Shown piece by piece: positions 1 to 64,000 of a stretch of 64,000 nt of DNA; position 1 is the first letter of the stretch, and every line of letters begins with the position of its first letter. Source of the DNA: Candidatus Gastranaerophilales bacterium (lineage in GTDB: Bacteria; Cyanobacteriota; Vampirovibrionia; Gastranaerophilales; Gastranaerophilaceae); the NCBI GenBank assembly GCA_944326545.1, contig CALVEH010000008.1, positions 1-64,000 of the forward strand, written 5' to 3'. The notes under the pieces are model-generated. The model was given only the letters and a program-made list of their open reading frames with translations, made no database searches and was not told the origin of the DNA. The position numbers and the translations under genes were made by a program.

Positions 1-310
1 CTCAAAAACGATATTTAATCGTTTTTTCGGCAGAGTGCCCCAACCAAATAAGAAGCTCTCGAAAGAGGGCTTTTTTTATTGCGTAAGGATTCTTCGAATC
101 CCCCTCTCAAAAACGATATTTAATCGTTTTTTCGGCAGAGTGCCCCAACCAAATAAGAAGCTCTCGAAAGAGGGCTTTTTTTGTTGCGTAAGGATTCTTC
201 GAATCCCCTCTCAAAAACGATATTTAATCGTTTTTTCGGCAGAGTGCCCCAGCCAAATAAAAAGCTCTCAAAAGAGGGCTTTTTTTATTGCGTAAGGATT
301 CTTCGAATCC
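1..310. repeat. Three tandem ~104-bp hairpin-rich repeat copies
   Basis: Three near-identical head-to-tail copies start at about 1, 106 and 210 (periods 105 and 104 bp); the array may extend left of the window. Each copy holds four short inverted repeats: AAAACGAT/ATCGTTTT, GGCA/TGCC, AGCTCTC-GAAA-GAGGGCT followed by a T-run (terminator-like on the + strand), and GGATTC-TTC-GAATCC. The open frame through the array (35-295) only re-reads the repeat and is not considered a gene. The third copy has a few substitutions. Bases 311-385 hold nothing recognisable. Function unknown. Confidence 0.9.
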
Positions 311-385
311 TGATTTTTTAAACGTATATATCTACTAAAAAATAATGCTCACAACCGTATGCATTTCAAATTGTGAACAATCAAA

Positions 386-793
386 TTAATAAATTCCTTT
401 TGAATTAAGAAATTCCGCATATTTTTTATCTACAACCATTATATGTTGAATTATCCAATTTTTTAAAAACATCGCGATATCAAAATGTAGCGTAAATTTT
501 TCATCCTTAAAATCTTCGCAAAACTGTAGCATTTTATTTATAAAATAATTATGCTGTTTCTTATGTTCCAAAAAATCAGGATAACCACTTTCAAGCAAAC
601 AAGCTTCCTCTTCAGCCAAATGCTCCCTACAATACTTTAATAAATTATTAAGAACGCACTGCAACGCTTTTTTATCCTGTTTATTTTCCATTGCTTTATA
701 AATGTCTTTTAAAGCAGTTAACAACTGCATATGTTGTTCATTAAATTTCTGAACACCTACATCATAGTCTTCATTCCAATCTAAATTTTTCAT
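386..793 (-). CDS. Bacteriohemerythrin
   Basis: A 135-residue single-domain hemerythrin, a four-helix protein that binds O2 at a di-iron centre; in anaerobes it is thought to store or scavenge oxygen. The ligand pattern is complete: an early H in EQH, HxxxE in EHLAEEE, HxxxH in HKKQH and HxxxxD in HIMVVD, with the usual N-terminal W-N. A frame start 15 bases upstream exists, but GGAG sits 7 bases before the ATG at 793, which also gives the typical family length, so that start is chosen. It stands alone on the minus strand. Fits the oxygen-defence genes near 50.5-51.5 kb. Confidence 0.9.
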   Translation of the reverse strand: MKNLDWNEDYDVGVQKFNEQHMQLLTALKDIYKAMENKQDKKALQCVLNNLLKYCREHLAEEEACLLESGYPDFLEHKKQHNYFINKMLQFCEDFKDEKFTLHFDIAMFLKNWIIQHIMVVDKKYAEFLNSKGIY

Positions 794-866
794 TATTATA
801 CTCCACAATAATTACAATTATATTATACTTGCACTTGCATTGATTAATCAAAGAAATTAACAAACT

Positions 867-1136
867 TTAGTTTTCTTTCGTTGCAGGATTATTTCTATAC
901 CTAAACCATAAAAATATATCAATAAGCAAAAACAGCATATTTATAATATATAGCCATATTACAATATCTCTTGAATATAAGAGCTTGTGAGTAATACCAC
1001 AAACATAACCTAATAAAATAAGAAATGAAAACCAAATACTTTTGCCCTGAACACATTTTGACTTATATGTTTTGTAGGCAGCAACAGGCCAGCTAATACC
1101 AAAACATACCATCATACCTGCTTCAAAAATACTCAT
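867..1136 (-). CDS. Small PQ-loop/SemiSWEET-like membrane protein
   Basis: An 89-residue membrane protein with about three predicted transmembrane segments (roughly residues 5-22, 35-55, 58-78). The stretch around residues 14-32 (SWPVAAYKTYKSK, then GKS) resembles the first helix and loop of bacterial SemiSWEET/PQ-loop half-transporters, which dimerise to move sugars or other small solutes; three helices in under 100 residues is also the SemiSWEET layout. The substrate cannot be read from the sequence. The start is supported by AAAGGA 7 bases upstream. Assignment is by pattern only; it could be another small PQ-loop-like protein. Confidence 0.5.
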   Translation of the reverse strand: MSIFEAGMMVCFGISWPVAAYKTYKSKCVQGKSIWFSFLILLGYVCGITHKLLYSRDIVIWLYIINMLFLLIDIFLWFRYRNNPATKEN

Positions 1137-1316
1137 TTGTTTATCCTTTTTATGTATATGCTAACGATTACTATTATCCCTCTATGTTTTTGTTTGTAAA
1201 CATTACAAAATATTAAATAGCCAAAAAGCAAAAAGCATTTTTTGCAGACAAATTGTTTTTATAAATAAGGAAGTGTTTATATTTTAGTGTAATCAAAAGT
1301 AAAAAGGTAGGTAAAA

Positions 1317-1919
1317 ATGGTTAATGGAATCAGTACATCAAATCAGCAAGCATACAAAAACGAAATTAAAAAAAATAATTTAAAACACGGTATTGCAGCT
1401 GCAGCAACAGGATGGGCTGCTGGCGAAGCTATTTTTGCAACAATCCAACACCCTGACAACAAGATTATTAAAGCCGTTGATAATGGACTTACTAGAGGTG
1501 CTGAATATCTTGCAAACGGTGGGTTAAAAGAGACTTATAACAAAACGGCAGGTTATGTGAAAGAAGGGTATCAAAGTGTAAAAAAACACATGCCTGATAT
1601 GCCAGATTTCAAAAAAACATATAACAATTTACCTAAAGGAATACAAGAAGTTTTGAACAAAGCACAAGAAGGAATAAAAACTCTTATAGGAAAAGTCAAA
1701 GAACATACAAAAGGACTTTCAAATATTAAAACTCCATTAAAAGAGACTTGGAACGCATTAAAAACCTGTGCCTCAGAACTTTTGAAGAAATTTGCAAAAC
1801 TCCCCGCAAAATATAAAGTAGGCGGCGCTATTGGGGTTGTTACTTTAATAATAGCAAACGCAATTAGCAACAGCAAAATATATAATGAAGGTAAAATTGA
1901 CGCCAAATACGGAAAATAG
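1317..1919 (+). CDS. Unknown protein with C-terminal hydrophobic segment
   Basis: A 200-residue protein not recognised. It is Lys/Ala/Asn-rich with amphipathic helical stretches; a weakly hydrophobic Ala-rich segment at about 25-45 and a clear hydrophobic segment at about 168-186 (VGGAIGVVTLIIANAI) near the C-terminus suggest membrane association. There is no Sec signal peptide. The N-terminus (MVNGISTSNQQ) recalls the short leaders of the lineage-specific proteins elsewhere in this window but lacks the F-x-G/S element. SD-like AGGTAGG precedes the ATG. A bidirectional terminator follows. Confidence 0.6.
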   Translation: MVNGISTSNQQAYKNEIKKNNLKHGIAAAATGWAAGEAIFATIQHPDNKIIKAVDNGLTRGAEYLANGGLKETYNKTAGYVKEGYQSVKKHMPDMPDFKKTYNNLPKGIQEVLNKAQEGIKTLIGKVKEHTKGLSNIKTPLKETWNALKTCASELLKKFAKLPAKYKVGGAIGVVTLIIANAISNSKIYNEGKIDAKYGK

Positions 1920-1958
1920 AAAAGCAGCTATCTTATCTATAAAAATTGCATATCACAA

Positions 1959-1989
1959 TAAAAAGCAGGTCTATACAACCTGCTTTTTT
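1959..1989. terminator. Bidirectional rho-independent terminator
   Basis: AAAAGCAGGT and ACCTGCTTTT form a perfect stem with a 6-7 base loop, flanked by A-run and T-run, between the convergent genes ending at 1919 and 1991. It can serve both strands. Confidence 0.85.
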
Positions 1990-1990
1990 A

Positions 1991-2794
1991 TTATTTTAAT
2001 TCCTTATCTATGTACTGTTGCAATGTTTTAATTAAAGATTGATATTCATCTTCCGGTAATTCTTTTAATGTTTTATATCTTGCACCCATCATAACTGGCT
2101 TTTTCAAATTACCGTCCGCATCAAGCTCAAAATCAAAACTTGTATCATGAATTTTGGCCCCTGGAGAATTATAAGAAACACTTGAAACTTGCCCGTTTTT
2201 ATCAACTTGAACAAGCAAATGTGCCTCTGTAGGGCCATATTTCTTGTTATTATCTCGTTTTACTATGTGCAAACCTGTCGGCTTTGCAGCATAAGTATAT
2301 GATTTTTCAACAGTCAAATTACTTTGCTTATCATTCAAAACAGTATTCCAATAGTCAATACCGGCTTCGCCATGAGCAGCATATAAAGATTCAGGAATAT
2401 CGTTAACATGCTGAAGTTTATACAAATAAGCTTTGCTATAATTAAGTTTCTGATCTTGTGGAGTTAAGATAGAATTAATTCGAGCAGCCGTTTCTTTTAC
2501 ATCTAATTTTTCTTTTTTTGTTTTACTCGGCAAATAAATTACATCCCCAACATCAATACTGTTTATAGACTCGATAGTTTTGCAATCATTTAATTTAGCA
2601 ATAGAATACATCATGTCACTTATTTCAGCATTTGCAGCGTTCTCTTTATCAACAACTTTCTTTGCAAGATTCCAAAAGTTATCACCTTTTTTGATTTTAT
2701 ATGCAGTTTTTTCTCCGTTGTAAGAAGGCGTAGTACTATATTTACTATTATAATAGGCCTTTTCTTCTGCTGTATAAGTAACAGAATTAAACAT
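1991..2794 (-). CDS. LysM-domain protein
   Basis: A 267-residue protein with one LysM peptidoglycan-binding domain at about residues 31-91 (YKIKKGDNFWNLA at the start, GDVIYLP at the end). The insert between those ends is longer than in the minimal ~45-residue LysM, so the domain is atypical. The remaining ~170 residues are not recognised and contain no catalytic motif that I can name. No signal peptide is visible, which is odd for a wall-binding protein and resembles the other unsignalled proteins of this window. AGGGGA precedes the ATG. Confidence 0.7.
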   Translation of the reverse strand: MFNSVTYTAEEKAYYNSKYSTTPSYNGEKTAYKIKKGDNFWNLAKKVVDKENAANAEISDMMYSIAKLNDCKTIESINSIDVGDVIYLPSKTKKEKLDVKETAARINSILTPQDQKLNYSKAYLYKLQHVNDIPESLYAAHGEAGIDYWNTVLNDKQSNLTVEKSYTYAAKPTGLHIVKRDNNKKYGPTEAHLLVQVDKNGQVSSVSYNSPGAKIHDTSFDFELDADGNLKKPVMMGARYKTLKELPEDEYQSLIKTLQQYIDKELK

Positions 2795-2898
2795 GTGGTT
2801 ATTCCCCCTATAAATTCCTAAATCCTTAATGTAATAAAAACGAGAAATAACCCAAAATTGATCAAATATGAATTTTTGTTAACAAAAGCCTTAATATA

Positions 2899-3555
2899 TT
2901 AATATCCAAAATCTTTGTTAACCAGTATCACATTGATTTTCCCAGCAGGCTTACTCAACCTTGTAATAACAACTTGGCAACAAATACTGTCATCACAAAG
3001 GCAATCAGCACAACTACCTGTATGTACACAAGGTGTATTGTTATTAGCCATATCTTTAATTCTTTGCATATTAACGGGAGCTGCAACATTTCTTGCTCTT
3101 GAGATGGCATCTTCAATACTTTTCGCAACTTTATTCATGCCTGCAATAACAATAACCCTTTTAGGACCATAACATAAAGCAGCAACCCTATTTCCTGTAC
3201 CATCAACATTAACAAGTTGTCCATCCTCACTAATTGCGTTAGAGCTCATTAAAAACGTATCGCATAACAAGCCTTTTCTTGTTAATTCAGCCTTTTCCTC
3301 CGGATTTTTGGCACTGTCTCGGTTAATTACTTTATAACCATTGTCGATTAGATATTTAGTTATTCCTGTTTGCTCTAAAGTTACAGAGCCGCCCCAAGAA
3401 ATTGTTTCATCTTTAGATACAAGTTCTAATATTTTATTCAACGCAGCCTGTTCATCTTCACAATAAAAAGCATTAAAATGTCTTTTTTCTAAAGCTGTAA
3501 TAACTTTTTTAGCTAGTTTTTCGTTTCGTTCTTTTACATATTTATTTACAGTCAT
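2899..3555 (-). CDS. LUD-domain (LutC/YkgG, DUF162) protein
   Basis: A 218-residue LUD-domain protein, full length for the stand-alone YkgG-like family. Family hallmarks are WGGSVTLEQTGI (residues ~54-65), the SSNAISEDGQLVNVDGTGNRV block and a C-terminal Cys-rich stretch (CVHTGSCADCLC) that is normal for this subgroup. Relatives act in lactate utilisation (LutC with LutA/LutB), but no LutA/LutB is adjacent, so the role here is unknown; these solo copies are common in anaerobes. Separated by 19 bp from the upstream gene (3575-4354), so co-transcription is likely. Confidence 0.85.
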   Translation of the reverse strand: MTVNKYVKERNEKLAKKVITALEKRHFNAFYCEDEQAALNKILELVSKDETISWGGSVTLEQTGITKYLIDNGYKVINRDSAKNPEEKAELTRKGLLCDTFLMSSNAISEDGQLVNVDGTGNRVAALCYGPKRVIVIAGMNKVAKSIEDAISRARNVAAPVNMQRIKDMANNNTPCVHTGSCADCLCDDSICCQVVITRLSKPAGKINVILVNKDFGY

Positions 3556-3574
3556 TATAAAAACCCCGTATTAT

Positions 3575-4354
3575 TTACTTCTTTTCCGATTTTAACTCCT
3601 CAACGTACTTTTGAGCAAGTTCTTTTGGCATATACATAGGGATAGGACTCCATGTATTAATATCGATTTTTTCCTCATTTTCTTTAGCTTCTTTGATTAA
3701 TTTTTCAAGAATCTGATTTACATCTGTTGTGCCGTATTTTTTCATAAAAAAGTTATATGTTTTAGTACCTGACTCAAGAGGCAAATACCTTTTCCCCCTT
3801 TTGTAGTGCGCAACATGAGAATCCCAATCGGCAATTGAAATAATAACAGGCTTAATACCATTATCAAGACAGTGTTTTACAGTTATTTTATCGGCAAGTT
3901 TGCCTATACCTGAATATCTTGAATCATTATTGTTTTGCAAATAATCAACAATAACTCTCGGGCCTTTTATTCCATATTGAGGATAATCTTTTAAAAGGCA
4001 CGCATCACTTCCATAATAAACATTTTCAAAATCTTTGATTTTCTTACACAAAGTTAAATCAACATACCCATATTCTTTTTTTCTATTTTTGGATACAAAA
4101 CGGTATGTAGTCTCATTTTCATTTTTGTTTATTTTTAGTACTGTTACATCTACTGGTTTATTCAATTTTCTATCAAAGATAGTACCATTAGCAACAGGCG
4201 TGGTCTCTTTCAAATCAATTTCAGCAGAGCCAAAAGAAACAGCGCTTTTTTGAAAAGTGTCACAAGATAAAGAACTATTATACTTAATAGCATTTCTATT
4301 ATTAAAGGATGTTTTAAAATTATTAAATTTTATTGGGCTAATGTTTAACTGCAT
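3575..4354 (-). CDS. Lineage-specific protein with N-terminal F-x-S motif, possibly GNAT-like
   Basis: A 259-residue protein with an Asn/Ser/Lys-rich leader of ~38 residues followed by VSFGS (residues 39-43), the signature shared by seven proteins in this window. The body (about 45-200) contains GPRVIVDYLQ and YSGIGKLADKITVKHCLDNG, which is reminiscent of the acetyl-CoA-binding turn and following helix of GNAT acetyltransferases, but I cannot confirm the fold. No signal peptide or membrane helix. Likely promoter region is shared with the divergent MATE gene and carries a large palindrome (4404-4433). Confidence 0.6.
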   Translation of the reverse strand: MQLNISPIKFNNFKTSFNNRNAIKYNSSLSCDTFQKSAVSFGSAEIDLKETTPVANGTIFDRKLNKPVDVTVLKINKNENETTYRFVSKNRKKEYGYVDLTLCKKIKDFENVYYGSDACLLKDYPQYGIKGPRVIVDYLQNNNDSRYSGIGKLADKITVKHCLDNGIKPVIISIADWDSHVAHYKRGKRYLPLESGTKTYNFFMKKYGTTDVNQILEKLIKEAKENEEKIDINTWSPIPMYMPKELAQKYVEELKSEKK

Positions 4355-4403
4355 AAATTCACCGTGCAGATAAAAAACTTCTAAAATAAAAAAATTGCCA
4401 AGA

Positions 4404-4433
4404 TATACAAATATTTTTTTAAATGTTTGTATA
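4404..4433. promoter_or_regulatory. 30-bp palindrome in the divergent promoter region before the MATE gene
   Basis: Arms TATACAAATATTT and AAATGTTTGTATA match at 12 of 13 positions around a TTTT centre. It lies 31 bases before the MATE start and 49 bases before the divergent gene at 4354. Position and symmetry suit a repressor operator; an RNA hairpin is the alternative. Confidence 0.5.
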
Positions 4434-4464
4434 GTAAAATAAATTTAACAAATAAGGTTTTTAT

Positions 4465-5868
4465 ATGATAAACGATATGACAAAAGGTGACCCGCTAGAG
4501 CTGATAATAGGCTTTTCGGTACCGCTTTTAATAGGAAACATATTCCAACAACTATACAACATAGCAGATATTGTTATTGTTGGGCGTACTCTTGGAATGA
4601 ACGCTCTTGCTGCGGTTGGGGCAATATCTCCAATATTCTTTTTCTTGATGTTTGTTGTTGTAGGCTTAACTAACGGTTTTGCAGTAATTACAGGACAAAG
4701 ATTTGGAGCTAAAGACACACAAGGAGTTCGTCGTTCTGTAACAGTTTCTACTGTTCTGAGCATGGGCTTTACCGTATTGTTTTCATTACTGCTTGCTTTG
4801 GGTATGAATACAATTTTGGCATTAATGAATGTCCCTAAAGAAATATACCAAGATGCTTTTTGGTACATTCAAATAGTTGTTGCAGGCCTCGTTATAGTAA
4901 ACGCATACAACCTTCTTGCCAGCGTAGTAAGAGCATTAGGCGACAGTAAGACACCGTTATATTTTTTGATTTTTGCTTCGGTACTAAATATATTTCTTGC
5001 TCTTTTATTTATTTTAAAATTTCACTGGGGAGTACCAGGGTCAGCAGTAGCTGTAGTTTTATCTCAGGGAGTGTCTGCATTACTTTGTATTATTTACGTA
5101 AAACTAAAATTTCCCATACTTCATTTAAAATTGTCAGATTGGACATATGCATTAAAAAAAGAAAGTATTCCATTTGCTCTAGAACACATAAAAGTTGGTA
5201 TTCCAATGTCTGTTCAGTTTTCTATACTTGGGATAGGTATTTTAATCATACAAAGCGTATGTAATTCTTTTGGTGCAGATGTTATTGCGGCATTTACAGC
5301 AGCATTAAGAATAGAACAAATTGCAACCTTACCAATGATATCATTTGGAGTTGCTCTTGCAGCTTATACAGCGCAAAATTTTGGAGCATACAATTTTTCT
5401 AGAATTAGAGAAGGAGTAAACAAAGGTTCTATAATAAATATTTGTCTCAGTATCATAATGACATTGCTTATACATTTTTACGGAAGTGATATTGTAGGAA
5501 TTTTCATAGGAAAAGGTGAAACGCATATTATAGGAATAGCTCGCAGTTACTTGTGGATAAGCACCTTATTTTACTTCTTCCTTGGACAAATATTTATTTT
5601 CAGAAACGCTCTACAAGGTATGGGAGAAGCCTTTCTGCCACTGGTTGCAAGCATTGCAGAGTTATTGGTACGTTCATTTGCTGCTGTTTATTTAGCTGTA
5701 AAATTCGGGTACTATGGAGTCTTTTATGCAGGGCCGATTGCTTGGATATTAGCATCAACAATAATGGCATCAGGTTATTATGCAAACCTCTTTAAAATTG
5801 TAAAAAAAGCTCATGCAAATGCAAGACTACAGAGAAAAATAGAAAAAGGCTTTAACATTACGATGTAA
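4465..5868 (+). CDS. MATE family multidrug/cation efflux transporter
   Basis: A 467-residue integral membrane protein with about 12 transmembrane segments in two similar halves, the normal size for MATE antiporters that export drugs or metabolites using an Na+ or H+ gradient. The start MTKGDPLELI...PLLIGNIFQQLYNIADIVIVGR is the classic N-terminal MATE signature, and the second half repeats it (GIPMSVQFSILGIG). Substrate cannot be inferred. AAGG lies 7-8 bases before the ATG. The 3' end overlaps the convergent AAA gene by 11 bases. Confidence 0.92.
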   Translation: MINDMTKGDPLELIIGFSVPLLIGNIFQQLYNIADIVIVGRTLGMNALAAVGAISPIFFFLMFVVVGLTNGFAVITGQRFGAKDTQGVRRSVTVSTVLSMGFTVLFSLLLALGMNTILALMNVPKEIYQDAFWYIQIVVAGLVIVNAYNLLASVVRALGDSKTPLYFLIFASVLNIFLALLFILKFHWGVPGSAVAVVLSQGVSALLCIIYVKLKFPILHLKLSDWTYALKKESIPFALEHIKVGIPMSVQFSILGIGILIIQSVCNSFGADVIAAFTAALRIEQIATLPMISFGVALAAYTAQNFGAYNFSRIREGVNKGSIINICLSIIMTLLIHFYGSDIVGIFIGKGETHIIGIARSYLWISTLFYFFLGQIFIFRNALQGMGEAFLPLVASIAELLVRSFAAVYLAVKFGYYGVFYAGPIAWILASTIMASGYYANLFKIVKKAHANARLQRKIEKGFNITM

Positions 5869-7402
5869 TTGTTTTTTGTTTTGATAACCTGTATATTGCT
5901 GATTCCATATCCTGCTGATTAATTTTGAAATCCGATTTATCTTGATGAGTAATCGTCTTGTTACGCATTTTTTCGAACAACCCGAGCCTGTTCATTGCAA
6001 AGGAATGCGCAACATAAAAAGTTTCCACAACATCTGAACCGTTAAAATGATTATCATACATCATTTTGCATAACTTTTCTTTATCAACATCCTCGTCTAA
6101 AGGTTTATATTTTTCGTTAATGTTATAAATCTGGAACATTCCTTTTAAATCAGGCGGCTTAACTTCTAATCGCAATCCGAATCTCCCCGTATTTATCAGA
6201 GCTTTGTCAAGCAAATCGGCTCTATTTGTAGCGGCAATAACAAACACCTTATCATCACTTTTCTCTAAATCACTCATAAGAGTAAGAAGCTGATTTACAA
6301 TATCATCTTGAAATCTGGCAGTATCACTTGAACCGCCTCTTGCTCTTGAAATTGAATCAAATTCATCTATAAAAATTATAGTCGGCTGGTTTTCTATGGC
6401 AGATTTAAAAAGTTCACGCCAATTTTGTTCTGTTTTGCCTATATGCGCGTGTGTAAGATCATTAGCCCCCAGTTTTATAAAATTCACTCCTGCCTCATTT
6501 GCAAGAGCATTCGCAAGCATAGTTTTTCCACACCTTGGCGGGCCATACAGTAGTATGCCCTTATTTACCCTAAATCCCTCATAAAAATCAGGATACATTA
6601 AAGGAAAAATCACATTTTCTTCAAGAGCTTTTATATTTTCATCCTGAGCACCTATATCCGCAAACGTAAGTTTTTCCCTCTTTGAAACCTTTCCTTTGTT
6701 CTCTTTTAAAGACATGAGCATAGATGCATTAAACTTTTGAGCATTTTCTATATCATCAAAATATCTGTGTTTTTCAACTTCATTTTCAAATACAGATTTC
6801 AAATTGCTATGGAAATCCGTTTTTATGATTGTTCCGTTTTTATAAGATCCAAACTTTATATTTTGACCATCTTGAAGCACGACGGGGTCATCAGAAGTAT
6901 TAACATAAACTCTTTGGACAGAAAAATCAGATTCATCAATCCCCCCTGTCAAAAGTCTGACATCAGAAAGCGGATGTAACTTAAAAATTTTATAATTAAT
7001 CTCTTTTGTATCTTTATATATGGCAAAAGAATCCATATTAAACTCATTTTTAACGAAATAGATATTTTCTATAGGAAATGTAATATTATTCAAACTCAGG
7101 TTCAACAAATTTTTTGCATTGTTAAAGTCATCAGCAAAAAGTACAATGCTTCTATCCTCTAGATTTTGTATCGCAGCATTAAGCTTGTCTTGTGGAGTTG
7201 AATTATTTTTTTTGCCATAACCAAATAAACCATAAAACGAAATATTATTAACAGAAATACTCTTTTTAGAATCATAATTAGAAGAAACAACAGCAAAAGC
7301 CCCAATTGATAACGGCTTAGCAGTATTAAAATCACGCTTTTCTGTTACCGTTTTTTTTTTCAAGGCGACGACATTATGATAATTTATTGACGATATTCTC
7401 AT
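5858..7402 (-). CDS. AAA-family ATPase with N-terminal F-x-G motif
   Basis: A 514-residue protein with one AAA domain in its C-terminal half. Visible are a Walker A P-loop GPPRCGKT (unusual R-C instead of G-T), Walker B IIFIDEFDSI, sensor region FVIAATNRADLL, and GRFGLRLE where FtsH/VCP-type ATPases have R-x-G-R-F-D; the first arginine is missing. The ~260-residue N-terminal region is unrecognised and opens with an Asn/Ser/Lys-rich leader ending in ISFYG (residues 54-58). A TTG 12 bases upstream is in frame, but ATG at 7402 is preferred; neither has a strong SD. No protease domain follows, so it is not FtsH. Confidence 0.8.
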   Translation of the reverse strand: MRISSINYHNVVALKKKTVTEKRDFNTAKPLSIGAFAVVSSNYDSKKSISVNNISFYGLFGYGKKNNSTPQDKLNAAIQNLEDRSIVLFADDFNNAKNLLNLSLNNITFPIENIYFVKNEFNMDSFAIYKDTKEINYKIFKLHPLSDVRLLTGGIDESDFSVQRVYVNTSDDPVVLQDGQNIKFGSYKNGTIIKTDFHSNLKSVFENEVEKHRYFDDIENAQKFNASMLMSLKENKGKVSKREKLTFADIGAQDENIKALEENVIFPLMYPDFYEGFRVNKGILLYGPPRCGKTMLANALANEAGVNFIKLGANDLTHAHIGKTEQNWRELFKSAIENQPTIIFIDEFDSISRARGGSSDTARFQDDIVNQLLTLMSDLEKSDDKVFVIAATNRADLLDKALINTGRFGLRLEVKPPDLKGMFQIYNINEKYKPLDEDVDKEKLCKMMYDNHFNGSDVVETFYVAHSFAMNRLGLFEKMRNKTITHQDKSDFKINQQDMESAIYRLSKQKTITS

Positions 7403-7527
7403 GATTTTTCTCAATTCTAATAGGAGTATTTCAATTGTACAAAAAACAAATATATTTCAATAGCAAAAGTGCACAATCTTATTATTCCCACTAAAAAATA
7501 GCCATTAATCATATCCAAAACAGTTCC

Positions 7528-7556
7528 TTGTATAAAAACATTGTTCATGATATAAA
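7528..7556 (+). promoter_or_regulatory. Sigma70-type promoter for ispH-rpsA
   Basis: TTGTAT (7528-7533), 17-base spacer, TATAAA (7551-7556). The predicted start near 7563 would put a small hairpin CACCTT-TTTA-AAGGTG (7565-7580) at the 5' end of the leader. Confidence 0.6.
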
Positions 7557-7607
7557 CAACTTACCACCTTTTTAAAGGTGAGTCTTAAAGATTGGACGTA
7601 TTAACGT

Positions 7608-8474
7608 TTGAAAAAAAATATAAAACTCGCAAAACATGCAGGTTTTTGTTACGGCGTAAAAAGAGCCGTTTTAACAACCAAAAAACTTAAAGCCGAAAAT
7701 AGCGACAAAGAGATTTTTGTTCTTGGTGAATTGATACACAATTCACATGTTATTAATGAACTCTCTCAGCTTGGCATACACACTGTTGATGAATTACCAG
7801 AAAATGAAACAGGCATTTGCGTTGTAAGAAGCCACGGAGCATCGCCTGAAATTTTTGAAGACATAAAAGCAAAAGGCTACGAAACAGTTGACCTTACTTG
7901 TCCTGACGTAAAAAAAGTTCAGCAAAAGGCAATTCAACTCGTACAAGAAGGATTTATGCTTGTTATTGTCGGCAAACCCGAACACCCTGAAGTATGTGCA
8001 ATTAAAGCAAACGCACAAATTCATGGAGAAAATATAATAGTTGCTCCGGATGTTCAATCTCTTATCCCGTTTGAACAAGAACTAAAAGAACACAAAAAAA
8101 TCGGAGTTGTAGTTCAAACAACCCAACGTATCGAAAACCTTAAATCTGTTGTCGATTATTTAGTCCCGTTGGCAAAAGAGTTAAAAGTATTCAACACAAT
8201 ATGTGCTTCTACATCTTTAAGACAAACAGAAGCAAGAAATCTTGCAAAAGAATCAGATCTTATGGTTGTTGTTGGAAGTAAAAAAAGTGCAAATACAACG
8301 CATCTTGCAGAGATTTTGACAGACATAACTCCAACAATACACATCGAAACAGATGAAGAACTCAAAAATTTTGAAGACTTAATAAAAAAATCACAAAACA
8401 TAGGTGTTACAGCAGGTGCGTCAACACCAGATGCAATTATAGAAAATGTAATAGAAAAATTAAATCAATATTAA
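7608..8474 (+). CDS. ispH: 4-hydroxy-3-methylbut-2-enyl diphosphate reductase
   Basis: IspH (LytB), last step of the MEP isoprenoid pathway: reductive dehydration of HMBPP to IPP and DMAPP on a [4Fe-4S] cluster. The 288 residues match the family. The three cluster cysteines are visible in AGFCYGV (C14), DLTCPDV and NTICAST, with the substrate histidines in LIHNSH and KPEHPEV. The start codon is TTG, because AGFCYGV must lie about 10 residues from the N-terminus as in all family members and no ATG is available; GGA lies upstream. Followed 25 bp later by rpsA, an arrangement also common in clostridia. Confidence 0.95.
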   Translation: MKKNIKLAKHAGFCYGVKRAVLTTKKLKAENSDKEIFVLGELIHNSHVINELSQLGIHTVDELPENETGICVVRSHGASPEIFEDIKAKGYETVDLTCPDVKKVQQKAIQLVQEGFMLVIVGKPEHPEVCAIKANAQIHGENIIVAPDVQSLIPFEQELKEHKKIGVVVQTTQRIENLKSVVDYLVPLAKELKVFNTICASTSLRQTEARNLAKESDLMVVVGSKKSANTTHLAEILTDITPTIHIETDEELKNFEDLIKKSQNIGVTAGASTPDAIIENVIEKLNQY

Positions 8475-8499
8475 AAATAAGGAAAGGAAAACACAAAAA

Positions 8500-9552
8500 A
8501 TGACAACTACTCAAATGGACGAATTTGAAAAATTATTAGAAGAATCTTTTACATCAAAACTCAGTGTTGCTGACGTTGTAAGAGGTCAAATCGTAAAAAA
8601 AGAAAACGACGGATACCTCGTTGATATCGGTGCAAAATCAGAAGGTTTCTTACCTACAAGAGAAATCCCTTCTTCAATGGTTGATGAATTAACAATCGGC
8701 GATTGCAAAGAATTCTACATATTAAAAGAAGACGAAGATGAAAAAAGCGGTATGATGCTTTCTCTTAAAAGAGTTGCTTGCGCTCAAGCTTGGCAAATTC
8801 TTCAAAACGCTAAAATTTCAGGCGAAACAGTTATGGCTAAAGTTGTTTCTCTTGTTAAAGGCGGTGTAATCGTTGAAGTTCAAGATTTAAGAGGTTTCAT
8901 TCCTGCTTCTCAATTAAGAACAGGTATGCCTTTTGATGGTCTTATGAACCAAGAAATCGAAGTTAAAGTTCTTGAAGCTGATGCAAAAAGAAACAAACTT
9001 ATCCTTTCACAAAGACAAGCTCTTGCTGAACAAAGAGAACAACTCGTTGATGAAGTTATTTCTAACCTCGAAGTTGATCAAATTGTTGAAGGTGAAGTTG
9101 TTAGAATCGCTGACTTTGGTGCATTCATCGACATCAACGGCGTTGACGGCTTGCTTCCTATTTCAGAAATTTCTTGGCAAAGAATTAAACATCCTTCAGA
9201 TGTTTTAACACTTGGTCAAAAAATCGAAGTTAAAGTTCTAAAAATTGACGAAGACCTTAAAAGAATCAGCTTAAGCTTGAAAAGAATCGGTGACAACCCT
9301 TGGGAAGAAATCGAAGATAAGTTCAAAGAAGGCGAAATCATTACTGGTACAGTTAACAAAGTTACTTCATTCGGTGCATTCATCAACATTTTCCCAGGTG
9401 TTGAAGCATTATTGCCTGTAGCAGAAATGGAAAATCCTGATGCTAATCCGTTTGATATCTACAAAAACGGCGACGAAGTTAAAGTTCTTATCAAAAAATT
9501 CACTCCACAAGAACACAGAATCGCTTTGAGCGTTAAAGATATCAACGAATAA
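8500..9552 (+). CDS. rpsA: 30S ribosomal protein S1 (four S1 domains)
   Basis: A 350-residue protein with four OB-fold S1 motifs, at about residues 23-95, 108-175, 190-262 and 278-348; the third is the best conserved (EGEVVRIADFGAFIDINGVDGLLPISEISW). S1 binds mRNA on the small ribosomal subunit. E. coli S1 has six domains; four is usual for shorter S1 versions in several phyla. AGGAAAGGA precedes the ATG. It appears to share the ispH promoter and ends at a strong terminator. Confidence 0.92.
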   Translation: MTTTQMDEFEKLLEESFTSKLSVADVVRGQIVKKENDGYLVDIGAKSEGFLPTREIPSSMVDELTIGDCKEFYILKEDEDEKSGMMLSLKRVACAQAWQILQNAKISGETVMAKVVSLVKGGVIVEVQDLRGFIPASQLRTGMPFDGLMNQEIEVKVLEADAKRNKLILSQRQALAEQREQLVDEVISNLEVDQIVEGEVVRIADFGAFIDINGVDGLLPISEISWQRIKHPSDVLTLGQKIEVKVLKIDEDLKRISLSLKRIGDNPWEEIEDKFKEGEIITGTVNKVTSFGAFINIFPGVEALLPVAEMENPDANPFDIYKNGDEVKVLIKKFTPQEHRIALSVKDINE

Positions 9553-9573
9553 TCTTTAATGTTAAACTTTTAA

Positions 9574-9608
9574 CAAAAGAGGTAGACCTAAAAGTCTACC
9601 TTTTTTGT
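9574..9608. terminator. Rho-independent terminator after rpsA
   Basis: GGTAGAC-CTAAAA-GTCTACC stem, extended by A-run and T-run arms (AACAAAA/TTTTGTT-like), between convergent genes; it ends exactly at the stop codon of the minus-strand gene starting at 10561. Confidence 0.88.
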
Positions 9609-10561
9609 TAATCTATTATCTTGTAAGCCTCACAGAACTTATCAAAATAAGACTCAATCTTATCCCCAAAAGCATAAGCCTCAATTTCTAAAGGATTGTT
9701 TTTATAAGCTTCAGAACCAAACCCAAAGACATCAAGAGTTTCATACTCACTATTTGCCTTTAAATATTCATAAGCTTTTTTACCTTCTGGAGAATCTGCT
9801 TTAATTTTTGGCATTTTTAAAACATCTTTATAAGATTCTTGAATTTTTGCTGTTAAATCTTTGCTCCAGCTTTCTCTTACTCTTGCAAGAAACTCTTTTT
9901 CTGTTCCTTTTTTAAGCGCATTTTTATATTGATTACTAAAACCGGGATTATCTAAAGGCGATTTGATTGAATTTTTTATCATACAATCTACAATACTTTC
10001 AACATATTTTTCTACAGTAATACCTTCTGTACGCAAAATATTTGTATACTGTTTACAATGAGTTAATTCATGAGATAACAAATTTAACTGTTTTGCCCTA
10101 TCTAATTTATCAAAAAATCCTGGAGTATAGCTAATAGCGTTATCAAGCATACGATAACCGCCTTGAACAGACATAATACCGTCTGTCCCATCTTTAATAA
10201 TTTTTTCAGGGGCTATCCCTTTTAACCCCATATAGTCAACCATTTCAGCGTATGCTTTATCAACAAAATCTTGTCCTTTTAAATTTTTAAAAGACTCAAA
10301 ACGCACTTGCAAATCCTTAGGAATTTGAGCCAACAATTTTTGTTTTTGTATTGCCCTCCCTCTGGTAACTATAGCAGCCCCAACAGTAAGCAACAAAGCA
10401 CCAATACCAGCAGCCCATCCTATAATCTTTTTGTTAGAGACCTTTTCTGAAGAATCTTGCTTATGAGAAGCAAAAGATATCATATTTGATGATTTATTGT
10501 TATTTTTTATTTGAATATAAGGATTTGAATAAACACCAGAAATACCAGAAACACTTTGCAT
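9608..10561 (-). CDS. Putative membrane-anchored zinc metalloprotease (HELTH) with F-x-S leader
   Basis: A 317-residue protein with a zincin motif HELTH (residues 164-168) and a downstream acidic candidate third ligand in NPLEIEAYAFG (~290-300), the layout of gluzincin-type peptidases. One transmembrane segment lies at about 46-66 (IIGWAAGIGALLLTVGAAIV). The N-terminus has the Asn/Ser-rich leader plus ISFAS (28-32) seen on other proteins here. Substrate unknown. The start region can pair with an upstream sequence (10569-10610). Peptidase activity is inferred from the motif only. Confidence 0.65.
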   Translation of the reverse strand: MQSVSGISGVYSNPYIQIKNNNKSSNMISFASHKQDSSEKVSNKKIIGWAAGIGALLLTVGAAIVTRGRAIQKQKLLAQIPKDLQVRFESFKNLKGQDFVDKAYAEMVDYMGLKGIAPEKIIKDGTDGIMSVQGGYRMLDNAISYTPGFFDKLDRAKQLNLLSHELTHCKQYTNILRTEGITVEKYVESIVDCMIKNSIKSPLDNPGFSNQYKNALKKGTEKEFLARVRESWSKDLTAKIQESYKDVLKMPKIKADSPEGKKAYEYLKANSEYETLDVFGFGSEAYKNNPLEIEAYAFGDKIESYFDKFCEAYKIID

Positions 10562-10568
10562 AAAAAAC

Positions 10569-10610
10569 TTCCACTTAAACTACCTATAGTTATATAAAAA
10601 CAAAGTGGAA
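10569..10610 (-). promoter_or_regulatory. Possible ribosome-binding-site hairpin before the HELTH metalloprotease
   Basis: On the minus strand TTCCACTT (10610-10603) can pair with AAGTGGAA (10576-10569), whose GGAAG is the only SD-like sequence before the ATG at 10561. The loop is 26 bases, so the hairpin is modest in stability and could be coincidental. Confidence 0.35.
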
Positions 10611-10630
10611 ACCAAAATTGCTTTTGAAAA

Positions 10631-11614
10631 CTATAATAAAAACATAACCACAAATGCACCAAAAATAAGTGCAGGTCCATAAGGAATAACAGTAAGATTA
10701 TTACCCTGTTTTATAGAAGTTAAAAGTTGTCTGCAACAGTAAAATCCGATACTAGCAATAAGTATAAGAGCAAACCACTGAAATATCATTGAATCAAAAA
10801 TATTCAAATACTCACCAGTCAAAAACATTACAATAGTAGCTATAAACAATAACATTCCATAAAAAAGCTTATATTCTTTGTTTTTAAACCATTTATACAT
10901 AAAGACAGGTATTGAAAGCCCACCCCAAATAAAAATGCTTAAAAACAATATAACAATAGCATTAGCTATGCCAAAGAAAGCACCTAAACCACCTAAAATA
11001 TAGGCGTCACCTTCACCAAAACAATCTCTTTTAGTTATTAATTTGGTAATCCAAGCTAACGCAGCAAGAACTCCAAAACCGCCAATCAAACCAAGTATAG
11101 AGTGAATAAAAGTTTGATATATAGCAATTTTGTGACCAAATGCCCAAAAAGCTATCTTGGTATTATTAACACCTGCGATATTAAAAAAGTTATAAATTAC
11201 CCCAACAACCATTAAAATATAAGCATGAGTATCAAAGATAACCTTCTCTTTTATGTCAGTAACGGTCATAACAATACCCAAAGAAGCCGCGATTAATAAG
11301 AATAATATATTCAAATTTAAAGTTGCAAAAGAATACTTGTAATATAAACCTGCAAAAATAATACCTGTTGCAAGCTCAACAAGAGGATATTGCATACTAA
11401 TTTTTTCTGAACAATATCTACACTTTCCTCTTAACAACAAATATGAAAAAAGAGGTATATTGTCATACCAGGCTAATTTATGATTACACTTTGTACAGTG
11501 TGAGGGAGGCAAAACAATAGATTCGCCGCTAAAGCCTCTTAAAACAACTACATTCAAAAAGCTTCCAACACAAAGCCCTACAATCAATGCATAAAAGACC
11601 CAAAACCACTCCAT
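10631..11614 (-). CDS. pilD: Prepilin peptidase / N-methyltransferase (A24 family)
   Basis: A bifunctional inner-membrane enzyme that cleaves type IV prepilin leaders and methylates the new N-terminal phenylalanine. The 327 residues carry the N-terminal Cys4 domain (CTKC and CRYC, residues ~40-71), the first catalytic Asp in TVTDIKEKVIFD, and the second in the FGEGDAYILGGLG motif, plus about eight transmembrane helices. Its likely substrate includes the prepilin at 31409-31963. AAGGAG overlaps the stop of the upstream sigma factor gene, 9 bp away, so the two form an operon. Confidence 0.93.
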   Translation of the reverse strand: MEWFWVFYALIVGLCVGSFLNVVVLRGFSGESIVLPPSHCTKCNHKLAWYDNIPLFSYLLLRGKCRYCSEKISMQYPLVELATGIIFAGLYYKYSFATLNLNILFLLIAASLGIVMTVTDIKEKVIFDTHAYILMVVGVIYNFFNIAGVNNTKIAFWAFGHKIAIYQTFIHSILGLIGGFGVLAALAWITKLITKRDCFGEGDAYILGGLGAFFGIANAIVILFLSIFIWGGLSIPVFMYKWFKNKEYKLFYGMLLFIATIVMFLTGEYLNIFDSMIFQWFALILIASIGFYCCRQLLTSIKQGNNLTVIPYGPALIFGAFVVMFLL

Positions 11615-11623
11615 AAAAGCTCC

Positions 11624-12406
11624 TTAAGCACTCTGTCTTTCTTGTATAACGTCATAAAGGTGGTTTAATGCTTTTTTTAGCTTTCTTGATACCTGCATTT
11701 GAGACATGCCGAGCAACTCACCAATCTCCAACTGACTCATGTCTTTAAAATATACCATTTCTACAATCTGCTTAAGATCTGGCTCTATGTATTGCAAGCA
11801 ATCAAGCAGCATAAGTCTGTCTTCTTTAGAGTTTTGCATATCTTCATAACTAACATCAGGAATCTTATCAGTCCAATTAGAAAAATCATCTTCGCATTGC
11901 AGATTTAACTGATCTAACGAAACAATAGATTTTCTTCTGTCAGCTTCAATAGCTTCTTTAACTTTAGAAACAGGCATCGACATTTTATCAGCTATTTGTT
12001 CATTTGTTGGTTTTTCGCCGAATTCTTCAATCATCTCGTAAGCTATTTTATTAACACGATAACAAAGCTCCTGTATAGCTCTCGGAGCCTTAATCATGCC
12101 TGCTTTGTCTCTCAAATAGTGTCTGATTTCACCTGTAATAAGGTATGTTGTATACGACTTAAAATTTCTACTGATAGACGGGTCATAAGATCTAATAGCC
12201 TTAATCAAGCCCAAACTACCGATTTGAATTATATCTTCAACAGGGTCAGTACTACGTCTTGCAAGAGTTCTTGCCATTCTTTTAACTAAAGGCATGCAAG
12301 CCATAGCTATCAAATTTTGTAGCTTCTCTTTTTTTCTGCTATTTTCGATTTTGCAATATTCGTCAATCCATTCTTGGACTTGCTCAAAATTTACAACATC
12401 AGCCAA
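11624..12406 (-). CDS. Group 3 alternative RNA polymerase sigma factor (SigF/SigB-like)
   Basis: A 260-residue sigma70-family factor with regions 2 (VEDIIQIGSLGLIKAIRSYDPS), 3 (KAPRAIQEL...KPTNEQIADKMSM) and 4 (DLKQIVEMVYFKDMSQLEIGELLGMSQMQVSRKLKKAL), and no region 1.1, matching group 3 stress/motility sigmas of the SigB/SigF kind. The start is TTG, supported by AGAGG 8-10 bases upstream. It is co-transcribed with pilD; in cyanobacteria a SigF-type factor is linked to type IV pili, which is consistent with that context. Regulation by an anti-sigma factor is expected for the family but none is adjacent. Confidence 0.85.
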   Translation of the reverse strand: MADVVNFEQVQEWIDEYCKIENSRKKEKLQNLIAMACMPLVKRMARTLARRSTDPVEDIIQIGSLGLIKAIRSYDPSISRNFKSYTTYLITGEIRHYLRDKAGMIKAPRAIQELCYRVNKIAYEMIEEFGEKPTNEQIADKMSMPVSKVKEAIEADRRKSIVSLDQLNLQCEDDFSNWTDKIPDVSYEDMQNSKEDRLMLLDCLQYIEPDLKQIVEMVYFKDMSQLEIGELLGMSQMQVSRKLKKALNHLYDVIQERQSA

Positions 12407-12474
12407 AAACAGTTACCTCTCTTATTCCTAATTCTATTATATCATTTTAATAAAAATTTTGGTAAAATAAATGC

Positions 12475-13119
12475 ATGATAAAAAATAACATTTCTGAAAA
12501 TAAAAAACAAATAATAAAGTACGGTCAAAAGCTCGGTGAAAAAAACATGACACCGGCAACCTCCGGCAATATTAGTGTAAGAACAGGCGAAAATATCCTA
12601 ATAACAGGCTCAGGCACTTGTTTAGCAGACTTAAATGAAGAAGAAATCGTCCTAATTGATAAAGATTGTAACGTTGTGGACGGACAAATAAAACCGTCTT
12701 CTGAAAAGAATCTTCATAGTGCAATTTATTCAATAAGACCGGATATTAACGCCATTGTACATTGTCATGCGCCTTATATATCAGCTTTTGCAGTATGCCA
12801 TATACCTTTGTCCAAACCTATAATTTCTGAAAACGTTTTTTATTTTGGAGAAATTCCTGTAGCAGATTACGCATTGCCAGGGTCTGACAAACTTGTTGAA
12901 AACACAGCAAAATATTTTACCAAACATGACGCTGTATTACTTGCAAACCACGGCATAATTATAGGTGCTAAAGATTTAAAAAACGCATACTATTTGATGG
13001 AAACAGCAGAGACATTTGCTCAAATTTATCTTAATTCTATGCTTTTAGGTGGACCAAAAGAACTTTCAAAAAAAGATATTGAAGAAATTTATGAATTGAG
13101 AAATGCAATGAAGAAATAA
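12475..13119 (+). CDS. Class II aldolase/epimerase (fuculose-phosphate aldolase-like)
   Basis: A 214-residue zinc-dependent class II aldolase/adducin-fold enzyme. Visible are GNISVR (phosphate binding), SSEKNLH (catalytic Glu at about residue 80), HCHAPYISAF (two zinc His) and ANHGII (third zinc His), complete for an active enzyme. The family cleaves or epimerises phosphorylated sugars (FucA, RhaD, AraD, MtnB, OtnC); the substrate cannot be chosen from sequence. It could supply the OtnC-like step for the acid-sugar genes at 52-54 kb, though it is distant. Followed 5 bp later by rsmD. Confidence 0.85.
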   Translation: MIKNNISENKKQIIKYGQKLGEKNMTPATSGNISVRTGENILITGSGTCLADLNEEEIVLIDKDCNVVDGQIKPSSEKNLHSAIYSIRPDINAIVHCHAPYISAFAVCHIPLSKPIISENVFYFGEIPVADYALPGSDKLVENTAKYFTKHDAVLLANHGIIIGAKDLKNAYYLMETAETFAQIYLNSMLLGGPKELSKKDIEEIYELRNAMKK

Positions 13120-13124
13120 CAAAT

Positions 13125-13658
13125 ATGCATATTACAGGCGGTTTTTTAAAATCAAGAAAAATTGAATCACCAAAGGGAAGTAATGTGAGACCAACACTAT
13201 CACAAGTCAGAGAGAGTGTTTTTAGCACATTGTTCTCTATTACAGATTTTGAAGATAAATGCTTCCTAGATGCATTTGCAGGCTCAGGAATTATGGGCTT
13301 TGAGGCAATTTCTCGCGGTTTTAAAAGTTGTTCATTTTTTGAAAAAGACAAAAAAACATTTTTCTTGTTAAAAACAAATGCACAAAAACTGAATGTTCAA
13401 GCAGAATTTTACCTTGGAGATACAGCTAAACTTCTAAAAAAAGCTGAACAAAGTTTTGACGTAATATACGTAGATCCGCCTTATCAAAGCGGCTTGTATG
13501 ATGAAATTGTTTCTATAATAAAAGAAAAAAAGCTTTTAAACCCAAACGGCATTTTGATACTTGAGTACCCTAAAGATTTAAACATACAACACCAAAGTTT
13601 CAATATAATCAAAACAAAAATATACTCTGATAAAGCCATAACATTTTTAAGCGAATAG
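13125..13658 (+). CDS. rsmD: 16S rRNA (guanine966-N2)-methyltransferase
   Basis: RsmD methylates G966 of 16S rRNA in the small subunit. The 177 residues show the N-terminal ITGG-KSRKIESPKG and RPTLSQVRESVF blocks specific to this family, the SAM-binding motif FLDAFAGSGIMGFEAISRG, and the catalytic DPPY. Length is normal. It lies 5 bp after the class II aldolase and its stop abuts the stop of the convergent gene at 13659. No strong SD; translational coupling with the upstream gene is likely. Confidence 0.93.
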   Translation: MHITGGFLKSRKIESPKGSNVRPTLSQVRESVFSTLFSITDFEDKCFLDAFAGSGIMGFEAISRGFKSCSFFEKDKKTFFLLKTNAQKLNVQAEFYLGDTAKLLKKAEQSFDVIYVDPPYQSGLYDEIVSIIKEKKLLNPNGILILEYPKDLNIQHQSFNIIKTKIYSDKAITFLSE

Positions 13659-14552
13659 CTATTTATACAATATCTTACACAAATTTGTATCTAACATAGC
13701 ATCAACCCCAATAGGAAATGTCTGTTTTTCCTTTTCATGACCGAACTTTAAGCCACCTATAACAGGAATTTTTAGAGATTTCGCCAATTCATTAAAATAG
13801 CTGCTAAAATAATTTTCGTTATCTATACCGCTAAAATCGCCAAGACATATTCCGGATAAATTTTTCTTGAATTCAGGTATATTAAGCAACTGCGTAAACA
13901 TTTTATCAATTTTATAAACAGGCTCGTTTATATCTTCTGTGACAAAAATAAATTTTTCATCAGGAATAAAGTTCAACCCGCACAAAGATTGTATTGTTGA
14001 TAAATTACCGCCCCACAATATACCAGAAGAAACACCTCCGTAGTATACATTAGGGTTATCTATAAATATCTCACGAGTCTTTGTCGTAATGGTATTAAAG
14101 AAAGATTTTTCATTATACAAAGACACATCACCGCCAAAATCAGAATAAGCCATAGGCGCATTGTACGTAATCAGACCAACTTTTTTGTATATCATTAACA
14201 TTAGCGCTGTAATATCAGAGTAACCGCAAAAGATTTTAGGGTTATTCAATATAGCATCATAATCAATCAAATCTAAAATTCTTATCGCACCATAACCACC
14301 TCTTGCAGCAACAATTGCATTAATAGATTCATCTTTAAAAAAGTCATTTAAAGCCTTTGCTCTTACTTTGTCATCTCCGCAAAGATAATTTTTTCGAGTT
14401 AATGCATTTTCAGACACAACAACCTTGTAGCCATTTGATTCAAAATATTTTTTGGACTGTTGCAAACGATTTTCATCTTTTATATCACCCGAAACACAAA
14501 GGATTCCAATAGTATCACCTTTTTTGAGTTTTTGAGGTTGTATCTTTGCCAT
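13659..14552 (-). CDS. LD-carboxypeptidase-like protein (S66 family, LdcA/MccF)
   Basis: A 297-residue S66 serine peptidase, normal length. LdcA trims the terminal D-Ala from murein tetrapeptides during recycling in the cytoplasm; MccF relatives give immunity to microcin C. The nucleophile elbow is GYSDITALM, the catalytic Glu is expected in VTEDINEPVYKID and His in GGLKFGHEKEKQTFPIG. The N-terminal KGDTIGILCVSG is typical. The choice between LdcA and MccF cannot be made from sequence alone. It is divergent from dnaX. Confidence 0.88.
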   Translation of the reverse strand: MAKIQPQKLKKGDTIGILCVSGDIKDENRLQQSKKYFESNGYKVVVSENALTRKNYLCGDDKVRAKALNDFFKDESINAIVAARGGYGAIRILDLIDYDAILNNPKIFCGYSDITALMLMIYKKVGLITYNAPMAYSDFGGDVSLYNEKSFFNTITTKTREIFIDNPNVYYGGVSSGILWGGNLSTIQSLCGLNFIPDEKFIFVTEDINEPVYKIDKMFTQLLNIPEFKKNLSGICLGDFSGIDNENYFSSYFNELAKSLKIPVIGGLKFGHEKEKQTFPIGVDAMLDTNLCKILYK

Positions 14553-14561
14553 ATTTTTCTT

Positions 14562-14589
14562 TTTACTCCGTTTTTCGTATAATTATAAT
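14562..14589 (+). promoter_or_regulatory. Candidate dnaX promoter
   Basis: TTTACT (14562-14567), 16-base spacer, TATAAT (14584-14589), placing the start about 20 bases before the TTG codon and leaving the GGAG at ~14606 in the transcript. Confidence 0.5.
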
Positions 14590-14615
14590 ATATATTTCAG
14601 AGTTGGAGCAAAATT

Positions 14616-16538
14616 TTGACAAACAGATATCTTCCGTTATACAGAAAGTACAGACCGCAATCGTTCAAAGACTTAATCGGTCAAGAAAATATAGTTAAAG
14701 CATTAACTAATGCAATAAACCTCAACAAAATTTCTCACGCATATTTATTATGCGGTCCAAGAGGTACCGGAAAAACAACAACGGCAAGAATTATAGCAAA
14801 ATCACTAAACTGCGCAAAAGGTCCAACTCTTGAGCCCTGTGGAGAATGTCCAAGCTGTAAAGATATTACAAATTCAACTCCAATAGACGTTATTGAAATA
14901 GACGCGGCGTCAAACAGAAAAGTTGAAGACGCAAGAAACATATTAGAAAAAATCCAGTTTGTACCGGTAAACGGAAGATTTAAAATCTATATCATAGACG
15001 AAGTTCACATGCTAACAACAGAAGCCTTTAACACTCTGTTAAAAACGCTTGAAGAACCGCCTGAAAACGTCATATTTATCCTTGCAACAACAGAACCGCA
15101 CAAAGTTCTCGATACAATTATTTCAAGATGCCAACGTTTTGACTTTAGAAGAATCACAACTGAAGATATCGTTGCAAGACTAAAATACATATCTGAACAA
15201 GAAAATATCAAAATAACAGAAGATGCACTCTTCACAATAGCAAGAAGCTCAGCTGGCGGAATGAGAGACTCTCTTGCTCTGCTCGATCAAATCAGTGTAC
15301 TTGATGCAGATAAAGAAATAACATCTGATGATGTAAACAATATGCTTGGCAGACTTTCTTTTGAGACACTTTTTGATATCAGCAACGCAATAACAACATC
15401 TGATACACAAACAGCTATAACTCTACTTGATGGTGTATATAACAAAGGTAACGAGCCTTTCCAAATAATAACAAACCTTATACAATACTACAGAAATCTG
15501 CTCGTTGTAAAAAACTGTACAGATAGAAAAATTGCAGCAGAATTAACGCAACTAAGTGAAGCACATATTCTCAAACTTAGAGAACAAGCAGAAAATGTAG
15601 AAGCAGAACAAATTCTTTATATAATAGAAAGATTATCTTTCTATTCAAAAGAGATTAAAGAAACAACAAACAGATACCTTTGGCTTGAACTATGCATAAT
15701 TGAGCTTTCATCAAATGTTAAGTATTCATCATACTCACAACTTATAGAAAGAATTGAAAGACTTGAATCAGGAATAACAACAAACGCAGAACCTAATAAA
15801 GCTCAAATATATCCTTCTGCGCCACCACCGTTGCCACCTGCTTTTCAAACAGAAAAGAAACAAGTAATAGAACAACCAAAAGAATCTATGCCTCAAAGCT
15901 TACCAAAAGCAGAGCCTGCAACTGTTGTTGCAGAGGTAAAAGAATCAATACAGGTTGAGCACAGTGAACCTCAAGAGGTTCATCCTCCTGTTGAACAAAA
16001 AACTGAAGAGCCGGCTCCAACAGTTGCTCAAACTACAGGGAACTCTACAGATTTGGCAACAGCTTGGCAAGGAATCCTTCAAAATATAACAAGCATACCT
16101 TCACGTATGTTTTTCTACAACTTGTCACGCCCTGTTGAATTAAGCCCAGATGGAATAACAATCGCATTTATGAAAGATATTTTTGTTAAACAAGCACAAG
16201 ATACAAACAAAAATACACCTCTTAAAAATGCAGCCATGGCATACTTTAAAGTAAGTGACATAAATATACATATAAAGCTTGCGGATGAAAATGATTTGGC
16301 AAATGCAGCCCCAAAACCATCAATAGAAAAGCTGGAAAGAAAACCTGCTGCCCAACCGCAAAAAACATATAATGAAAAAGCGGAAGAAGAAGAAAGTATT
16401 CAACTGATAAAAGAAACACTTGGAACTCAAAACAATACGGAAAAAGCTAACCCGGAAGATAAAAATCACATTCCAAGCAATCTATCAGACCAATCAAAAA
16501 TGGTAATGGAACTTTTTAACGGTAAATACATTGATTAA
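14616..16538 (+). CDS. dnaX: DNA polymerase III subunit gamma/tau
   Basis: The clamp-loader ATPase. AAA module (residues ~10-220) with Walker A GPRGTGKT (47-54), a zinc module (C66, C75, C78, C81), Walker B IYIIDEVHM and sensor/arginine-finger region ATTEPHKVLDTIISRCQRFDFRR. After domain III the region ~385-480 is Pro/Glu/Gln-rich and unstructured, followed by a tau-like C-terminal domain. 640 residues is normal for a tau form; I see no obvious frameshift signal to make gamma. The start is TTG, with GGAG 8 bases upstream, because the conserved LYRKYRPQSF must be near the N-terminus. Confidence 0.95.
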   Translation: MTNRYLPLYRKYRPQSFKDLIGQENIVKALTNAINLNKISHAYLLCGPRGTGKTTTARIIAKSLNCAKGPTLEPCGECPSCKDITNSTPIDVIEIDAASNRKVEDARNILEKIQFVPVNGRFKIYIIDEVHMLTTEAFNTLLKTLEEPPENVIFILATTEPHKVLDTIISRCQRFDFRRITTEDIVARLKYISEQENIKITEDALFTIARSSAGGMRDSLALLDQISVLDADKEITSDDVNNMLGRLSFETLFDISNAITTSDTQTAITLLDGVYNKGNEPFQIITNLIQYYRNLLVVKNCTDRKIAAELTQLSEAHILKLREQAENVEAEQILYIIERLSFYSKEIKETTNRYLWLELCIIELSSNVKYSSYSQLIERIERLESGITTNAEPNKAQIYPSAPPPLPPAFQTEKKQVIEQPKESMPQSLPKAEPATVVAEVKESIQVEHSEPQEVHPPVEQKTEEPAPTVAQTTGNSTDLATAWQGILQNITSIPSRMFFYNLSRPVELSPDGITIAFMKDIFVKQAQDTNKNTPLKNAAMAYFKVSDINIHIKLADENDLANAAPKPSIEKLERKPAAQPQKTYNEKAEEEESIQLIKETLGTQNNTEKANPEDKNHIPSNLSDQSKMVMELFNGKYID

Positions 16539-16542
16539 TATA

Positions 16543-16578
16543 AATAAAAAAGCCCTTTTATTAAAGGGCTTTTTTATT
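16543..16578. terminator. Bidirectional rho-independent terminator between dnaX and fabF
   Basis: Perfect 16-base arms AATAAAAAAGCCCTTT and AAAGGGCTTTTTTATT around a TATT loop, between the convergent dnaX and fabF genes. Confidence 0.92.
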
Positions 16579-16598
16579 AGATATTTATTTAATTTAAA

Positions 16599-17855
16599 CT
16601 AAGCTTCATACTTTTTGAAAAGTAATGATGCATTGTGTCCGCCAAAACCAAATGAGTTAGACAAAGCATATTTAACTTCTGCTTTTTGTGGTTTGTGAGG
16701 AACATAGTTCAAGTTAGCAACAGCCTCATCTTGGTTATCCAAGTTAATTGTTGGAGGGATAATGCCGTTATTGATTGCTTTAATACAAACAATTGATTCA
16801 GCAGCACCTGTAGCACCCAACATATGACCATGCATAGATTTTGTAGAGCTAACTTTCAAATCAGGGTTTGTTGATAAATCACCAAAAATTCTTGCAATTG
16901 CTTGAGATTCAGCAATATCACCAAGTCCTGTACTTGTGCCGTGAGCGTTTACGTAATTAACGTCTTTAGGCTCAACACCAGCATCTTTAACAGCAAGCTT
17001 CATAGCCATTGCTGCACCAGAACCGTCCGCAGCAGGAGCAACAATATCATATGCATCAGCAGTTTGGCCATAGCCAACAATTTCTGCATAAATTTTTGCA
17101 CCACGTTTTTTTGCATGTTCAAGTTCTTCAAGAACTAAAACTGCTGCACCTTCTGACATAATGAAGCCATCACGGTCTTTATCATATGGTCTTGATGCTT
17201 TTTCAGGTTCATCATTGTGCTTAGACAAAGTTCTTGCACTTGTGAAAGCACCAATACCCAATTTTGTAATAACAGCTTCAGCACCACCAGCAACAATAAC
17301 ATCAGCGTCATCCCACTGGATAGAACGGAATGCATCACCTACTGAGTGAGCAGAAGTAGCACAAGCTGTAACAACAGCTTTGTTAACACCTTTTGCTCCG
17401 TGTTTAATAGAAATTCTACCTGCACCCATATCAGCAATAATCATAGGTACAGTGAAAGGTGAGCATTTTGTAGGGCCTTTTGCTGTGATAATATCGTGTT
17501 GTCTTTCGAAAGTATCAAAACCACCTGCAGCAGATCCAACAATAACACCGTATCTGTATGGGTCAACATTTTCACCTGCAACAATACCGGAATCTGCAAT
17601 AGCTTCATCAGCTGCAACCATAGCAAACTGATTATATCTGTCCATTCTTCTTGCCTCTTTGGGGTCAAGATATTCTTCAGGTTTAAAATTCTTTACTTCA
17701 CCTGCTATATGCACGGTGTGACCTTCAAGCGAAATGTGTTCTATTGTAGAAATTCCGCTTTTACCTTCTAAAAGACTGTTCCAAAATTTATCGACTCCAA
17801 CGCCAAACGGAGAAACAATCCCTAAACCTGTAACAACAACTCTTCTTTTACTCAT
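16599..17855 (-). CDS. fabF: 3-oxoacyl-[acyl-carrier-protein] synthase II
   Basis: The elongating condensing enzyme of type II fatty acid synthesis. 418 residues, full length; the Cys-His-His triad is in VVTACATSAHS, NAHGTSTGLGD and KSMHGHMLGATG, and the C-terminus has SNSFGFGGHN. Last gene of the plsX-fabH-fabD-fabG-acpP-fabF cluster, 98 bp after acpP with a stable hairpin in between (17910-17935). AAAAGG precedes the ATG. Confidence 0.97.
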   Translation of the reverse strand: MSKRRVVVTGLGIVSPFGVGVDKFWNSLLEGKSGISTIEHISLEGHTVHIAGEVKNFKPEEYLDPKEARRMDRYNQFAMVAADEAIADSGIVAGENVDPYRYGVIVGSAAGGFDTFERQHDIITAKGPTKCSPFTVPMIIADMGAGRISIKHGAKGVNKAVVTACATSAHSVGDAFRSIQWDDADVIVAGGAEAVITKLGIGAFTSARTLSKHNDEPEKASRPYDKDRDGFIMSEGAAVLVLEELEHAKKRGAKIYAEIVGYGQTADAYDIVAPAADGSGAAMAMKLAVKDAGVEPKDVNYVNAHGTSTGLGDIAESQAIARIFGDLSTNPDLKVSSTKSMHGHMLGATGAAESIVCIKAINNGIIPPTINLDNQDEAVANLNYVPHKPQKAEVKYALSNSFGFGGHNASLLFKKYEA

Positions 17856-17909
17856 CTTCTAACCTTTTCTAATCTCGGATTTAGTCATTTACCACTAAAC
17901 GGTAAAAGT

Positions 17910-17935
17910 GCGGGGAGTATTTTCATGCTCCCCGC
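17910..17935 (-). other. Stable hairpin in the acpP-fabF intergenic region
   Basis: Ten-base-pair GC-rich stem (GCGGGGAGCA/TACTCCCCGC with one G-T pair) and a 6-base loop in the transcript between acpP and fabF. On the minus strand it is not followed by a clean T-run, so an mRNA-stability or partial-termination element is more likely than a full terminator; such an element could keep acpP mRNA in excess over fabF. Confidence 0.6.
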
Positions 17936-17953
17936 AAAAACTATAGCCGTAAA

Positions 17954-18187
17954 CTATGAATGAGATTCAATGTAGTTTACTGCGTCTTGAACTGTAGCAA
18001 TTTTTTCAGCTTCTTCATCAGGAATTTCGCAACCGAATTCTTCTTCGAAAGCCATAACCAATTCAACTGTATCTAAAGAATCAGCACCTAAATCAGCTGT
18101 AAAGCTAGCTTCAGGAGTAACTAAATTTTCATCAACACTTAATTGTTCAACTACTACTTTTTTAACTCTCTCAAGAACTGTACTCAT
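17954..18187 (-). CDS. acpP: Acyl carrier protein
   Basis: A 77-residue acidic ACP carrying growing acyl chains on a 4'-phosphopantetheine attached to the serine of [10 protein letters not shown]. Length and helix pattern are standard. GAGGA lies 9-10 bases before the ATG. It is positioned between fabG and fabF as in many bacteria. Confidence 0.97.
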
Positions 18188-18285
18188 GTTTTTTCATCCT
18201 CATTTTAAATTAACTACGTATTTTCATTTTTTATTATACTATTTCAAGATAAATATGCAATTTTGTAAAGTCAATGTTTACAGAA

Positions 18286-19017
18286 CTAAACCACTAACCC
18301 ACCATCAACACCTATTACCTGACCTGTAATATAAGGTGCATCTTCAGCCAAAAATCTGACAGCTTTTGCAATATCTTCAGGTTGACCTAATCTCTTAAGT
18401 GGAATATGTTCTGCGATTTTTTCTGTATCCAAATCTTTTGTCATATCAGTTTGAATAAAGCCAGGAGCAACTGCGTTAACTCTAATGTTACGAGAGCCCA
18501 ACTCTTTTGCCAAAGATTTAGTAAAACCGATTAAACCTGCTTTAGCAGCAGAATAGTTTGCTTGACCAGCATTACCCATAACGCCGACAATACTTGACAT
18601 ATTAATAATACAACCTGAACGTTGTTTAATCATTGTTTTAATAGCAGGGCTTGTCATATAAAATGTACTGCTGAGGTTCGTATTAATAACAGCTTCCCAA
18701 TTTTCTGCACTCATACGCATAAACAAGCCGTCACGTGTAATACCTGCATTGTTTACAAGGACATCAAGTTTACCAAAATCCGCCAAAACTTCTTCAACTG
18801 CTTTAGCGCAAGCTTCTTTATCAGCAACATCAAACTTGTACGCTTTAGCTTTAACGCCCAAGTCTGTTAATTCAGATACTGTCTTATTAGCAGCTTCTTC
18901 ATTTCCTGCATAACTAACAGCAACGTCATAACCCGCTTTTGCTAATTCTATAGCACAAGCTTTACCGATTCCTCTTGACGCACCTGTAACAAGAGCTACT
19001 TTTTTATCTTCTGTCAT
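18286..19017 (-). CDS. fabG: 3-oxoacyl-[acyl-carrier-protein] reductase
   Basis: NADPH-dependent short-chain dehydrogenase that reduces 3-oxoacyl-ACP. 243 residues with the TGASRGIG cofactor loop, NNAG, catalytic Ser in INMSSIVG and YxxxK in YSAAKAG, and the FabG C-terminus ITGQVIGVDGGLVV. AAGGAG overlaps the end of fabD; translation is probably coupled. Second reduction enzymes (FabZ, FabI/K) are not in the window. Confidence 0.95.
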   Translation of the reverse strand: MTEDKKVALVTGASRGIGKACAIELAKAGYDVAVSYAGNEEAANKTVSELTDLGVKAKAYKFDVADKEACAKAVEEVLADFGKLDVLVNNAGITRDGLFMRMSAENWEAVINTNLSSTFYMTSPAIKTMIKQRSGCIINMSSIVGVMGNAGQANYSAAKAGLIGFTKSLAKELGSRNIRVNAVAPGFIQTDMTKDLDTEKIAEHIPLKRLGQPEDIAKAVRFLAEDAPYITGQVIGVDGGLVV

Positions 19018-19028
19018 ATTAATTCTCC

Positions 19029-19976
19029 TTATTTAAGAGTAACTACTGCTTTTAAAGATTCTACAGTTGCATTCAAAGAATCTTCATCATATACATTTAA
19101 CACGTTAAGTGCAGGGTTAATTTTCTTGCACAAACCTGCCAAAACTTTACCTGGACCAATTTCTACTATAGTATCAACACCATCTGCAACCATTTTTTCT
19201 ACAGTTTGTGTCCACATTACTGAAGAATAAATTTGTGCAGTCATTTTAGACTTAAATCTAATAGCTGATGTTGTAGGTTCAGCGTCAACATTAGTGAAAA
19301 CAGGTATCTTAGCGTCTTTTATATCACAATCATCTAAAATTTCAGAAAATTTAACACTAGCTTCATTCATTAATGCAGAGTGGAAACCACCAGAAACAGG
19401 AAGAGGAATAACTCTCTTAGCTCCTGCTTCTTTTAAAGCATCATTAGCTTTTGCAACTGCATCAGCTTCACCAGTTATAACAATTTGAGCAGGAGAATTG
19501 TAATTTGCTACAGAAACTATGCCATCGATTCTACTAATAATATCAACGATAGCATCTTTATCCATGCCAATAACAGCAGTCATTGCACCTTTTGTAGCAA
19601 CAGCAGCATTGTTCATCTCAGTTGCTCTTTTATCAATTAATTTCATTGCTGTAGCAAAGTCAACAACATCAGCAGCATAATATGCACCGTATTCACCAAG
19701 TGAATGACCTGCAACATAATCAGGTTTTATATCTGCTTTTTCTTTCAATGCTTCTAACGCAGCAATTGAAGTAACAAGAATAGCAGGCTGAGTATTAATT
19801 GTTTGTTTTAAATCTTCTTCAGGTCCTTCAAAACACATTTTTGAAATATTTCTGCCTAAAACTTCATCAGCCTTTTCAAATATTTCTTTAGCCTTTGCAG
19901 ATGTTTCATTCAAAGATTTACCCATGCCTACGGACTGTGAGCCTTGTCCGGGGAATACGAATGCTACTTTTCCCAT
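19029..19976 (-). CDS. fabD: Malonyl-CoA:ACP transacylase
   Basis: Loads malonyl units onto ACP. The nucleophile elbow is GHSLGEYGA, the N-terminus FVFPGQGSQSVGMG, and the catalytic His is in VSGGFHSALM; 315 residues is normal. An upstream in-frame start at 20021 would add 15 residues, but AAGGAG lies 7 bases before the ATG at 19976 and family members begin at this point, so 19976 is chosen. Confidence 0.95.
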   Translation of the reverse strand: MGKVAFVFPGQGSQSVGMGKSLNETSAKAKEIFEKADEVLGRNISKMCFEGPEEDLKQTINTQPAILVTSIAALEALKEKADIKPDYVAGHSLGEYGAYYAADVVDFATAMKLIDKRATEMNNAAVATKGAMTAVIGMDKDAIVDIISRIDGIVSVANYNSPAQIVITGEADAVAKANDALKEAGAKRVIPLPVSGGFHSALMNEASVKFSEILDDCDIKDAKIPVFTNVDAEPTTSAIRFKSKMTAQIYSSVMWTQTVEKMVADGVDTIVEIGPGKVLAGLCKKINPALNVLNVYDEDSLNATVESLKAVVTLK

Positions 19977-20060
19977 CTTATATCTCCTTAATAAATCTAA
20001 TCGATTAATACGTACCGCCAATAATTAAAACGAACTATATGGACAATCTCGAATTAATAA

Positions 20061-21068
20061 TTATGCAATACCTTCTCTTAACCTTACAATTACAGTACCC
20101 CAAGTTAAGCCTGCGCCAAAACCGCTCAATATAGCCTTGCAAGGTAATTTGATTTTGCCTTCTTCAATACCTTCTGCCATAGCAAGAGGAATAGAAGCAG
20201 CAGATGTATTACCATATTTTTGGAGGTTAACAATAATTTTGTCATCACTGTAATTCAATCTTGATGCCATTGCCTCAATGATTCTGTAATTAGCCTGGTG
20301 AGGTATCAAATAATCTACATCATCAGGTGTTAAGCCTGCTTTTTCAAGACAATTGCTAATAGATTCAGGCATTGTAGTTACAACAAACTTGTAAACTTCT
20401 CTACCGTTCATAACAATTTTTTGTTTTTGAGGTTCGCAAGGTTCAACAAGCGGACAGTTTTCACCATTCATAGGCATTTTAATGAAATCACCGTCTTTGC
20501 CGTTTGAATGCATATCCATAGCGATGATGTCATCAACACCGTCAACAGATTCTTTAAGAACAAAAGCACCAGCACCGTCACCAAACAATACACAGCTTGT
20601 TCTATCGTACCAATCAATAAACTTAGAGTTAGCATCTGTAGCAACAAGCAAAATATTTTTATATATGCCTGAAGAAATAAATGCTTTTGCAATGTTCATA
20701 GCATAAATCATACCTGTGCAAGCAGCAGTGATATCAAAAGCAGCAGCTTTATCAGCACCAATAGCAGCTTGAATTTCGCAAGCAGTAGACGGATATGGAT
20801 GAGCAGGTACAGAAGCAGCCGCAATAATCATGTCGATATCTTTTGCATCCATTTTTGCCTTTTCAAGAGCATTTTTTGCAGCTTTGATACCTAATGTAAC
20901 AGCATTTTCTTCGCCTGATACAACACGACGTTCCTTGATACCAGTTCTTGTTGTAATCCACTCATCGCTAGTATCAACTAACTTTGTTAAATCATCATTT
21001 GTGATAACCGTATCCGGTACTCCATACCCCACGCCTGCAATCATTACAGGAATTAAATTTAATGACAT
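20061..21068 (-). CDS. fabH: 3-oxoacyl-[acyl-carrier-protein] synthase III
   Basis: Initiating condensing enzyme using acetyl-CoA and malonyl-ACP. 335 residues; triad Cys in ITAACTGMIYA, His in LIPHQANYRI, Asn in KYGNTSAAS, and C-terminal SGFGAGLTWGT. The AAGGA ribosome-binding site overlaps the stop of plsX (5-bp gap), so the genes are coupled. Confidence 0.96.
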   Translation of the reverse strand: MSLNLIPVMIAGVGYGVPDTVITNDDLTKLVDTSDEWITTRTGIKERRVVSGEENAVTLGIKAAKNALEKAKMDAKDIDMIIAAASVPAHPYPSTACEIQAAIGADKAAAFDITAACTGMIYAMNIAKAFISSGIYKNILLVATDANSKFIDWYDRTSCVLFGDGAGAFVLKESVDGVDDIIAMDMHSNGKDGDFIKMPMNGENCPLVEPCEPQKQKIVMNGREVYKFVVTTMPESISNCLEKAGLTPDDVDYLIPHQANYRIIEAMASRLNYSDDKIIVNLQKYGNTSAASIPLAMAEGIEEGKIKLPCKAILSGFGAGLTWGTVIVRLREGIA

Positions 21069-21073
21069 AAAAT

Positions 21074-22126
21074 CTATCCTTCGTAAAACTCTGATATTTT
21101 CTTATTAACATCTGATTCAACGGCTTCTTTTGCAACTCTTACCGCATTCTTAATTGCATAAGCCATGCTTCTTCCGTGAGAAATAACTGTAATGCCTTTA
21201 ACACCAAGAAGCAAAGCACCGCCAAACTCTTCATAATTAATTCTTTTAAAAATTCTTTTCATTGCAGATTTTGCAAGCAGACCAATCACCATAGAAATAG
21301 GATCTCTTTTAAACTCTTGCATAATCATTTTAAACAACATAGAAGAAGCACCTTCTATACTTTTCAAAGCAACGTTACCGACAAAACCGTCACAAACAAC
21401 AACATCACAGTCGCCTAAAAAGATTTCTTTACCTTCTACGTTACCGATAAAGTTCAAACCGTCTTTGTTTTCTTCTAACAATTTGTAAGCAGCCTGAGCA
21501 AGCTCGTTACCCTTACCTGCTTCTTCACCGATATTTAACACACCTATTCTGGGATTTTCCATTCCTAAAACATTTTTAGAAAAAGCAGAACCCATGATAG
21601 CAAACTGATACAGCATTTCAGGAGTACAATTGCTATTTGCACCTGAGTCAATCATAACGACAGGTTTTTTCATTGTAGGCAAGGTAGTTGCAATAGCAGG
21701 TCTTTCAATGCCAGGCAATCTGCCTAAACCAAATAAACTTGAAGCCATTGCTGCACCGGTTGATCCAGCTGCAACTACTGCTTGAGAACTGCCGGTAGCA
21801 ACTGCTTTAACAGCCAAAACAATAGAAGAGTCTTTTTTCTTTCTTATTGCCTGACCAGGGGCTTCACCCATCTCAATAACTTCAGAAGCAGGAGTGATTT
21901 TGATATCTAACTTATCAACATCTACTCTGATTCTACCTTTGGGAGAATTAATGTTGTTAGTTCTAATGCCATCTTGTTTGACATCATCGATAACTCGTTT
22001 AATCTCATCTTCTTTTCCGACAAGCTCTATTGCAACATTATAATCAGATGCTGCCCACAACGCGCCTTTTACTATCTCATCTGGTGCATTGTCGCCGCCC
22101 ATTGCATCAATAGCTATCCTAGTCAT
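21074..22126 (-). CDS. plsX: Phosphate acyltransferase
   Basis: PlsX converts acyl-ACP to acyl-phosphate for phospholipid synthesis at the inner membrane. Family blocks are IAIDAMGGDNAP at the N-terminus, AGSTGAAMASSLF, MIDSGANSNC and VCDGFVGNVALKS. The frame is open to 22183, but the conserved start MTRIAIDAMGGD is at 22126 with AGGGAGAAGAG upstream; 350 residues is then typical. First gene of the fab cluster, separated from rpmF by a terminator. Confidence 0.95.
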   Translation of the reverse strand: MTRIAIDAMGGDNAPDEIVKGALWAASDYNVAIELVGKEDEIKRVIDDVKQDGIRTNNINSPKGRIRVDVDKLDIKITPASEVIEMGEAPGQAIRKKKDSSIVLAVKAVATGSSQAVVAAGSTGAAMASSLFGLGRLPGIERPAIATTLPTMKKPVVMIDSGANSNCTPEMLYQFAIMGSAFSKNVLGMENPRIGVLNIGEEAGKGNELAQAAYKLLEENKDGLNFIGNVEGKEIFLGDCDVVVCDGFVGNVALKSIEGASSMLFKMIMQEFKRDPISMVIGLLAKSAMKRIFKRINYEEFGGALLLGVKGITVISHGRSMAYAIKNAVRVAKEAVESDVNKKISEFYEG

Positions 22127-22168
22127 ACTAAAACTCTTCTCCCTACAAACTTTTCCATACTTTTTTAA

Positions 22169-22202
22169 AAAAACCGCCGCCAAAAGTTAAACGGCGGTTT
22201 TT
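22169..22202 (-). terminator. Rho-independent terminator between rpmF and plsX
   Basis: AAAAACCGCCG/CGGCGGTTTTT 11-bp stem with a 12-base loop, followed on the minus strand by a T-run. It separates rpmF from plsX although both are on the same strand; plsX then needs its own promoter or read-through. Confidence 0.88.
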
Positions 22203-22208
22203 AGAAAA

Positions 22209-22574
22209 TTATTCTTCAGAAGATTTTTCTTCTTCTTTAACTTCTTCAGCCGGAGCTTCTGCTTTAGCTTCTTCAACTACAGTTTCTTCAGCTTTTACTT
22301 CTTCAGCAACTTCTGCTTTTTTAGTTTTTTTAGCAGGAGCTTTTTTAGCCTTAGCTGCTTTTTTAGGAGCTTCTGCTTTAGCTTCTTCAACAAAGCCTTC
22401 AGCTTTTCTTGAAACAACTTTGCCTTTATACTGTCCGCAAGCTGTGCAAACAGTGTGAGTCAAAACTAATTCGCCACAATTTGGGCAAGTAGTAGTTTCA
22501 GGAACTGTTGCTTTCCAGTTTGATCTTCTGTGTCCTTGTGCTGATGCACCTGTTCTTTTCTTTGGTACTGCCAT
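22209..22574 (-). CDS. rpmF: 50S ribosomal protein L32 with long Ala/Lys/Glu tail
   Basis: Residues 1-58 are canonical L32: MAVPKKRTG start, RRSNWK, and a zinc ribbon with C30, C33, C43 and C46. Usual L32 proteins are about 57-60 residues; this one is 121. The extra ~60 residues are an Ala/Lys-rich stretch followed by a Glu/Ala/Val-rich acidic end (final EEEKSSEE), low in complexity and probably disordered. The reading frame is clean with no frameshift. AAGGA precedes the ATG; it follows DUF177 by 2 bp, the usual YceD-rpmF pairing. Confidence 0.93.
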   Translation of the reverse strand: MAVPKKRTGASAQGHRRSNWKATVPETTTCPNCGELVLTHTVCTACGQYKGKVVSRKAEGFVEEAKAEAPKKAAKAKKAPAKKTKKAEVAEEVKAEETVVEEAKAEAPAEEVKEEEKSSEE

Positions 22575-22576
22575 TT

Positions 22577-23086
22577 TTATTTTCCTTCTTTTTTTATCTT
22601 TAAATTTTTAAATACTTCCAAACGGGGGTCTGAAATTTCTTTTTTTATATACTTTTCCATTTCAGGGCTTCCATTACAATTTATATCACAAACAGACGGA
22701 TTTGGAATGTTTAATGTTACAGATTGATAAATTAAATCTTCAACATCAATGCCATCTTCTCCATGGAGTTCGGTGATAAAATCGCCGTCTTTAAGTTCAA
22801 TTTCTTGTCCAGAATGTGCATCCTTAGCGGATTTTGCACTTCCCAGAATATAAGTTTCGTCCACATCAACTTCAATTTTTTTTAAAAATTTTTTTAAACA
22901 TCTGTCACAAATCAGCTTAACATTTGCAACAATTTGTCCCTTTACTTGAATATAAGAACCAAACGCACTAAAAATCAATTCAGCCCTAACAGGACCATCT
23001 GTAGAAAGGTCTTTTACTTCATTTTCAAAGTTAATTTTTAGTGAATGGTCTTTTGCATTTTTTATGTCATCAATAGAAATATTCAT
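22577..23086 (-). CDS. DUF177/YceD family protein
   Basis: A 169-residue YceD-family protein, normally encoded immediately before rpmF and proposed to act in 23S rRNA metabolism. The conserved CDRCLKKF segment (about residue 72-79) and the acidic GDFITELHGEDGIDVEDLIYQSVTLNIP block followed by CDINCNG (where many relatives have C-x-C-x-G) support the call. The 2-bp spacing to rpmF indicates one transcript. Confidence 0.85.
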   Translation of the reverse strand: MNISIDDIKNAKDHSLKINFENEVKDLSTDGPVRAELIFSAFGSYIQVKGQIVANVKLICDRCLKKFLKKIEVDVDETYILGSAKSAKDAHSGQEIELKDGDFITELHGEDGIDVEDLIYQSVTLNIPNPSVCDINCNGSPEMEKYIKKEISDPRLEVFKNLKIKKEGK

Positions 23087-23139
23087 AGTTTTCTTATTTT
23101 ATTTTAGACAAAAAGAGTTGTCAAAAATTTTATGGAGCC

Positions 23140-23955
23140 CTAATTATTTTTGGATTTTTTAAAGTTTGTACTTGCAGCAGGCATCCAACGAGATTTCAGA
23201 TAGTTCAGATGGCCTTTCCTTCTTAACTCTCCTAAAGCCAAATTAACTTCCGCCTTTAATGAAGCACTCTGCGGTTCTTTTCTAAAAGCAATAGCATAAG
23301 CATCTTGAGAATAACGTTGAGGCAGAATCATAAATTCAGGATGGTCCATAACAAAACCTGCTAATATCGTGTCATCTGAAGTCATCGCTTGAGCTTTTCT
23401 GTTTAAAAAGGCCTTAAACCCTTCTTCATAAGAACGATACCCCTGCAATATAACCTCTGGAGCAAAATATCTTATATTTTTCTCTCCCGTAGTACCAAGA
23501 ACAACAATAACTCTTCGGCCATTCAAGTCTCCGACTGTTTTAATGTCAGTTCCTTTTCTTATCATTATAGCTTGACCTGTGTAGTAATACGGTAAAGAAA
23601 AGTCTACAACTTCCATTCTTTTAGGATTTATAGACATTGTGGCAATAACCATATCTACTTCACCTGAATTTAATTTAGAAATTCTATTTGAAGCATTTAC
23701 CTCAACAAAACGAACAAGCTTTTCGTTGCCAAAAATTCTTTTTGCCAGCAAATGAGCTATATCGATATCATAACCTTGAAGTTTACCATCCTCAACAAAG
23801 CCAAAAGGTTTTGAATCGAACTTAACACCGACTATAAGCTCACCTCTTCTTTTTATAACAGAAAGCAAATCTTTATTTTCTTTTTCTTGTTTAGTGCATC
23901 CTGTTACTAAAACCACGGAAAATAATAAAAGGCATATCAATATTTTTTTTATCAT
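23140..23955 (-). CDS. Family 3 amino-acid-type solute-binding lipoprotein
   Basis: A 271-residue periplasmic binding protein of the polar amino acid/glutamine type. It has a lipoprotein signal with lipobox LVTGC, then ELIVGVKFDSKPFGFVEDGKLQGYDIDIAHLLAKR and VDFSLPYYYTGQAIMIRKG typical of SBP_bac_3. The frame opens at 23982, but GAGG 8 bases before ATG 23955 and the signal peptide decide the start. No ABC permease or ATPase is adjacent, so the transporter partner is elsewhere or the protein has a sensing role. It lies 11 bp after spmB. Confidence 0.87.
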   Translation of the reverse strand: MIKKILICLLLFSVVLVTGCTKQEKENKDLLSVIKRRGELIVGVKFDSKPFGFVEDGKLQGYDIDIAHLLAKRIFGNEKLVRFVEVNASNRISKLNSGEVDMVIATMSINPKRMEVVDFSLPYYYTGQAIMIRKGTDIKTVGDLNGRRVIVVLGTTGEKNIRYFAPEVILQGYRSYEEGFKAFLNRKAQAMTSDDTILAGFVMDHPEFMILPQRYSQDAYAIAFRKEPQSASLKAEVNLALGELRRKGHLNYLKSRWMPAASTNFKKSKNN

Positions 23956-23966
23956 ACTTATTTCCT

Positions 23967-24503
23967 CTATAAGAAAAGCCACCTTGCAACAGCCACAGCA
24001 GCTACTATACCGATTATATCAGCAAAAATTCCTGCGCAAAGAGCATGACGGAATTTTTTAATCCCAACAGAACCAAAATAAACAGCTAAAACATAAAAAG
24101 TTGTTTCTGAACTTCCTACCATAATCGCAGCCAACTTAGCAGCATAAGAATCAGGCCCGTAGGTTGTAGCAATATCAGAAAACATTCCTAAAAGAGCACT
24201 ACCTGATAACGAACGAACAATCATAACAGGCAATATATCAACAGGAATTTTTAGCCATTCAAACAAGCCTGCAAACAAACTGCCTGCTATATCAAAAGCT
24301 CCTGACGCTCTAAGCATAGACACAGCAACAATTATGGCGACAAGATACGGAACTATATCAACTGATACTTTTATGCCATCCTTTGCTCCATCAATAAACG
24401 CTTCATATATAGGGATTTTTTTCAATAAGCCCCAAGTTAAAACAACAAGAACAATGACAGGAATAAGCCAAACAGAAATTACATCAACAATTGTTTTAAT
24501 CAT
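23967..24503 (-). CDS. spmB: Spore maturation protein B-like membrane protein
   Basis: A 178-residue membrane protein with a nucleoside-recognition (Gate) domain: VPYLVAIIVAVSMLRASGAFD and MVGSSETTFYVLAVYFGSVG are characteristic of SpmB. In Bacillus SpmA/SpmB affect spore-core dehydration, but the pair is widespread in non-sporulating diderms where its role, presumably transport, is unknown. Overlaps spmA by 8 bases. Confidence 0.85.
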   Translation of the reverse strand: MIKTIVDVISVWLIPVIVLVVLTWGLLKKIPIYEAFIDGAKDGIKVSVDIVPYLVAIIVAVSMLRASGAFDIAGSLFAGLFEWLKIPVDILPVMIVRSLSGSALLGMFSDIATTYGPDSYAAKLAAIMVGSSETTFYVLAVYFGSVGIKKFRHALCAGIFADIIGIVAAVAVARWLFL

Positions 24504-25110
24504 CCTGCACCTCAGTTTCTGTATTTAATTTTTGTGCAGGAGTAAATTTTTCCAAAAGTTTAACCCCAACAATAGCTGACAAAAATGCAATTGTTGTAAC
24601 TATTAAAGTAGGAAAAATTATTGCTGTCGGATTTTTTGAACCGCTAGCAACTAACACTGCCAAAACAGTTGTTGGAACTATCTGCCATCCTGCAGTATTC
24701 ATTGCTAACAGTGTACACATCTCATTGGAGGCAGAGTTTTTATCAATATTGTGTTTTTGCAATTCTTTCATCGCTTTTATCCCAATAGGCGTCGCTGCAT
24801 TTGCAAGACCAAAAGCATTAGCAGTAAAATTCATTGCAATATCACCTATTGCAGGACTATCTTTAGGCAAATCGGGAAAAAGTTTTTTAGCTATCGGCGT
24901 AAGCAGAAGAGCTATTTTAGAAACTAAGCCCGATTTTTCAGCAATTTTCATAATACCCAACCAAAAAGCCATTATACCAGCAAGGTAAATAGCAATTTCA
25001 ACAGACTTCTGCGCACCTCGCATTATGGCATTTACAAGAGAATCCATTCTACCTGTATATGCAGCCGAAGCTATAGAAATAAGTATTATAAAAAACCATA
25101 TATAGTTCAT
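24496..25110 (-). CDS. spmA: Spore maturation protein A-like membrane protein
   Basis: A 204-residue Gate-domain membrane protein: AIYLAGIMAFWLGIMKIAEKSGL, then GDIAMNFTANAFGLANAATPIGIKAM and NEMCTLLAMNTAGWQIVPTT, typical of SpmA. It precedes and overlaps spmB, the order found in Bacillus. No sporulation genes are present in the window. SD is weak. Substrate unknown. Confidence 0.85.
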   Translation of the reverse strand: MNYIWFFIILISIASAAYTGRMDSLVNAIMRGAQKSVEIAIYLAGIMAFWLGIMKIAEKSGLVSKIALLLTPIAKKLFPDLPKDSPAIGDIAMNFTANAFGLANAATPIGIKAMKELQKHNIDKNSASNEMCTLLAMNTAGWQIVPTTVLAVLVASGSKNPTAIIFPTLIVTTIAFLSAIVGVKLLEKFTPAQKLNTETEVQDD

Positions 25111-25168
25111 GACTTAATTTTCACAAATTTACCTAAAAAAGGCAAATTTATGGCAAAATCATAACAAT

Positions 25169-26872
25169 CTATAAAGTAACATCACTGGCTGTAAGAGGAG
25201 CGCCAATTACACGTTCAAGGTTTGCAGCAGAAATATGGTACTGCATAAGAGTGTTATAATACTGCAATTTCGCGTTCATATATGTAATTTGCGCATCTTT
25301 TAACTCAATAGCATCACCAAGACCAACCTTATATCTGCCTGCAGCAAGCTCATATCTTTCCTGTGCAACATCCATTGATGCTCTTGAAACAGGAATAGAT
25401 TGCTGAGCATTTTTAAGTTGAATATAAGCTTGTTTTACATCTAAATAAACTTTTTGACGTTGTACTTCGTAATCAGCCTGATCCTTTTTATAAGTTAATT
25501 TAGCCTCATCCATTTGCTCTTTAACAAGCAATAAGTTCAAGTTTGTGTATGACAATTGAGCCCCAATTTGGTAGCCATAATCTGTATCAGGGTTTTTACC
25601 GCCTCGAGTATAAGAGCCAAAACCTTTCAGGTCAGGTAAAAATGCAACTTTAGAAGCTTTTACAAGTAATTTAGAACCTTCCATTTTCTTTTTAGCCGCC
25701 GCTAAAGTAGGGCTCTGATCATAAGCCATCTTTAAAGCTTCATCAAAAGTTATATCATATCTTTTTTTATCAAGTCTGTCTTTTATATCAAACTTAGCAA
25801 ACTCAGGCACACCCATGGCATTTGTTAATTGAGCAAAACCTGTATCCACAGCATTTTTAGCCTGAATAAGCGTTAATTTTGTATTATCTAAATTGTATGC
25901 GGCAGTCGATACATCAATTTTAGCTTTACTACCAATATTATAATATGCTTGAGCCTGTTCAAGGTGTATTTGATATTGTAATACAGAATCTTCATATACC
26001 TCAACCTGTTGTTGCAAATACAAAAGGTTATAATAATAATTTTTAACCATATATACAACATCATTAATACTTGATTGTAAGGTTTCTCTTGATGCTTCGT
26101 AAGTCTTTTTAGCAACACCAGCTTGAGCCCCTGTTTTACCAAAGTCATACAAAAGCATATTTACGCCAACATTTGGCATATTCCAAGAGTTATATTCCTG
26201 CATAGGGAATTTAAAGTTTGTCACAAGCATGTCGTTTCTTGAATAAGAAAGTCCTGCTGTTAAAGTAGGAAAATAATTTGACCAAGCTTGAGCAATTTTG
26301 TTCTTATAAATATCCTTGCTTATTAATTGAGAAAGTATTGTTGGATTGTTTTGCAAAGCAATTTTTACGCAATCATCTACTGAAATAATACGATTAGCAG
26401 AAACCGCACCTTCTATATCAGGTCTCGCAGCTGTAAATGCATCACCCTCTTGCAATTCTACAGCTTTATCTAAATCCTTGTTTTGCGTATCAATTTCGGG
26501 TTCTGTTTGGTTTTTAGCTTTTGATGCCTTAGGACGAGAAAAATGTTTATGCTTTACTTTTGTTTCTTTTTTCTCTTTTTGTGCGGCTTGTTTTTCCTTT
26601 TTATCCTTGTTGTCATCAACTATTAATCTTACAGAATACTGAGATTTATCAGTTTTTGCCGTAACTTTTTGTTCATCATATTTTTCTTTTTTAGGCTTTT
26701 TAGCAACAACTTTCTGCTCTTGTTGTTCGACAACGTCCTTTTGTTGCACTTTAGGAGGTTCATTTTTCTTTTTAAAGAAATTCCACTCAAAAGCAGATGC
26801 TCTGTCACAAGAAACAAAGCTAAAAGCCGATATTAACAATGATATTATTAATAATTTCTGTGTTTTTTTCAT
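25169..26872 (-). CDS. TolC-family outer membrane efflux protein
   Basis: Outer-membrane channel of a tripartite efflux pump. A signal peptide at 1-28 ends at ASA-FEW (a C at residue 22 also makes a weak lipobox). Residues ~33-130 are Lys/Glu/Gln-rich and low in complexity, unusual before a TolC barrel. The two OEP repeats follow (~160-345 and ~365-560: SVDDCVKIALQNNP, LLYLQQQVEVYEDS, ERYELAAGRYKVGLGDAIELKDAQ). Last gene of the MFP-RND-TolC operon, 27 bp after the RND gene. Confidence 0.9.
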   Translation of the reverse strand: MKKTQKLLIISLLISAFSFVSCDRASAFEWNFFKKKNEPPKVQQKDVVEQQEQKVVAKKPKKEKYDEQKVTAKTDKSQYSVRLIVDDNKDKKEKQAAQKEKKETKVKHKHFSRPKASKAKNQTEPEIDTQNKDLDKAVELQEGDAFTAARPDIEGAVSANRIISVDDCVKIALQNNPTILSQLISKDIYKNKIAQAWSNYFPTLTAGLSYSRNDMLVTNFKFPMQEYNSWNMPNVGVNMLLYDFGKTGAQAGVAKKTYEASRETLQSSINDVVYMVKNYYYNLLYLQQQVEVYEDSVLQYQIHLEQAQAYYNIGSKAKIDVSTAAYNLDNTKLTLIQAKNAVDTGFAQLTNAMGVPEFAKFDIKDRLDKKRYDITFDEALKMAYDQSPTLAAAKKKMEGSKLLVKASKVAFLPDLKGFGSYTRGGKNPDTDYGYQIGAQLSYTNLNLLLVKEQMDEAKLTYKKDQADYEVQRQKVYLDVKQAYIQLKNAQQSIPVSRASMDVAQERYELAAGRYKVGLGDAIELKDAQITYMNAKLQYYNTLMQYHISAANLERVIGAPLTASDVTL

Positions 26873-26898
26873 CTCTTCCCCATTAATTTATTATGGTT

Positions 26899-29800
26899 TT
26901 ATTCTTCTTTTTTGTCCACTTTTTTGTTCATCACAATATCAACCAAATGTTGAATGATCACATAGAAAGCAGGCGTCATAATCGTACCTAAAGTACCGGC
27001 AGCCATCATACCGCCAAATACTGTAGAACCTACAGAAATTCTTGAAGACGCACCTGCACCGTGAGCAAGAATCAACGGCAACATACCTACAACGAAAGCA
27101 ACTACTGTCATCATAATCGCCCTAAATCTTATTTGAGAAGCTTCAACAGCAGCTTCTTCTATAGGTTTTCCGTCAGTCTCGTGTAATTCTTTAGCAAATT
27201 CTACAATCAAAATCGCTTGTTTTGCAGCCAAACCGATAAGCATAATCATACCGACCTGAGAATACAAATCAAATGCTTGTCCCATTATCAACTGGAATAT
27301 CAAGGCACCTGCCGCAGCCAAAGGACAAATCAGCAATACAGCAAATGGTATTGACCAGCTTTCATATAAGGCAACCAAGAATAAATATACAAATATCAAT
27401 GCCAACGCAATAATGGTTGTTGTTTGTCCGCCTGATTCAATTTCTTGTTTTGATGTACCAGACCACTCGTAACCCATATCTTTAGGTAATGTGCTAATAG
27501 CAACATCTTGCATAGCCTTCATAGCTTCACCAGAACTTCTTCCTGAAGCGGGCTGACCTGAAATTTGTACGTTTCTGTATTGGTTATATCTTGTAATAGA
27601 ACCTGCACCAACCGTTTGTCTTAAAGAAACAACAGTTGTTATAGGAACCATTTTACCTGATTTATTTTTAACATAAATGCCTGTTAAATCATTCGCATTT
27701 CTTCTGTACTTCTGTTCAGCTTGCATTTGAACCCTAAATACACGACCCAACTTATTGAAGTCGTTTACATAATATGTACCAAGAGTTGATGACAATGTAG
27801 AGTACAATTCTTGCAAATCTATACCTTGAGCCATAGCTTTAGCATAGTCAATATCTACAATATACTGAAGCATATTTGCTTGATATTGAGTATACACGTT
27901 TGTTAGGTCTTTATTTGCATTTGCAGCAGCAAGGAGTTTATTTGCCCATTGCTCCATTTCTTGAGGAGTGTATTCACCTTTTGACAGCATTTGGAACTCA
28001 AAACCACCAACCATACTCATACCGGAAATAGCAGGAGGAGAGAACACACCGATTTGAGCTGTTCTTATTGATGAAAACTCTTTTCTGATTCTTCCAAGAA
28101 TTGCGTTTAAGGACAAATCAGTCTCTTTACCTTGTACAAATCTTATAGCTTTTTGGAAAATATTAAATTCACGTTTATCCCACTCGTCAAGACGAATAAC
28201 CATAAACGCTTGGTTAGAAGGTCCCATACCTACAAACACAATAACGCCTTCTATACCTTCAATTTTCTTTAATTTTTCTTCCATCTCGTGAGTAACATCA
28301 GTTGTTCTTGCAAGTGAGGCACCTGCTGGAAGATTTATTTGTGTCATTAAAACAGCTTGGTCTTCATCAGGAATAAAACCTGTTGGTATCATCTTGAAAA
28401 GCACAAGCATTAATACAATAATTCCAACGTATGTAATAAGCGTAAGTTTTTTGTTGTATACAAACTTTTTAACATAGTGAATATAAATATCTGTAAGTTT
28501 TTGGAAATAAACGTTAAACTCCATAAATATCCACTTAATAGCAGCGGACATTTTGTTAGAAGGCTTTCTGTTCGGATCTTCTGCTCTTAAAATAATAGAA
28601 CATAAAGCAGGAGACAATGTCAGCGCACAAACCGCAGACAATGCGATAGAAATTGCAATACAAACAGCAAACTGTTTATACATCAAGCCAGATAAGCCTG
28701 GCATAAATGAAACTGGAACAAATACAGCCATAAGTACCAAAGCCATTGATACCAAAGCTCCTCCAATTTCCTTCATTGTAATTTGAGTCGCATCAACAGG
28801 TGTCATTCCGTTTTCAAGGTGCCTTTTAACGTTTTCGATAACAACAATGGCGTCATCTACTACCGTCGCAACTGCAAGTACCATAGCAAACAACGTCAAA
28901 AGGTTAATTGACATATCAAACACCGGTAATGCAGCAAAAGTACCAATCAAAGAAACAGGAATAGCTATCAACGGAACAAGAGTTGCTCTAGGGTCACCCA
29001 AGAACACAAATATGATAGCAACAACAATAATTGATGTTTCTATAATTGTTTTAACTACTTCTTTCATTGACTCACGAATAAATTGAGTATCATCGTGAAC
29101 CATTGACAATTTCATACCATCAGGAATTGTCTTTTCCAATTCCGCCATTTTCTCTTTAACTTCATTTACGATTTCAATTGAGTTGGCACCTGGGATTTGG
29201 ATAATCTGCATCAAAGCTGCAGGGTTACCGTCAACTCTACCGTTTCTTGAGTAAGTTTCAGAACCTAATTCTACTCTTGCAATATCTTTAATTTTTATAC
29301 TTGAACCATCAATGTTAGAACGAACAATAATATTTTCAAACTCTTCTGGTTCTAACAATCTACCCTTAGTTCTCAATGTAATTTGGAATTTTTGTTTATC
29401 AGGGCCGGGTTCTTGTCCCAAAGCACCTGCAGAAACTTGAACGTTTTGAGTGTTTATAGCTTGCTGAACCTCAGACACAGACACATTTAAGTTAGCCATT
29501 TTTTCAGTATCAAGCCATATTCTCATAGAATAATTACCAGCACCGTAAACACCAACCTCACCGACACCAGGCAAACGAGCGATTTCATCTTTAATAAAGA
29601 TTGATGCATAGTTGGTTACTTCTAATTGCGAATATCTTCCATCAGTAGAAGCTAAGTTCAAAATCGCAACACCTGCGCCTGATACCTGTTGTTTTGCTGT
29701 AACACCCAACCTTTTTACGTCTTCAGGCAACTTTGGCTGAATTTGTTGGATTCTGTTTTGGACGTTTACAAGGTCAATATTTCTGTCAGAACCTACTTTA

Positions 29801-30117
29801 AAATAAATTTGAAGTTGATATGATTCATCAGAACTTGTTGAAACCATATACAACATGTCTTCTACACCGTTGATTTGGGATTCCAAAATAGATGCAACTG
29901 AAGACTCAACAACGTCAGCACTCGCCCCTGGATATGAAGCAGTAACCTGAATCTGAGGAGGCGTAATGTTTGGATACTTTTCCAACTTTAGCCCCATCAT
30001 AGCAATTATACCAACCAATGTTATAAAAAGAGAAATAACTATCGCAAATCTCGGTTTGCGAATAAAAAAGTATAATTCCTCTTTATTATTTTTTTGAGGT
30101 TCTTTATTATCCAACAT
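26899..30117 (-). CDS. RND family inner-membrane efflux permease (AcrB/HAE1-like)
   Basis: A 1072-residue proton-driven drug exporter. The duplicated architecture is complete: PRFAIVISLFITLVGIIAM at TM1, the TM4 proton-relay aspartates in VATVVDDAIVVIENVKRH, and the relay lysine in LAAKQAILIVEFAKE (TM10). Large periplasmic pore domains contain GVGEVGVYGAGNYSMRIWLD. HAE1 class (hydrophobe/amphiphile export) by similarity. Two bp separate it from the upstream membrane-fusion gene. An operator-like palindrome precedes the operon. Confidence 0.95.
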   Translation of the reverse strand: MLDNKEPQKNNKEELYFFIRKPRFAIVISLFITLVGIIAMMGLKLEKYPNITPPQIQVTASYPGASADVVESSVASILESQINGVEDMLYMVSTSSDESYQLQIYFKVGSDRNIDLVNVQNRIQQIQPKLPEDVKRLGVTAKQQVSGAGVAILNLASTDGRYSQLEVTNYASIFIKDEIARLPGVGEVGVYGAGNYSMRIWLDTEKMANLNVSVSEVQQAINTQNVQVSAGALGQEPGPDKQKFQITLRTKGRLLEPEEFENIIVRSNIDGSSIKIKDIARVELGSETYSRNGRVDGNPAALMQIIQIPGANSIEIVNEVKEKMAELEKTIPDGMKLSMVHDDTQFIRESMKEVVKTIIETSIIVVAIIFVFLGDPRATLVPLIAIPVSLIGTFAALPVFDMSINLLTLFAMVLAVATVVDDAIVVIENVKRHLENGMTPVDATQITMKEIGGALVSMALVLMAVFVPVSFMPGLSGLMYKQFAVCIAISIALSAVCALTLSPALCSIILRAEDPNRKPSNKMSAAIKWIFMEFNVYFQKLTDIYIHYVKKFVYNKKLTLITYVGIIVLMLVLFKMIPTGFIPDEDQAVLMTQINLPAGASLARTTDVTHEMEEKLKKIEGIEGVIVFVGMGPSNQAFMVIRLDEWDKREFNIFQKAIRFVQGKETDLSLNAILGRIRKEFSSIRTAQIGVFSPPAISGMSMVGGFEFQMLSKGEYTPQEMEQWANKLLAAANANKDLTNVYTQYQANMLQYIVDIDYAKAMAQGIDLQELYSTLSSTLGTYYVNDFNKLGRVFRVQMQAEQKYRRNANDLTGIYVKNKSGKMVPITTVVSLRQTVGAGSITRYNQYRNVQISGQPASGRSSGEAMKAMQDVAISTLPKDMGYEWSGTSKQEIESGGQTTTIIALALIFVYLFLVALYESWSIPFAVLLICPLAAAGALIFQLIMGQAFDLYSQVGMIMLIGLAAKQAILIVEFAKELHETDGKPIEEAAVEASQIRFRAIMMTVVAFVVGMLPLILAHGAGASSRISVGSTVFGGMMAAGTLGTIMTPAFYVIIQHLVDIVMNKKVDKKEE

Positions 30118-30119
30118 AA

Positions 30120-31295
30120 TTAATTTTCTTTCTCTTCACTAGCTGTTTTTACAGAATCAGAAGGTTCTTCATAAGAAACAACTGAACCGGGTCTAAGTCT
30201 TTGGAATCCTGATTTAATAACCATTTGACCTGGCTTCAAACCTTCTGTAACAATCCAATTATCGCCTTGTTGTTTGTCAATTTTAATAAATGTTTGTTGA
30301 GCTTGTTTGTTTTCATCAACTGTCCATACATAAGGTCCTTGAGTACTGTCAGAAACAGCGACTTGAGGAACTAAAACAACTTTAACAGGAGCTTTAGCAG
30401 TTGCAGTGACATTTACAAAGTCACCCGGAACCAACAAGTTATCTTTATTTTGGAATGTAGCTCTCAAAGAAATAGTACCTGCAGTTTGGTCAACCTCGTT
30501 ATTCATAAACTCAAGTTTGCCTTGTTCTTTATACAAAGAACCGTCAGATAATCTTATCTGAACATTCATGCCAACATCTTTTTTGTCTTTATTTTCAAGT
30601 CTGTTTTTTCTATAAGCAATATAGTCTTCACTTTTTATAGTGAAATATACATAAATAGGGCTTGTACTTACGATTCTTGCCAATGTACCTGATTGAGGAT
30701 TAACCAAGTTTCCTTCAGTTATAAGAATCTTACCAACTCTACCATCAACAGGCGATGTAATTTTTGTATAACTCAAGTTCAATTTTGCCGCAGCCAAATT
30801 AGCCTTGTTAACGTCTTTTGTTGCCCTATTTTGGTCTCTTGTTGCAAGAGCATTATCATAATAAGACTTACTTACAAAATCATTCTTAACAAGTTCTTTT
30901 GCTCTTTTTAGTTCTTTCTCTGCATTTATCAAAGCTGCTTCTGATTGTCTTACAGCAGCTTCTGCTTGTTGCACTGCAATTTGGTACTCATTAGGCTGTA
31001 TTTGAAATAGAGTCTGACCTTTTTTAACAAAAGCCCCTTCTTGGAAATATCTTTTTTGAAGCCAACCATTGATTCTGGCAACAACATCAACAGAATATTT
31101 TGCCTCAATACGCCCTACTGACTCAGTTTTTGGATAAAAATCACCTTCAAATGAATAAGCAACCTCAACAGGTGTTGGACGTTTTTGCATCTCTGCTGCT
31201 ATTTTTGCAGAAATAATGCTAGCTACTTTATTAAAAACTATAGGGAGAACTATAATTGCGATGACAATTATCCCTATTAATTTTTTTCTATCCAT
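30120..31295 (-). CDS. RND efflux periplasmic adaptor (membrane fusion protein)
   Basis: A 391-residue HlyD/AcrA-type adaptor. One N-terminal membrane anchor (~6-28), no lipobox; lipoyl half-motifs around VDVVARINGWLQKRYFQEGAFVKKGQ and SPVDGRVGKILITEGNLVNPQSG flank a coiled-coil hairpin rich in Ala/Glu/Lys (~100-170), followed by beta-barrel and membrane-proximal domains. It links the RND pump to the TolC channel. AGAGGA precedes the ATG at 31295; first gene of the operon. Confidence 0.93.
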   Translation of the reverse strand: MDRKKLIGIIVIAIIVLPIVFNKVASIISAKIAAEMQKRPTPVEVAYSFEGDFYPKTESVGRIEAKYSVDVVARINGWLQKRYFQEGAFVKKGQTLFQIQPNEYQIAVQQAEAAVRQSEAALINAEKELKRAKELVKNDFVSKSYYDNALATRDQNRATKDVNKANLAAAKLNLSYTKITSPVDGRVGKILITEGNLVNPQSGTLARIVSTSPIYVYFTIKSEDYIAYRKNRLENKDKKDVGMNVQIRLSDGSLYKEQGKLEFMNNEVDQTAGTISLRATFQNKDNLLVPGDFVNVTATAKAPVKVVLVPQVAVSDSTQGPYVWTVDENKQAQQTFIKIDKQQGDNWIVTEGLKPGQMVIKSGFQRLRPGSVVSYEEPSDSVKTASEEKEN

Positions 31296-31313
31296 ATATA
31301 TAATCCTCTTCCC

Positions 31314-31349
31314 ATTATAATTACATTTTTACAATTGTTATGATAACAA
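31314..31349 (-). promoter_or_regulatory. Promoter -10 and overlapping palindrome before the efflux operon
   Basis: A consensus -10 TATAAT (31319-31314 on the minus strand) lies just before the MFP gene. The inverted repeat TTGTTA-TGA-TAACAA (31335-31349) overlaps the place where the -35 should be and no good -35 hexamer is seen, consistent with a repressor- or activator-controlled promoter. The regulator is not encoded next to it. Confidence 0.5.
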
Positions 31350-31408
31350 CAATTCTCTGTAATGGCAAGAGGATTACTATAGTATAATTAGAGTATTTTA
31401 AGGACTAA

Positions 31409-31963
31409 TTATTTATCCCAAAGTTCATCAGTAAACTTCCAATTATTTTTCATAAGTTCTTCTGCATCACCTTGAGGCAAAACTTTATCAGTCAATGCAA
31501 TACCTGTTTCTTCATCTACTGGATTTTTTTCTGCATCAGTAGCCCCTTCTTTTTCTATTTTGGCAAAAGTGACTTTATATTCAAAGATATCTTTGCCATC
31601 TAAATTGGGTTCTTTTTTGGGGCCATTGATATCAGCTGTAAAATCACAACCACCAGCGTTACAACTTACCGTAAGTTCCATACCATCTCTGGTTAGGCCT
31701 GTATTTTTATCGATTTTCAAGCTTTCCTCAATATAAGATTGAGCTTTAGATCCCCATTTATGAGGAGCGCCATGATTTACAACAGCTTGATCATAAGCCT
31801 CATTAAAAGTAAAATAAGCTTTTTGTGCTCCCCTCTCAAAAGAAGCTCTTTGTGTATATTTTTTCAAAGATGGTACAGTCAACATCGAAACAACTCCGAT
31901 AATCAACATTACCAAAGCTAACTCAGCTAAAGTAAAAGCTTTTGATTTGTTAAGTAAAAACAT
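31409..31963 (-). CDS. Type IV prepilin-like protein (pseudopilin)
   Basis: A 184-residue protein with a class III signal: short basic leader MFLLNKSKA, predicted cleavage before F10, then FTLAELALVMLIIGVVSML with the essential Glu at +5. The rest is a soluble globular head with two Cys (CNAGGC) that may form a disulphide. It is probably processed by the prepilin peptidase at 10631-11614. Last gene of a glgC-thioredoxin-prepilin operon. Whether it is a major pilin, minor pilin or pseudopilin cannot be told. Confidence 0.85.
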   Translation of the reverse strand: MFLLNKSKAFTLAELALVMLIIGVVSMLTVPSLKKYTQRASFERGAQKAYFTFNEAYDQAVVNHGAPHKWGSKAQSYIEESLKIDKNTGLTRDGMELTVSCNAGGCDFTADINGPKKEPNLDGKDIFEYKVTFAKIEKEGATDAEKNPVDEETGIALTDKVLPQGDAEELMKNNWKFTDELWDK

Positions 31964-31974
31964 AAAAAACCTTT

Positions 31975-32451
31975 CTATTTCTTACAAGCTTCACCTTGTT
32001 TAATAAGATTTCTAAAGTTCAAATATCTTTGTAACTCAGTATTAAGAATTTCTACAGACTCAAGAAAAGGTCCATCGATATGAACTCTGTTGTTGTACTT
32101 AGGGTCTATAATGTAAACTGTAGGGAATGCAGAGATTTTGTAATCTTTTACGTAAGACTCATTTTCCGGAGCTTCAGCATTAATTAAAACAACATTTACA
32201 TCCTTCTTGTGAATGTTTCTTACCTTGTCTAATTTAGGCATAAATCTCTTGCAATATGTACACCAATCTACATAAAATACTGTCAAAATAGGTTTATCTT
32301 CTTTTGATGCCTGTTGCATAGTAACCCCCAAATCATAATCGGAAGGTTTCATATTTGCTTTAGGCAAAATAGCCATACAGCTTGTTACAGAAATACCTAT
32401 TAGTAAAAAAATAGCAAGTGCTATTAACGAAATTCTTAACTTCTTGTTCAA
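31975..32451 (-). CDS. Thioredoxin-like (lipo)protein
   Basis: A 158-residue thioredoxin-fold protein exported to the cell envelope: hydrophobic leader 7-24 with a lipobox-like V-T-S-C25, active site WCTYC (C64, C67) and cis-Pro segment ISAFPTVYI. Probably a thiol oxidoreductase outside the cytoplasm. The start codon overlaps the glgC stop (ATGA), so translation is coupled. It might serve disulphide formation in the adjacent prepilin. Confidence 0.85.
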   Translation of the reverse strand: MNKKLRISLIALAIFLLIGISVTSCMAILPKANMKPSDYDLGVTMQQASKEDKPILTVFYVDWCTYCKRFMPKLDKVRNIHKKDVNVVLINAEAPENESYVKDYKISAFPTVYIIDPKYNNRVHIDGPFLESVEILNTELQRYLNFRNLIKQGEACKK

Positions 32452-33683
32452 ATTTGTGCTCCTTTTGGTACTACGGTTACCCCACCTTCTGATACAAAAA
32501 AGCCGCGAGCCTCATCTTGCGCTCTATCAAAGCCTATATTTGTATATGGTGGAATATCTACGTTCTTATCTATTATAGCTTTTTTAATATGAGAATGTCT
32601 TCCTATGTTAACATTCTCCATTATTATAGAATCTTCTACACTTGAGAAGCTGTTAATTCTAACCTTTGGAGAAAGAATACATCTTGAAAGAGTTCCGCCA
32701 GAAATAATACACCCTTCAGAAACCAAAGAGTTTGTCGCCATACCTCGTCTTTCAAGCTCCTCCCAAATAAACTTAGCAGGAGGATAATTGTAATTATACG
32801 TTCTTACCGGCCACTCTTTTGTATAGAGATTAAATTCAGGGTCGTATGCAAGCAAGTCCATATTAGCCTGCCAGTATGCATCCATTGTTCCTACATCACG
32901 CCAATATCCTCTTTCAGACTCTTCCATACCAGGGAAAGTGTTTTGAGCGAAATCATAAACAAAGATTCTATCACCCTGCTCAAGCATTTTGGGTATAACA
33001 TCTTTGCCAAAATCGTGATTTGAATTTTCTATAAGAGCATCAGCCTGCAATTCATCTATCAACTTTTCCCTGTTAAAGAAATAGTTACCCATTGAAGCAA
33101 GACATTTTGTCTCATCACCAGGAATATGTTTAGGTTTAGTTTTGGGCTTTTCTATAAAATTAGTAAGACACCAATTTTCATCAACTTCCATAATTCCATA
33201 TTCCCCGGCTTCTTCTATAGGAATTGGTATGGCAGAAATTGTTAAATCAGAATTATTCTTTTTGTGAAAATCAAGCATTTGCTCAACATTCATTTTATAA
33301 ATATGATCACCGCCAAAAACAGCAACAAACTTGCTATCTTCTGCCAATATATGGTGAATATTTTGAAAAACCGCATCTGCTGTTCCCTTATACCAGTGGC
33401 TATCTATACGCATCTGTGCAGGAACTAAATCCACATACTGATTTATTATCGGTGACAACGGCCAAGTTTTTAAAATATGCTTGTTTAGAGAATCTGACTT
33501 ATACTGTGTCAAAATTTTTAGTTTGTAAAAGCCTGAATTAATGAAGTTATTTATAACGAAGTCAATGATACGATAACGACCGCCAAAAGGCACTGCAGGT
33601 TTTGCTCTATCTCTGGTTAAAGGGAAAAGTCTTTTTCCTTCACCACCTGCAAGAATCATTACTAAAGTATCATCAACCGGCAT
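32448..33683 (-). CDS. glgC: Glucose-1-phosphate adenylyltransferase
   Basis: Makes ADP-glucose for glycogen synthesis. 411 residues with LAGGEGKRLFPLT, RAKPAVPFGGRYRIIDF, HWYKGTADAVFQN, FGGDHIYKM and EKP motifs and a C-terminal left-handed beta-helix (VRINSFSSVEDSIIMENVNIGRHSHI). The final residues and loop layout resemble bacterial/cyanobacterial allosteric forms. First gene of a three-gene operon with a thioredoxin-like protein and a prepilin. Other glycogen genes are not in the window. Confidence 0.95.
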   Translation of the reverse strand: MPVDDTLVMILAGGEGKRLFPLTRDRAKPAVPFGGRYRIIDFVINNFINSGFYKLKILTQYKSDSLNKHILKTWPLSPIINQYVDLVPAQMRIDSHWYKGTADAVFQNIHHILAEDSKFVAVFGGDHIYKMNVEQMLDFHKKNNSDLTISAIPIPIEEAGEYGIMEVDENWCLTNFIEKPKTKPKHIPGDETKCLASMGNYFFNREKLIDELQADALIENSNHDFGKDVIPKMLEQGDRIFVYDFAQNTFPGMEESERGYWRDVGTMDAYWQANMDLLAYDPEFNLYTKEWPVRTYNYNYPPAKFIWEELERRGMATNSLVSEGCIISGGTLSRCILSPKVRINSFSSVEDSIIMENVNIGRHSHIKKAIIDKNVDIPPYTNIGFDRAQDEARGFFVSEGGVTVVPKGAQI

Positions 33684-33808
33684 GAAATACTCCCATCTTC
33701 GTTATTATCCATAACAAAATGATATCACATTATTACAAAAAATGGATAACATAAATATTTTTATTTATAATAAAAGCATTCAAAATTTATACAAAGAGGA
33801 TATTCAAT

Positions 33809-35077
33809 ATGACAAGACCAATGACAATTGCAGAAAAAATACTAGCAGCACACGCAGGGTTAAAAGAAGTTACCCCGGGCCAACTCATTAGTGCAAAGCT
33901 TGATATTACACTTGCAAACGACATAACCGGTCCTGTTGCAATAAAAGAATTTAAAAAAATCGGAGTAAATAAAGTTTTTGATAAAGAAAGAGTTGTATTT
34001 GTTCCCGATCATTTTGTTCCAAACAAAGATATAAAATCAGCTCAACAAGCAAAAATGGTAAGAGAATTTTCTCAAGAGCAAAATTTAAAAAACTACTTTG
34101 AAGTAGGAAGAATGGGTATAGAACACGCACTTTTGCCAGAAAAAGGGATTGTGACTGCGGGTGATTTAATAATCGGAGCAGACTCACATACTTGCACATA
34201 CGGCGCACTGGGAGCATTTTCAACAGGTGTCGGTTCTACAGACCTAGCTTGTGCAATGGCATCAGGTGAAACTTGGTTTAAAGTTCCACCAACAATAAAG
34301 GTTGAATTTAACGGCAAATTAAACAAATGGGTAAGTGCAAAAGACCTTATCTTACATCTAATAGGTGATATTGGGGTCGATGGCGCATTGTACAAAGTGC
34401 TTGAAATTGGCGGTTCTGCAATAGAATCCATGGATATGGACGGGCGCCTAACCATTTGTAATATGGCAATAGAAGCAGGCGCAAAAGCAGGTATAATAAT
34501 TCCTGATGAAATAACAAGAGAATATTTAAAAGACAGAAGCCTAAGAGAACCGGTATTCTATACAAGTGATAAGGATGCTCAATACGAAAAAGTTCTCGTC
34601 TATGATGTATCTAAAATTGAGCCGACAGTAGCATTTCCTCATTTGCCAGAAAACACAAAACCAATCTCTCAAGTAAAAGATATCAAAATACATCAAGCAG
34701 TTATTGGTAGTTGTACAAATGGAAGACTGGCCGATTTAAAAGTCACTGCAGAAATTTTAAAAGGCAGAAAAGTACATCCTGAAGTAAGATTGATAGTATT
34801 CCCAGGAACACAAGACATATATCTTGAAGCTATGAAACTTGGATACATACAAACAATAATTGAAGCAGAAGGAGCAGTTTCTACACCTACTTGCGGACCT
34901 TGTCTTGGCGGTTATGCAGGAATCCTCGCTGAAGGTGAAAGATGTATATCAACAACTAACAGAAACTTTGTTGGAAGAATGGGGCACGTTGACAGTGAAG
35001 TTTACCTTTCGTCTCCTGCTGTAGCTGCAGCTAGCGCTGTTTTAGGCAGAATAGCTTCTCCAAGTGAACTTGAATAA
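33809..35077 (+). CDS. leuC: 3-isopropylmalate dehydratase large subunit (LeuC2 type)
   Basis: Aconitase-superfamily large subunit that isomerises 2- to 3-isopropylmalate for leucine synthesis. The [4Fe-4S] cysteines are in IGSCTNGR and [32 protein letters not shown] is conserved. At 422 residues it belongs to the shorter archaeal/bacterial type (LeuC2, also homoaconitase-like), not the ~466-residue E. coli form. No leuD or other leu gene is adjacent, so homoaconitase activity cannot be excluded. AGAGGA precedes the ATG. Confidence 0.87.
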
Positions 35078-35120
35078 CAACAAAAAAAACAGCAAAAATT
35101 TCAAGATATTTGAAAAAAGT

Positions 35121-35945
35121 TTAAACTATACTCTTTTTCAAACGGTCTGTTCTTGTTGTGCTTAAAATGTTTTTCAATTTCATAATCGCTTGTGCGTGAA
35201 GTTGACAAACTCTGGATTCAGAAACATTGATTGTGTCGCCAATTTCTTTTAACGTCATGTTTTCGTGATAGTAAAGAACCATTATCATTCTTTCTCTCTC
35301 AGGGAGACGTTTTAAAGCCATTTGCAATTCTTGTTTTACATCCTTATCTACAAGCTGTTCCAAAGGATTCTGAGAGTGCTCATCTTGTATTGTGTCAATG
35401 ATTTCAACACCCTCTTCTGCGCTGCCTTTTTTCTCGTATATTGAGCCAATTTGGGTATCTTCAGCAAGTAATGCTTCTATTTTTTCTTTTTCCATATTCA
35501 GAGCGTTTGCAAGCTCTGTTGTCGTTGCGGCTCTGCCTAAAGACTGTTTAAGTTGTTCTGCAACAAGTTTTATCTCTTTTATTTTCTTTCTTGTTGAACG
35601 AGGAATCCAATCTTGTGAACGAATTTTATCTATAATCGTTCCACGTATACGCATCAAAGCATAAGTTTCAAATCTTGCACCTTTATCAGGGGTGTATTTT
35701 TCAATAGCATCAATCAAACCTTCTACACCGTAACTGGTAATATCTTCCAGCGTAAACGTTTGAGGGAGATTCATTTTTATACGACCGATTACATATCTTG
35801 TAAGATAAATATATTGAACAATAAGCTTATCTCTTAGAGATTTTTGTGTTTTGTCGGCAAGATACTGGAGCCAAAGAGCCTCCAACTCTTCATCCGAGAG
35901 CCTTTTAATTTTGTTATACGAACTGTACTCTAACTCTTCACTCAT
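35121..35945 (-). CDS. FliA/WhiG-family sigma factor
   Basis: A 274-residue sigma factor lacking region 1, with region 2 (TFTLEDITSYGVEGLIDAIEKYTPDKGARFETYA), RIRGTIIDKIRSQDWIPRSTRKK characteristic of the FliA/WhiG group, region 3 (TTTELANALNM) and region 4 (PERERMIMVLYYHENMTLKEIGDTINVSESRVCQLHAQAIMKLK). FliA normally drives late flagellar genes, but no flagellar gene is seen here, so the regulon is unknown. It is a single gene convergent with leuC. Confidence 0.88.
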   Translation of the reverse strand: MSEELEYSSYNKIKRLSDEELEALWLQYLADKTQKSLRDKLIVQYIYLTRYVIGRIKMNLPQTFTLEDITSYGVEGLIDAIEKYTPDKGARFETYALMRIRGTIIDKIRSQDWIPRSTRKKIKEIKLVAEQLKQSLGRAATTTELANALNMEKEKIEALLAEDTQIGSIYEKKGSAEEGVEIIDTIQDEHSQNPLEQLVDKDVKQELQMALKRLPERERMIMVLYYHENMTLKEIGDTINVSESRVCQLHAQAIMKLKNILSTTRTDRLKKSIV

Positions 35946-36064
35946 CTCTGTTGTTATCCAACGACTTCCCCTAATAAGTCTGTAATTTCACACAATAGTA
36001 TGTGATGGTATATTAATATTTTACTTATAATATATTAGAGGTAATCGTGTATCCGTATGATTTT

Positions 36065-37447
36065 TTAAGATTGAGCTTTGTTTACACAAGATGTGATTGC
36101 ATCTAAAAGTCTGTTTACTTGTACAATTTCTATATTTTTAAAAGCGTTTTTGTCAATTTTATCAGAGGTTGGAATAATAATTTTTTTAAATCCAAGTTTT
36201 TCAGCTTCTTTTATTCTCTTATCAATATTGTTTACTGCTCTGATTTCTCCTGACAAACCAACTTCACCAACAATCACAGTATCAGAGCTCACAACAACAT
36301 CACGTGCACAAGTTGCAACTGCAAGGGCAACCCCAAGATCTGCAGCAGGTTCATCTATATTCATTCCGCCTATAACATTTACATAAACATCTTGTTTACT
36401 AAGGTTAAGGCCAATTCTTTTTTCCAAAACAGCAAGAATCTGTAAAAGTCTGTTGTAATCAATACCGTTAGAAACTCTTCTTGGAGAAGGATAAGAGGTA
36501 GTACCGACAAGCGCCTGAATTTCTATTAACAAAGGCCTTGTTCCTTCATTTGTCGCAATAATAACACTTCCCGGTGTATTATTTTTTGTTCTTTCATTTA
36601 AAAACATTTCGCTCGGGTTTGATATTTCATGCAAACCATCATCACACATATTAAAAACTCCGACTTCGTTTGTTGTTCCAAAACGGTTTTTCATACACCT
36701 TAAAAGTCGATAAGATTTATACCTGTCACCTTCAAAATAAATAACGGTATCTACCATATGTTCAAGGACTTTAGGACCTGCAATATTTCCTTCTTTTGTC
36801 ACGTGACCTATTACAACAACAGTTATATTTTTGTTTTTTGCAATATCAAGAAGAATGTTTGTGCATTCTCTTATTTGAGAAACGCTACCTGGAGAACTTG
36901 TAACATCATTGCTGTAAACAGCTTGAATACTATCTATTATCAAGATATCTGGTTTTAATTCTTCTATTTGTCTTTTAATTGCTTCAAAATTTGTTTGTGA
37001 ATAAATATACAATGCATCAGAATTTACCCCAAGTCTTTGAGCTCTCAATTTCACTTGTGAAGCAGATTCTTCAGCAGAAACATACAAAGCTTTTCTACCG
37101 TCTTTACATATAGATTTTCCTGTTTGTAGAAGAATGGTTGACTTACCAATGCCGGGATCGCCTGCCAGTAAAACTATTGAACCTTGAACTAGACCACCAC
37201 CTAGAACCCTGTCAAATTCTTCTATCCCGGTAGAAAACCTAATTGAATGGTCTATTTCTATTTCGTTAATCAAACAAGGTGCAATGTCATTCAGCAAAAC
37301 ATTTGTTGAACCTTTTTGTATCAAATCATCTTTAACGGTTTCTTCAACCAAGGTACTCCACTGCCCGCAATCAGGACATTTACCAATGTACTTAACCGTT
37401 TCATATCCGCAATTTTGACAGACCCATTTTGTTTTTATTTTTGCCAT
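36065..37447 (-). CDS. radA: DNA repair protein RadA
   Basis: RadA (Sms), a RecA-like helicase acting in recombination. 460 residues: N-terminal zinc finger (C10-x2-C13 ... CPDC), Walker A GDPGIGKST, the RadA-specific KNRFG motif in RCMKNRFGTTNE, and a C-terminal Lon-like domain (NVIGGMNIDEPAADLGVALAV). The frame opens at 37504, but GGAG 5 bases before ATG 37447 and the conserved start MAKIKTKWVCQNCG decide the start. Confidence 0.95.
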   Translation of the reverse strand: MAKIKTKWVCQNCGYETVKYIGKCPDCGQWSTLVEETVKDDLIQKGSTNVLLNDIAPCLINEIEIDHSIRFSTGIEEFDRVLGGGLVQGSIVLLAGDPGIGKSTILLQTGKSICKDGRKALYVSAEESASQVKLRAQRLGVNSDALYIYSQTNFEAIKRQIEELKPDILIIDSIQAVYSNDVTSSPGSVSQIRECTNILLDIAKNKNITVVVIGHVTKEGNIAGPKVLEHMVDTVIYFEGDRYKSYRLLRCMKNRFGTTNEVGVFNMCDDGLHEISNPSEMFLNERTKNNTPGSVIIATNEGTRPLLIEIQALVGTTSYPSPRRVSNGIDYNRLLQILAVLEKRIGLNLSKQDVYVNVIGGMNIDEPAADLGVALAVATCARDVVVSSDTVIVGEVGLSGEIRAVNNIDKRIKEAEKLGFKKIIIPTSDKIDKNAFKNIEIVQVNRLLDAITSCVNKAQS

Positions 37448-37574
37448 TCGTTCTCCAAAAAATCCATTTAACAAACCGCTATGTTTGTAACAATTTTTAA
37501 ACAATCTTTATATTTGATATTTCATTTTACTACAAAAGTGGTATCATAACATGTTAAAAAAGGGAAAAAGATTT

Positions 37575-38117
37575 ATGAATGTTACTGCTGTATCCGCGAT
37601 TAAAAATAATCGCTCTAATTGTTGTGTGAAAAAGACAGAAGAAAACAACCCATCTTTTAAGGGTGTTTATTTAAAGGGATTAAAACAAAACGATATCTTA
37701 AGCTTGTACGAAGATGGTCCTGCTATTTGGAGAATGATACAAACAGTTACTCCTCAATTAAAAGAAAAATACCCAATGTTCCATACTATTATTGAAGTTG
37801 GCAGGGATTATTTCCGAGGCATTTCTGTTTCATTCATGAGAAACAAAGCTTACGACAATCAATTAAAAAACTACATTGTGCAAAAGAACTCAAGTTCTTT
37901 TCAGTTCCCACAATTTGTAGTTGATTCTTTTAGGGCAGGTAGCGATGATTTTGCAGGATTTCTTGATGGAAAAAATTTCCGCGCTATAAAAATGCGTTTT
38001 GGAAACCTTGGTGAACAACAAGCAACACAAAAATTTATGCAATTTATTCGTTCTCGTGACCAAGATTTTCTTATACGAAAAATGTACGAAATAGATGCAC
38101 CAAAAATAACAGCTTAA
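37575..38117 (+). CDS. Lineage-specific protein with N-terminal F-x-G motif
   Basis: A 180-residue protein of unknown function. The Asn/Lys-rich leader MNVTAVSAIKNN ends in PSFKG (residues 26-30), the signature shared with six other proteins here. The body is a mixed alpha/beta globular domain without signal peptide, membrane segment or catalytic motif I know. The frame opens at 37551, but AGGGA lies 9 bases before the ATG at 37575, so that start is used. The next gene on the strand (38160) carries the same signature. Confidence 0.65.
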   Translation: MNVTAVSAIKNNRSNCCVKKTEENNPSFKGVYLKGLKQNDILSLYEDGPAIWRMIQTVTPQLKEKYPMFHTIIEVGRDYFRGISVSFMRNKAYDNQLKNYIVQKNSSSFQFPQFVVDSFRAGSDDFAGFLDGKNFRAIKMRFGNLGEQQATQKFMQFIRSRDQDFLIRKMYEIDAPKITA

Positions 38118-38159
38118 TTGACAGAAAACAGTTTTTAAGGGTCGTATCAGGGTGATAAT

Positions 38160-38855
38160 ATGAAAATAAATGCAATAAACAGTCAAAATTACGGTAAAGT
38201 GAAAAAACAAAATAAAAATAACACATCTTTTGAAGGCCGTGTCCAATATTATGAATGTATAAAAGATGTTATTTCAGGCCAAAATGTTGATTTAAGATTA
38301 GAACCTTTAAGAACACTCTTGGCAAAAATCATACCACCACTACAAAGACTTGAAGATGATAATTTGATTATTACAATAAGCGGAACTCAAAAGAAAGCTG
38401 GCTTTTTTGATATTTTTTCACCAAACACCCCTGCACAAGGGCTGAAATTTGATTTGGGATATTTCGATTTAAAGAAATTTTATAATAAATTTATGTCAGA
38501 TCCAGAATTACCTAAATTCTTAGATCCTGACGTTTTAAAAGGCTTCCAAAGAAAAGACGAAGCACTTATGGATACTTTGTATGAAACTGTAGGGGTCGGT
38601 AAATTATACCATCCTGAATATGGAGAAACACCAGAACAATATATTGCAGAAGTTATGCCTAAAATACAAGAGCATTTAAGAATAATGCCTAAACTTATTT
38701 CTGTAAGAAAAGACATAAAATACGATGAAAAATTACAGAAATTTGTGCAAACCGACGCTCTCAACAACGGAAAAAGAAAACCTTGGAACTACTATAGGGG
38801 TCTGGAATTTGACTATCCTTCAATAGGTTTCAATGATATGCAACAAGCAGTTTAA
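38160..38855 (+). CDS. Lineage-specific protein with N-terminal F-x-G motif
   Basis: A 231-residue protein of unknown function. Leader MKINAINSQNYGK followed by TSFEG (residues 22-26). The remainder is soluble, with an aromatic-rich central part (GFFDIF, DLGYFDLKKFYNKF) and no recognisable motif. AGGGTGA precedes the ATG by 6 bases. It lies 42 bp after the preceding F-x-G gene and is likely co-transcribed; no sequence similarity beyond the leader is apparent between the two. Confidence 0.62.
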   Translation: MKINAINSQNYGKVKKQNKNNTSFEGRVQYYECIKDVISGQNVDLRLEPLRTLLAKIIPPLQRLEDDNLIITISGTQKKAGFFDIFSPNTPAQGLKFDLGYFDLKKFYNKFMSDPELPKFLDPDVLKGFQRKDEALMDTLYETVGVGKLYHPEYGETPEQYIAEVMPKIQEHLRIMPKLISVRKDIKYDEKLQKFVQTDALNNGKRKPWNYYRGLEFDYPSIGFNDMQQAV

Positions 38856-38871
38856 TTGTTATTTGTTGTTT

Positions 38872-40299
38872 CTACATGTAATATGCAACGAGCTGACAAA
38901 GTCGTATGATTTTGTCTGCAAAGACGCAAATTACTACTGAAGCAACAGCACAGGCATATAAAATATATTTTGATGAAATCACGTGTGTATCGATTACAAT
39001 TTCAGTTTCGATACGTCTAAACATTGCTCGTATTATTCTCCAGTAAGCATAAATCATAATTACTGTTGAAATCAATGCAACGAGCAAAAACGGTAAATAC
39101 ATAAAACCTGAACGAGCAACAGCAGAAAAAACATATAATTTTGCAACAAACCCGCACGTCGGAGCAAGGCCTGCTAAAGCAATAAGAATTATTGTAAAAG
39201 CTATTACATAGTACGGTCTATGATAAATTATGCCTTTTAAATCTTCTAATTTTTCAAGTTTGGCAGAGTTATAAAGTAGTGTTATTGCCGCCCAAGCACC
39301 CATATTTACAAACACATAGCAAAACAAATAGAATAAAACACTTGATAAGCTGTAAACAGAGAAAACACAAAGTCCTAACAGCATTATCCCTGACTGAACA
39401 CTCATTGAATATGCCATAAGGCGTTTAAGATTTTCCTGTCTTATTGCTGATAATGAACCAAATATTATTGTTGCAACAGCAATAAATGCCAATACTATTT
39501 TTACTGTAAATGTGTAATTTAAAAATGTCATCAATATTCTTGATAAAACTCCAAAACAAGCTAAAACAGGAACAGAAGACATAAATGCTCCTATCGGATA
39601 TCTTGCTCCTTCAAAAGTGTCCGGCAACCAACTAGAAAAAGGAACAAGCCCCAGTTTAAAGAACATCGTGCAAAGCATTAAAATCAATGCAAATGTTAAC
39701 AAAATCTGTGACTGATTTTGGCTAAAACACAAACTTACTTGGTTATAGTCAAGCTGAGCGCACATACCATAAACCAGAGATAACCCCATTAAAAATATCG
39801 AAGAAACAACAGAACTTTGCATAAGATATCCAAAAGTTAGCTGTTTTGCGTTGTTGTTTTTATTTAATGCAAGAAGTAAGTAACATGTTAAGCCCAATGC
39901 TTCTAAAGACACAAATAAAGAAACAAAATTAATAGAACTTACCGCACACATTGCAAACAATAAGCCTGATAAAAACACACAAAAATATTCTGCAGCACGG
40001 TCACGTTTTTCTCTTATCATATTTCTTGATAACAAAACAACAAAAAAACCGCTTATTAATATCAAGATTTTGAAAAATACCGTATAAATATTAGTCAAAA
40101 ACATATTATTAAAAGCAAAAGCTTCTGGATCTATTTGCAAGTATATTGTAGAAAAAAGAGCTGCAATAATACCAAGTATAGAAAACCATTTTGGCATTTT
40201 ATACGTTGAAGTATTAGAAAATAAAGAAAATATAAGATTTAATATTATAAAAATAAGTATTATAAATTCAGGCAAATATGCTGATAAAAGCTCAGACAT
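38872..40299 (-). CDS. nuoN: NADH-quinone oxidoreductase subunit N-like
   Basis: A 475-residue antiporter-like membrane subunit with about 14 helices. By recalled alignment with E. coli NuoN, the key Glu (SLEALGL, E133), the TM7 Lys (FFKLGLVPF, K215) and the C-terminal Lys (GFVAKLYVF) are kept, while the TM8 Lys is replaced (PVL at 244-246). It is thus the best preserved of the proton-channel subunits here. Last gene of the nuoJKLMN-like operon. GGGAG precedes the ATG. Confidence 0.88.
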   Translation of the reverse strand: MSELLSAYLPEFIILIFIILNLIFSLFSNTSTYKMPKWFSILGIIAALFSTIYLQIDPEAFAFNNMFLTNIYTVFFKILILISGFFVVLLSRNMIREKRDRAAEYFCVFLSGLLFAMCAVSSINFVSLFVSLEALGLTCYLLLALNKNNNAKQLTFGYLMQSSVVSSIFLMGLSLVYGMCAQLDYNQVSLCFSQNQSQILLTFALILMLCTMFFKLGLVPFSSWLPDTFEGARYPIGAFMSSVPVLACFGVLSRILMTFLNYTFTVKIVLAFIAVATIIFGSLSAIRQENLKRLMAYSMSVQSGIMLLGLCVFSVYSLSSVLFYLFCYVFVNMGAWAAITLLYNSAKLEKLEDLKGIIYHRPYYVIAFTIILIALAGLAPTCGFVAKLYVFSAVARSGFMYLPFLLVALISTVIMIYAYWRIIRAMFRRIETEIVIDTHVISSKYILYACAVASVVICVFADKIIRLCQLVAYYM

Positions 40300-40320
40300 T
40301 TACGATTTTCTCCCTGTGTC

Positions 40321-41844
40321 TCACACCTGTAACACATCTAAAATTATACTAGAAACAGATTGATAAATTTGCATAATGCTCATAGGATTTATGCCAAAAT
40401 AAACAATAACAAGACACAATGCTGTTAAAACACTTGTTTCTTGAGGTGAAAGATCTTTAAGGCCTTTCCATTGTTCTAAAAGAACAGAACAAAATACTTT
40501 ATAAAAGAAATACAAGATGTATCCTGCAGAAACCATCATTGCGCAAAGGCCTATTGCCGCAGTGATTTTTACAAGCAACTGTTGGTCTAAATTAGATAAC
40601 ATTGCTCCTGCTAATACCATTAGTTTTGGAGTAAACATCATCAAAAATGGAATACCTATAGCAGCAAAACATATTATCAACGCAAGATACATACATTTTG
40701 GCATTACTTGTCCCAACCCGCCAAGAGCGGTGATATATGTGGTTTTTGTTCTAAATTGAACACTTGATATTACAACAAACAAAGCACTATATACTATAGA
40801 ACAAGCTATCATCATAAACACAGCACCGTTAAAACCGGTCTGGTTTAAAGAAGCCAAACCTATCATTATAAAACCGACAGAAGCTACATTTGAATATGCA
40901 ACCATCTTTTTAATACCAGCTTGTGCAACAGACAAAAGACCGGCATAAACCAAATTTACAATACCCCAAATCATTAATATCGGAGCAAATAACTTAAATA
41001 TTTCTGGGAAGACCTGCATATTAAAACGAATAAGTCCATATACACCTGTTGCAAACATTGTACCAGCCAACATAATATTTACAGGCGCAGCAGATTTGCT
41101 TTGTATATCAGGATACCAGTTGTGAAAAGGAACAAAAGGAACCCTGATAAGAAAACCGATGAGGAAGTTTACAAAAACCATTATCTGAAACCACATCGGG
41201 TATATTTTTTCATCCATGTTCAAAGATTCTATATTAGCCGTTAAAACGTTGCTTACAGCAAAGTTGTAATAATACAAAATCAACATTCCAAAAAACAAAA
41301 ACATATTAGCGACAAAAGAAGATAAGGTGAATTTTATAGCAGCACCTCTCGCTTCAGAATTGCCCCATTGAGATACGAGAAAATAAACAGGTATGAGCAA
41401 AAGTTCCCAAAAAACAAAAAACAAAAACATATCTTTTGCACAAAATATACCTAACACAGCAGATTCCAGCAAAAACACCATTGAATAATACAGTTTATGT
41501 TTTGTTCTGATGTGCATTTTACTCATAAACAAGGTTATTAAAACAATAAATATTGTTAAAACTGATAGCAAAAGGGTCATTCCGTCAACAGCAAATTTTG
41601 CACTTATCCCAAGTGTTTTTAGCCAAGTCATACCAAAGAATGTAAGCTCTTTTTCAAAAGACATTCCAAACATACTCGAGTCAAAAAACAGCAAAAACAG
41701 TAAAGAATAAACAAAATGTAGACCTGCAAACCATTTTGCAAAACGTCTTATTTTAACCTGATGATTAGGAAAAGCAGGCAACATTATTATAATTGCTGCA
41801 ATCACAGGTAGAAATATCAACCATATTAAAGATAAAAAATTCAT
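40321..41844 (-). CDS. nuoM: NADH-quinone oxidoreductase subunit M-like, with substituted channel residues
   Basis: A 507-residue antiporter-like subunit. The overall alignment with NuoM is good (FFVFWELLLIPVYF, PFVPFHNWYPD, AGIKKMVAYSNVASVGFIMIG). The TM5 Glu is retained (E147), but positions that in E. coli are K234, K265, H322, H348 and E407 read R234, A265, S322, C348 and K407 here. These are the residues known from mutagenesis to be needed for proton pumping, so function as a pump is doubtful. AGGGG precedes the ATG. 16 bp from nuoL. Confidence 0.88.
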   Translation of the reverse strand: MNFLSLIWLIFLPVIAAIIIMLPAFPNHQVKIRRFAKWFAGLHFVYSLLFLLFFDSSMFGMSFEKELTFFGMTWLKTLGISAKFAVDGMTLLLSVLTIFIVLITLFMSKMHIRTKHKLYYSMVFLLESAVLGIFCAKDMFLFFVFWELLLIPVYFLVSQWGNSEARGAAIKFTLSSFVANMFLFFGMLILYYYNFAVSNVLTANIESLNMDEKIYPMWFQIMVFVNFLIGFLIRVPFVPFHNWYPDIQSKSAAPVNIMLAGTMFATGVYGLIRFNMQVFPEIFKLFAPILMIWGIVNLVYAGLLSVAQAGIKKMVAYSNVASVGFIMIGLASLNQTGFNGAVFMMIACSIVYSALFVVISSVQFRTKTTYITALGGLGQVMPKCMYLALIICFAAIGIPFLMMFTPKLMVLAGAMLSNLDQQLLVKITAAIGLCAMMVSAGYILYFFYKVFCSVLLEQWKGLKDLSPQETSVLTALCLVIVYFGINPMSIMQIYQSVSSIILDVLQV

Positions 41845-41859
41845 ATATAATAACCCCTA

Positions 41860-43017
41860 TTAAACCTTTATCAGTACAACATAAAAAATGAGAACAAATG
41901 CCATTATAATGACAAGTCCAAATATTGAGTAAATTAAATAAGATTGGAAATTTCCACCTTGGAAACGTCCGCTTAGATAAGCCAATGCCCTTATTAACAA
42001 ACCCGCAAAGTTGATAAATGTTTCTATAACATATTTTTCAACCCAAGCCGCCGCATAACATAGCGGTTTAAATAGCCTGTTAGCTATTCCAAAAATTAAA
42101 AATATTAGCAATATAACAGGTATTGTCCACAATACGCTGGAACCCAACTCAAAAAAGAATGGGTTTAATCTCAAAAACAAATATACACCGACTAAAGAAA
42201 GCAAACTGTTTTGATAAAGAATTATTCTTGATGTATCTGTTTTATTGCTTGATTCAAATGTTATGTATATAAACGCTTGCATAAATTTCATTATTATTAC
42301 AAATATTAGAATTGCACAGAAAAGCACAAAAACAGGGTCACTCATAAGAGAGTGAATACTTGCTGCGATATTGCCCATATTTGAATACGATAAAGCAGAT
42401 ATATCAGAAAGTTCATTGTATACAATCGAATAATACATTGTGGTGAGTACGCACAACAATAATGTTAAATCTCCAACACGGTTAAATATATATGACTTAA
42501 TGGCAGCTTTTGATTCTTCTCTGTTTTCAAAATCAAAGTTAATCAAAAGGTAACTTGCAACCCCTGCTATTTCGCAGAACAAATATGTTTGGAACAAATT
42601 GGAACTTATAAATATTCCGTTTAGCCCCAATGTAAAAAAGTTGATATACAGCAACAATCTTGAAAAATCATTGTGTTGTCTCAATTTAAAGAACGCAAAA
42701 TTTTGAATAAAAAATGCAATTACATTTATCAGTAAAAGAAAAATTGCTGAAATTTTGTCTATATACGTCCCTAAAAAAAGGTTTATATTTTCTAATTTAA
42801 TCCATTGGAAATTCTCAGTTAACGAAAGACCTTTTACTACAGAAAAATCAAAAACCGCTGCAGAGAATATCATACAAATAAAAGCAGAAACAATGCTTAT
42901 AGAAAATATTGTAGCCTTATCCAGTTTATTAGAAATCAAACGGTTAAAACCAATTATTGCACACATTATTATTGGCAAGAAAACAACAAGATTAATGTTA
43001 TCCGTAAAAAACTCCAT
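41860..43017 (-). CDS. nuoL: Shortened NADH-quinone oxidoreductase subunit L-like protein
   Basis: A 385-residue NuoL relative; usual NuoL is about 610-660. Residues ~85-310 align with the first half (Glu retained in YLFCEIAGVASYLLINF, E149; Lys in IIMKFMQAF, K244), then the sequence jumps directly to a segment resembling the C-terminal helices (WVEKYVIETFINFAG...). Roughly 200-250 residues containing the second half-channel are absent. No stop or frameshift is seen, so it is an in-frame shortening. The start codon overlaps the nuoK stop (TAATG), with AAGGAG upstream. Confidence 0.8.
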   Translation of the reverse strand: MEFFTDNINLVVFLPIIMCAIIGFNRLISNKLDKATIFSISIVSAFICMIFSAAVFDFSVVKGLSLTENFQWIKLENINLFLGTYIDKISAIFLLLINVIAFFIQNFAFFKLRQHNDFSRLLLYINFFTLGLNGIFISSNLFQTYLFCEIAGVASYLLINFDFENREESKAAIKSYIFNRVGDLTLLLCVLTTMYYSIVYNELSDISALSYSNMGNIAASIHSLMSDPVFVLFCAILIFVIIMKFMQAFIYITFESSNKTDTSRIILYQNSLLSLVGVYLFLRLNPFFFELGSSVLWTIPVILLIFLIFGIANRLFKPLCYAAAWVEKYVIETFINFAGLLIRALAYLSGRFQGGNFQSYLIYSIFGLVIIMAFVLIFYVVLIKV

Positions 43018-43343
43018 TAGTTCTCCTTATCTTTGATTTTTTCGGTATCGAGATATTCATTTGCTTGATAAATTTTATACAGTATAACAAGCGCAATTAC
43101 TGTTTGAATAACGGCTAATATGAGTATAAAAATACTCAACATATTAACTTTTTCCATCGTTCCGTCACAATAATAACCAAACGCAACGAAATTCAACACA
43201 ACAGAAATAGTCATTATAAAAAGCGACATCACCGCTCTTAACATATTTCTTGAAATTAAAACCCCAATTAACCCTGTCATAAAAAGAAATAAAGACAGAA
43301 AAAGATAGTGTATTAATCCAACATTAAATATAATATCTGTCAT
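43017..43343 (-). CDS. nuoK: NADH-quinone oxidoreductase subunit K-like, lacking both key glutamates
   Basis: A 108-residue three-helix subunit with NuoK layout (FMTGLIGVLISRNMLRAVMSL; NFVAFGYYCDG). The two membrane glutamates essential in E. coli (E36 and E72) are F42 and Q80 here by alignment from memory. It overlaps nuoJ by 4 bases (ATGA) and nuoL by one base, so translation is coupled across the operon. Confidence 0.8.
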   Translation of the reverse strand: MTDIIFNVGLIHYLFLSLFLFMTGLIGVLISRNMLRAVMSLFIMTISVVLNFVAFGYYCDGTMEKVNMLSIFILILAVIQTVIALVILYKIYQANEYLDTEKIKDKEN

Positions 43344-43867
43344 TCTTTCTCCTCGTTTTTGGGCATTTGTTTATTTAATGTACTATCCAAAAAAGCTCTT
43401 AATACTGTAGCAGAGACAAAAACAAATATTCCTATCAGTGATAAAGGATACAGGTAATTTTTAAAATTTACAGAGTCAAAAGAATTTTCAACAGAAGTAT
43501 TAAAAAATGCATACAAAGAACTGTCGAATTCTTGAGTAAAATACATAATAGATAAAGTTGCCAACAAAATTATAAACACACTACTCACAATAATTTTTGA
43601 AGCAGGTGCAAGTTTTAGCCCCAGATTAATTCTTCCGATTTTTTTCAACAATAAAAATATGTATGCAGACAAAATCAGTCCGCACAATATAAATTGAAAA
43701 ACAGAAAGATAAACAGCATTTAACGACAAATACATTAAACTGGTAAAACAAACTAACAAGAATAAAGACAATACCGCCATGTACATTCTTGGAGCCAAAA
43801 TAACTCCTAATGCACTTGAACAAATGGCAAAAAACAGAATATAAAAATAAATTATGTTTAATACCAC
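43340..43867 (-). CDS. nuoJ: NADH-quinone oxidoreductase subunit J-like
   Basis: A 175-residue membrane protein with about five helices, divergent but with the NuoJ arrangement (FYILFFAICSSALGVI, then PRMYMAVLSLFLLVCFTSLMYL). First gene of the operon. The frame opens with TTG at 43888, but GGAG 8 bases before the GTG at 43867 makes that the better start. Identification rests partly on position before nuoK. The peripheral-arm genes (nuoB-I) are not upstream: the next gene is divergent. Confidence 0.72.
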   Translation of the reverse strand: MVLNIIYFYILFFAICSSALGVILAPRMYMAVLSLFLLVCFTSLMYLSLNAVYLSVFQFILCGLILSAYIFLLLKKIGRINLGLKLAPASKIIVSSVFIILLATLSIMYFTQEFDSSLYAFFNTSVENSFDSVNFKNYLYPLSLIGIFVFVSATVLRAFLDSTLNKQMPKNEEKE

Positions 43868-43967
43868 CCTCTTGTCTCCTGTAAACAAACTGTTACCTTA
43901 TTTATTTATATCACATGTCACAAGTGTTATAATAATAATGTTGTGAATTATTAAGTTTAATTTTTGT

Positions 43968-44630
43968 ATGAAAAAAATAATATATATTCTTTTAACTTTA
44001 TCATTTTTGATTTTACCTTTTTATACAACAAAAGGTAACGCTCAGGAAAACGAAGATGCAATACTAACTCCTAATGAATATTGCGCCAAGGGTGATAAAA
44101 TTTTGGCTCACTATGAAAAATTAGAAGACAAAACTGATGCATCAAAATATCTAAATGCAGCTAAATACTATTATTACCAAGCTGCAAGATTAGATATTTC
44201 AAACCAAAATTCAATGGTGGGAGTTGCTAGAGTCGCACTTTATAAAGGTAATACAAGAGATGCAAAAAATGCTCTTATGGTTGCATTAAATGTAAACGAA
44301 AACAATCCCAAAGTTAATTATTATCTTGGCGAAGCGTTTTTTGCCGAGGGCGAGTATTTTCAAGCCATCGATTTTTATACGCACGCTTATTCAAATGGAT
44401 TTTCTCAAGATTACAATACAAATTTAAAACTTGGCATTTGCTACGAAAAACTGGATGATACCAATAAAGCAACATTCCATTACAATAACGCTTTAAAAAT
44501 AAATCCTAATTCTCAAGAAGTCAAAGAAAGACTAAAATATATGAATGCATCAGAAAATGCATACAGAGATGAAGAAAATGAAGTTATAGATGCAAAAGAT
44601 CTTGAAAAGCTTAATATGCCAAATCTTTAG
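43968..44630 (+). CDS. Exported TPR protein
   Basis: A 220-residue protein with a Sec signal peptide (1-~25, ending near GNA-QEN) and about four tetratricopeptide repeats: ~60-90, 92-120 (NSMVGVARVALYKGNTRDAKNAL), 121-155 (PKVNYYLGEAFFAEGEYFQAIDFY) and 158-188 (NLKLGICYEKLDDTNKATFHY). TPRs mediate protein contacts; a periplasmic scaffold is the likely role. No SD is evident. Divergent from the nuo operon. Confidence 0.82.
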   Translation: MKKIIYILLTLSFLILPFYTTKGNAQENEDAILTPNEYCAKGDKILAHYEKLEDKTDASKYLNAAKYYYYQAARLDISNQNSMVGVARVALYKGNTRDAKNALMVALNVNENNPKVNYYLGEAFFAEGEYFQAIDFYTHAYSNGFSQDYNTNLKLGICYEKLDDTNKATFHYNNALKINPNSQEVKERLKYMNASENAYRDEENEVIDAKDLEKLNMPNL

Positions 44631-44672
44631 GCTATTTTTGACTTTGTTTGTTTTTATAAAGATATGTAAATT

Positions 44673-44700
44673 TACTACATTAGTAGTATGTTTATATAAT
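44673..44700 (+). promoter_or_regulatory. Inverted repeat plus -10 box before the Ycf45 gene
   Basis: TACTAC-ATTA-GTAGTA (44673-44688) is followed 6 bases later by TATAAT (44695-44700), so the palindrome sits over the -35 position. A second TATAAT occurs at 44722-44727. Confidence 0.4.
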
Positions 44701-44811
44701 GCCCTCATAAAAAAAAGATGTTATAATGTACATGTAAGTAGTATTTGAAAGTGCAACACAAGGAGATTTTAACACACTACGTATCAGCCGATTGAAAGGG
44801 CATTAAATTAT

Positions 44812-46401
44812 ATGAACAATGTGCAATTTCACAGTGACCTGGATAGGTTAATTGAAATTCTACCGCCAAAGATTACAAAATGTTTAAGCCATGAAACATT
44901 AGACGACGTAATTGAACTGGTTTTAGATTTAGGCAGACAGCCCGAAATAAGGCATGCTGATGGAACTATTGATTATCTCGGTGATGATAATATTGTAGAC
45001 GAAGATATAAAATACATCACTGACAGAGTTCAAGAGTTTACTAAAGATAATCGTTCGGGAATCCCCGGCACGTTGCACAGAATAAGCGCAATAAGAAACA
45101 GACAAGGAAAAATTGTAGGTCTTACCTGCAGAATAGGGAGAGTTGTAACAGGAACTATCGCTTGTATTAAAGATTTTGTCGTACAAAATAAAAGTATTTT
45201 GTTCTTAGGACGACCGGGTGTAGGTAAAACGACTAAATTGAGAGAAATCTCAAGGCTTGTCGCTGACGAATTGCATAAACGTGTAGTTGTTGTTGATACA
45301 TCTAATGAAATAGCAGGCGACGGTGATACTCCTCACCCTGCAATAGGTCACGCAAGACGTATGCAGGTTACTCAACCGGAATTTCAAAAAGATATAATGA
45401 TTGAGGCTGTTGAAAACCATACGCCGGAAGTCATTGTTGTTGACGAAATAGGTACAGAAGCAGAAGCTCAAGCAGCAAGAACAATTGCTGAACGTGGTGT
45501 TATGCTGATTGCTACAGCTCACGGTAACTCACTTGAAAACCTTATAAAAAACCCTGTCTTATCAGACTTAGTTGGTGGTATTCAGTCTGTAACACTAGGT
45601 GATGACGAAGCAAAAAGAAGAGCTTGTCAAAAAACAGTTTTGGAAAGAGAAAAACAACCAACTTTTGATATTGTTATAGAAATTATTGACAGAAACACGC
45701 TAGCTGTATATCCAAATACAGCAGAAGCAGTTGACTGCATCTTAAGAGGCTGGCCAATTAAGCCTGTCATAAGAAAAGTTGATATGACACAGCCACCTGA
45801 ACCTAATCTTGTTGAAAAAATCAATCAACTGGACAGCAAAATTACCTCTGCCAATAATGCTTTGAATTTCAGTTTTTCAAGAGAAAAATACGTAAATGAA
45901 GTTAAGGGATACAAAAAGATTTATATTTATGCAGTATCTCGCTCTATTATGGATAAATCTATTGAAAGATTAAATCTCAATGCAGAACTGACTAAAAACA
46001 TTGACGATGCAGATATCATTATTGCTCACAAAAACTTTGCAAAAGGTGGCAATAAAATATTGAGTATTGCAAACGAATACAGATTACCCGTTTATTACGT
46101 TCGTTCAAACTCAACATCTCAAGTTCAAAAAGTTTTAAAAGAAGCCTTGGGTTTAAAAGATGATAACAGAATAGTTTTCCACGATGAGACAGAAGAAGCA
46201 CTTGATGAAGTAAAAGAAGCTATTCAAAAAGTTATGGAAACCGGTGAATCAGTTGAACTTTCTCCGCAATCTCAACACATAAGAAAATTGCAGCACGACC
46301 TTGTTGATCAACATAATCTTTCATCAACTAGCATTGGCGAAGGTGAAGACAGACATTTAAAAATCATCGGTGCTAAAGACTTAAAACAAGATATAGGCTA
46401 A
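44812..46401 (+). CDS. ycf45: Ycf45-type AAA ATPase with C-terminal R3H domain
   Basis: A 529-residue protein of the cyanobacterial/plastid Ycf45 family, whose ATPase resembles SpoIIIAA. Residues ~1-110 are the N-terminal domain; the ATPase has Walker A GRPGVGKTT (~129-137), VDTSNEIAGDGD, Walker B VIVVDEIG and ATAHGNSLENL. After a linker, ~365-470 holds a domain with YAVSRSIMDKSI, and ~485-525 an R3H-like single-strand nucleic-acid-binding motif (R-x3-QHDL...). Cellular role not established. It is one of the best lineage markers in the window. Confidence 0.88.
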   Translation: MNNVQFHSDLDRLIEILPPKITKCLSHETLDDVIELVLDLGRQPEIRHADGTIDYLGDDNIVDEDIKYITDRVQEFTKDNRSGIPGTLHRISAIRNRQGKIVGLTCRIGRVVTGTIACIKDFVVQNKSILFLGRPGVGKTTKLREISRLVADELHKRVVVVDTSNEIAGDGDTPHPAIGHARRMQVTQPEFQKDIMIEAVENHTPEVIVVDEIGTEAEAQAARTIAERGVMLIATAHGNSLENLIKNPVLSDLVGGIQSVTLGDDEAKRRACQKTVLEREKQPTFDIVIEIIDRNTLAVYPNTAEAVDCILRGWPIKPVIRKVDMTQPPEPNLVEKINQLDSKITSANNALNFSFSREKYVNEVKGYKKIYIYAVSRSIMDKSIERLNLNAELTKNIDDADIIIAHKNFAKGGNKILSIANEYRLPVYYVRSNSTSQVQKVLKEALGLKDDNRIVFHDETEEALDEVKEAIQKVMETGESVELSPQSQHIRKLQHDLVDQHNLSSTSIGEGEDRHLKIIGAKDLKQDIG

Positions 46402-46421
46402 TTTAGAAAACAGATAGCAAA

Positions 46422-46478
46422 AAAATTTTTTCTCACTCTTTTACCTTAAAGGAATACCAAAAAAGTGAGAAAAATTTT
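46422..46478 (+). promoter_or_regulatory. Hairpin embedding the GTG start of the HEFGH metalloprotease-like gene
   Basis: AAAATTTTTTCTCACT (46422-46437) can pair with AGTGAGAAAAATTTT (46464-46478) with one bulged T; the GTG start (46465) lies in the stem and AAAGGA (~46448-46453) in the loop. It could alternatively be a poor terminator for the Ycf45 gene. Confidence 0.45.
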
Positions 46479-47598
46479 GAAAATTAATAACACTATGACA
46501 ATAAAAAGCCATTGTCATAGAAAATACAACAATAAAAAAAACAAAGCCGAAACGAATTTTAAAGGTCGTATTATAAACGAAAAAAACTTGCGACTATTTG
46601 GAAATTCTGCTTTGTATTCATCAGCAATCAGTCAAATTGCAGCATTTACTTCTGGTCAGACGAGTTTGCCTTGGGCAATTGTAAATGGGGTGTTAGGTGG
46701 TTTGGGTTTTGGTGCCCATTTTTCAACGTTTTTTGTAAAATATGGGGACAGACTTAAGCTAAGTCCTAATATAATTTTTCAAAAAGCTGAAAATATTGAA
46801 CAAGCGGCAAATTTTGCAAAAAAGAATTTTAAAATAGATTATTTTAATGTTGATAACTTAGATACTGCTAATTGGATAAATCAAGGTATTACCAAACTTA
46901 GCAATAAGTTTAAGGGTAGAACTTTTATGCCCAAAAAGATAGAACTTGTCGATTTTCCAGATGAGTCTGTTAAGCCGACACAGATTGTTGGTGCTCAATA
47001 TAACATTGGAAATGATGTAATTCTCTTTAATAAATCGCTTTATAAAAATATAGATAATCTTATAAAACAAAATTTGCGCGTGATACCTCATGACGTGCTT
47101 TTTGCTCCTATAAGTTTAAAAACTGAAGATATATTACCTCAGATGTTAATTAAGTATATGTCAAACCCGAATAGATTGTCTTTTGCGCAAAAAACATCTT
47201 TATTGTCAGCTATTGTCAGAAAAACTGAGGTGTTGATACAAATTGATGAAAATGAGAAAATTGCAAACAAAATTTTTGAGTTAATGAAAGATGAGAAAAC
47301 AAAAGTTACTGATTTTTGGGGGAATATCGCATACAACGAATATGATTATTTATTTCACGAGTTCGGACATATGTTTGATATGAAAGAACACTCTATGTTT
47401 AGCTTTATGAAAGCTAAAAAAAATAATTCAAAAATTTTTGAAAAAGCAAAAGAAAACATTATTCTCCCAACAAGAGCGCAAGAATCTTACTTGGAATTTA
47501 ATGCAGAGATTTTTTCAGGCAAAATGAATGGTGATAAATATATTGAACCAGTCGAAAATTTGTTTAAACAAATGAATAAAATAAAAATGCCTGAATAA
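46465..47598 (+). CDS. Metalloprotease-like protein (HEFGH) with N-terminal F-x-G motif
   Basis: A 377-residue protein with a zincin motif HEFGH (residues 298-302) and a candidate third ligand in SYLEFNAE (~E344). The leader is basic and Asn-rich and ends with TNFKG (30-34). A hydrophobic Gly/Ala-rich stretch at ~50-82 may insert in or contact a membrane. The start is GTG with AAAGGA 11 bases upstream; an ATG ten codons later is an alternative. Peptidase activity is inferred from the motif only. Confidence 0.62.
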   Translation: MRKILKINNTMTIKSHCHRKYNNKKNKAETNFKGRIINEKNLRLFGNSALYSSAISQIAAFTSGQTSLPWAIVNGVLGGLGFGAHFSTFFVKYGDRLKLSPNIIFQKAENIEQAANFAKKNFKIDYFNVDNLDTANWINQGITKLSNKFKGRTFMPKKIELVDFPDESVKPTQIVGAQYNIGNDVILFNKSLYKNIDNLIKQNLRVIPHDVLFAPISLKTEDILPQMLIKYMSNPNRLSFAQKTSLLSAIVRKTEVLIQIDENEKIANKIFELMKDEKTKVTDFWGNIAYNEYDYLFHEFGHMFDMKEHSMFSFMKAKKNNSKIFEKAKENIILPTRAQESYLEFNAEIFSGKMNGDKYIEPVENLFKQMNKIKMPE

Positions 47599-47608
47599 TG
47601 TTTATCTA

Positions 47609-50479
47609 CTAGTTTAACAAACTCGAAAGATAAGCTATTGTCTTAGGAAAATACTGTTGCCAATAATGAGAACGGACTGCCTGGGTGTCATTTTTAGGAC
47701 AGATATTTAAAATAGTATTTGTTTCTGCAATACCTTCTTTTATGGCTTTTTTACGGCCAAGATAGTGATAATCAGCAGCAAAATAGCCTATATGTTCTAA
47801 TTGGGCGTCACTAAAATGGTTACGAAAAGCTTCTTTTTCTTCTTTGTATATATTGTTAAGCACAGGATCTTCACAAATTTCTTGACCTATTTCACCAAAA
47901 GCAAGATTATCTTTGCCGTGTCCCCATTCGTGAAGAGCTACACCCAAATCTAAATATTTTTCGTTAAACATGATTGCATTTGTGCTTGGAGAAAATGCTG
48001 CGTTAGAGGTTTTATTATTCAAAGCAAATGCTTTTAAATTGAGCTCTTTCATTGCAAAAAGCTCATCTCCGGGGATTTGTTTTAATAGTGGAAGAATCTG
48101 GTCTTGCGTATATTCTGTAAATTTTTCAATATTAATAAATGCTGTTTTATTGTTTTGAAGATTTTTTACAATGATGCCGCTATCTTTAATTTGTATATCA
48201 AATTTTTTGTTGTTTCTTGAAGAAATAAAATGATTTTCATCAAGAACTTCAAAGGTGACAGAGTTATCCATCAATACTTTTCCGTTTTTATCTGTTATTT
48301 TGTAATCAAAAATTCGGTTTCCTTGCGGATCATCTTCGTAATAGCTATCTGTTTTTGTACCATCAAAAGATTCCATATGTTTTTCAACAATATCATTGCC
48401 ATCTTTTGTCTTTGTTGCAGTACAAATATTTTCAACTCTGCCGTCAGGATAAACTTTTTGGATATTATAAACATTATCCACAGGAGATTTTTTCATTGTT
48501 TCTGTAAATAAAAGGTTTTCATCTTTGTCGTGTTTTTCAAAAGATTGTTCTATTAAAACAGGTATTTCAAACATTCCATAGGGACCTTCTTTTTTTATAT
48601 CAAAAAGTTGAGTTGATATAGTATTATTTTGAAAATCTTTTTGACTTTTTTTCAATCTTGATCCAAATTTTAGGCTTTTTAATTCTGTAATAGGCTTGCC
48701 TGTTTTAAAATCGTATAATAATTTTGTATTGTTCAAGCTAGTTCCTGTTGTTAGTTCAACGATACTTGAAACATTTCTGTTAAGTTCAATACTGATATTT
48801 TTAACATTTTTATCTTTAAGATATTCTTTTAAATATTCTTTAAATTGTAAAAGTTGTTCTTCTGTTGCATCTTTAAAAACACCGCAAGTAACTTCACCTG
48901 TATTAATACCAAGCTCTTCAAAATTAACTTTTTGAAGTTTATCAATCACGTTCATTTCTTGTAAAACCATAAAGTTTTCAAATGCACCTTTTGAAGACAT
49001 CGGTAACTGTAATTCAAAAAGTTTGGACAATCTTTTTACTGCTTCTTTGTAACAAGGTCTGGTTGCATGCCCGTCAACTTCAAAACAAAGAAGGCTCAAT
49101 ACTCCATTTATGCTGCCTTTATTCAACATTTCTTCGTTTGAATATTTTTTTGCATCAGTTTTCCATCTTTGGTTATGCAATTTTTGTAAAAGTGTTAAAG
49201 CTTCGTCATCTTCGTCCAACTCCAAACAGCCAGCCATGTATTTTATGTCTTCAATTCCAATAAAAAACCTGTTTTTTGAATATATATCAAGATATTTTTC
49301 AAGATTTGATACACAGAATTGACCTTTTTTATCGCCAACTTTATATGTAGCTGCATCAATAAAGGTTTCTACATCTTTTGTTTCAACCAAAGAACATAGC
49401 TTCTTTATAGTCTCAAGCTCATTAGGTTCTATCTTATCGTAACTATATCCGATCTTTTTTAGCACTATACTGAGCTTTTCTTTATCACCGTAGCAAGCTT
49501 TTAACATATCATTAACAAAATCAAAAGATTTTTTATTGTAGTCTAGTGAAGATTTATCGTTTTCGTCTTGTTTTTTATCTCTAATAAAAGACAAAACATC
49601 AGAAAAATCTCTTTCATTTTTATATGATTCTGCTAACTGCAAAAAATTTGCACGCTTATCGGTTGCATCATCAGGAAAAGAAAATACTATTGAAGCAACT
49701 AGATTTTTACTCCAATTATCAAATGTAGAATTTATATATTCTTTCAGATTTTTGATATTTGAAGAAAAATCTCCGTTTTGGTTTTTTGCTTCCTGAATTT
49801 CGGTTAAGATTTTTAAAATATCAACATTATCTAAAGCACGTGTTTTTACGTAATCAATGTTTATTTCAGAAAATTCATTTGAATTATTTTTCAAAATATT
49901 AAAAATATAATTAGGTCTAAGTTCAAAAACCTTTTTGAGAATTTCTGAATTATTAGAAATTATTTCCAAAACATCTTTGTTGAAAGTTCCGTCTTTATTT
50001 TTTGCCTTATCTAAGACCGATGCAACATCTAATGTTTTGCTATACATTAATCCGCTTTTTTTGTTGATTAACTTATCTGCAACCTTTAACGCATTGTAAT
50101 TGATTTTTCCGTCTTCCTTAGCTGCTATAAAAATTTTTGTAGCGTACCCAATAGGATAATTTTTGTCTTGATAATTTCTAAAAAAATCAAAAGATGTTTG
50201 GCTGATTTTTCCATCTTGATCAGATAATGCCTGAGCTATTTGTTCAAATAAATCTTCTCTATTAAAGTTTTTTTCTCTTAAATAATCAAATAATTTTTCT
50301 TCAGAAACATATTCTTTTTTAGTTACAATACCACTATAAGCTTTTAATGTTTCTACATCAGCTTTTGGCAGCTCAGCGGACGGTTCTTGTATTTTAGACT
50401 CAACCGTTGTATCTTCAATGCTTTTGGGTTTGTTTTCTTGTTGTATTTTGTGAAAATTGTTGAGAGAATTTATAATCAT
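47609..50479 (-). CDS. Large protein with C-terminal HEWGH metalloprotease-like domain
   Basis: A 956-residue protein not recognised as a whole. Residues ~60-320 contain recurrent alpha-helical units each with an acidic loop D/N-G (SDQDGKIS, AAKEDGKIN, AKNKDGTFN, AKNQNGDFS), reminiscent of EF-hand or similar calcium loops but not canonical. Residues ~600-800 look beta-rich with repeated D/N-G-x turns. The last ~170 residues hold HEWGH (850-854) and EGIAETN (~915-921) as possible zinc ligands. It has no signal peptide. The ATG is directly preceded by a perfect 12-bp hairpin (50480-50511). Confidence 0.6.
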   Translation of the reverse strand: MIINSLNNFHKIQQENKPKSIEDTTVESKIQEPSAELPKADVETLKAYSGIVTKKEYVSEEKLFDYLREKNFNREDLFEQIAQALSDQDGKISQTSFDFFRNYQDKNYPIGYATKIFIAAKEDGKINYNALKVADKLINKKSGLMYSKTLDVASVLDKAKNKDGTFNKDVLEIISNNSEILKKVFELRPNYIFNILKNNSNEFSEINIDYVKTRALDNVDILKILTEIQEAKNQNGDFSSNIKNLKEYINSTFDNWSKNLVASIVFSFPDDATDKRANFLQLAESYKNERDFSDVLSFIRDKKQDENDKSSLDYNKKSFDFVNDMLKACYGDKEKLSIVLKKIGYSYDKIEPNELETIKKLCSLVETKDVETFIDAATYKVGDKKGQFCVSNLEKYLDIYSKNRFFIGIEDIKYMAGCLELDEDDEALTLLQKLHNQRWKTDAKKYSNEEMLNKGSINGVLSLLCFEVDGHATRPCYKEAVKRLSKLFELQLPMSSKGAFENFMVLQEMNVIDKLQKVNFEELGINTGEVTCGVFKDATEEQLLQFKEYLKEYLKDKNVKNISIELNRNVSSIVELTTGTSLNNTKLLYDFKTGKPITELKSLKFGSRLKKSQKDFQNNTISTQLFDIKKEGPYGMFEIPVLIEQSFEKHDKDENLLFTETMKKSPVDNVYNIQKVYPDGRVENICTATKTKDGNDIVEKHMESFDGTKTDSYYEDDPQGNRIFDYKITDKNGKVLMDNSVTFEVLDENHFISSRNNKKFDIQIKDSGIIVKNLQNNKTAFINIEKFTEYTQDQILPLLKQIPGDELFAMKELNLKAFALNNKTSNAAFSPSTNAIMFNEKYLDLGVALHEWGHGKDNLAFGEIGQEICEDPVLNNIYKEEKEAFRNHFSDAQLEHIGYFAADYHYLGRKKAIKEGIAETNTILNICPKNDTQAVRSHYWQQYFPKTIAYLSSLLN

Positions 50480-50511
50480 AAATCCACAACTGTTGTGAAA
50501 GTTGTGGATTT
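50480..50511 (-). promoter_or_regulatory. Perfect 12-bp hairpin abutting a start codon
   Basis: Arms AAATCCACAACT and AGTTGTGGATTT with an 8-base loop end immediately at the ATG of the 956-residue gene (minus strand). The only SD-like bases (GTGGA) are in the 3' arm. It could repress translation, or be the terminator of the ferritin operon upstream, though no T-run follows the stem. Confidence 0.6.
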
Positions 50512-50545
50512 ACAATAATTTCAATAAATTTTACAAAATTTAAAT

Positions 50546-51055
50546 TTATCCGATTACAGGGGCAACAAAAGTTCTTGCACCGAGTTCTTGGTCAATTAAC
50601 AACAATGCATGTTTGTCGTCACCGATAAGTTTTAATTTTGCACAGATTTCAGAACAGTTAGCTTCTTCTTCAACTTGTTCTTTGATGTACCATTGCAAGA
50701 ATGAAATTGCTGCTCTGTCTTTTTCTTGTTCTGCAACATCTACAAGACTGTTTATTAAAGAAGTAACAAGTTGTTCGTGTTTATAAACAGCTTCAAAACA
50801 AGCTAATGGAGAATCCCATTCAAATTCAGGTTTGTCTATAGCTTCAACAATCACACGTCCGTCACGTTCAATTAAATAATCAAAAAGGCCCATTGCATGA
50901 GCATTTTCTTCTTGAACTTGAATACGCATCCAGTTAGCAAAACCTTTTAAGCCTACTTCTTCAAAATAAGCTACCATTGAAAGGTAAAGGTTTGAAGAAT
51001 ACATTTCATCTTTAATTTGCTTGTTAAAAGCTGCATTCATTTTTTCTGAAATCAT
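50546..51055 (-). CDS. ftn: Ferritin
   Basis: A 169-residue non-heme ferritin storing iron as ferric mineral. The ferroxidase residues are in EMYSSNLYLSMVAYFE and QVQEENAHAMGLFDYL, with ALLLIDQELGAR near the C-terminus typical of bacterial FtnA. GGAG precedes the ATG by 6-7 bases. It is 17 bp after the superoxide reductase gene, forming an iron/oxygen-defence operon. Confidence 0.94.
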   Translation of the reverse strand: MISEKMNAAFNKQIKDEMYSSNLYLSMVAYFEEVGLKGFANWMRIQVQEENAHAMGLFDYLIERDGRVIVEAIDKPEFEWDSPLACFEAVYKHEQLVTSLINSLVDVAEQEKDRAAISFLQWYIKEQVEEEANCSEICAKLKLIGDDKHALLLIDQELGARTFVAPVIG

Positions 51056-51072
51056 TTTCTACTCCAATCTAT

Positions 51073-51480
51073 TTAATCAGCGGAATGTGCATCCTCTGAT
51101 GTCCACAATCCGTGAATATTACATAATTCTCTCGCAATCACTTTATCGCAAGAACATTTTAAATTCAATACAGGTTCTTCGTTTGGGTAGAGATATTTTC
51201 TTTTTACATATTTCTTATCGGCAGAATTAGCTTCAATAAACATAATATAATGTTCGTTTTCCATAGGATGAGGAGTAGCACCGACTTTGATTGTCACCCC
51301 ATCGTTTGTTTTTTCAACAACAGGAACATGCTTTTCACCTGACATCTCTTGTGATTTTGTGTTTTCTTTAAGCTTTTTCATTGGTTCACCGCAACATACA
51401 AGTTCTCCTTCTCCGGAAAATACAACTTCTACTAAATTTCCACATATCTCACATTTATACATTTCTAAAATTTCTGTCAT
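51073..51480 (-). CDS. dfx: Desulfoferrodoxin (2Fe superoxide reductase)
   Basis: Reduces superoxide to H2O2 without making O2, a usual defence of anaerobes. 135 residues: an N-terminal rubredoxin-like FeCys4 centre (C10, C13, C29, C30) and a complete catalytic centre II (H51, H71, H77, C120, H123), so it is a 2Fe-type SOR. GGAG lies 6-7 bases before the ATG at 51480. Operon with ferritin. Confidence 0.95.
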   Translation of the reverse strand: MTEILEMYKCEICGNLVEVVFSGEGELVCCGEPMKKLKENTKSQEMSGEKHVPVVEKTNDGVTIKVGATPHPMENEHYIMFIEANSADKKYVKRKYLYPNEEPVLNLKCSCDKVIARELCNIHGLWTSEDAHSAD

Positions 51481-51595
51481 AAAAATTCTCCTATTTTTCT
51501 ACAAATGCAGTATAAAAATATCATTACAAAAGATTATTCCCCGACTGTATAAAAACGTGATATAGTTTAAAACAGTTAGAAAAGGAGAAATTTAA

Positions 51596-52150
51596 ATGAC
51601 AAAGAAAAAAGCAATTATGTACGGAATAATATTTATTGTACTATTTTGTGCATCTTTAATTTATAGAGCTGTTGTACTTTATAACCCGTCAGAAAATTTT
51701 AACGATATGTGCAAAAATGTTTTTGCTCCATCTTGTCAGGTATATGTTGGTCAGCTTGTAAGAGATAAAAAGTATGACGAAGCTGCGATGATTCAAAAAG
51801 AAAAAATCAGACAAAGCAAACAGATTTTAAACGTTTATAAAAGAAAAACTACAGATAAATGTCTTTACCAAATGACAGCAAAAGAAGCTGATGAATCTCT
51901 AATGTCTTGTATTGGTAAACCAAAAGGAAAAACCGATTATTATCTTTTAAAAACATCAACTGCTGTAGTTCAAGACATAGTGATGGATTCTGTAGCCCTT
52001 GCTCAAATACAATCAGATGCACAAGAAGACACGGTTGCTGCATACAGAACACTCAAATCTGCAAAAAAACTATTAAAAAACAGCCCATATGTTCCAAATC
52101 AAAAAGAAGCAATTGAATACTTGGAAAAACTAATGTCAAATTTAGACTAA
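51596..52150 (+). CDS. Unknown protein with N-terminal membrane anchor
   Basis: A 184-residue protein not recognised. One hydrophobic segment at about 5-26 (IMYGIIFIVLFCASLIYRAV) serves as a signal anchor or uncleaved signal; the rest is helical and Lys/Gln-rich, with three or four Cys outside the anchor that could form disulphides. AAGGAG lies 8-9 bases before the ATG. The 3' end overlaps the convergent pdxA-like gene by 9 bases. Confidence 0.65.
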   Translation: MTKKKAIMYGIIFIVLFCASLIYRAVVLYNPSENFNDMCKNVFAPSCQVYVGQLVRDKKYDEAAMIQKEKIRQSKQILNVYKRKTTDKCLYQMTAKEADESLMSCIGKPKGKTDYYLLKTSTAVVQDIVMDSVALAQIQSDAQEDTVAAYRTLKSAKKLLKNSPYVPNQKEAIEYLEKLMSNLD

Positions 52151-53074
52151 AACTTGTTTAATTGCACATATCATACTACTTTCGTCGGCAATACCCTTGC
52201 CGGCGATGTCGTATGCAGTGCCATGAGCCGGTGATGTTCTTATTATATTCAAGCCTGCTGTCATATTAACTGTATCATCCATAGCAAGAACTTTTATTGG
52301 TATAAGGCCTTGGTCATGATAACAAGCGCAATAAACATCATAAGGTTGTTTTTCTTTATTTAAATAAGCCTTAGATGCTTTTACAAAAAGCGTATCAGAT
52401 GGCATTGGGTTTGATACATTAATACCTTTATCTCTTAAATATTTTATTGCAGGTTCAAATTCTTCAATTTCTTCTTTGCCTAAAATTCCGTTTTCACCGG
52501 CATGTGGATTCAATGAGCATAGCGCAATTTTAGGATTGTTAATATTAAAATTTTTTGTAAGAACTCTGTGGATACGTTGAATTTTTTCTATTAAAAGTTC
52601 TTTGGTTATTATTACATCTTTTAATGGCAAATGTCTTGTTAAAAGAAGAACTCTAAAATCATCAGAAACAAAAAGCATCTCAGCTTTTTCATCCTTAGCA
52701 GGATTTGCAAGATTTTTTTCTAGCACTTCTGTTTGTCCTGAAAAATTATGTCCAGCAAGGTGCATAGCGTTTTTAGATACAGGAGCTGTAACAATTGCCT
52801 TAATTTTGCCTTCTTTTGCCAGTTCACAAGCTTTTATAAGACAATTGTATGAAAATTCTCCTGCTTCTTTAGTTTCTTTTCCTATATTCATCCATTCTTT
52901 TTTTAATGGAATCTCAACATATTCATATTCTCCGTCTAAATTTTCAAACAGCTCTTTCGAACCGATGATAAGAAATTTTTCGGCAGGCAAAGACAGTTTA
53001 CTAAGAGCCTTTTCTATAACTTCAGGCCCTATACCGTTAAAATCTCCACAAGTAATTGCTATTTTTTTATTCAT
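52142..53074 (-). CDS. PdxA family dehydrogenase (4-hydroxythreonine-4-phosphate or four-carbon acid phosphate)
   Basis: A 310-residue metal- and NAD-dependent dehydrogenase/decarboxylase. Start GDFNGIGPEV and the three metal His are present in LLTRHLPL, NPHAGENG and YHDQGLIPIK; the usual G-H-T-E reads G-Q-T-E. PdxA makes a vitamin B6 precursor, but the PdxA2 branch oxidises D-threonate/erythronate 4-phosphates and typically pairs with a DUF1537 kinase, as here. The context favours PdxA2. An in-frame TTG at 53083 exists; the ATG overlapping the kinase stop is preferred. Confidence 0.85.
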   Translation of the reverse strand: MNKKIAITCGDFNGIGPEVIEKALSKLSLPAEKFLIIGSKELFENLDGEYEYVEIPLKKEWMNIGKETKEAGEFSYNCLIKACELAKEGKIKAIVTAPVSKNAMHLAGHNFSGQTEVLEKNLANPAKDEKAEMLFVSDDFRVLLLTRHLPLKDVIITKELLIEKIQRIHRVLTKNFNINNPKIALCSLNPHAGENGILGKEEIEEFEPAIKYLRDKGINVSNPMPSDTLFVKASKAYLNKEKQPYDVYCACYHDQGLIPIKVLAMDDTVNMTAGLNIIRTSPAHGTAYDIAGKGIADESSMICAIKQVLV

Positions 53075-54371
53075 GGTGTTCAAAGTATTTTAAGATATCA
53101 ATCAAAGTGTTAGAGTTACCCAAATTGCCTGATTTTGTAACAACCCATTGAGCCTTTGTGTCAAGACAAAGTGGGATTGCAGGACATATTGCATCGATAA
53201 TTTGAAGGCTGTTGCTATTGATTGCTTTACAACACTTAAAAGAGGTTTCACCTCCAACAGTGATTAATATGGCATCTCTATTAAACAAAACTCTTTTGGT
53301 TAGCGTTGCAAGATACTCGCTAATTTTTGATAAAAATTGTGCTTTAGAAAGTTCATTTTCAAACAGAATTTGAGAAATTATCTTTGAATCAACAGTCAAA
53401 TCTGATGTATGTACGACAACAACATTGTCTTTAACCAGATTTTCACTGACTCTTTTAACAATAGTGTCTGTTACCCCTTCTAAAATGTCTTCCATTTTTA
53501 AGGCAATGAAGTAAGTATTTTCTATATCATCATCATCTTGCAGCTTTTGGATTTGCAACGCAGTTGTCTGAGTTGCGCTGCCTGATACTAAAAGTTTTGG
53601 CAATGACGGAATTGTTTTTTCCTGTTGATGGTTTTCTGTCTCAGGTAACCAAATATTTCCCAAAACTTGAGCACAACCTGCAGAACCGCAAGGTAAAATC
53701 TTATAAGAACTTTTTTCTATAGCTAAAACTACCTGCTCTATATCAGTAACAGACATTGCATCAACAACAATAAGTTTAACGCCCTTTTCTATTAACTCGT
53801 TCATCTTTTTGAGTATAGGGCCTGCTCCCTTAATAACAGTTCTTAGCTCAATTAAATCAACAAGTTCGTCTTGTTCGTTTTGAAGCTCGTTTCTTAATAC
53901 TGTTGGAATATGAGATTCATAAATAGGAAATCTCGGATCTCTTGCAAACTCTGTTCTTTCTATAGGTATACCCTTTAAAAGATGGTAACCGCCAATAGTT
54001 GTTCTTCCTTCTTGTGGAAAAGCAGGAATAATAACAGCGGCATCCCATTCGAGAGCATCTAACATTGCAAGTGCTTCTACTGCAATATGTCCTCGCAAGG
54101 TAGAATCCATTTTTTTGTAAAAATACTCAACATTATAAGTCTCGGCAAGAACATTTGTTGCTTGTTTTACTCTTTCATAAGCTGTAGGCGCGTCAGAATT
54201 TCTTGTTTCTGTAGGGATTGCCCACACTTGAGTACTAACCTTATTTTCGGGGATAACTGAATAGTCCAAAAGAATTTGGGTGTTTGCGCCTCTTAAATGA
54301 AATTGCAATGATGTATCATCTGCGCCTGTTAAATCATCAGCAATAATACCGATATTATTAGATATAAACAT
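53067..54371 (-). CDS. Four-carbon acid sugar kinase (DUF1537, DtnK/OtnK-like)
   Basis: A 434-residue kinase that phosphorylates D-threonate, D-erythronate or 3-oxo-tetronate. N-terminal IIADDLTGADDT and KKMDSTLRGHI bind the substrate; C-terminal VSGSATQTT, VGGETS and TKSGNLG bind ATP. Length is normal. Its 3' end overlaps the pdxA-like start (coupled), and it begins 15 bp after ssb. With a PdxA2-type enzyme it would convert four-carbon acids to dihydroxyacetone phosphate and CO2; substrate is inferred from family work. AGGGA precedes the ATG. Confidence 0.88.
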   Translation of the reverse strand: MFISNNIGIIADDLTGADDTSLQFHLRGANTQILLDYSVIPENKVSTQVWAIPTETRNSDAPTAYERVKQATNVLAETYNVEYFYKKMDSTLRGHIAVEALAMLDALEWDAAVIIPAFPQEGRTTIGGYHLLKGIPIERTEFARDPRFPIYESHIPTVLRNELQNEQDELVDLIELRTVIKGAGPILKKMNELIEKGVKLIVVDAMSVTDIEQVVLAIEKSSYKILPCGSAGCAQVLGNIWLPETENHQQEKTIPSLPKLLVSGSATQTTALQIQKLQDDDDIENTYFIALKMEDILEGVTDTIVKRVSENLVKDNVVVVHTSDLTVDSKIISQILFENELSKAQFLSKISEYLATLTKRVLFNRDAILITVGGETSFKCCKAINSNSLQIIDAICPAIPLCLDTKAQWVVTKSGNLGNSNTLIDILKYFEHHE

Positions 54372-54386
54372 TTTCTATCCCTGTAT

Positions 54387-54725
54387 TTAAGCTGATTGTT
54401 GATCAGCTCTGCCTGCAGAAAGCAATCTTAAATTAGTTGCTCTGACAAAGAATCTTTCTTTTTGTGCGCCTGAAGCATCATTCCATTTGCTTGAAGCGAG
54501 TCTGCCATCAATTGCAACCAATTTGCCTTTTTTTACATATTCGCCTGCTACTTCTGCAAGTTTATCCCACAATTCAACATTAAACCAGTCTGTAACTTCA
54601 GCTTTTGTTTTTGAATCCCAACGGCTTACAGCAACAGAAAAAGTTGTTTTCACCTTGCCTGATTCAAAGTATTTCATTTCAGGGTCTTGACCTGCTCTAC
54701 CAACTAAAACAACTGAATTTATCAT
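54387..54725 (-). CDS. ssb: Single-stranded DNA-binding protein (short, cyanobacterial type)
   Basis: A 112-residue SSB consisting of the OB-fold only: MINSVVLVGRAGQDPEMKYFESGK resembles the cyanobacterial SSB start, followed by DWFNVELWDKLAEVA and KGKLVAIDGRL. It lacks the disordered linker and acidic tip (D-D-I-P-F) that recruits partner proteins in most bacteria; it ends in GRADQQSA. It is followed by the acid-sugar kinase and pdxA-like genes in one transcript. AAGGGA precedes the ATG. Confidence 0.92.
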   Translation of the reverse strand: MINSVVLVGRAGQDPEMKYFESGKVKTTFSVAVSRWDSKTKAEVTDWFNVELWDKLAEVAGEYVKKGKLVAIDGRLASSKWNDASGAQKERFFVRATNLRLLSAGRADQQSA

Positions 54726-54867
54726 TGAATTTCCCTTTTAAATCTAATCTAGTGTCGTCTTTTTCGCTTCGAGCCTTCGAAGCTCAAAGACTCACCTTTT
54801 CAATGTGTCACTCAAAAAATTTGCTCACGTTCCTTATCGCAAATTTTTCTCGAACAATCTAATAATT
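54726..54867 (-). promoter_or_regulatory. Structured 5' leader of ssb
   Basis: The predicted ~142-base leader has two hairpins. The upstream one pairs AAATTTGC with GCAAATTT and runs into a T-stretch (terminator-like, ~54807-54845). The downstream one (~54750-54790) is nested: GTCTTT/AAAGAC outside and GCTTCGA-AGGC-TCGAAGC inside. This looks like an attenuator or binding platform; no known leader family is recognised. Confidence 0.5.
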
Positions 54868-54873
54868 ATATCC

Positions 54874-54901
54874 ATTATATAAAAAAATACTCATTGTGCA
54901 A
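54874..54901 (-). promoter_or_regulatory. Promoter of the ssb operon
   Basis: TTGCAC (54901-54896), 16-base spacer, perfect TATAAT (54879-54874) on the minus strand; start predicted near 54867. Confidence 0.7.
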
Positions 54902-54977
54902 ATTTCAAAAAACTAATTGTTACTTTTTAAAACAAAGAAATGTTGATTTTGAACAAAATAATATTATTATATATTTT

Positions 54978-55547
54978 ATGAAGAAATTAATCGCTATAAC
55001 ATTTTTATTTTTAGGGTTACTATTTTCACCGGCATTTGCAGCAGGTGAATACGAAGAATTGTATCAAAATGCACAATTACCGGATTTTGAACTGGTGCAT
55101 AGTATAGACCCATATCAAAATGAAGACTATCAAAAATATGCTTGGTCACCTTATCCGCTATTTAGATTAGCATCTGACGTTAGATTTAAAACACAAATTA
55201 TACCCGCAGGGTATTACATATTGACTCCTCGCACAATGAACGGTAAGGATTACATATTTTTTAAAGAAGCAGGCAAGGTAAAATTCATAATACCTGTTGT
55301 AAAAAAAGAACTTGTTCCTGTGGATTTTTACCACAACAATATGCCAACCCCCAAATATACAAAATGGCAAAAATTCTGTAAATCAGTCAGAGATGGATTT
55401 TATACAATTTTCAGAAACTCTTCAAGAAAATCTCCTCCGCCAAGTTCTTACATTGTTTCAGAAAATATTGAAGGTGATATGTATTTAATCATCTTGTATT
55501 ATGGCGAAACAAAATACCATATCGTATTTAAGGCTGGCAAATATTAA
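54978..55547 (+). CDS. Secreted protein of unknown function
   Basis: A 189-residue protein with a clear Sec signal peptide (MKKLIAITFLFLGLLFSPAFA, cleavage before A-G-E). The mature part is beta-rich and unrecognised, with repeated YILTPR/YLIILYYG type strands. The frame is open 84 bases further upstream, but the signal peptide requires the ATG at 54978; no SD is visible in the A/T-rich region before it. Probably periplasmic. Confidence 0.72.
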   Translation: MKKLIAITFLFLGLLFSPAFAAGEYEELYQNAQLPDFELVHSIDPYQNEDYQKYAWSPYPLFRLASDVRFKTQIIPAGYYILTPRTMNGKDYIFFKEAGKVKFIIPVVKKELVPVDFYHNNMPTPKYTKWQKFCKSVRDGFYTIFRNSSRKSPPPSSYIVSENIEGDMYLIILYYGETKYHIVFKAGKY

Positions 55548-55614
55548 AAAACAAATGTAAACAAGAATTTAAAACAAATAGCAAAAAATTTTATTTACCA
55601 GCTTTTATAGCACT

Positions 55615-57024
55615 ATGATAAATAAAATTACGCATGGAAGTTTATACATAAATAAGCAATTTGCTTCAGCTCAACCTGCTTTTAAATCTCAAGATGTTTC
55701 ACAGCAACAACCTGTGGAATTGACAAAAGTGCCTACACCAACGCTTGTTGCATATTTGAGCAATATCAATAAATCAGGGAATAATGAACATATTGAAATA
55801 AAATATTTCAACACGCTTTCTCCTGATAAGATGCAAGAAAAATATGCAAATGAGGCAACTAAAGCAGTAAATGATTTATCAAATCGAGCAGGAAAAGTTT
55901 CTGAAGAACTCAGTTGGATTAAAGAGTTACCTCAAGAGCAAATTAAAAGACTTGATGAGATTTATGCGCTTGCTGATTCTTTAAAACAAAACGGAGAAGG
56001 TAAACTTGGCATTATAGGTATAGGCGGTTCAAAACACACTATAGAAAATATGCTGTCTTTAAACAGATTGTCTGACAAAGCAGTATTTCTTTCTTCTGTT
56101 ACTCCTGAAGACATAAAATCCTTTATTGATAAATTAGGTGACAAAAAGACATTAGCAATAATGGTTGCCTCTAAATCAGGCACAACACTGGAACCCTCTG
56201 TAGGTTTTGAACAGGTAAGAAAACTCCTTGGCGATGATTTTAAAAATTATGCCTGTATAACAGACAAAGATGAATCCAAAAGCAAATTAAGAAAGCTTGC
56301 AAATGAAAATTCTTACAAATGCGGAATTATCCACGACGGATGCGGAGGAAGATTTGGCGCTTTTGACGACCACACCCTCACTGCTTTAGCGTACTGTGGT
56401 ATGCCTAAAGAAGATATAAAAAAAATGCTAGAATCTGCATTAAAAGCACAGACAAAATTTATGAATCCAGATTTTAAATCAAATCCGGCTTTACAAAGAG
56501 CTGCTTTCAACGTTGAGTCTGTTCTCAACGGAAAAGCAAATCAACACGACTACTATTTTGGCGACAGGTTTGAGGGTACAGCTTTGTGGAATACACAAAT
56601 GAAAAAAGAATCTCACAAATCCTTGTACAAAGTGTCAGCTGATTTAGTAGGCCCCGCATTTTTACACAATTCTACAGAAAGTGATTTAGACGAGGGTAAT
56701 AATACTTCCTTCTATACTTTTAATGCCATTAAAAACGATAAAAGTGAAGATTATAAAGCCTATAATGCTCTATTAAACGGAAGCTTAAAAGCTTATAGTG
56801 AAAGACATCCTGTGTCTTTGATTGAGCTAAAAGATCTTTCGCCTGAATCGATTGGTGAGTTTGTGGAATTAAAACATTTTGAAACCTTATACACGGGCAT
56901 GATGTTAAGAGCTATCAAAAATCAACAAAATCAAGAGGCTGCTACTAAAGAAAAACTCCCAGAAGTAGTACAGCCCCACGTTAATATTTATAAAAAAGAA
57001 GTTAATAAAATTTTAGCTTCTTAA
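55615..57024 (+). CDS. pgi: Divergent glucose-6-phosphate isomerase with F-x-S leader
   Basis: Interconverts glucose- and fructose-6-phosphate. 469 residues: SIS-fold signatures GIIGIGGSKHT, VASKSGTTLEPS, GGRFGAFDDHTL, the catalytic Glu in QMKKESHKS and a C-terminal Lys in QPHVNIYKKEV. Sequence is divergent from standard Pgi. The N-terminus carries a ~25-residue leader ending PAFKS (21-25), like other unrelated proteins of the window. No clear SD. Convergent with the zinc-ribbon gene, 4 bp apart. Confidence 0.82.
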   Translation: MINKITHGSLYINKQFASAQPAFKSQDVSQQQPVELTKVPTPTLVAYLSNINKSGNNEHIEIKYFNTLSPDKMQEKYANEATKAVNDLSNRAGKVSEELSWIKELPQEQIKRLDEIYALADSLKQNGEGKLGIIGIGGSKHTIENMLSLNRLSDKAVFLSSVTPEDIKSFIDKLGDKKTLAIMVASKSGTTLEPSVGFEQVRKLLGDDFKNYACITDKDESKSKLRKLANENSYKCGIIHDGCGGRFGAFDDHTLTALAYCGMPKEDIKKMLESALKAQTKFMNPDFKSNPALQRAAFNVESVLNGKANQHDYYFGDRFEGTALWNTQMKKESHKSLYKVSADLVGPAFLHNSTESDLDEGNNTSFYTFNAIKNDKSEDYKAYNALLNGSLKAYSERHPVSLIELKDLSPESIGEFVELKHFETLYTGMMLRAIKNQQNQEAATKEKLPEVVQPHVNIYKKEVNKILAS

Positions 57025-57028
57025 CAAC

Positions 57029-57496
57029 CTAAATAGCGTCTTCATGTAATAAAGTATCAAAAATTATTTGCATTTTTTCAGAATTTTCCATTAACCTTTT
57101 AACATCAGCAATTCTTTCATCATCAGAATTGTACTGCTTTCTCATAGCTTCAAGTTCACTATGATCAAAGAATTTTCCACCGCAAGTATAACATTCATCA
57201 ATAGTTATTTCTTGTTTTGCACTTACATGGTTTTTCACCATAGGTTTATGACAAATAGGACACTCTCTATCCATTGTTGTATCTACTTTTATAAATTCTC
57301 TGCCTTTTTTAGCTTCAGAAATTGGCGTAATATCTTCACTTTTTTCATCAATTTTTTTGAGTTCTCTTGTATCAAGCCATATTCCGCCACAACCATCAAG
57401 ACATATATCTACAATAAAACCTTGGTTTTCAAGAAAAACTTTTTTCATAATTTTGCCGCAAGCAGGGCATTTAATAAATTCATAATTGTCTGCCAT
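57029..57496 (-). CDS. Double TFIIB-like zinc-ribbon protein
   Basis: A 155-residue protein with two zf-TFIIB units: CPAC...C-x3-C-GGIWLD at ~10-42 and CPIC...C-x2-C-GGKFFD at ~80-110, each ending in the typical G-G-x-W/F-x-D. Such proteins are common and mostly uncharacterised; nucleic-acid or protein binding is presumed. AGAGGA precedes the ATG. Confidence 0.82.
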   Translation of the reverse strand: MADNYEFIKCPACGKIMKKVFLENQGFIVDICLDGCGGIWLDTRELKKIDEKSEDITPISEAKKGREFIKVDTTMDRECPICHKPMVKNHVSAKQEITIDECYTCGGKFFDHSELEAMRKQYNSDDERIADVKRLMENSEKMQIIFDTLLHEDAI

Positions 57497-57533
57497 AAGT
57501 TAAAAATCCTCTATTTGTAAGATAAAACAATTA

Positions 57534-57557
57534 TAACATTTTTTATTAAAAATGTTA
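57534..57557. promoter_or_regulatory. 24-bp palindrome between the zinc-ribbon and TolC-like genes
   Basis: Perfect 10-bp arms TAACATTTTT and AAAAATGTTA around TATT, 45 bases before the TolC-like start and 38 bases before the divergent gene. Operator-like by position. Confidence 0.45.
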
Positions 57558-57602
57558 TCTTGATTTTATGCACCATATAAAGTATTTTTATAAAACGGAG
57601 AT

Positions 57603-58928
57603 ATGGTTAAAGATAGATTAAAATATTTAATAATAACACTGGCTATACCTGCATTAATTAACACAGGGAGTGTTTTTGCGGATGAATTCAAAAAAATAAA
57701 TCTTGACGATGCTATTCAACTTTCTGTTTCTAACAATTTGGATTTGCAATCGGCAAGAATTAATGTAGTACTGGCTAAAAACGATATAAAAACAGCAAAC
57801 AGATTAAAAAACCCTGACATAAATATATTTTACAATATGGGAAAAGCAGGAAAAAGCGAACCTCAACAAATAGGTATTTCAGAAACCCTTGAAATAGCTA
57901 AACGAGCCCCCAGAAAAAACTTAGCAAAATCAAACCTATACAAAAAGGAACTTGACGTAAAACTTGCTGAATTCACACTGGAAATGGACGTAAGAGAAAC
58001 TTACGTTGATTTAGTAGGTGCTAAAACAATATTGAAGTGTCTTATAGAGCAAAAACAATTACTTGTTGAGTTGGAAGAATTAGCTAAGAAAAAGCTAAAA
58101 TCAGGAATATCCGCAGAATCAGAGGTAATACAAGCACAAATTGCTTTAAACCAAATGGAAACCAAAATCAATTCTGCAAAAACAAACATAACTACAGCAA
58201 GAAACAATTTTAATAAAGCTTTAAATCTAAAAGAAGACAGCAAGATAATCTATGATACACAAGAAGATGATTTGCCTGGTGAAACAGTCTTTATTTCTTT
58301 AAAAACACCTGATTATAATCTTAAAATGCCTGACTTTGACGTAATTGCACAAAAAGCTCTTGAAAAAAGACTAGATATTCAAGCGGCAAAACAAGAAATA
58401 GAAATAGCAAAGAAAAATCTTACTGTTGTTGAGCGTCAAAGAATCCCTGATGTGGAAATTCTGGGAGGTTATTCATATTTGCCATCAACTCACAGCGATT
58501 CAGGACATTTTGAACCCGGTGCTTACGCAGGAGCAGGAATAAACAATGTTCCTGTTTTCTATTCCTACAGACCGGAAATCAAAAATGCAAAATTACAAAT
58601 TGAACAAGCTCAAATAAATTATGAATCAGCAAAAAACAAGGCTACAAAAGATTTGAGTTCTGCCTATGACAGATTTGTTACTTCACAAACAAATTTGTTA
58701 TTCTATAAACAAAAACTGATTAAAGATTCTGAGGAATTAATAAAAATATCTAAGAAAAACTACAATGAAGGCAAAACTGACCTCACCTCAGTAATTGTTA
58801 TGCAACAATCATACCAAGATATAATAGTGGGTTATGTAGCAGCGCTTACTGATTATTACACCGACTGGATCGACTTTTTAAGAGAAGTCAATAACGAAGA
58901 TTTTGATATAAACGAAGAAAATTTGTAG
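57603..58928 (+). CDS. TolC-family outer membrane efflux protein (orphan)
   Basis: A 441-residue outer-membrane channel of the CusC/CzcC-like branch. Signal peptide 1-26 (cleavage after VFA), then two OEP repeats (INLDDAIQLSVSNNLDLQSARI at ~31; DVIAQKALEKRLDIQAAKQEI in the second). Long coiled coils with EVIQAQIALNQMETK and YNEGKTDLTSVIVMQQSYQD. No RND or adaptor gene is adjacent, so it may serve another pump. GGAG lies 2-3 bases before the ATG, which is close. A palindrome precedes the gene. Confidence 0.88.
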   Translation: MVKDRLKYLIITLAIPALINTGSVFADEFKKINLDDAIQLSVSNNLDLQSARINVVLAKNDIKTANRLKNPDINIFYNMGKAGKSEPQQIGISETLEIAKRAPRKNLAKSNLYKKELDVKLAEFTLEMDVRETYVDLVGAKTILKCLIEQKQLLVELEELAKKKLKSGISAESEVIQAQIALNQMETKINSAKTNITTARNNFNKALNLKEDSKIIYDTQEDDLPGETVFISLKTPDYNLKMPDFDVIAQKALEKRLDIQAAKQEIEIAKKNLTVVERQRIPDVEILGGYSYLPSTHSDSGHFEPGAYAGAGINNVPVFYSYRPEIKNAKLQIEQAQINYESAKNKATKDLSSAYDRFVTSQTNLLFYKQKLIKDSEELIKISKKNYNEGKTDLTSVIVMQQSYQDIIVGYVAALTDYYTDWIDFLREVNNEDFDINEENL

Positions 58929-58939
58929 TAATAAAAAAT

Positions 58940-59560
58940 CTACTCAATATCTTTGCAAGCAAACTGTAAAAAGCTACCCATCAAGTTTTCATTCCAAACT
59001 TTTACTGATGGAGGGACTTTTAACACTGCAGGGGTAAAGTTCCAGATATATTTGATATTTGATTCTATTAGAAAATCCGCAACCTGTTGTGCATATTGAC
59101 GCGGTACTGTCAAAATAGCTATTTCTACACCCAATCTTTGCACCAAATTAGGCAGTTTTGAAATATGAAAAATCTGTTTGTTGTTTACTTGAATATCTAT
59201 TTTTTGCGGATCATTATCAAAAAGCGCAAGAATATTTAAGCCGTAACTATTAAAACTATCATATTTTGCCAACGCAAGTCCCAAGTGTCCTGAGCCAACA
59301 ATAAAAGCATCTTTAGTTTTTGCAAAACCAAGTGTTTTTTCGATTGAGTCTTTTAAATCTTTAACCATATACCCAACTCGACATTTACCTGCATTATTGA
59401 GCAGTTTAAAGTCTTTTCTGACTTGAGAATCGTCAATATTAAGACGTTGAGCAATCTGCGGACTTGATATTGTCTCAATACCTGCCTCAATATACTCAAC
59501 CATAATGCTGTGGTAAAGAGTTAATCTATTGGAAACTTTTTCGGGTATATTTTTGCTCAT
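58940..59560 (-). CDS. rex: Redox-sensing transcriptional repressor Rex
   Basis: Rex represses fermentation and hydrogenase genes until NADH rises. 206 residues: N-terminal winged helix (ISSPQIAQRLNIDDSQVRKDF) with the conserved R-K-D, Rossmann dinucleotide site GSGHLGLALAKY and NFTPAVLKVP near the C-terminus. AAAGG precedes the ATG. It is divergent from the hydrogenase locus, and a matching operator lies in the intervening region (59735-59752). Confidence 0.95.
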   Translation of the reverse strand: MSKNIPEKVSNRLTLYHSIMVEYIEAGIETISSPQIAQRLNIDDSQVRKDFKLLNNAGKCRVGYMVKDLKDSIEKTLGFAKTKDAFIVGSGHLGLALAKYDSFNSYGLNILALFDNDPQKIDIQVNNKQIFHISKLPNLVQRLGVEIAILTVPRQYAQQVADFLIESNIKYIWNFTPAVLKVPPSVKVWNENLMGSFLQFACKDIE

Positions 59561-59694
59561 TTTTCACACCTTTATAAAATTCAACCAAAATTATACATTA
59601 AATCACGAAAAAAATCACGATTAATTTTGCAAAACAATAATAATTGCAGTGCAGATATAATTACTTAATTGGATTACAGCATATTATTTATCGC

Positions 59695-59723
59695 TTGCCA
59701 TTTGCTATTAAATAGCATAAAAT
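59695..59723 (+). promoter_or_regulatory. Promoter of the hydrogenase locus
   Basis: TTGCCA (59695-59700), 17-base spacer, TAAAAT (59718-59723). The predicted start near 59730 is immediately before the Rex-like site. Confidence 0.65.
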
Positions 59724-59734
59724 ATAAATTGTAA

Positions 59735-59752
59735 GGGTGAAAATAATCACAA
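59735..59752 (+). promoter_or_regulatory. Candidate Rex operator
   Basis: GGGTGA-AAATAA-TCACAA matches the Rex consensus TTGTGA-N6-TCACAA at 10 of 12 defined positions, with one half-site perfect. It lies just downstream of the predicted transcription start, where bound Rex would block transcription. Confidence 0.65.
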
Positions 59753-59788
59753 TTTAATATTCTGCAGACATCTATAAGGATTAAGAAA

Positions 59789-60043
59789 ATGGAAAAAGAA
59801 AAAACCAAAACTATTACTATTAAAGTATGTATGGGTAGCTCTTGTTTTGCTAGAGGAAACGCTGCAAACCTTGATTACATCGAAAATTTTGTTAAAGAAC
59901 ACGGTCTTGATGCAAAAATCGAAGTTGTTGGCAGCAGATGCGAAAACAATTGCGCTGTAGGTCCTAACGTTATAATCAATGGAGAAAATTGTGAATCAGC
60001 TTCTCCTGTTAGATTAGAAGCAATACTAAAAAAATATTTATAA
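59789..60043 (+). CDS. Thioredoxin-like [2Fe-2S] ferredoxin
   Basis: An 84-residue protein of the NuoE/HndA C-terminal type, with the cluster cysteines C14, C19 (C-x4-C) and C51, C55 (C-x3-C). Such small proteins pass electrons to or from hydrogenases and related enzymes. AAGGA lies 7-8 bases before the ATG. First gene after the Rex-controlled promoter; a strong terminator follows it, suggesting the gene is expressed more than the downstream hydrogenase genes. Confidence 0.9.
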   Translation: MEKEKTKTITIKVCMGSSCFARGNAANLDYIENFVKEHGLDAKIEVVGSRCENNCAVGPNVIINGENCESASPVRLEAILKKYL

Positions 60044-60054
60044 GTTTATAGTTT

Positions 60055-60091
60055 AAACAGACTTGTTCAATATAGGACAAGTCTGTTTTTT
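60055..60091 (+). terminator. Strong terminator between the ferredoxin and sensory hydrogenase genes
   Basis: Perfect 12-bp stem AAACAGACTTGT/ACAAGTCTGTTT with a 10-base loop followed by T-run. It lies within an otherwise co-directional locus, so it probably attenuates rather than ends the transcript, or the next gene has its own promoter. Confidence 0.88.
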
Positions 60092-60110
60092 AAAAAGATG
60101 AGGTCTCTTT

Positions 60111-61859
60111 ATGAATAGCCAATACCCTATTTATACGCTGCAAAACGAGTGTGTGGATTGTTATAAATGCGTGCGTCAGTGCAGCATGAAAGCTATTAAA
60201 ATAGAAAACGGTCACGCATCAGTTATTCCTGAGAAATGCATAGCTTGCGGACACTGTGTTTTAGTTTGCCCTTCAGAAGCAAAAAAAATAAGAAACGACA
60301 TAAACAAAGCAAGAGCGGTATTAACAGCAAAAAAAAGAGTATTTGTATCATTAGCGCCAAGTTGGGCAGGATTTTGGAATTGTTCTGTTGAAAAGCTTAT
60401 AACAGCAATTAAAAAACTGGGTTTTGAAGGCGTATCAGAGACCGCGCTGGGTGCCCAAGAAGTTTCTATCGAAGTTACAAAAATCCTTTCTAAAAGAGAC
60501 AATAAAATACATATATCAAGTGCTTGCCCTGCAATTGTTGATTATGTAAGGCTCTATATGCCTGAATACACAAAGTACATTACACCTGTTGGCTCTCCTG
60601 CAATGACACACGCAAAACTTTTAAAGAAAAGATATGGTGATGACATAGGTGTTGTATTTGTCGGCCCTTGTATTGCCAAGAAAAATGAAGCAGACAGAAA
60701 CCCTGAGTTGATAGATGTTTCATTGACATTTCATGAGCTTTCTCAATGGTTTGCACTCGATAACATAGAACCGGATAATGTTGAAGTTACGGAAGAAGTA
60801 AAATTCGTGCCTAAAAAAGCCTATGAAGGCGCTTACTACCCTATAGAAGGAGGTATGAACAAAACCATCCGACTTTCTGGCTGTGCAAAAGATATTCAAC
60901 TTGTCAGCGTAAGTTCAATTCCTGCTTTTAAAGATTCTTTGAACAACCTAACACCTGAAAACCTCGACAGAACCATCTTCATTGAAGCTCTTGCTTGTCC
61001 GGGAGGATGTGCAAACGGCCCTTGCAAAGATGCTTCAAAGCCAGGTGTTATAACAATGTCTGATATTTTAAGGACAGTCAAATTAAGAGACGACATCCCG
61101 ACAGAACCTGAAGTAGTTGTTGAAAAAGAATATAGAGAACGCCCTCAAAACACGAGAGTTTATTCAACAGAAGAAATTGCAGAAGCAATGGCAAGAATTG
61201 GTAAACACGGTGCAGAAGACGAATTGAACTGCGGTGGCTGCGGTTACGATACTTGCCGCCAACTTGCAGAAGCATTGTTGAACGGAGATGCAGAACCTTC
61301 AATGTGTGTTTCTTATATGAGAAAACTCGCAATAAGAAAGGCAAGTGCAATGTTGCGTTCTATGCCATCTGCCATAGTTATGGCCGATCAAGACTTAAAT
61401 ATTCTTGAAACCAACGAAGCATTTGTAAGAATGTTTGCCCCTGAACTTTTAGAGTTATTCACAAGTCGTCCTGAAGGTTTGGCTGGTGGTGCTTTGGATA
61501 GGGTTGTACCATTTATTGACCTGTTTAAAAGAACTCTTAAATCTGGCAAAGATATCCATAAAGAAAGATATCCTGTAGGCAAAAACCTTTATGACATTGC
61601 TGTTTTTGAAATAGAACGCAATAAGATTGTTGGTGCAGTTATCACAGATGTTACACAAACTGAGATGAAACGTGAACAAATTGCCAAAAAAGCTCATGAA
61701 GTAATTGAAAAGAACATAGCAACCGTTCAAAATATCGCTTGTCTTTTAGGTGAGCACATGGTTGATACAGAACTTTTACTAAGCCAAATTGCTCAAGGTT
61801 ATGAAGATGACGGTTCAGAGACCGAAGACTCTGACGGAACAGAATCAGGAGAAAAATAA
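60111..61859 (+). CDS. hydS: Sensory-type (group C) [FeFe] hydrogenase with Fes and PAS domains
   Basis: A 582-residue protein: two 4Fe-4S ferredoxin clusters (C14-C17-C20-C24 and a second set C43-C53), an H-cluster domain (~70-320), a Fes-type 4Fe-4S module (C374, C377, C382, C399) and a PAS domain (~412-525) with an acidic tail. The H-cluster ligands are C139, C187, C296 and C300. The position of the proton-relay cysteine (first C of TSCCP) is A138, as reported in putative sensory HydS proteins. With PAS and the next gene (phosphatase), an H2 sensor is more likely than a catalyst. GAGG precedes the ATG. Confidence 0.88.
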   Translation: MNSQYPIYTLQNECVDCYKCVRQCSMKAIKIENGHASVIPEKCIACGHCVLVCPSEAKKIRNDINKARAVLTAKKRVFVSLAPSWAGFWNCSVEKLITAIKKLGFEGVSETALGAQEVSIEVTKILSKRDNKIHISSACPAIVDYVRLYMPEYTKYITPVGSPAMTHAKLLKKRYGDDIGVVFVGPCIAKKNEADRNPELIDVSLTFHELSQWFALDNIEPDNVEVTEEVKFVPKKAYEGAYYPIEGGMNKTIRLSGCAKDIQLVSVSSIPAFKDSLNNLTPENLDRTIFIEALACPGGCANGPCKDASKPGVITMSDILRTVKLRDDIPTEPEVVVEKEYRERPQNTRVYSTEEIAEAMARIGKHGAEDELNCGGCGYDTCRQLAEALLNGDAEPSMCVSYMRKLAIRKASAMLRSMPSAIVMADQDLNILETNEAFVRMFAPELLELFTSRPEGLAGGALDRVVPFIDLFKRTLKSGKDIHKERYPVGKNLYDIAVFEIERNKIVGAVITDVTQTEMKREQIAKKAHEVIEKNIATVQNIACLLGEHMVDTELLLSQIAQGYEDDGSETEDSDGTESGEK

Positions 61860-63034
61860 TGCCTGAAAAATCTTTCTTTGTCGACATAGATTGTTTTCAA
61901 CAAAAAAAACATGGACAAAATACTTTTGGTGACTGCTTTAAATCAAAACGTTTTACGGATGAAGGCAGGTTGCTTGCTGTTTTATCAGACGGTCTTGGTA
62001 GCGGAATAAAAGCGAATATTCTTGCAACAATGACAGCCACTATGATTTTAAAGTTCATTGAAGAAGGCAAGGATATTTTAAAGGCAACAGAAGTTATAAT
62101 GAACTCGCTGCCCGTATGTCAGGTTAGAAAAATCAGTTATTCGACATTTTCTGCTTTTGAATGTTCTGATGAAGGTGAAATTAAAATAGTAGAAGAAGGT
62201 AATCCGGATTTTATTCACCTTAGAAACGGTGTTGTACTAGAACATAAACCTAAAATTGTTACATCAAAAACATTTACTAACAGGCACATGCATTTGTACA
62301 GTTTTAAGTTAGAACCTGAAGACAGACTTATTTTTTGCTCGGATGGTGTAACTCAATCAGGAATGGGCACAAATGAATACAAGCTTGGTTGGAGACGTGA
62401 GGGACTAATTGATTTTGTAGAGGCAGAATTAAGAAGAAACCCTGCAATATCAAGCCGTCATCTCGCTCAAGAAATCGTTAAAGAAGCAATAAGAAAAGAA
62501 CCAGAACATCAAGCTAAAGACGATGTTTCTGCGCTTGTTTTATATTTCAGACAGCCAAGAAAATTGCTCATTTTTACAGGTCCGCCATACCGTCAAGACA
62601 GAGATGCAGAGTATTCAAAAATCTTTGATGATTTTGACGGAAGAAAAGCTATAGTAGGAGGAACCACTGCAAACCTTATTGCAAGAGAATTAGGAAGAGA
62701 AATTACAACAGAAAAATACAATAAGGGAATGCTTCCGGCTTGTTCACACATGGATGGTGTTGATCTTATTACAGAAGGTATTTTGACTTTAACCAAAGTT
62801 TTGGAATACTTAAATGAAGGCTATGACCGTTGGCCTGACGATGCAGCCGGAAGATTAATTGAACTTTTGTTAGACTCTGATGTTATAGATTTTATGATTG
62901 GTTCAAAACTAAATCAGGCACATTATGACCCTGATTTGCCTTTGGAACTTGAAATTCGTAAAAATGTTGTAAAACAACTGGAAAAAATTTTATCAGGACG
63001 TTATATTAAAAAGGTAAACCTCAAATTTATCTAG
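61859..63034 (+). CDS. SpoIIE/PP2C-type serine phosphatase
   Basis: A 391-residue protein with a SpoIIE phosphatase domain at ~15-230: FGDCFKSKRF, VLSDGLGSGIKAN with the metal Asp, LIFCSDGVTQSG and KDDVSALVLYF. The remaining ~160 residues are an unrecognised C-terminal region (VGGTTANLIARELG) found with this class. It overlaps hydS by one base (TAATG), so the pair is a coupled sensor-effector. Targets of such enzymes are usually phosphorylated anti-sigma antagonists. Confidence 0.88.
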   Translation: MPEKSFFVDIDCFQQKKHGQNTFGDCFKSKRFTDEGRLLAVLSDGLGSGIKANILATMTATMILKFIEEGKDILKATEVIMNSLPVCQVRKISYSTFSAFECSDEGEIKIVEEGNPDFIHLRNGVVLEHKPKIVTSKTFTNRHMHLYSFKLEPEDRLIFCSDGVTQSGMGTNEYKLGWRREGLIDFVEAELRRNPAISSRHLAQEIVKEAIRKEPEHQAKDDVSALVLYFRQPRKLLIFTGPPYRQDRDAEYSKIFDDFDGRKAIVGGTTANLIARELGREITTEKYNKGMLPACSHMDGVDLITEGILTLTKVLEYLNEGYDRWPDDAAGRLIELLLDSDVIDFMIGSKLNQAHYDPDLPLELEIRKNVVKQLEKILSGRYIKKVNLKFI

Positions 63035-63124
63035 TGAAATTGTTGCATAATGTTATACACCCCCATAAAAACACAAGAGGTTAACAAGACAAGTGTGACA
63101 TTTTCAAAAAAAAGGGAGAACTAA

Positions 63125-63388
63125 ATGGAAGAATCCGGAAAAATATTATTGGAACTATGCTTTGGTACAACATGCTTTGTAATGGGTGCCTCAAAGTTGC
63201 AGGAGATTGAACAATATATTCCTCCTCAATACAAAAACAAAGTGGAAGTTAAAGCACATACCTGTCTGGATTTGTGTAAAAACGCAACTTATATGAAAGC
63301 TCCCTTTGTAAAACTCGATGGAGAGATAATCTCTGAGGCTACGGTTGAGAAGATAATTCAAGCAATAGAGAGAAAGATAAATGGATAA
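63125..63388 (+). CDS. Thioredoxin-like [2Fe-2S] ferredoxin
   Basis: An 87-residue paralogue of the protein at 59789-60043 with C12, C17, C47 and C51 in the same spacing (C-x4-C, C-x3-C). It lies directly before, and overlaps by 8 bases, the hydrogenase gene at 63381, so it probably supplies its electrons. AGGGAGAA precedes the ATG. Confidence 0.88.
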   Translation: MEESGKILLELCFGTTCFVMGASKLQEIEQYIPPQYKNKVEVKAHTCLDLCKNATYMKAPFVKLDGEIISEATVEKIIQAIERKING

Positions 63389-64000
63389 CAGTAATACTAC
63401 TCACCTCAAAAGAGAGGTATTGGTTAGCTTAATTCAAGCTTTTATTAATCAAGAAATGGGTAATCTTAGAGAATTACCTTTCAAAATGAGACCAAAACAC
63501 GGCGAAGCTCCTTACAGATGTTGTATCTATAAAGAAAGAGCTATCTTAAGACAAAGAACTATCGCCGGTCTTGGTATGAGCATTGAATCTGATGATGAAA
63601 TGACATCATTAAATGACTATGCTAAAGCAGCAATGGAAAGAAAAGAACCTGAAAAAGAAATTCTTACGGTTGTTGATGCTGCTTGCAAAGGCTGTGTACC
63701 AAGCCGTGTATATGTTACAGAGTTATGCCAAGGTTGCGTTGCCAGACCTTGTGTATCTACTTGTAAATTTGGTGCAATCCAAATTAAAGACGGTCGTTCT
63801 GTAATAGATGGCGAAAAATGTAAAAACTGCGGCATGTGTATGCAAGTTTGCCCATACAGCGCGATTGTTAAAATAAAAGTTCCTTGTGAAGACGCTTGCC
63901 CTGTAGGCGCAATCCACAAAAACGAAATGGGACATGCCGTTATAGACTTTGACAAGTGCATAAGCTGTGGTGCTTGTGTTGGAGCTTGTCCGTTTGCAGC
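63381..64000 (+). CDS. Group B-like monomeric [FeFe] hydrogenase (3' truncated by window end)
   Basis: The visible ~206 residues run off the window. The N-terminus MDNSNTTHLKREVLVSLIQAF and ELPFKMRPKHGEAPYRCCIYKERAIL are followed by AACKGCVPSRVYVTELCQGCVARPC, a 4Fe-4S pair CKNCGMCMQVC, then PCEDACPVGAI and DFDKCISCGACVGACPF. This Cys-rich ferredoxin-type N-terminus matches the clostridial-type monomeric group B hydrogenases by recollection. The H-cluster domain is expected beyond 64000. The ATG at 63381 overlaps the preceding ferredoxin stop. Confidence 0.8.
   Translation, partial: MDNSNTTHLKREVLVSLIQAFINQEMGNLRELPFKMRPKHGEAPYRCCIYKERAILRQRTIAGLGMSIESDDEMTSLNDYAKAAMERKEPEKEILTVVDAACKGCVPSRVYVTELCQGCVARPCVSTCKFGAIQIKDGRSVIDGEKCKNCGMCMQVCPYSAIVKIKVPCEDACPVGAIHKNEMGHAVIDFDKCISCGACVGACPFA

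Follow-up and report, generated by a model that had tools for sequence, protein, structure and literature searches.

We propose, with a probability of roughly 0.7, that the nuoM gene at positions 40321-41844 of the window (the whole 64,000-nucleotide stretch of Candidatus Gastranaerophilales DNA analysed here) encodes a subunit of an orphan membrane arm of complex I, NuoJ to NuoN, that descended in place, is predicted to be proton-tight and would serve a non-redox task. The gene lies on the minus strand, the plus-strand translation of the same interval being full of stops, and is the fourth of a tight, isolated minus-strand cluster of five genes, nuoJ-K-L-M-N. Its 507-residue product scores 365.8 bits against the NCBIfam model TIGR01972 (cut-off 263.8), has cyanobacterial NdhD1 (6hum_D, E 3e-72) as its closest solved structure and is predicted by AlphaFold2 to adopt the whole antiporter fold (pLDDT 89.8, pTM 0.91).

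The sequence-only reading of this gene had held that, on a numbering almost free of gaps, NuoM carries R234, A265, S322, C348 and K407 at positions needed for proton pumping, with only the glutamate of TM5 kept. Two separate MAFFT L-INS-i alignments, each of more than 50 rows and including E. coli NuoM taken from NC_000913, agree on every one of these assignments: relative to E. coli the changes are K234R, K265A, H322S, H348C and E407K, E144 (residue 147 of the window protein) is the sole residue retained, and the numbering is identical to that of E. coli from 234 on. No shift restores a Lys or Glu in either alignment, which rules out an alignment artefact as the source of the changes. The codon for A265, which stands where the middle (TM8) lysine would be, was computed from the open reading frame and the alignment to lie at 41050-41052 on the minus strand. 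The same pattern runs through all 30 sequences of the window's clade, and chance or sequencing error is thereby excluded: E144 and R234 are present in 30/30, K265 and H348 in 0/30 and K407 in 29/30 (Arg once), and Q248, K250, T369 and C384 are among the other residues that are fixed or nearly so in a clade-specific manner. The claim that these are lost pumping residues holds for K265, H348 and K234 (Arg here); K265 is found in 15/16 and H348 in 16/16 full complexes of the order. It does not hold for H322, which varies among the full complexes (His322 in just 5/16) and is therefore not diagnostic, nor for E407, since E. coli NuoM with E407K alone still pumps at about 1.5 H+/e- according to the available portion of PMC9271201.

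The other products of the cluster are likewise of the complex I type, and NuoK, L, M and N group with full complexes in a combined tree. The first gene (43340-43888, minus strand, 182 residues) is nuoJ-like: its match to PF00499 (E 4.5e-4) falls under the Pfam cut-off, and an HMM from the relatives' full operons, up to 16 of which were used to build such locus models for the subunits, recognises it at E 4e-11. It overlaps by four bases with nuoK (43017-43343, minus strand, 108 residues; PF00420, E 1.6e-17), which in turn overlaps nuoL by one base and whose product has lost both membrane glutamates (E36 to F and E72 to Q in E. coli numbering). NuoL itself (41860-43017, minus strand) has 385 residues instead of the usual ~610. 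Its profile match (NF005141) is confined to profile positions 5-291 of 615, and the protein aligns to full-length NuoL over residues 1 to ~306 plus the last ~75, with TM1-9 fused directly to the C-terminal lateral helix and TM16 and with TM10-15 absent (helix numbers following the E. coli NuoL scheme). In the AlphaFold2 model (pLDDT 85.6), which matches NdhF/NuoL and has 6l7p_F as its best Foldseek match, TM9 extends into a single long helix spanning residues 285-353, after which comes the last TM. E144, D178 and K229 are retained in NuoL, while H254 is replaced by Q. The frame, the identical deletion and a length of 384-387 residues recur in all 30 clade sequences, ruling out an assembly or frameshift artefact. 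The spacing is 15 bases between nuoL and nuoM and 21 bases between nuoM and nuoN (38872-40299, minus strand, 475 residues; TIGR01770, 282.8 bits with a cut-off of 332.6); NuoN retains E133, K217 and K395 and shows the replacements K247 to V, K158 to G and E154 to Q.

Divergent from the cluster on the plus strand lies a gene with TPR matches and a signal-like N-terminus (43968-44630). It is followed by a gene for a SpoIIIAA-like ATPase protein (44812-46401, plus strand; TIGR02858, E 4e-21, under the cut-off) that has a weak Jag/EloR match at its end and, in many members of the clade, accompanies the cluster in highly conserved form. On the other side, and beside nuoN in only part of the clade, are two adjacent plus-strand genes without assigned function (37551-38117 and 38160-38855) whose products have an N-terminal SFKG/SFEG motif in common. 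Neither the list of open reading frames nor profile searches revealed further complex I genes adjoining the cluster, which consists of J to N only; it contains no hydrogenase large or small subunit, and the profile matches of its genes include no DabA, the protein that accompanies a NuoL-like partner in DAB inorganic carbon transporters.

The host genome (2.19 Mb in 19 contigs, 99.95% complete) offers no redox arm elsewhere. Genome-wide family searches revealed no complex I NuoA, NuoB, NuoD or NuoH, NuoA giving zero matches in this genome, and the single members of the NuoB, NuoD and NuoH families all lie in an Ehr-type operon on contig C9, so that a displaced redox arm is ruled out for these four subunits. 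NuoC and NuoI, sought in the loci only, were not found near the cluster. Thus, the frame in which the NuoM changes had been read, that of a subunit of a complex I, is wrong: the redox arm is absent, NuoK, NuoN and NuoL show matching losses, and the channel of NuoL is halved.

The Ehr-type operon (L006:8779-15682) comprises six hydrogenase-like genes, two of which encode antiporter-like subunits; on visual inspection, the large subunit seems to be missing two of the four cysteines of the [NiFe] site, as in Ehr complexes. Its presence in the host genome raises the possibility that the orphan arm docks on another redox module of this kind. Within the window's genus, however, NuoM is present and stop-free in 23/23 genomes, yet 17 of these lack the NuoB family, the remaining six always having an Ehr-sized frame (247-286 residues), and 8 of 12 sampled genomes lack the NuoD family, which is Ehr-sized in all four that have it. 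An operon that encodes its own pair of antiporter-like subunits is, moreover, a poor candidate for such a partner. We rejected docking on the Ehr-type complex from its patchy presence, the genomes without Ehr contradicting it, and regard docking on another redox module, this one included, as very improbable. Ehr and group 4 [NiFe] hydrogenase-type complexes have NuoL/M, NuoH, NuoB and NuoD homologues in common, as described in the accessible part of PMC6349859, but the operon here is separate from the cluster and missing in most of the genus. The available text of PMC3787301 reports from gut Melainabacteria both a six-subunit complex of the Ehr kind and a complex I with 11 subunits.

This 11-subunit complex I (NDH-1 without NuoEFG), reported there from gut and aquifer Melainabacteria, is the direct ancestor type of the cluster. 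The two share the locus, the J-K-L-M-N order, the TPR neighbour and the bacterial order; by contrast, the cluster lacks NuoA, B, C, D, H and I, its NuoL is halved, and the TM8 residues and the NuoK glutamates are gone. From respiratory complex I (NDH-1) it differs in that complex I NuoA/H and NuoB/D are missing from the genome and the proton-path residues are lost. Among relatives the operon occurs in three states: A-B-C-D-H-I-J-K-L-M-N, with 11 subunits; A-H-J-K-L-M-N, from which exactly B, C, D and I are missing (L069, L087 and L090, with which L070, a locus ending at a contig edge, was grouped); and J-K-L-M-N (the window's clade and L092). The divergent TPR gene lies beside the cluster in 29/29 clade loci and beside 7/15 full operons whose upstream side is in view. 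Since it flanks both clusters and full operons, genes were lost from an existing operon, and the cluster is shown to descend in place from the relatives' 11-subunit complex I, having shed NuoA, B, C, D, H and I. The TPR gene as a new partner of the arm is weakened as a candidate, as full operons are flanked by it too.

In the K+L+M+N tree, three changes to the orphan state are required, each made unavoidable by well-supported branches; placing the orphans in a single clade is rejected (p-AU 2e-16), and the RUI120/goat pair is the sister of the RUG12906 full complex. With RpoB as the marker the number of changes is four, of which two are forced, and g18 nests next to the full-complex genome G152. 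A shared origin for all of the orphans is rejected on the K-L-M-N tree, with the caution, which applies to any tree-based count of origins, that L092 and L087 sit on long branches and that L092 is very divergent and weakly aligned. The trees thus appear to force three or more independent losses of the redox arm. A separate orphan lineage (L069:4557-5990 and L070:1307-2749) has NuoL proteins of 478 and 481 residues whose internal deletion differs from that of the window's clade.

In the species-level genome collection, 29 records, most of them labelled Candidatus Gastranaerophilales, show the same J-K-L-M-N arrangement with the short NuoL. One further label stands out: L060 (CAMEWS010000008.1) is titled uncultured Clostridia, yet has the nuoJ-N cluster and the neighbours of the Gastranaerophilales clade, and is probably a mislabelled MAG. 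A NuoL match was obtained in 66 of the 192 genomes of the order sample; by manual count, 43 of these have a complex I-type NuoD (including G030, counted as full though its NuoD is split across contig ends), nine just the longer Ehr-type and 14 none, and the 23 orphan genomes are spread over five genera (g1, g16, g18, g23 and g26). Across the class, NuoM was found at E<=1e-60 in 87 of the 146 genomes searched, and, by manual comparison of the result tables, a NuoD match was missing among these 87 in four genomes besides that of the window (G205, G216, G229 and G294, with 260, 160, 120 and 830 contigs, respectively), which we take as assembly gaps.

The middle residue of the proton path is lost wherever the arm is orphaned. 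Over 16 rows of full complexes, the TM8 residue is present as K265 of NuoM in 15/16, K247 of NuoN in 15/16 and H254 of NuoL in 16/16; in orphans of five lineages it occurs in 0/35 NuoM, 0/34 NuoN and 0/35 NuoL (L092 having a gap there in NuoM, L070 having no NuoN in view, and duplicate records, in which a G-handle equals a named locus such as L079/L064 or L080/L061, being omitted from the site counts). Within the window's clade, the TM8 Lys/His of L, M and N and Glu36 of NuoK are each found in 0/30 sequences; NuoK Glu36 is also gone in three other lineages and retained in RUI120/goat. By contrast, the clade keeps most of the ion pairs: the TM5 Glu is retained in L 30/30, M 30/30 and N 27/30, and the TM7 Lys/Arg in L 30/30, M 30/30 and N 29/30. 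At TM12, NuoN keeps its Lys in 30/30 and the NuoM Glu has become Lys in 29/30 and Arg once. Elsewhere the ion-pair Glu has changed as well, being Gln in M and gone in L of RUI120/goat, and gone in both L and M of g18. Taken together, the losses show a predicted proton wire broken in every subunit: at TM8 of L, M and N, at both NuoK glutamates and in TM10-15 of NuoL. The loss of the TM8 lysine is not strictly tied to that of the redox arm, given the one exception among full complexes, G152 (L085), from whose M and N it is gone. This locus has a complete A-N operon, its NuoM is without the TM5 Glu, the TM8 Lys and the TM12 Glu and its NuoN without the TM8 Lys, and its state is possibly a step preceding the loss of the redox arm.

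Such losses could be meaningless if the cluster were a decaying relic whose J-N genes drift under relaxed selection. A halved NuoL channel, a NuoJ scarcely recognisable by profile and dN/dS values that climb from M through N, L and K to J would suit this explanation; indeed, the clade medians (from pairs with dS 0.2-1.5) are 0.082 for M, 0.121 for N, 0.191 for L, 0.215 for K and 0.378 for J, so that NuoJ, K and L evolve faster than M and N. Yet in four close pairs dN/dS is 0.015-0.058 for M and 0-0.049 for N, resembling the 0.025-0.063 of RadA, a housekeeping neighbour, in the same pairs. NuoM and NuoN are therefore under purifying selection at housekeeping level, which denies decay at least for these two, and the strongest constraint falls on NuoM. 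Nor does relaxed selection sit well with a nuoM free of stops throughout the genus, with a NuoL frame held at constant length across the clade, with NuoM R234, NuoL Q254 and NuoK Q72 fixed in 30/30, or with loss of the TM8 residue in each orphan lineage. We consider a relic quite unlikely.

For the retained arm, work on isolated modules provides a comparison. As reported in the part of PMC11496545 available to us, Nqo12 and Nqo13 of Thermus, each isolated, conduct protons when placed in liposomes; conduction is blocked by Nqo13 K235M or E377Q, or more generally by replacing the middle Lys in Nqo13 or the terminal residue in either protein, and removal of the ion-pair Glu speeds it up. The accessible text of PMC3046159 adds that mutating the conserved TM7 lysines abolishes function. 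Like the cluster, these engineered modules are antiporter-like subunits without a redox arm, and the middle Lys whose change blocks conduction in Nqo13 is the residue lost here. The Thermus modules, however, are laboratory constructs that conduct in wild-type form, whereas the cluster is a natural five-subunit set with its channels cut.

We suggest that the five J-N proteins may still assemble as a membrane complex. An intact arm without the gating redox arm would be expected to short-circuit the membrane potential; because the redox gate is lost and the arm would leak, we read the repeated loss of the middle residue as a plug, for which the loss of the lysine would have been selected. The kept TM5-TM7 pairs may hold helices in position, and the proton-tight complex would retain some other task, non-redox in nature and with NuoM and NuoN at its centre, either as a scaffold or as a transporter of another substrate, both of which fit.

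Conservation of the ion pairs, and of a TM12 lysine in M and N, could point to some surviving ion path. The Mrp multisubunit cation/proton antiporters are redox-free and have NuoL/M/N- and NuoK-like subunits; they are marked by an MrpA-type L subunit with a C-terminal MrpA/B extension, MrpD-type M/N subunits and a middle Lys. An ion transporter of the Mrp kind, acting through the TM5/TM7 pairs and the TM12 lysines as a redox-free cation/proton antiporter or a new anion conduit, would account for a redox-free set whose J, K and L/M/N members have counterparts among Mrp-type subunits, and the NuoM TM12 change from Glu to Lys or Arg together with the NuoK Glu losses shifts the membrane axis to a net positive charge. 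However, the middle TM8 residue is missing from all three antiporter-like subunits, the second half-channel of NuoL is deleted, leaving that protein shortened and not extended, and NuoL/M/N models, none of MrpA, MrpB or MrpD type, top the matches of the cluster. We therefore hold an Mrp-kind transporter to be unlikely, and keep to the proton-tight orphan arm as the preferred reading. More broadly, we lean modestly towards the view that complex I can shed the redox arm entirely and live on as a membrane complex of a new kind: at least three gut lineages would have done so independently, each with a cut at the same middle residue, and in one genus the J-N remnant would have become a conserved, proton-tight machine that is possibly an anion path or a membrane scaffold and has NuoM at its core.

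Titles and abstract openings of the papers retrieved contain no description of a complex I membrane arm without the redox arm in these bacteria, and no such orphan arm is described in the available portion of PMC8235220, on complex I in Melainabacteria. As far as its accessible text goes, PMC12361115 lists 2,171 species with incomplete complex I sets, and orphan-arm cases may be sitting unnoticed in its tables. The residues of the gated pump and the role of a lone membrane arm have so far been studied via engineered mutants. Here, nature has repeated the experiment: each time the redox arm disappeared, the middle Lys needed in vitro for conduction is gone too, with the ion pairs mostly retained in the best-sampled clade. 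The prediction is that an arm without its gate does harm unless it is plugged. That a gut genus related to cyanobacteria strongly conserves just the membrane half suggests a proton pump turned into something else, and annotated nuoL/M/N genes in gut Melainabacteria do not imply respiration or proton pumping.
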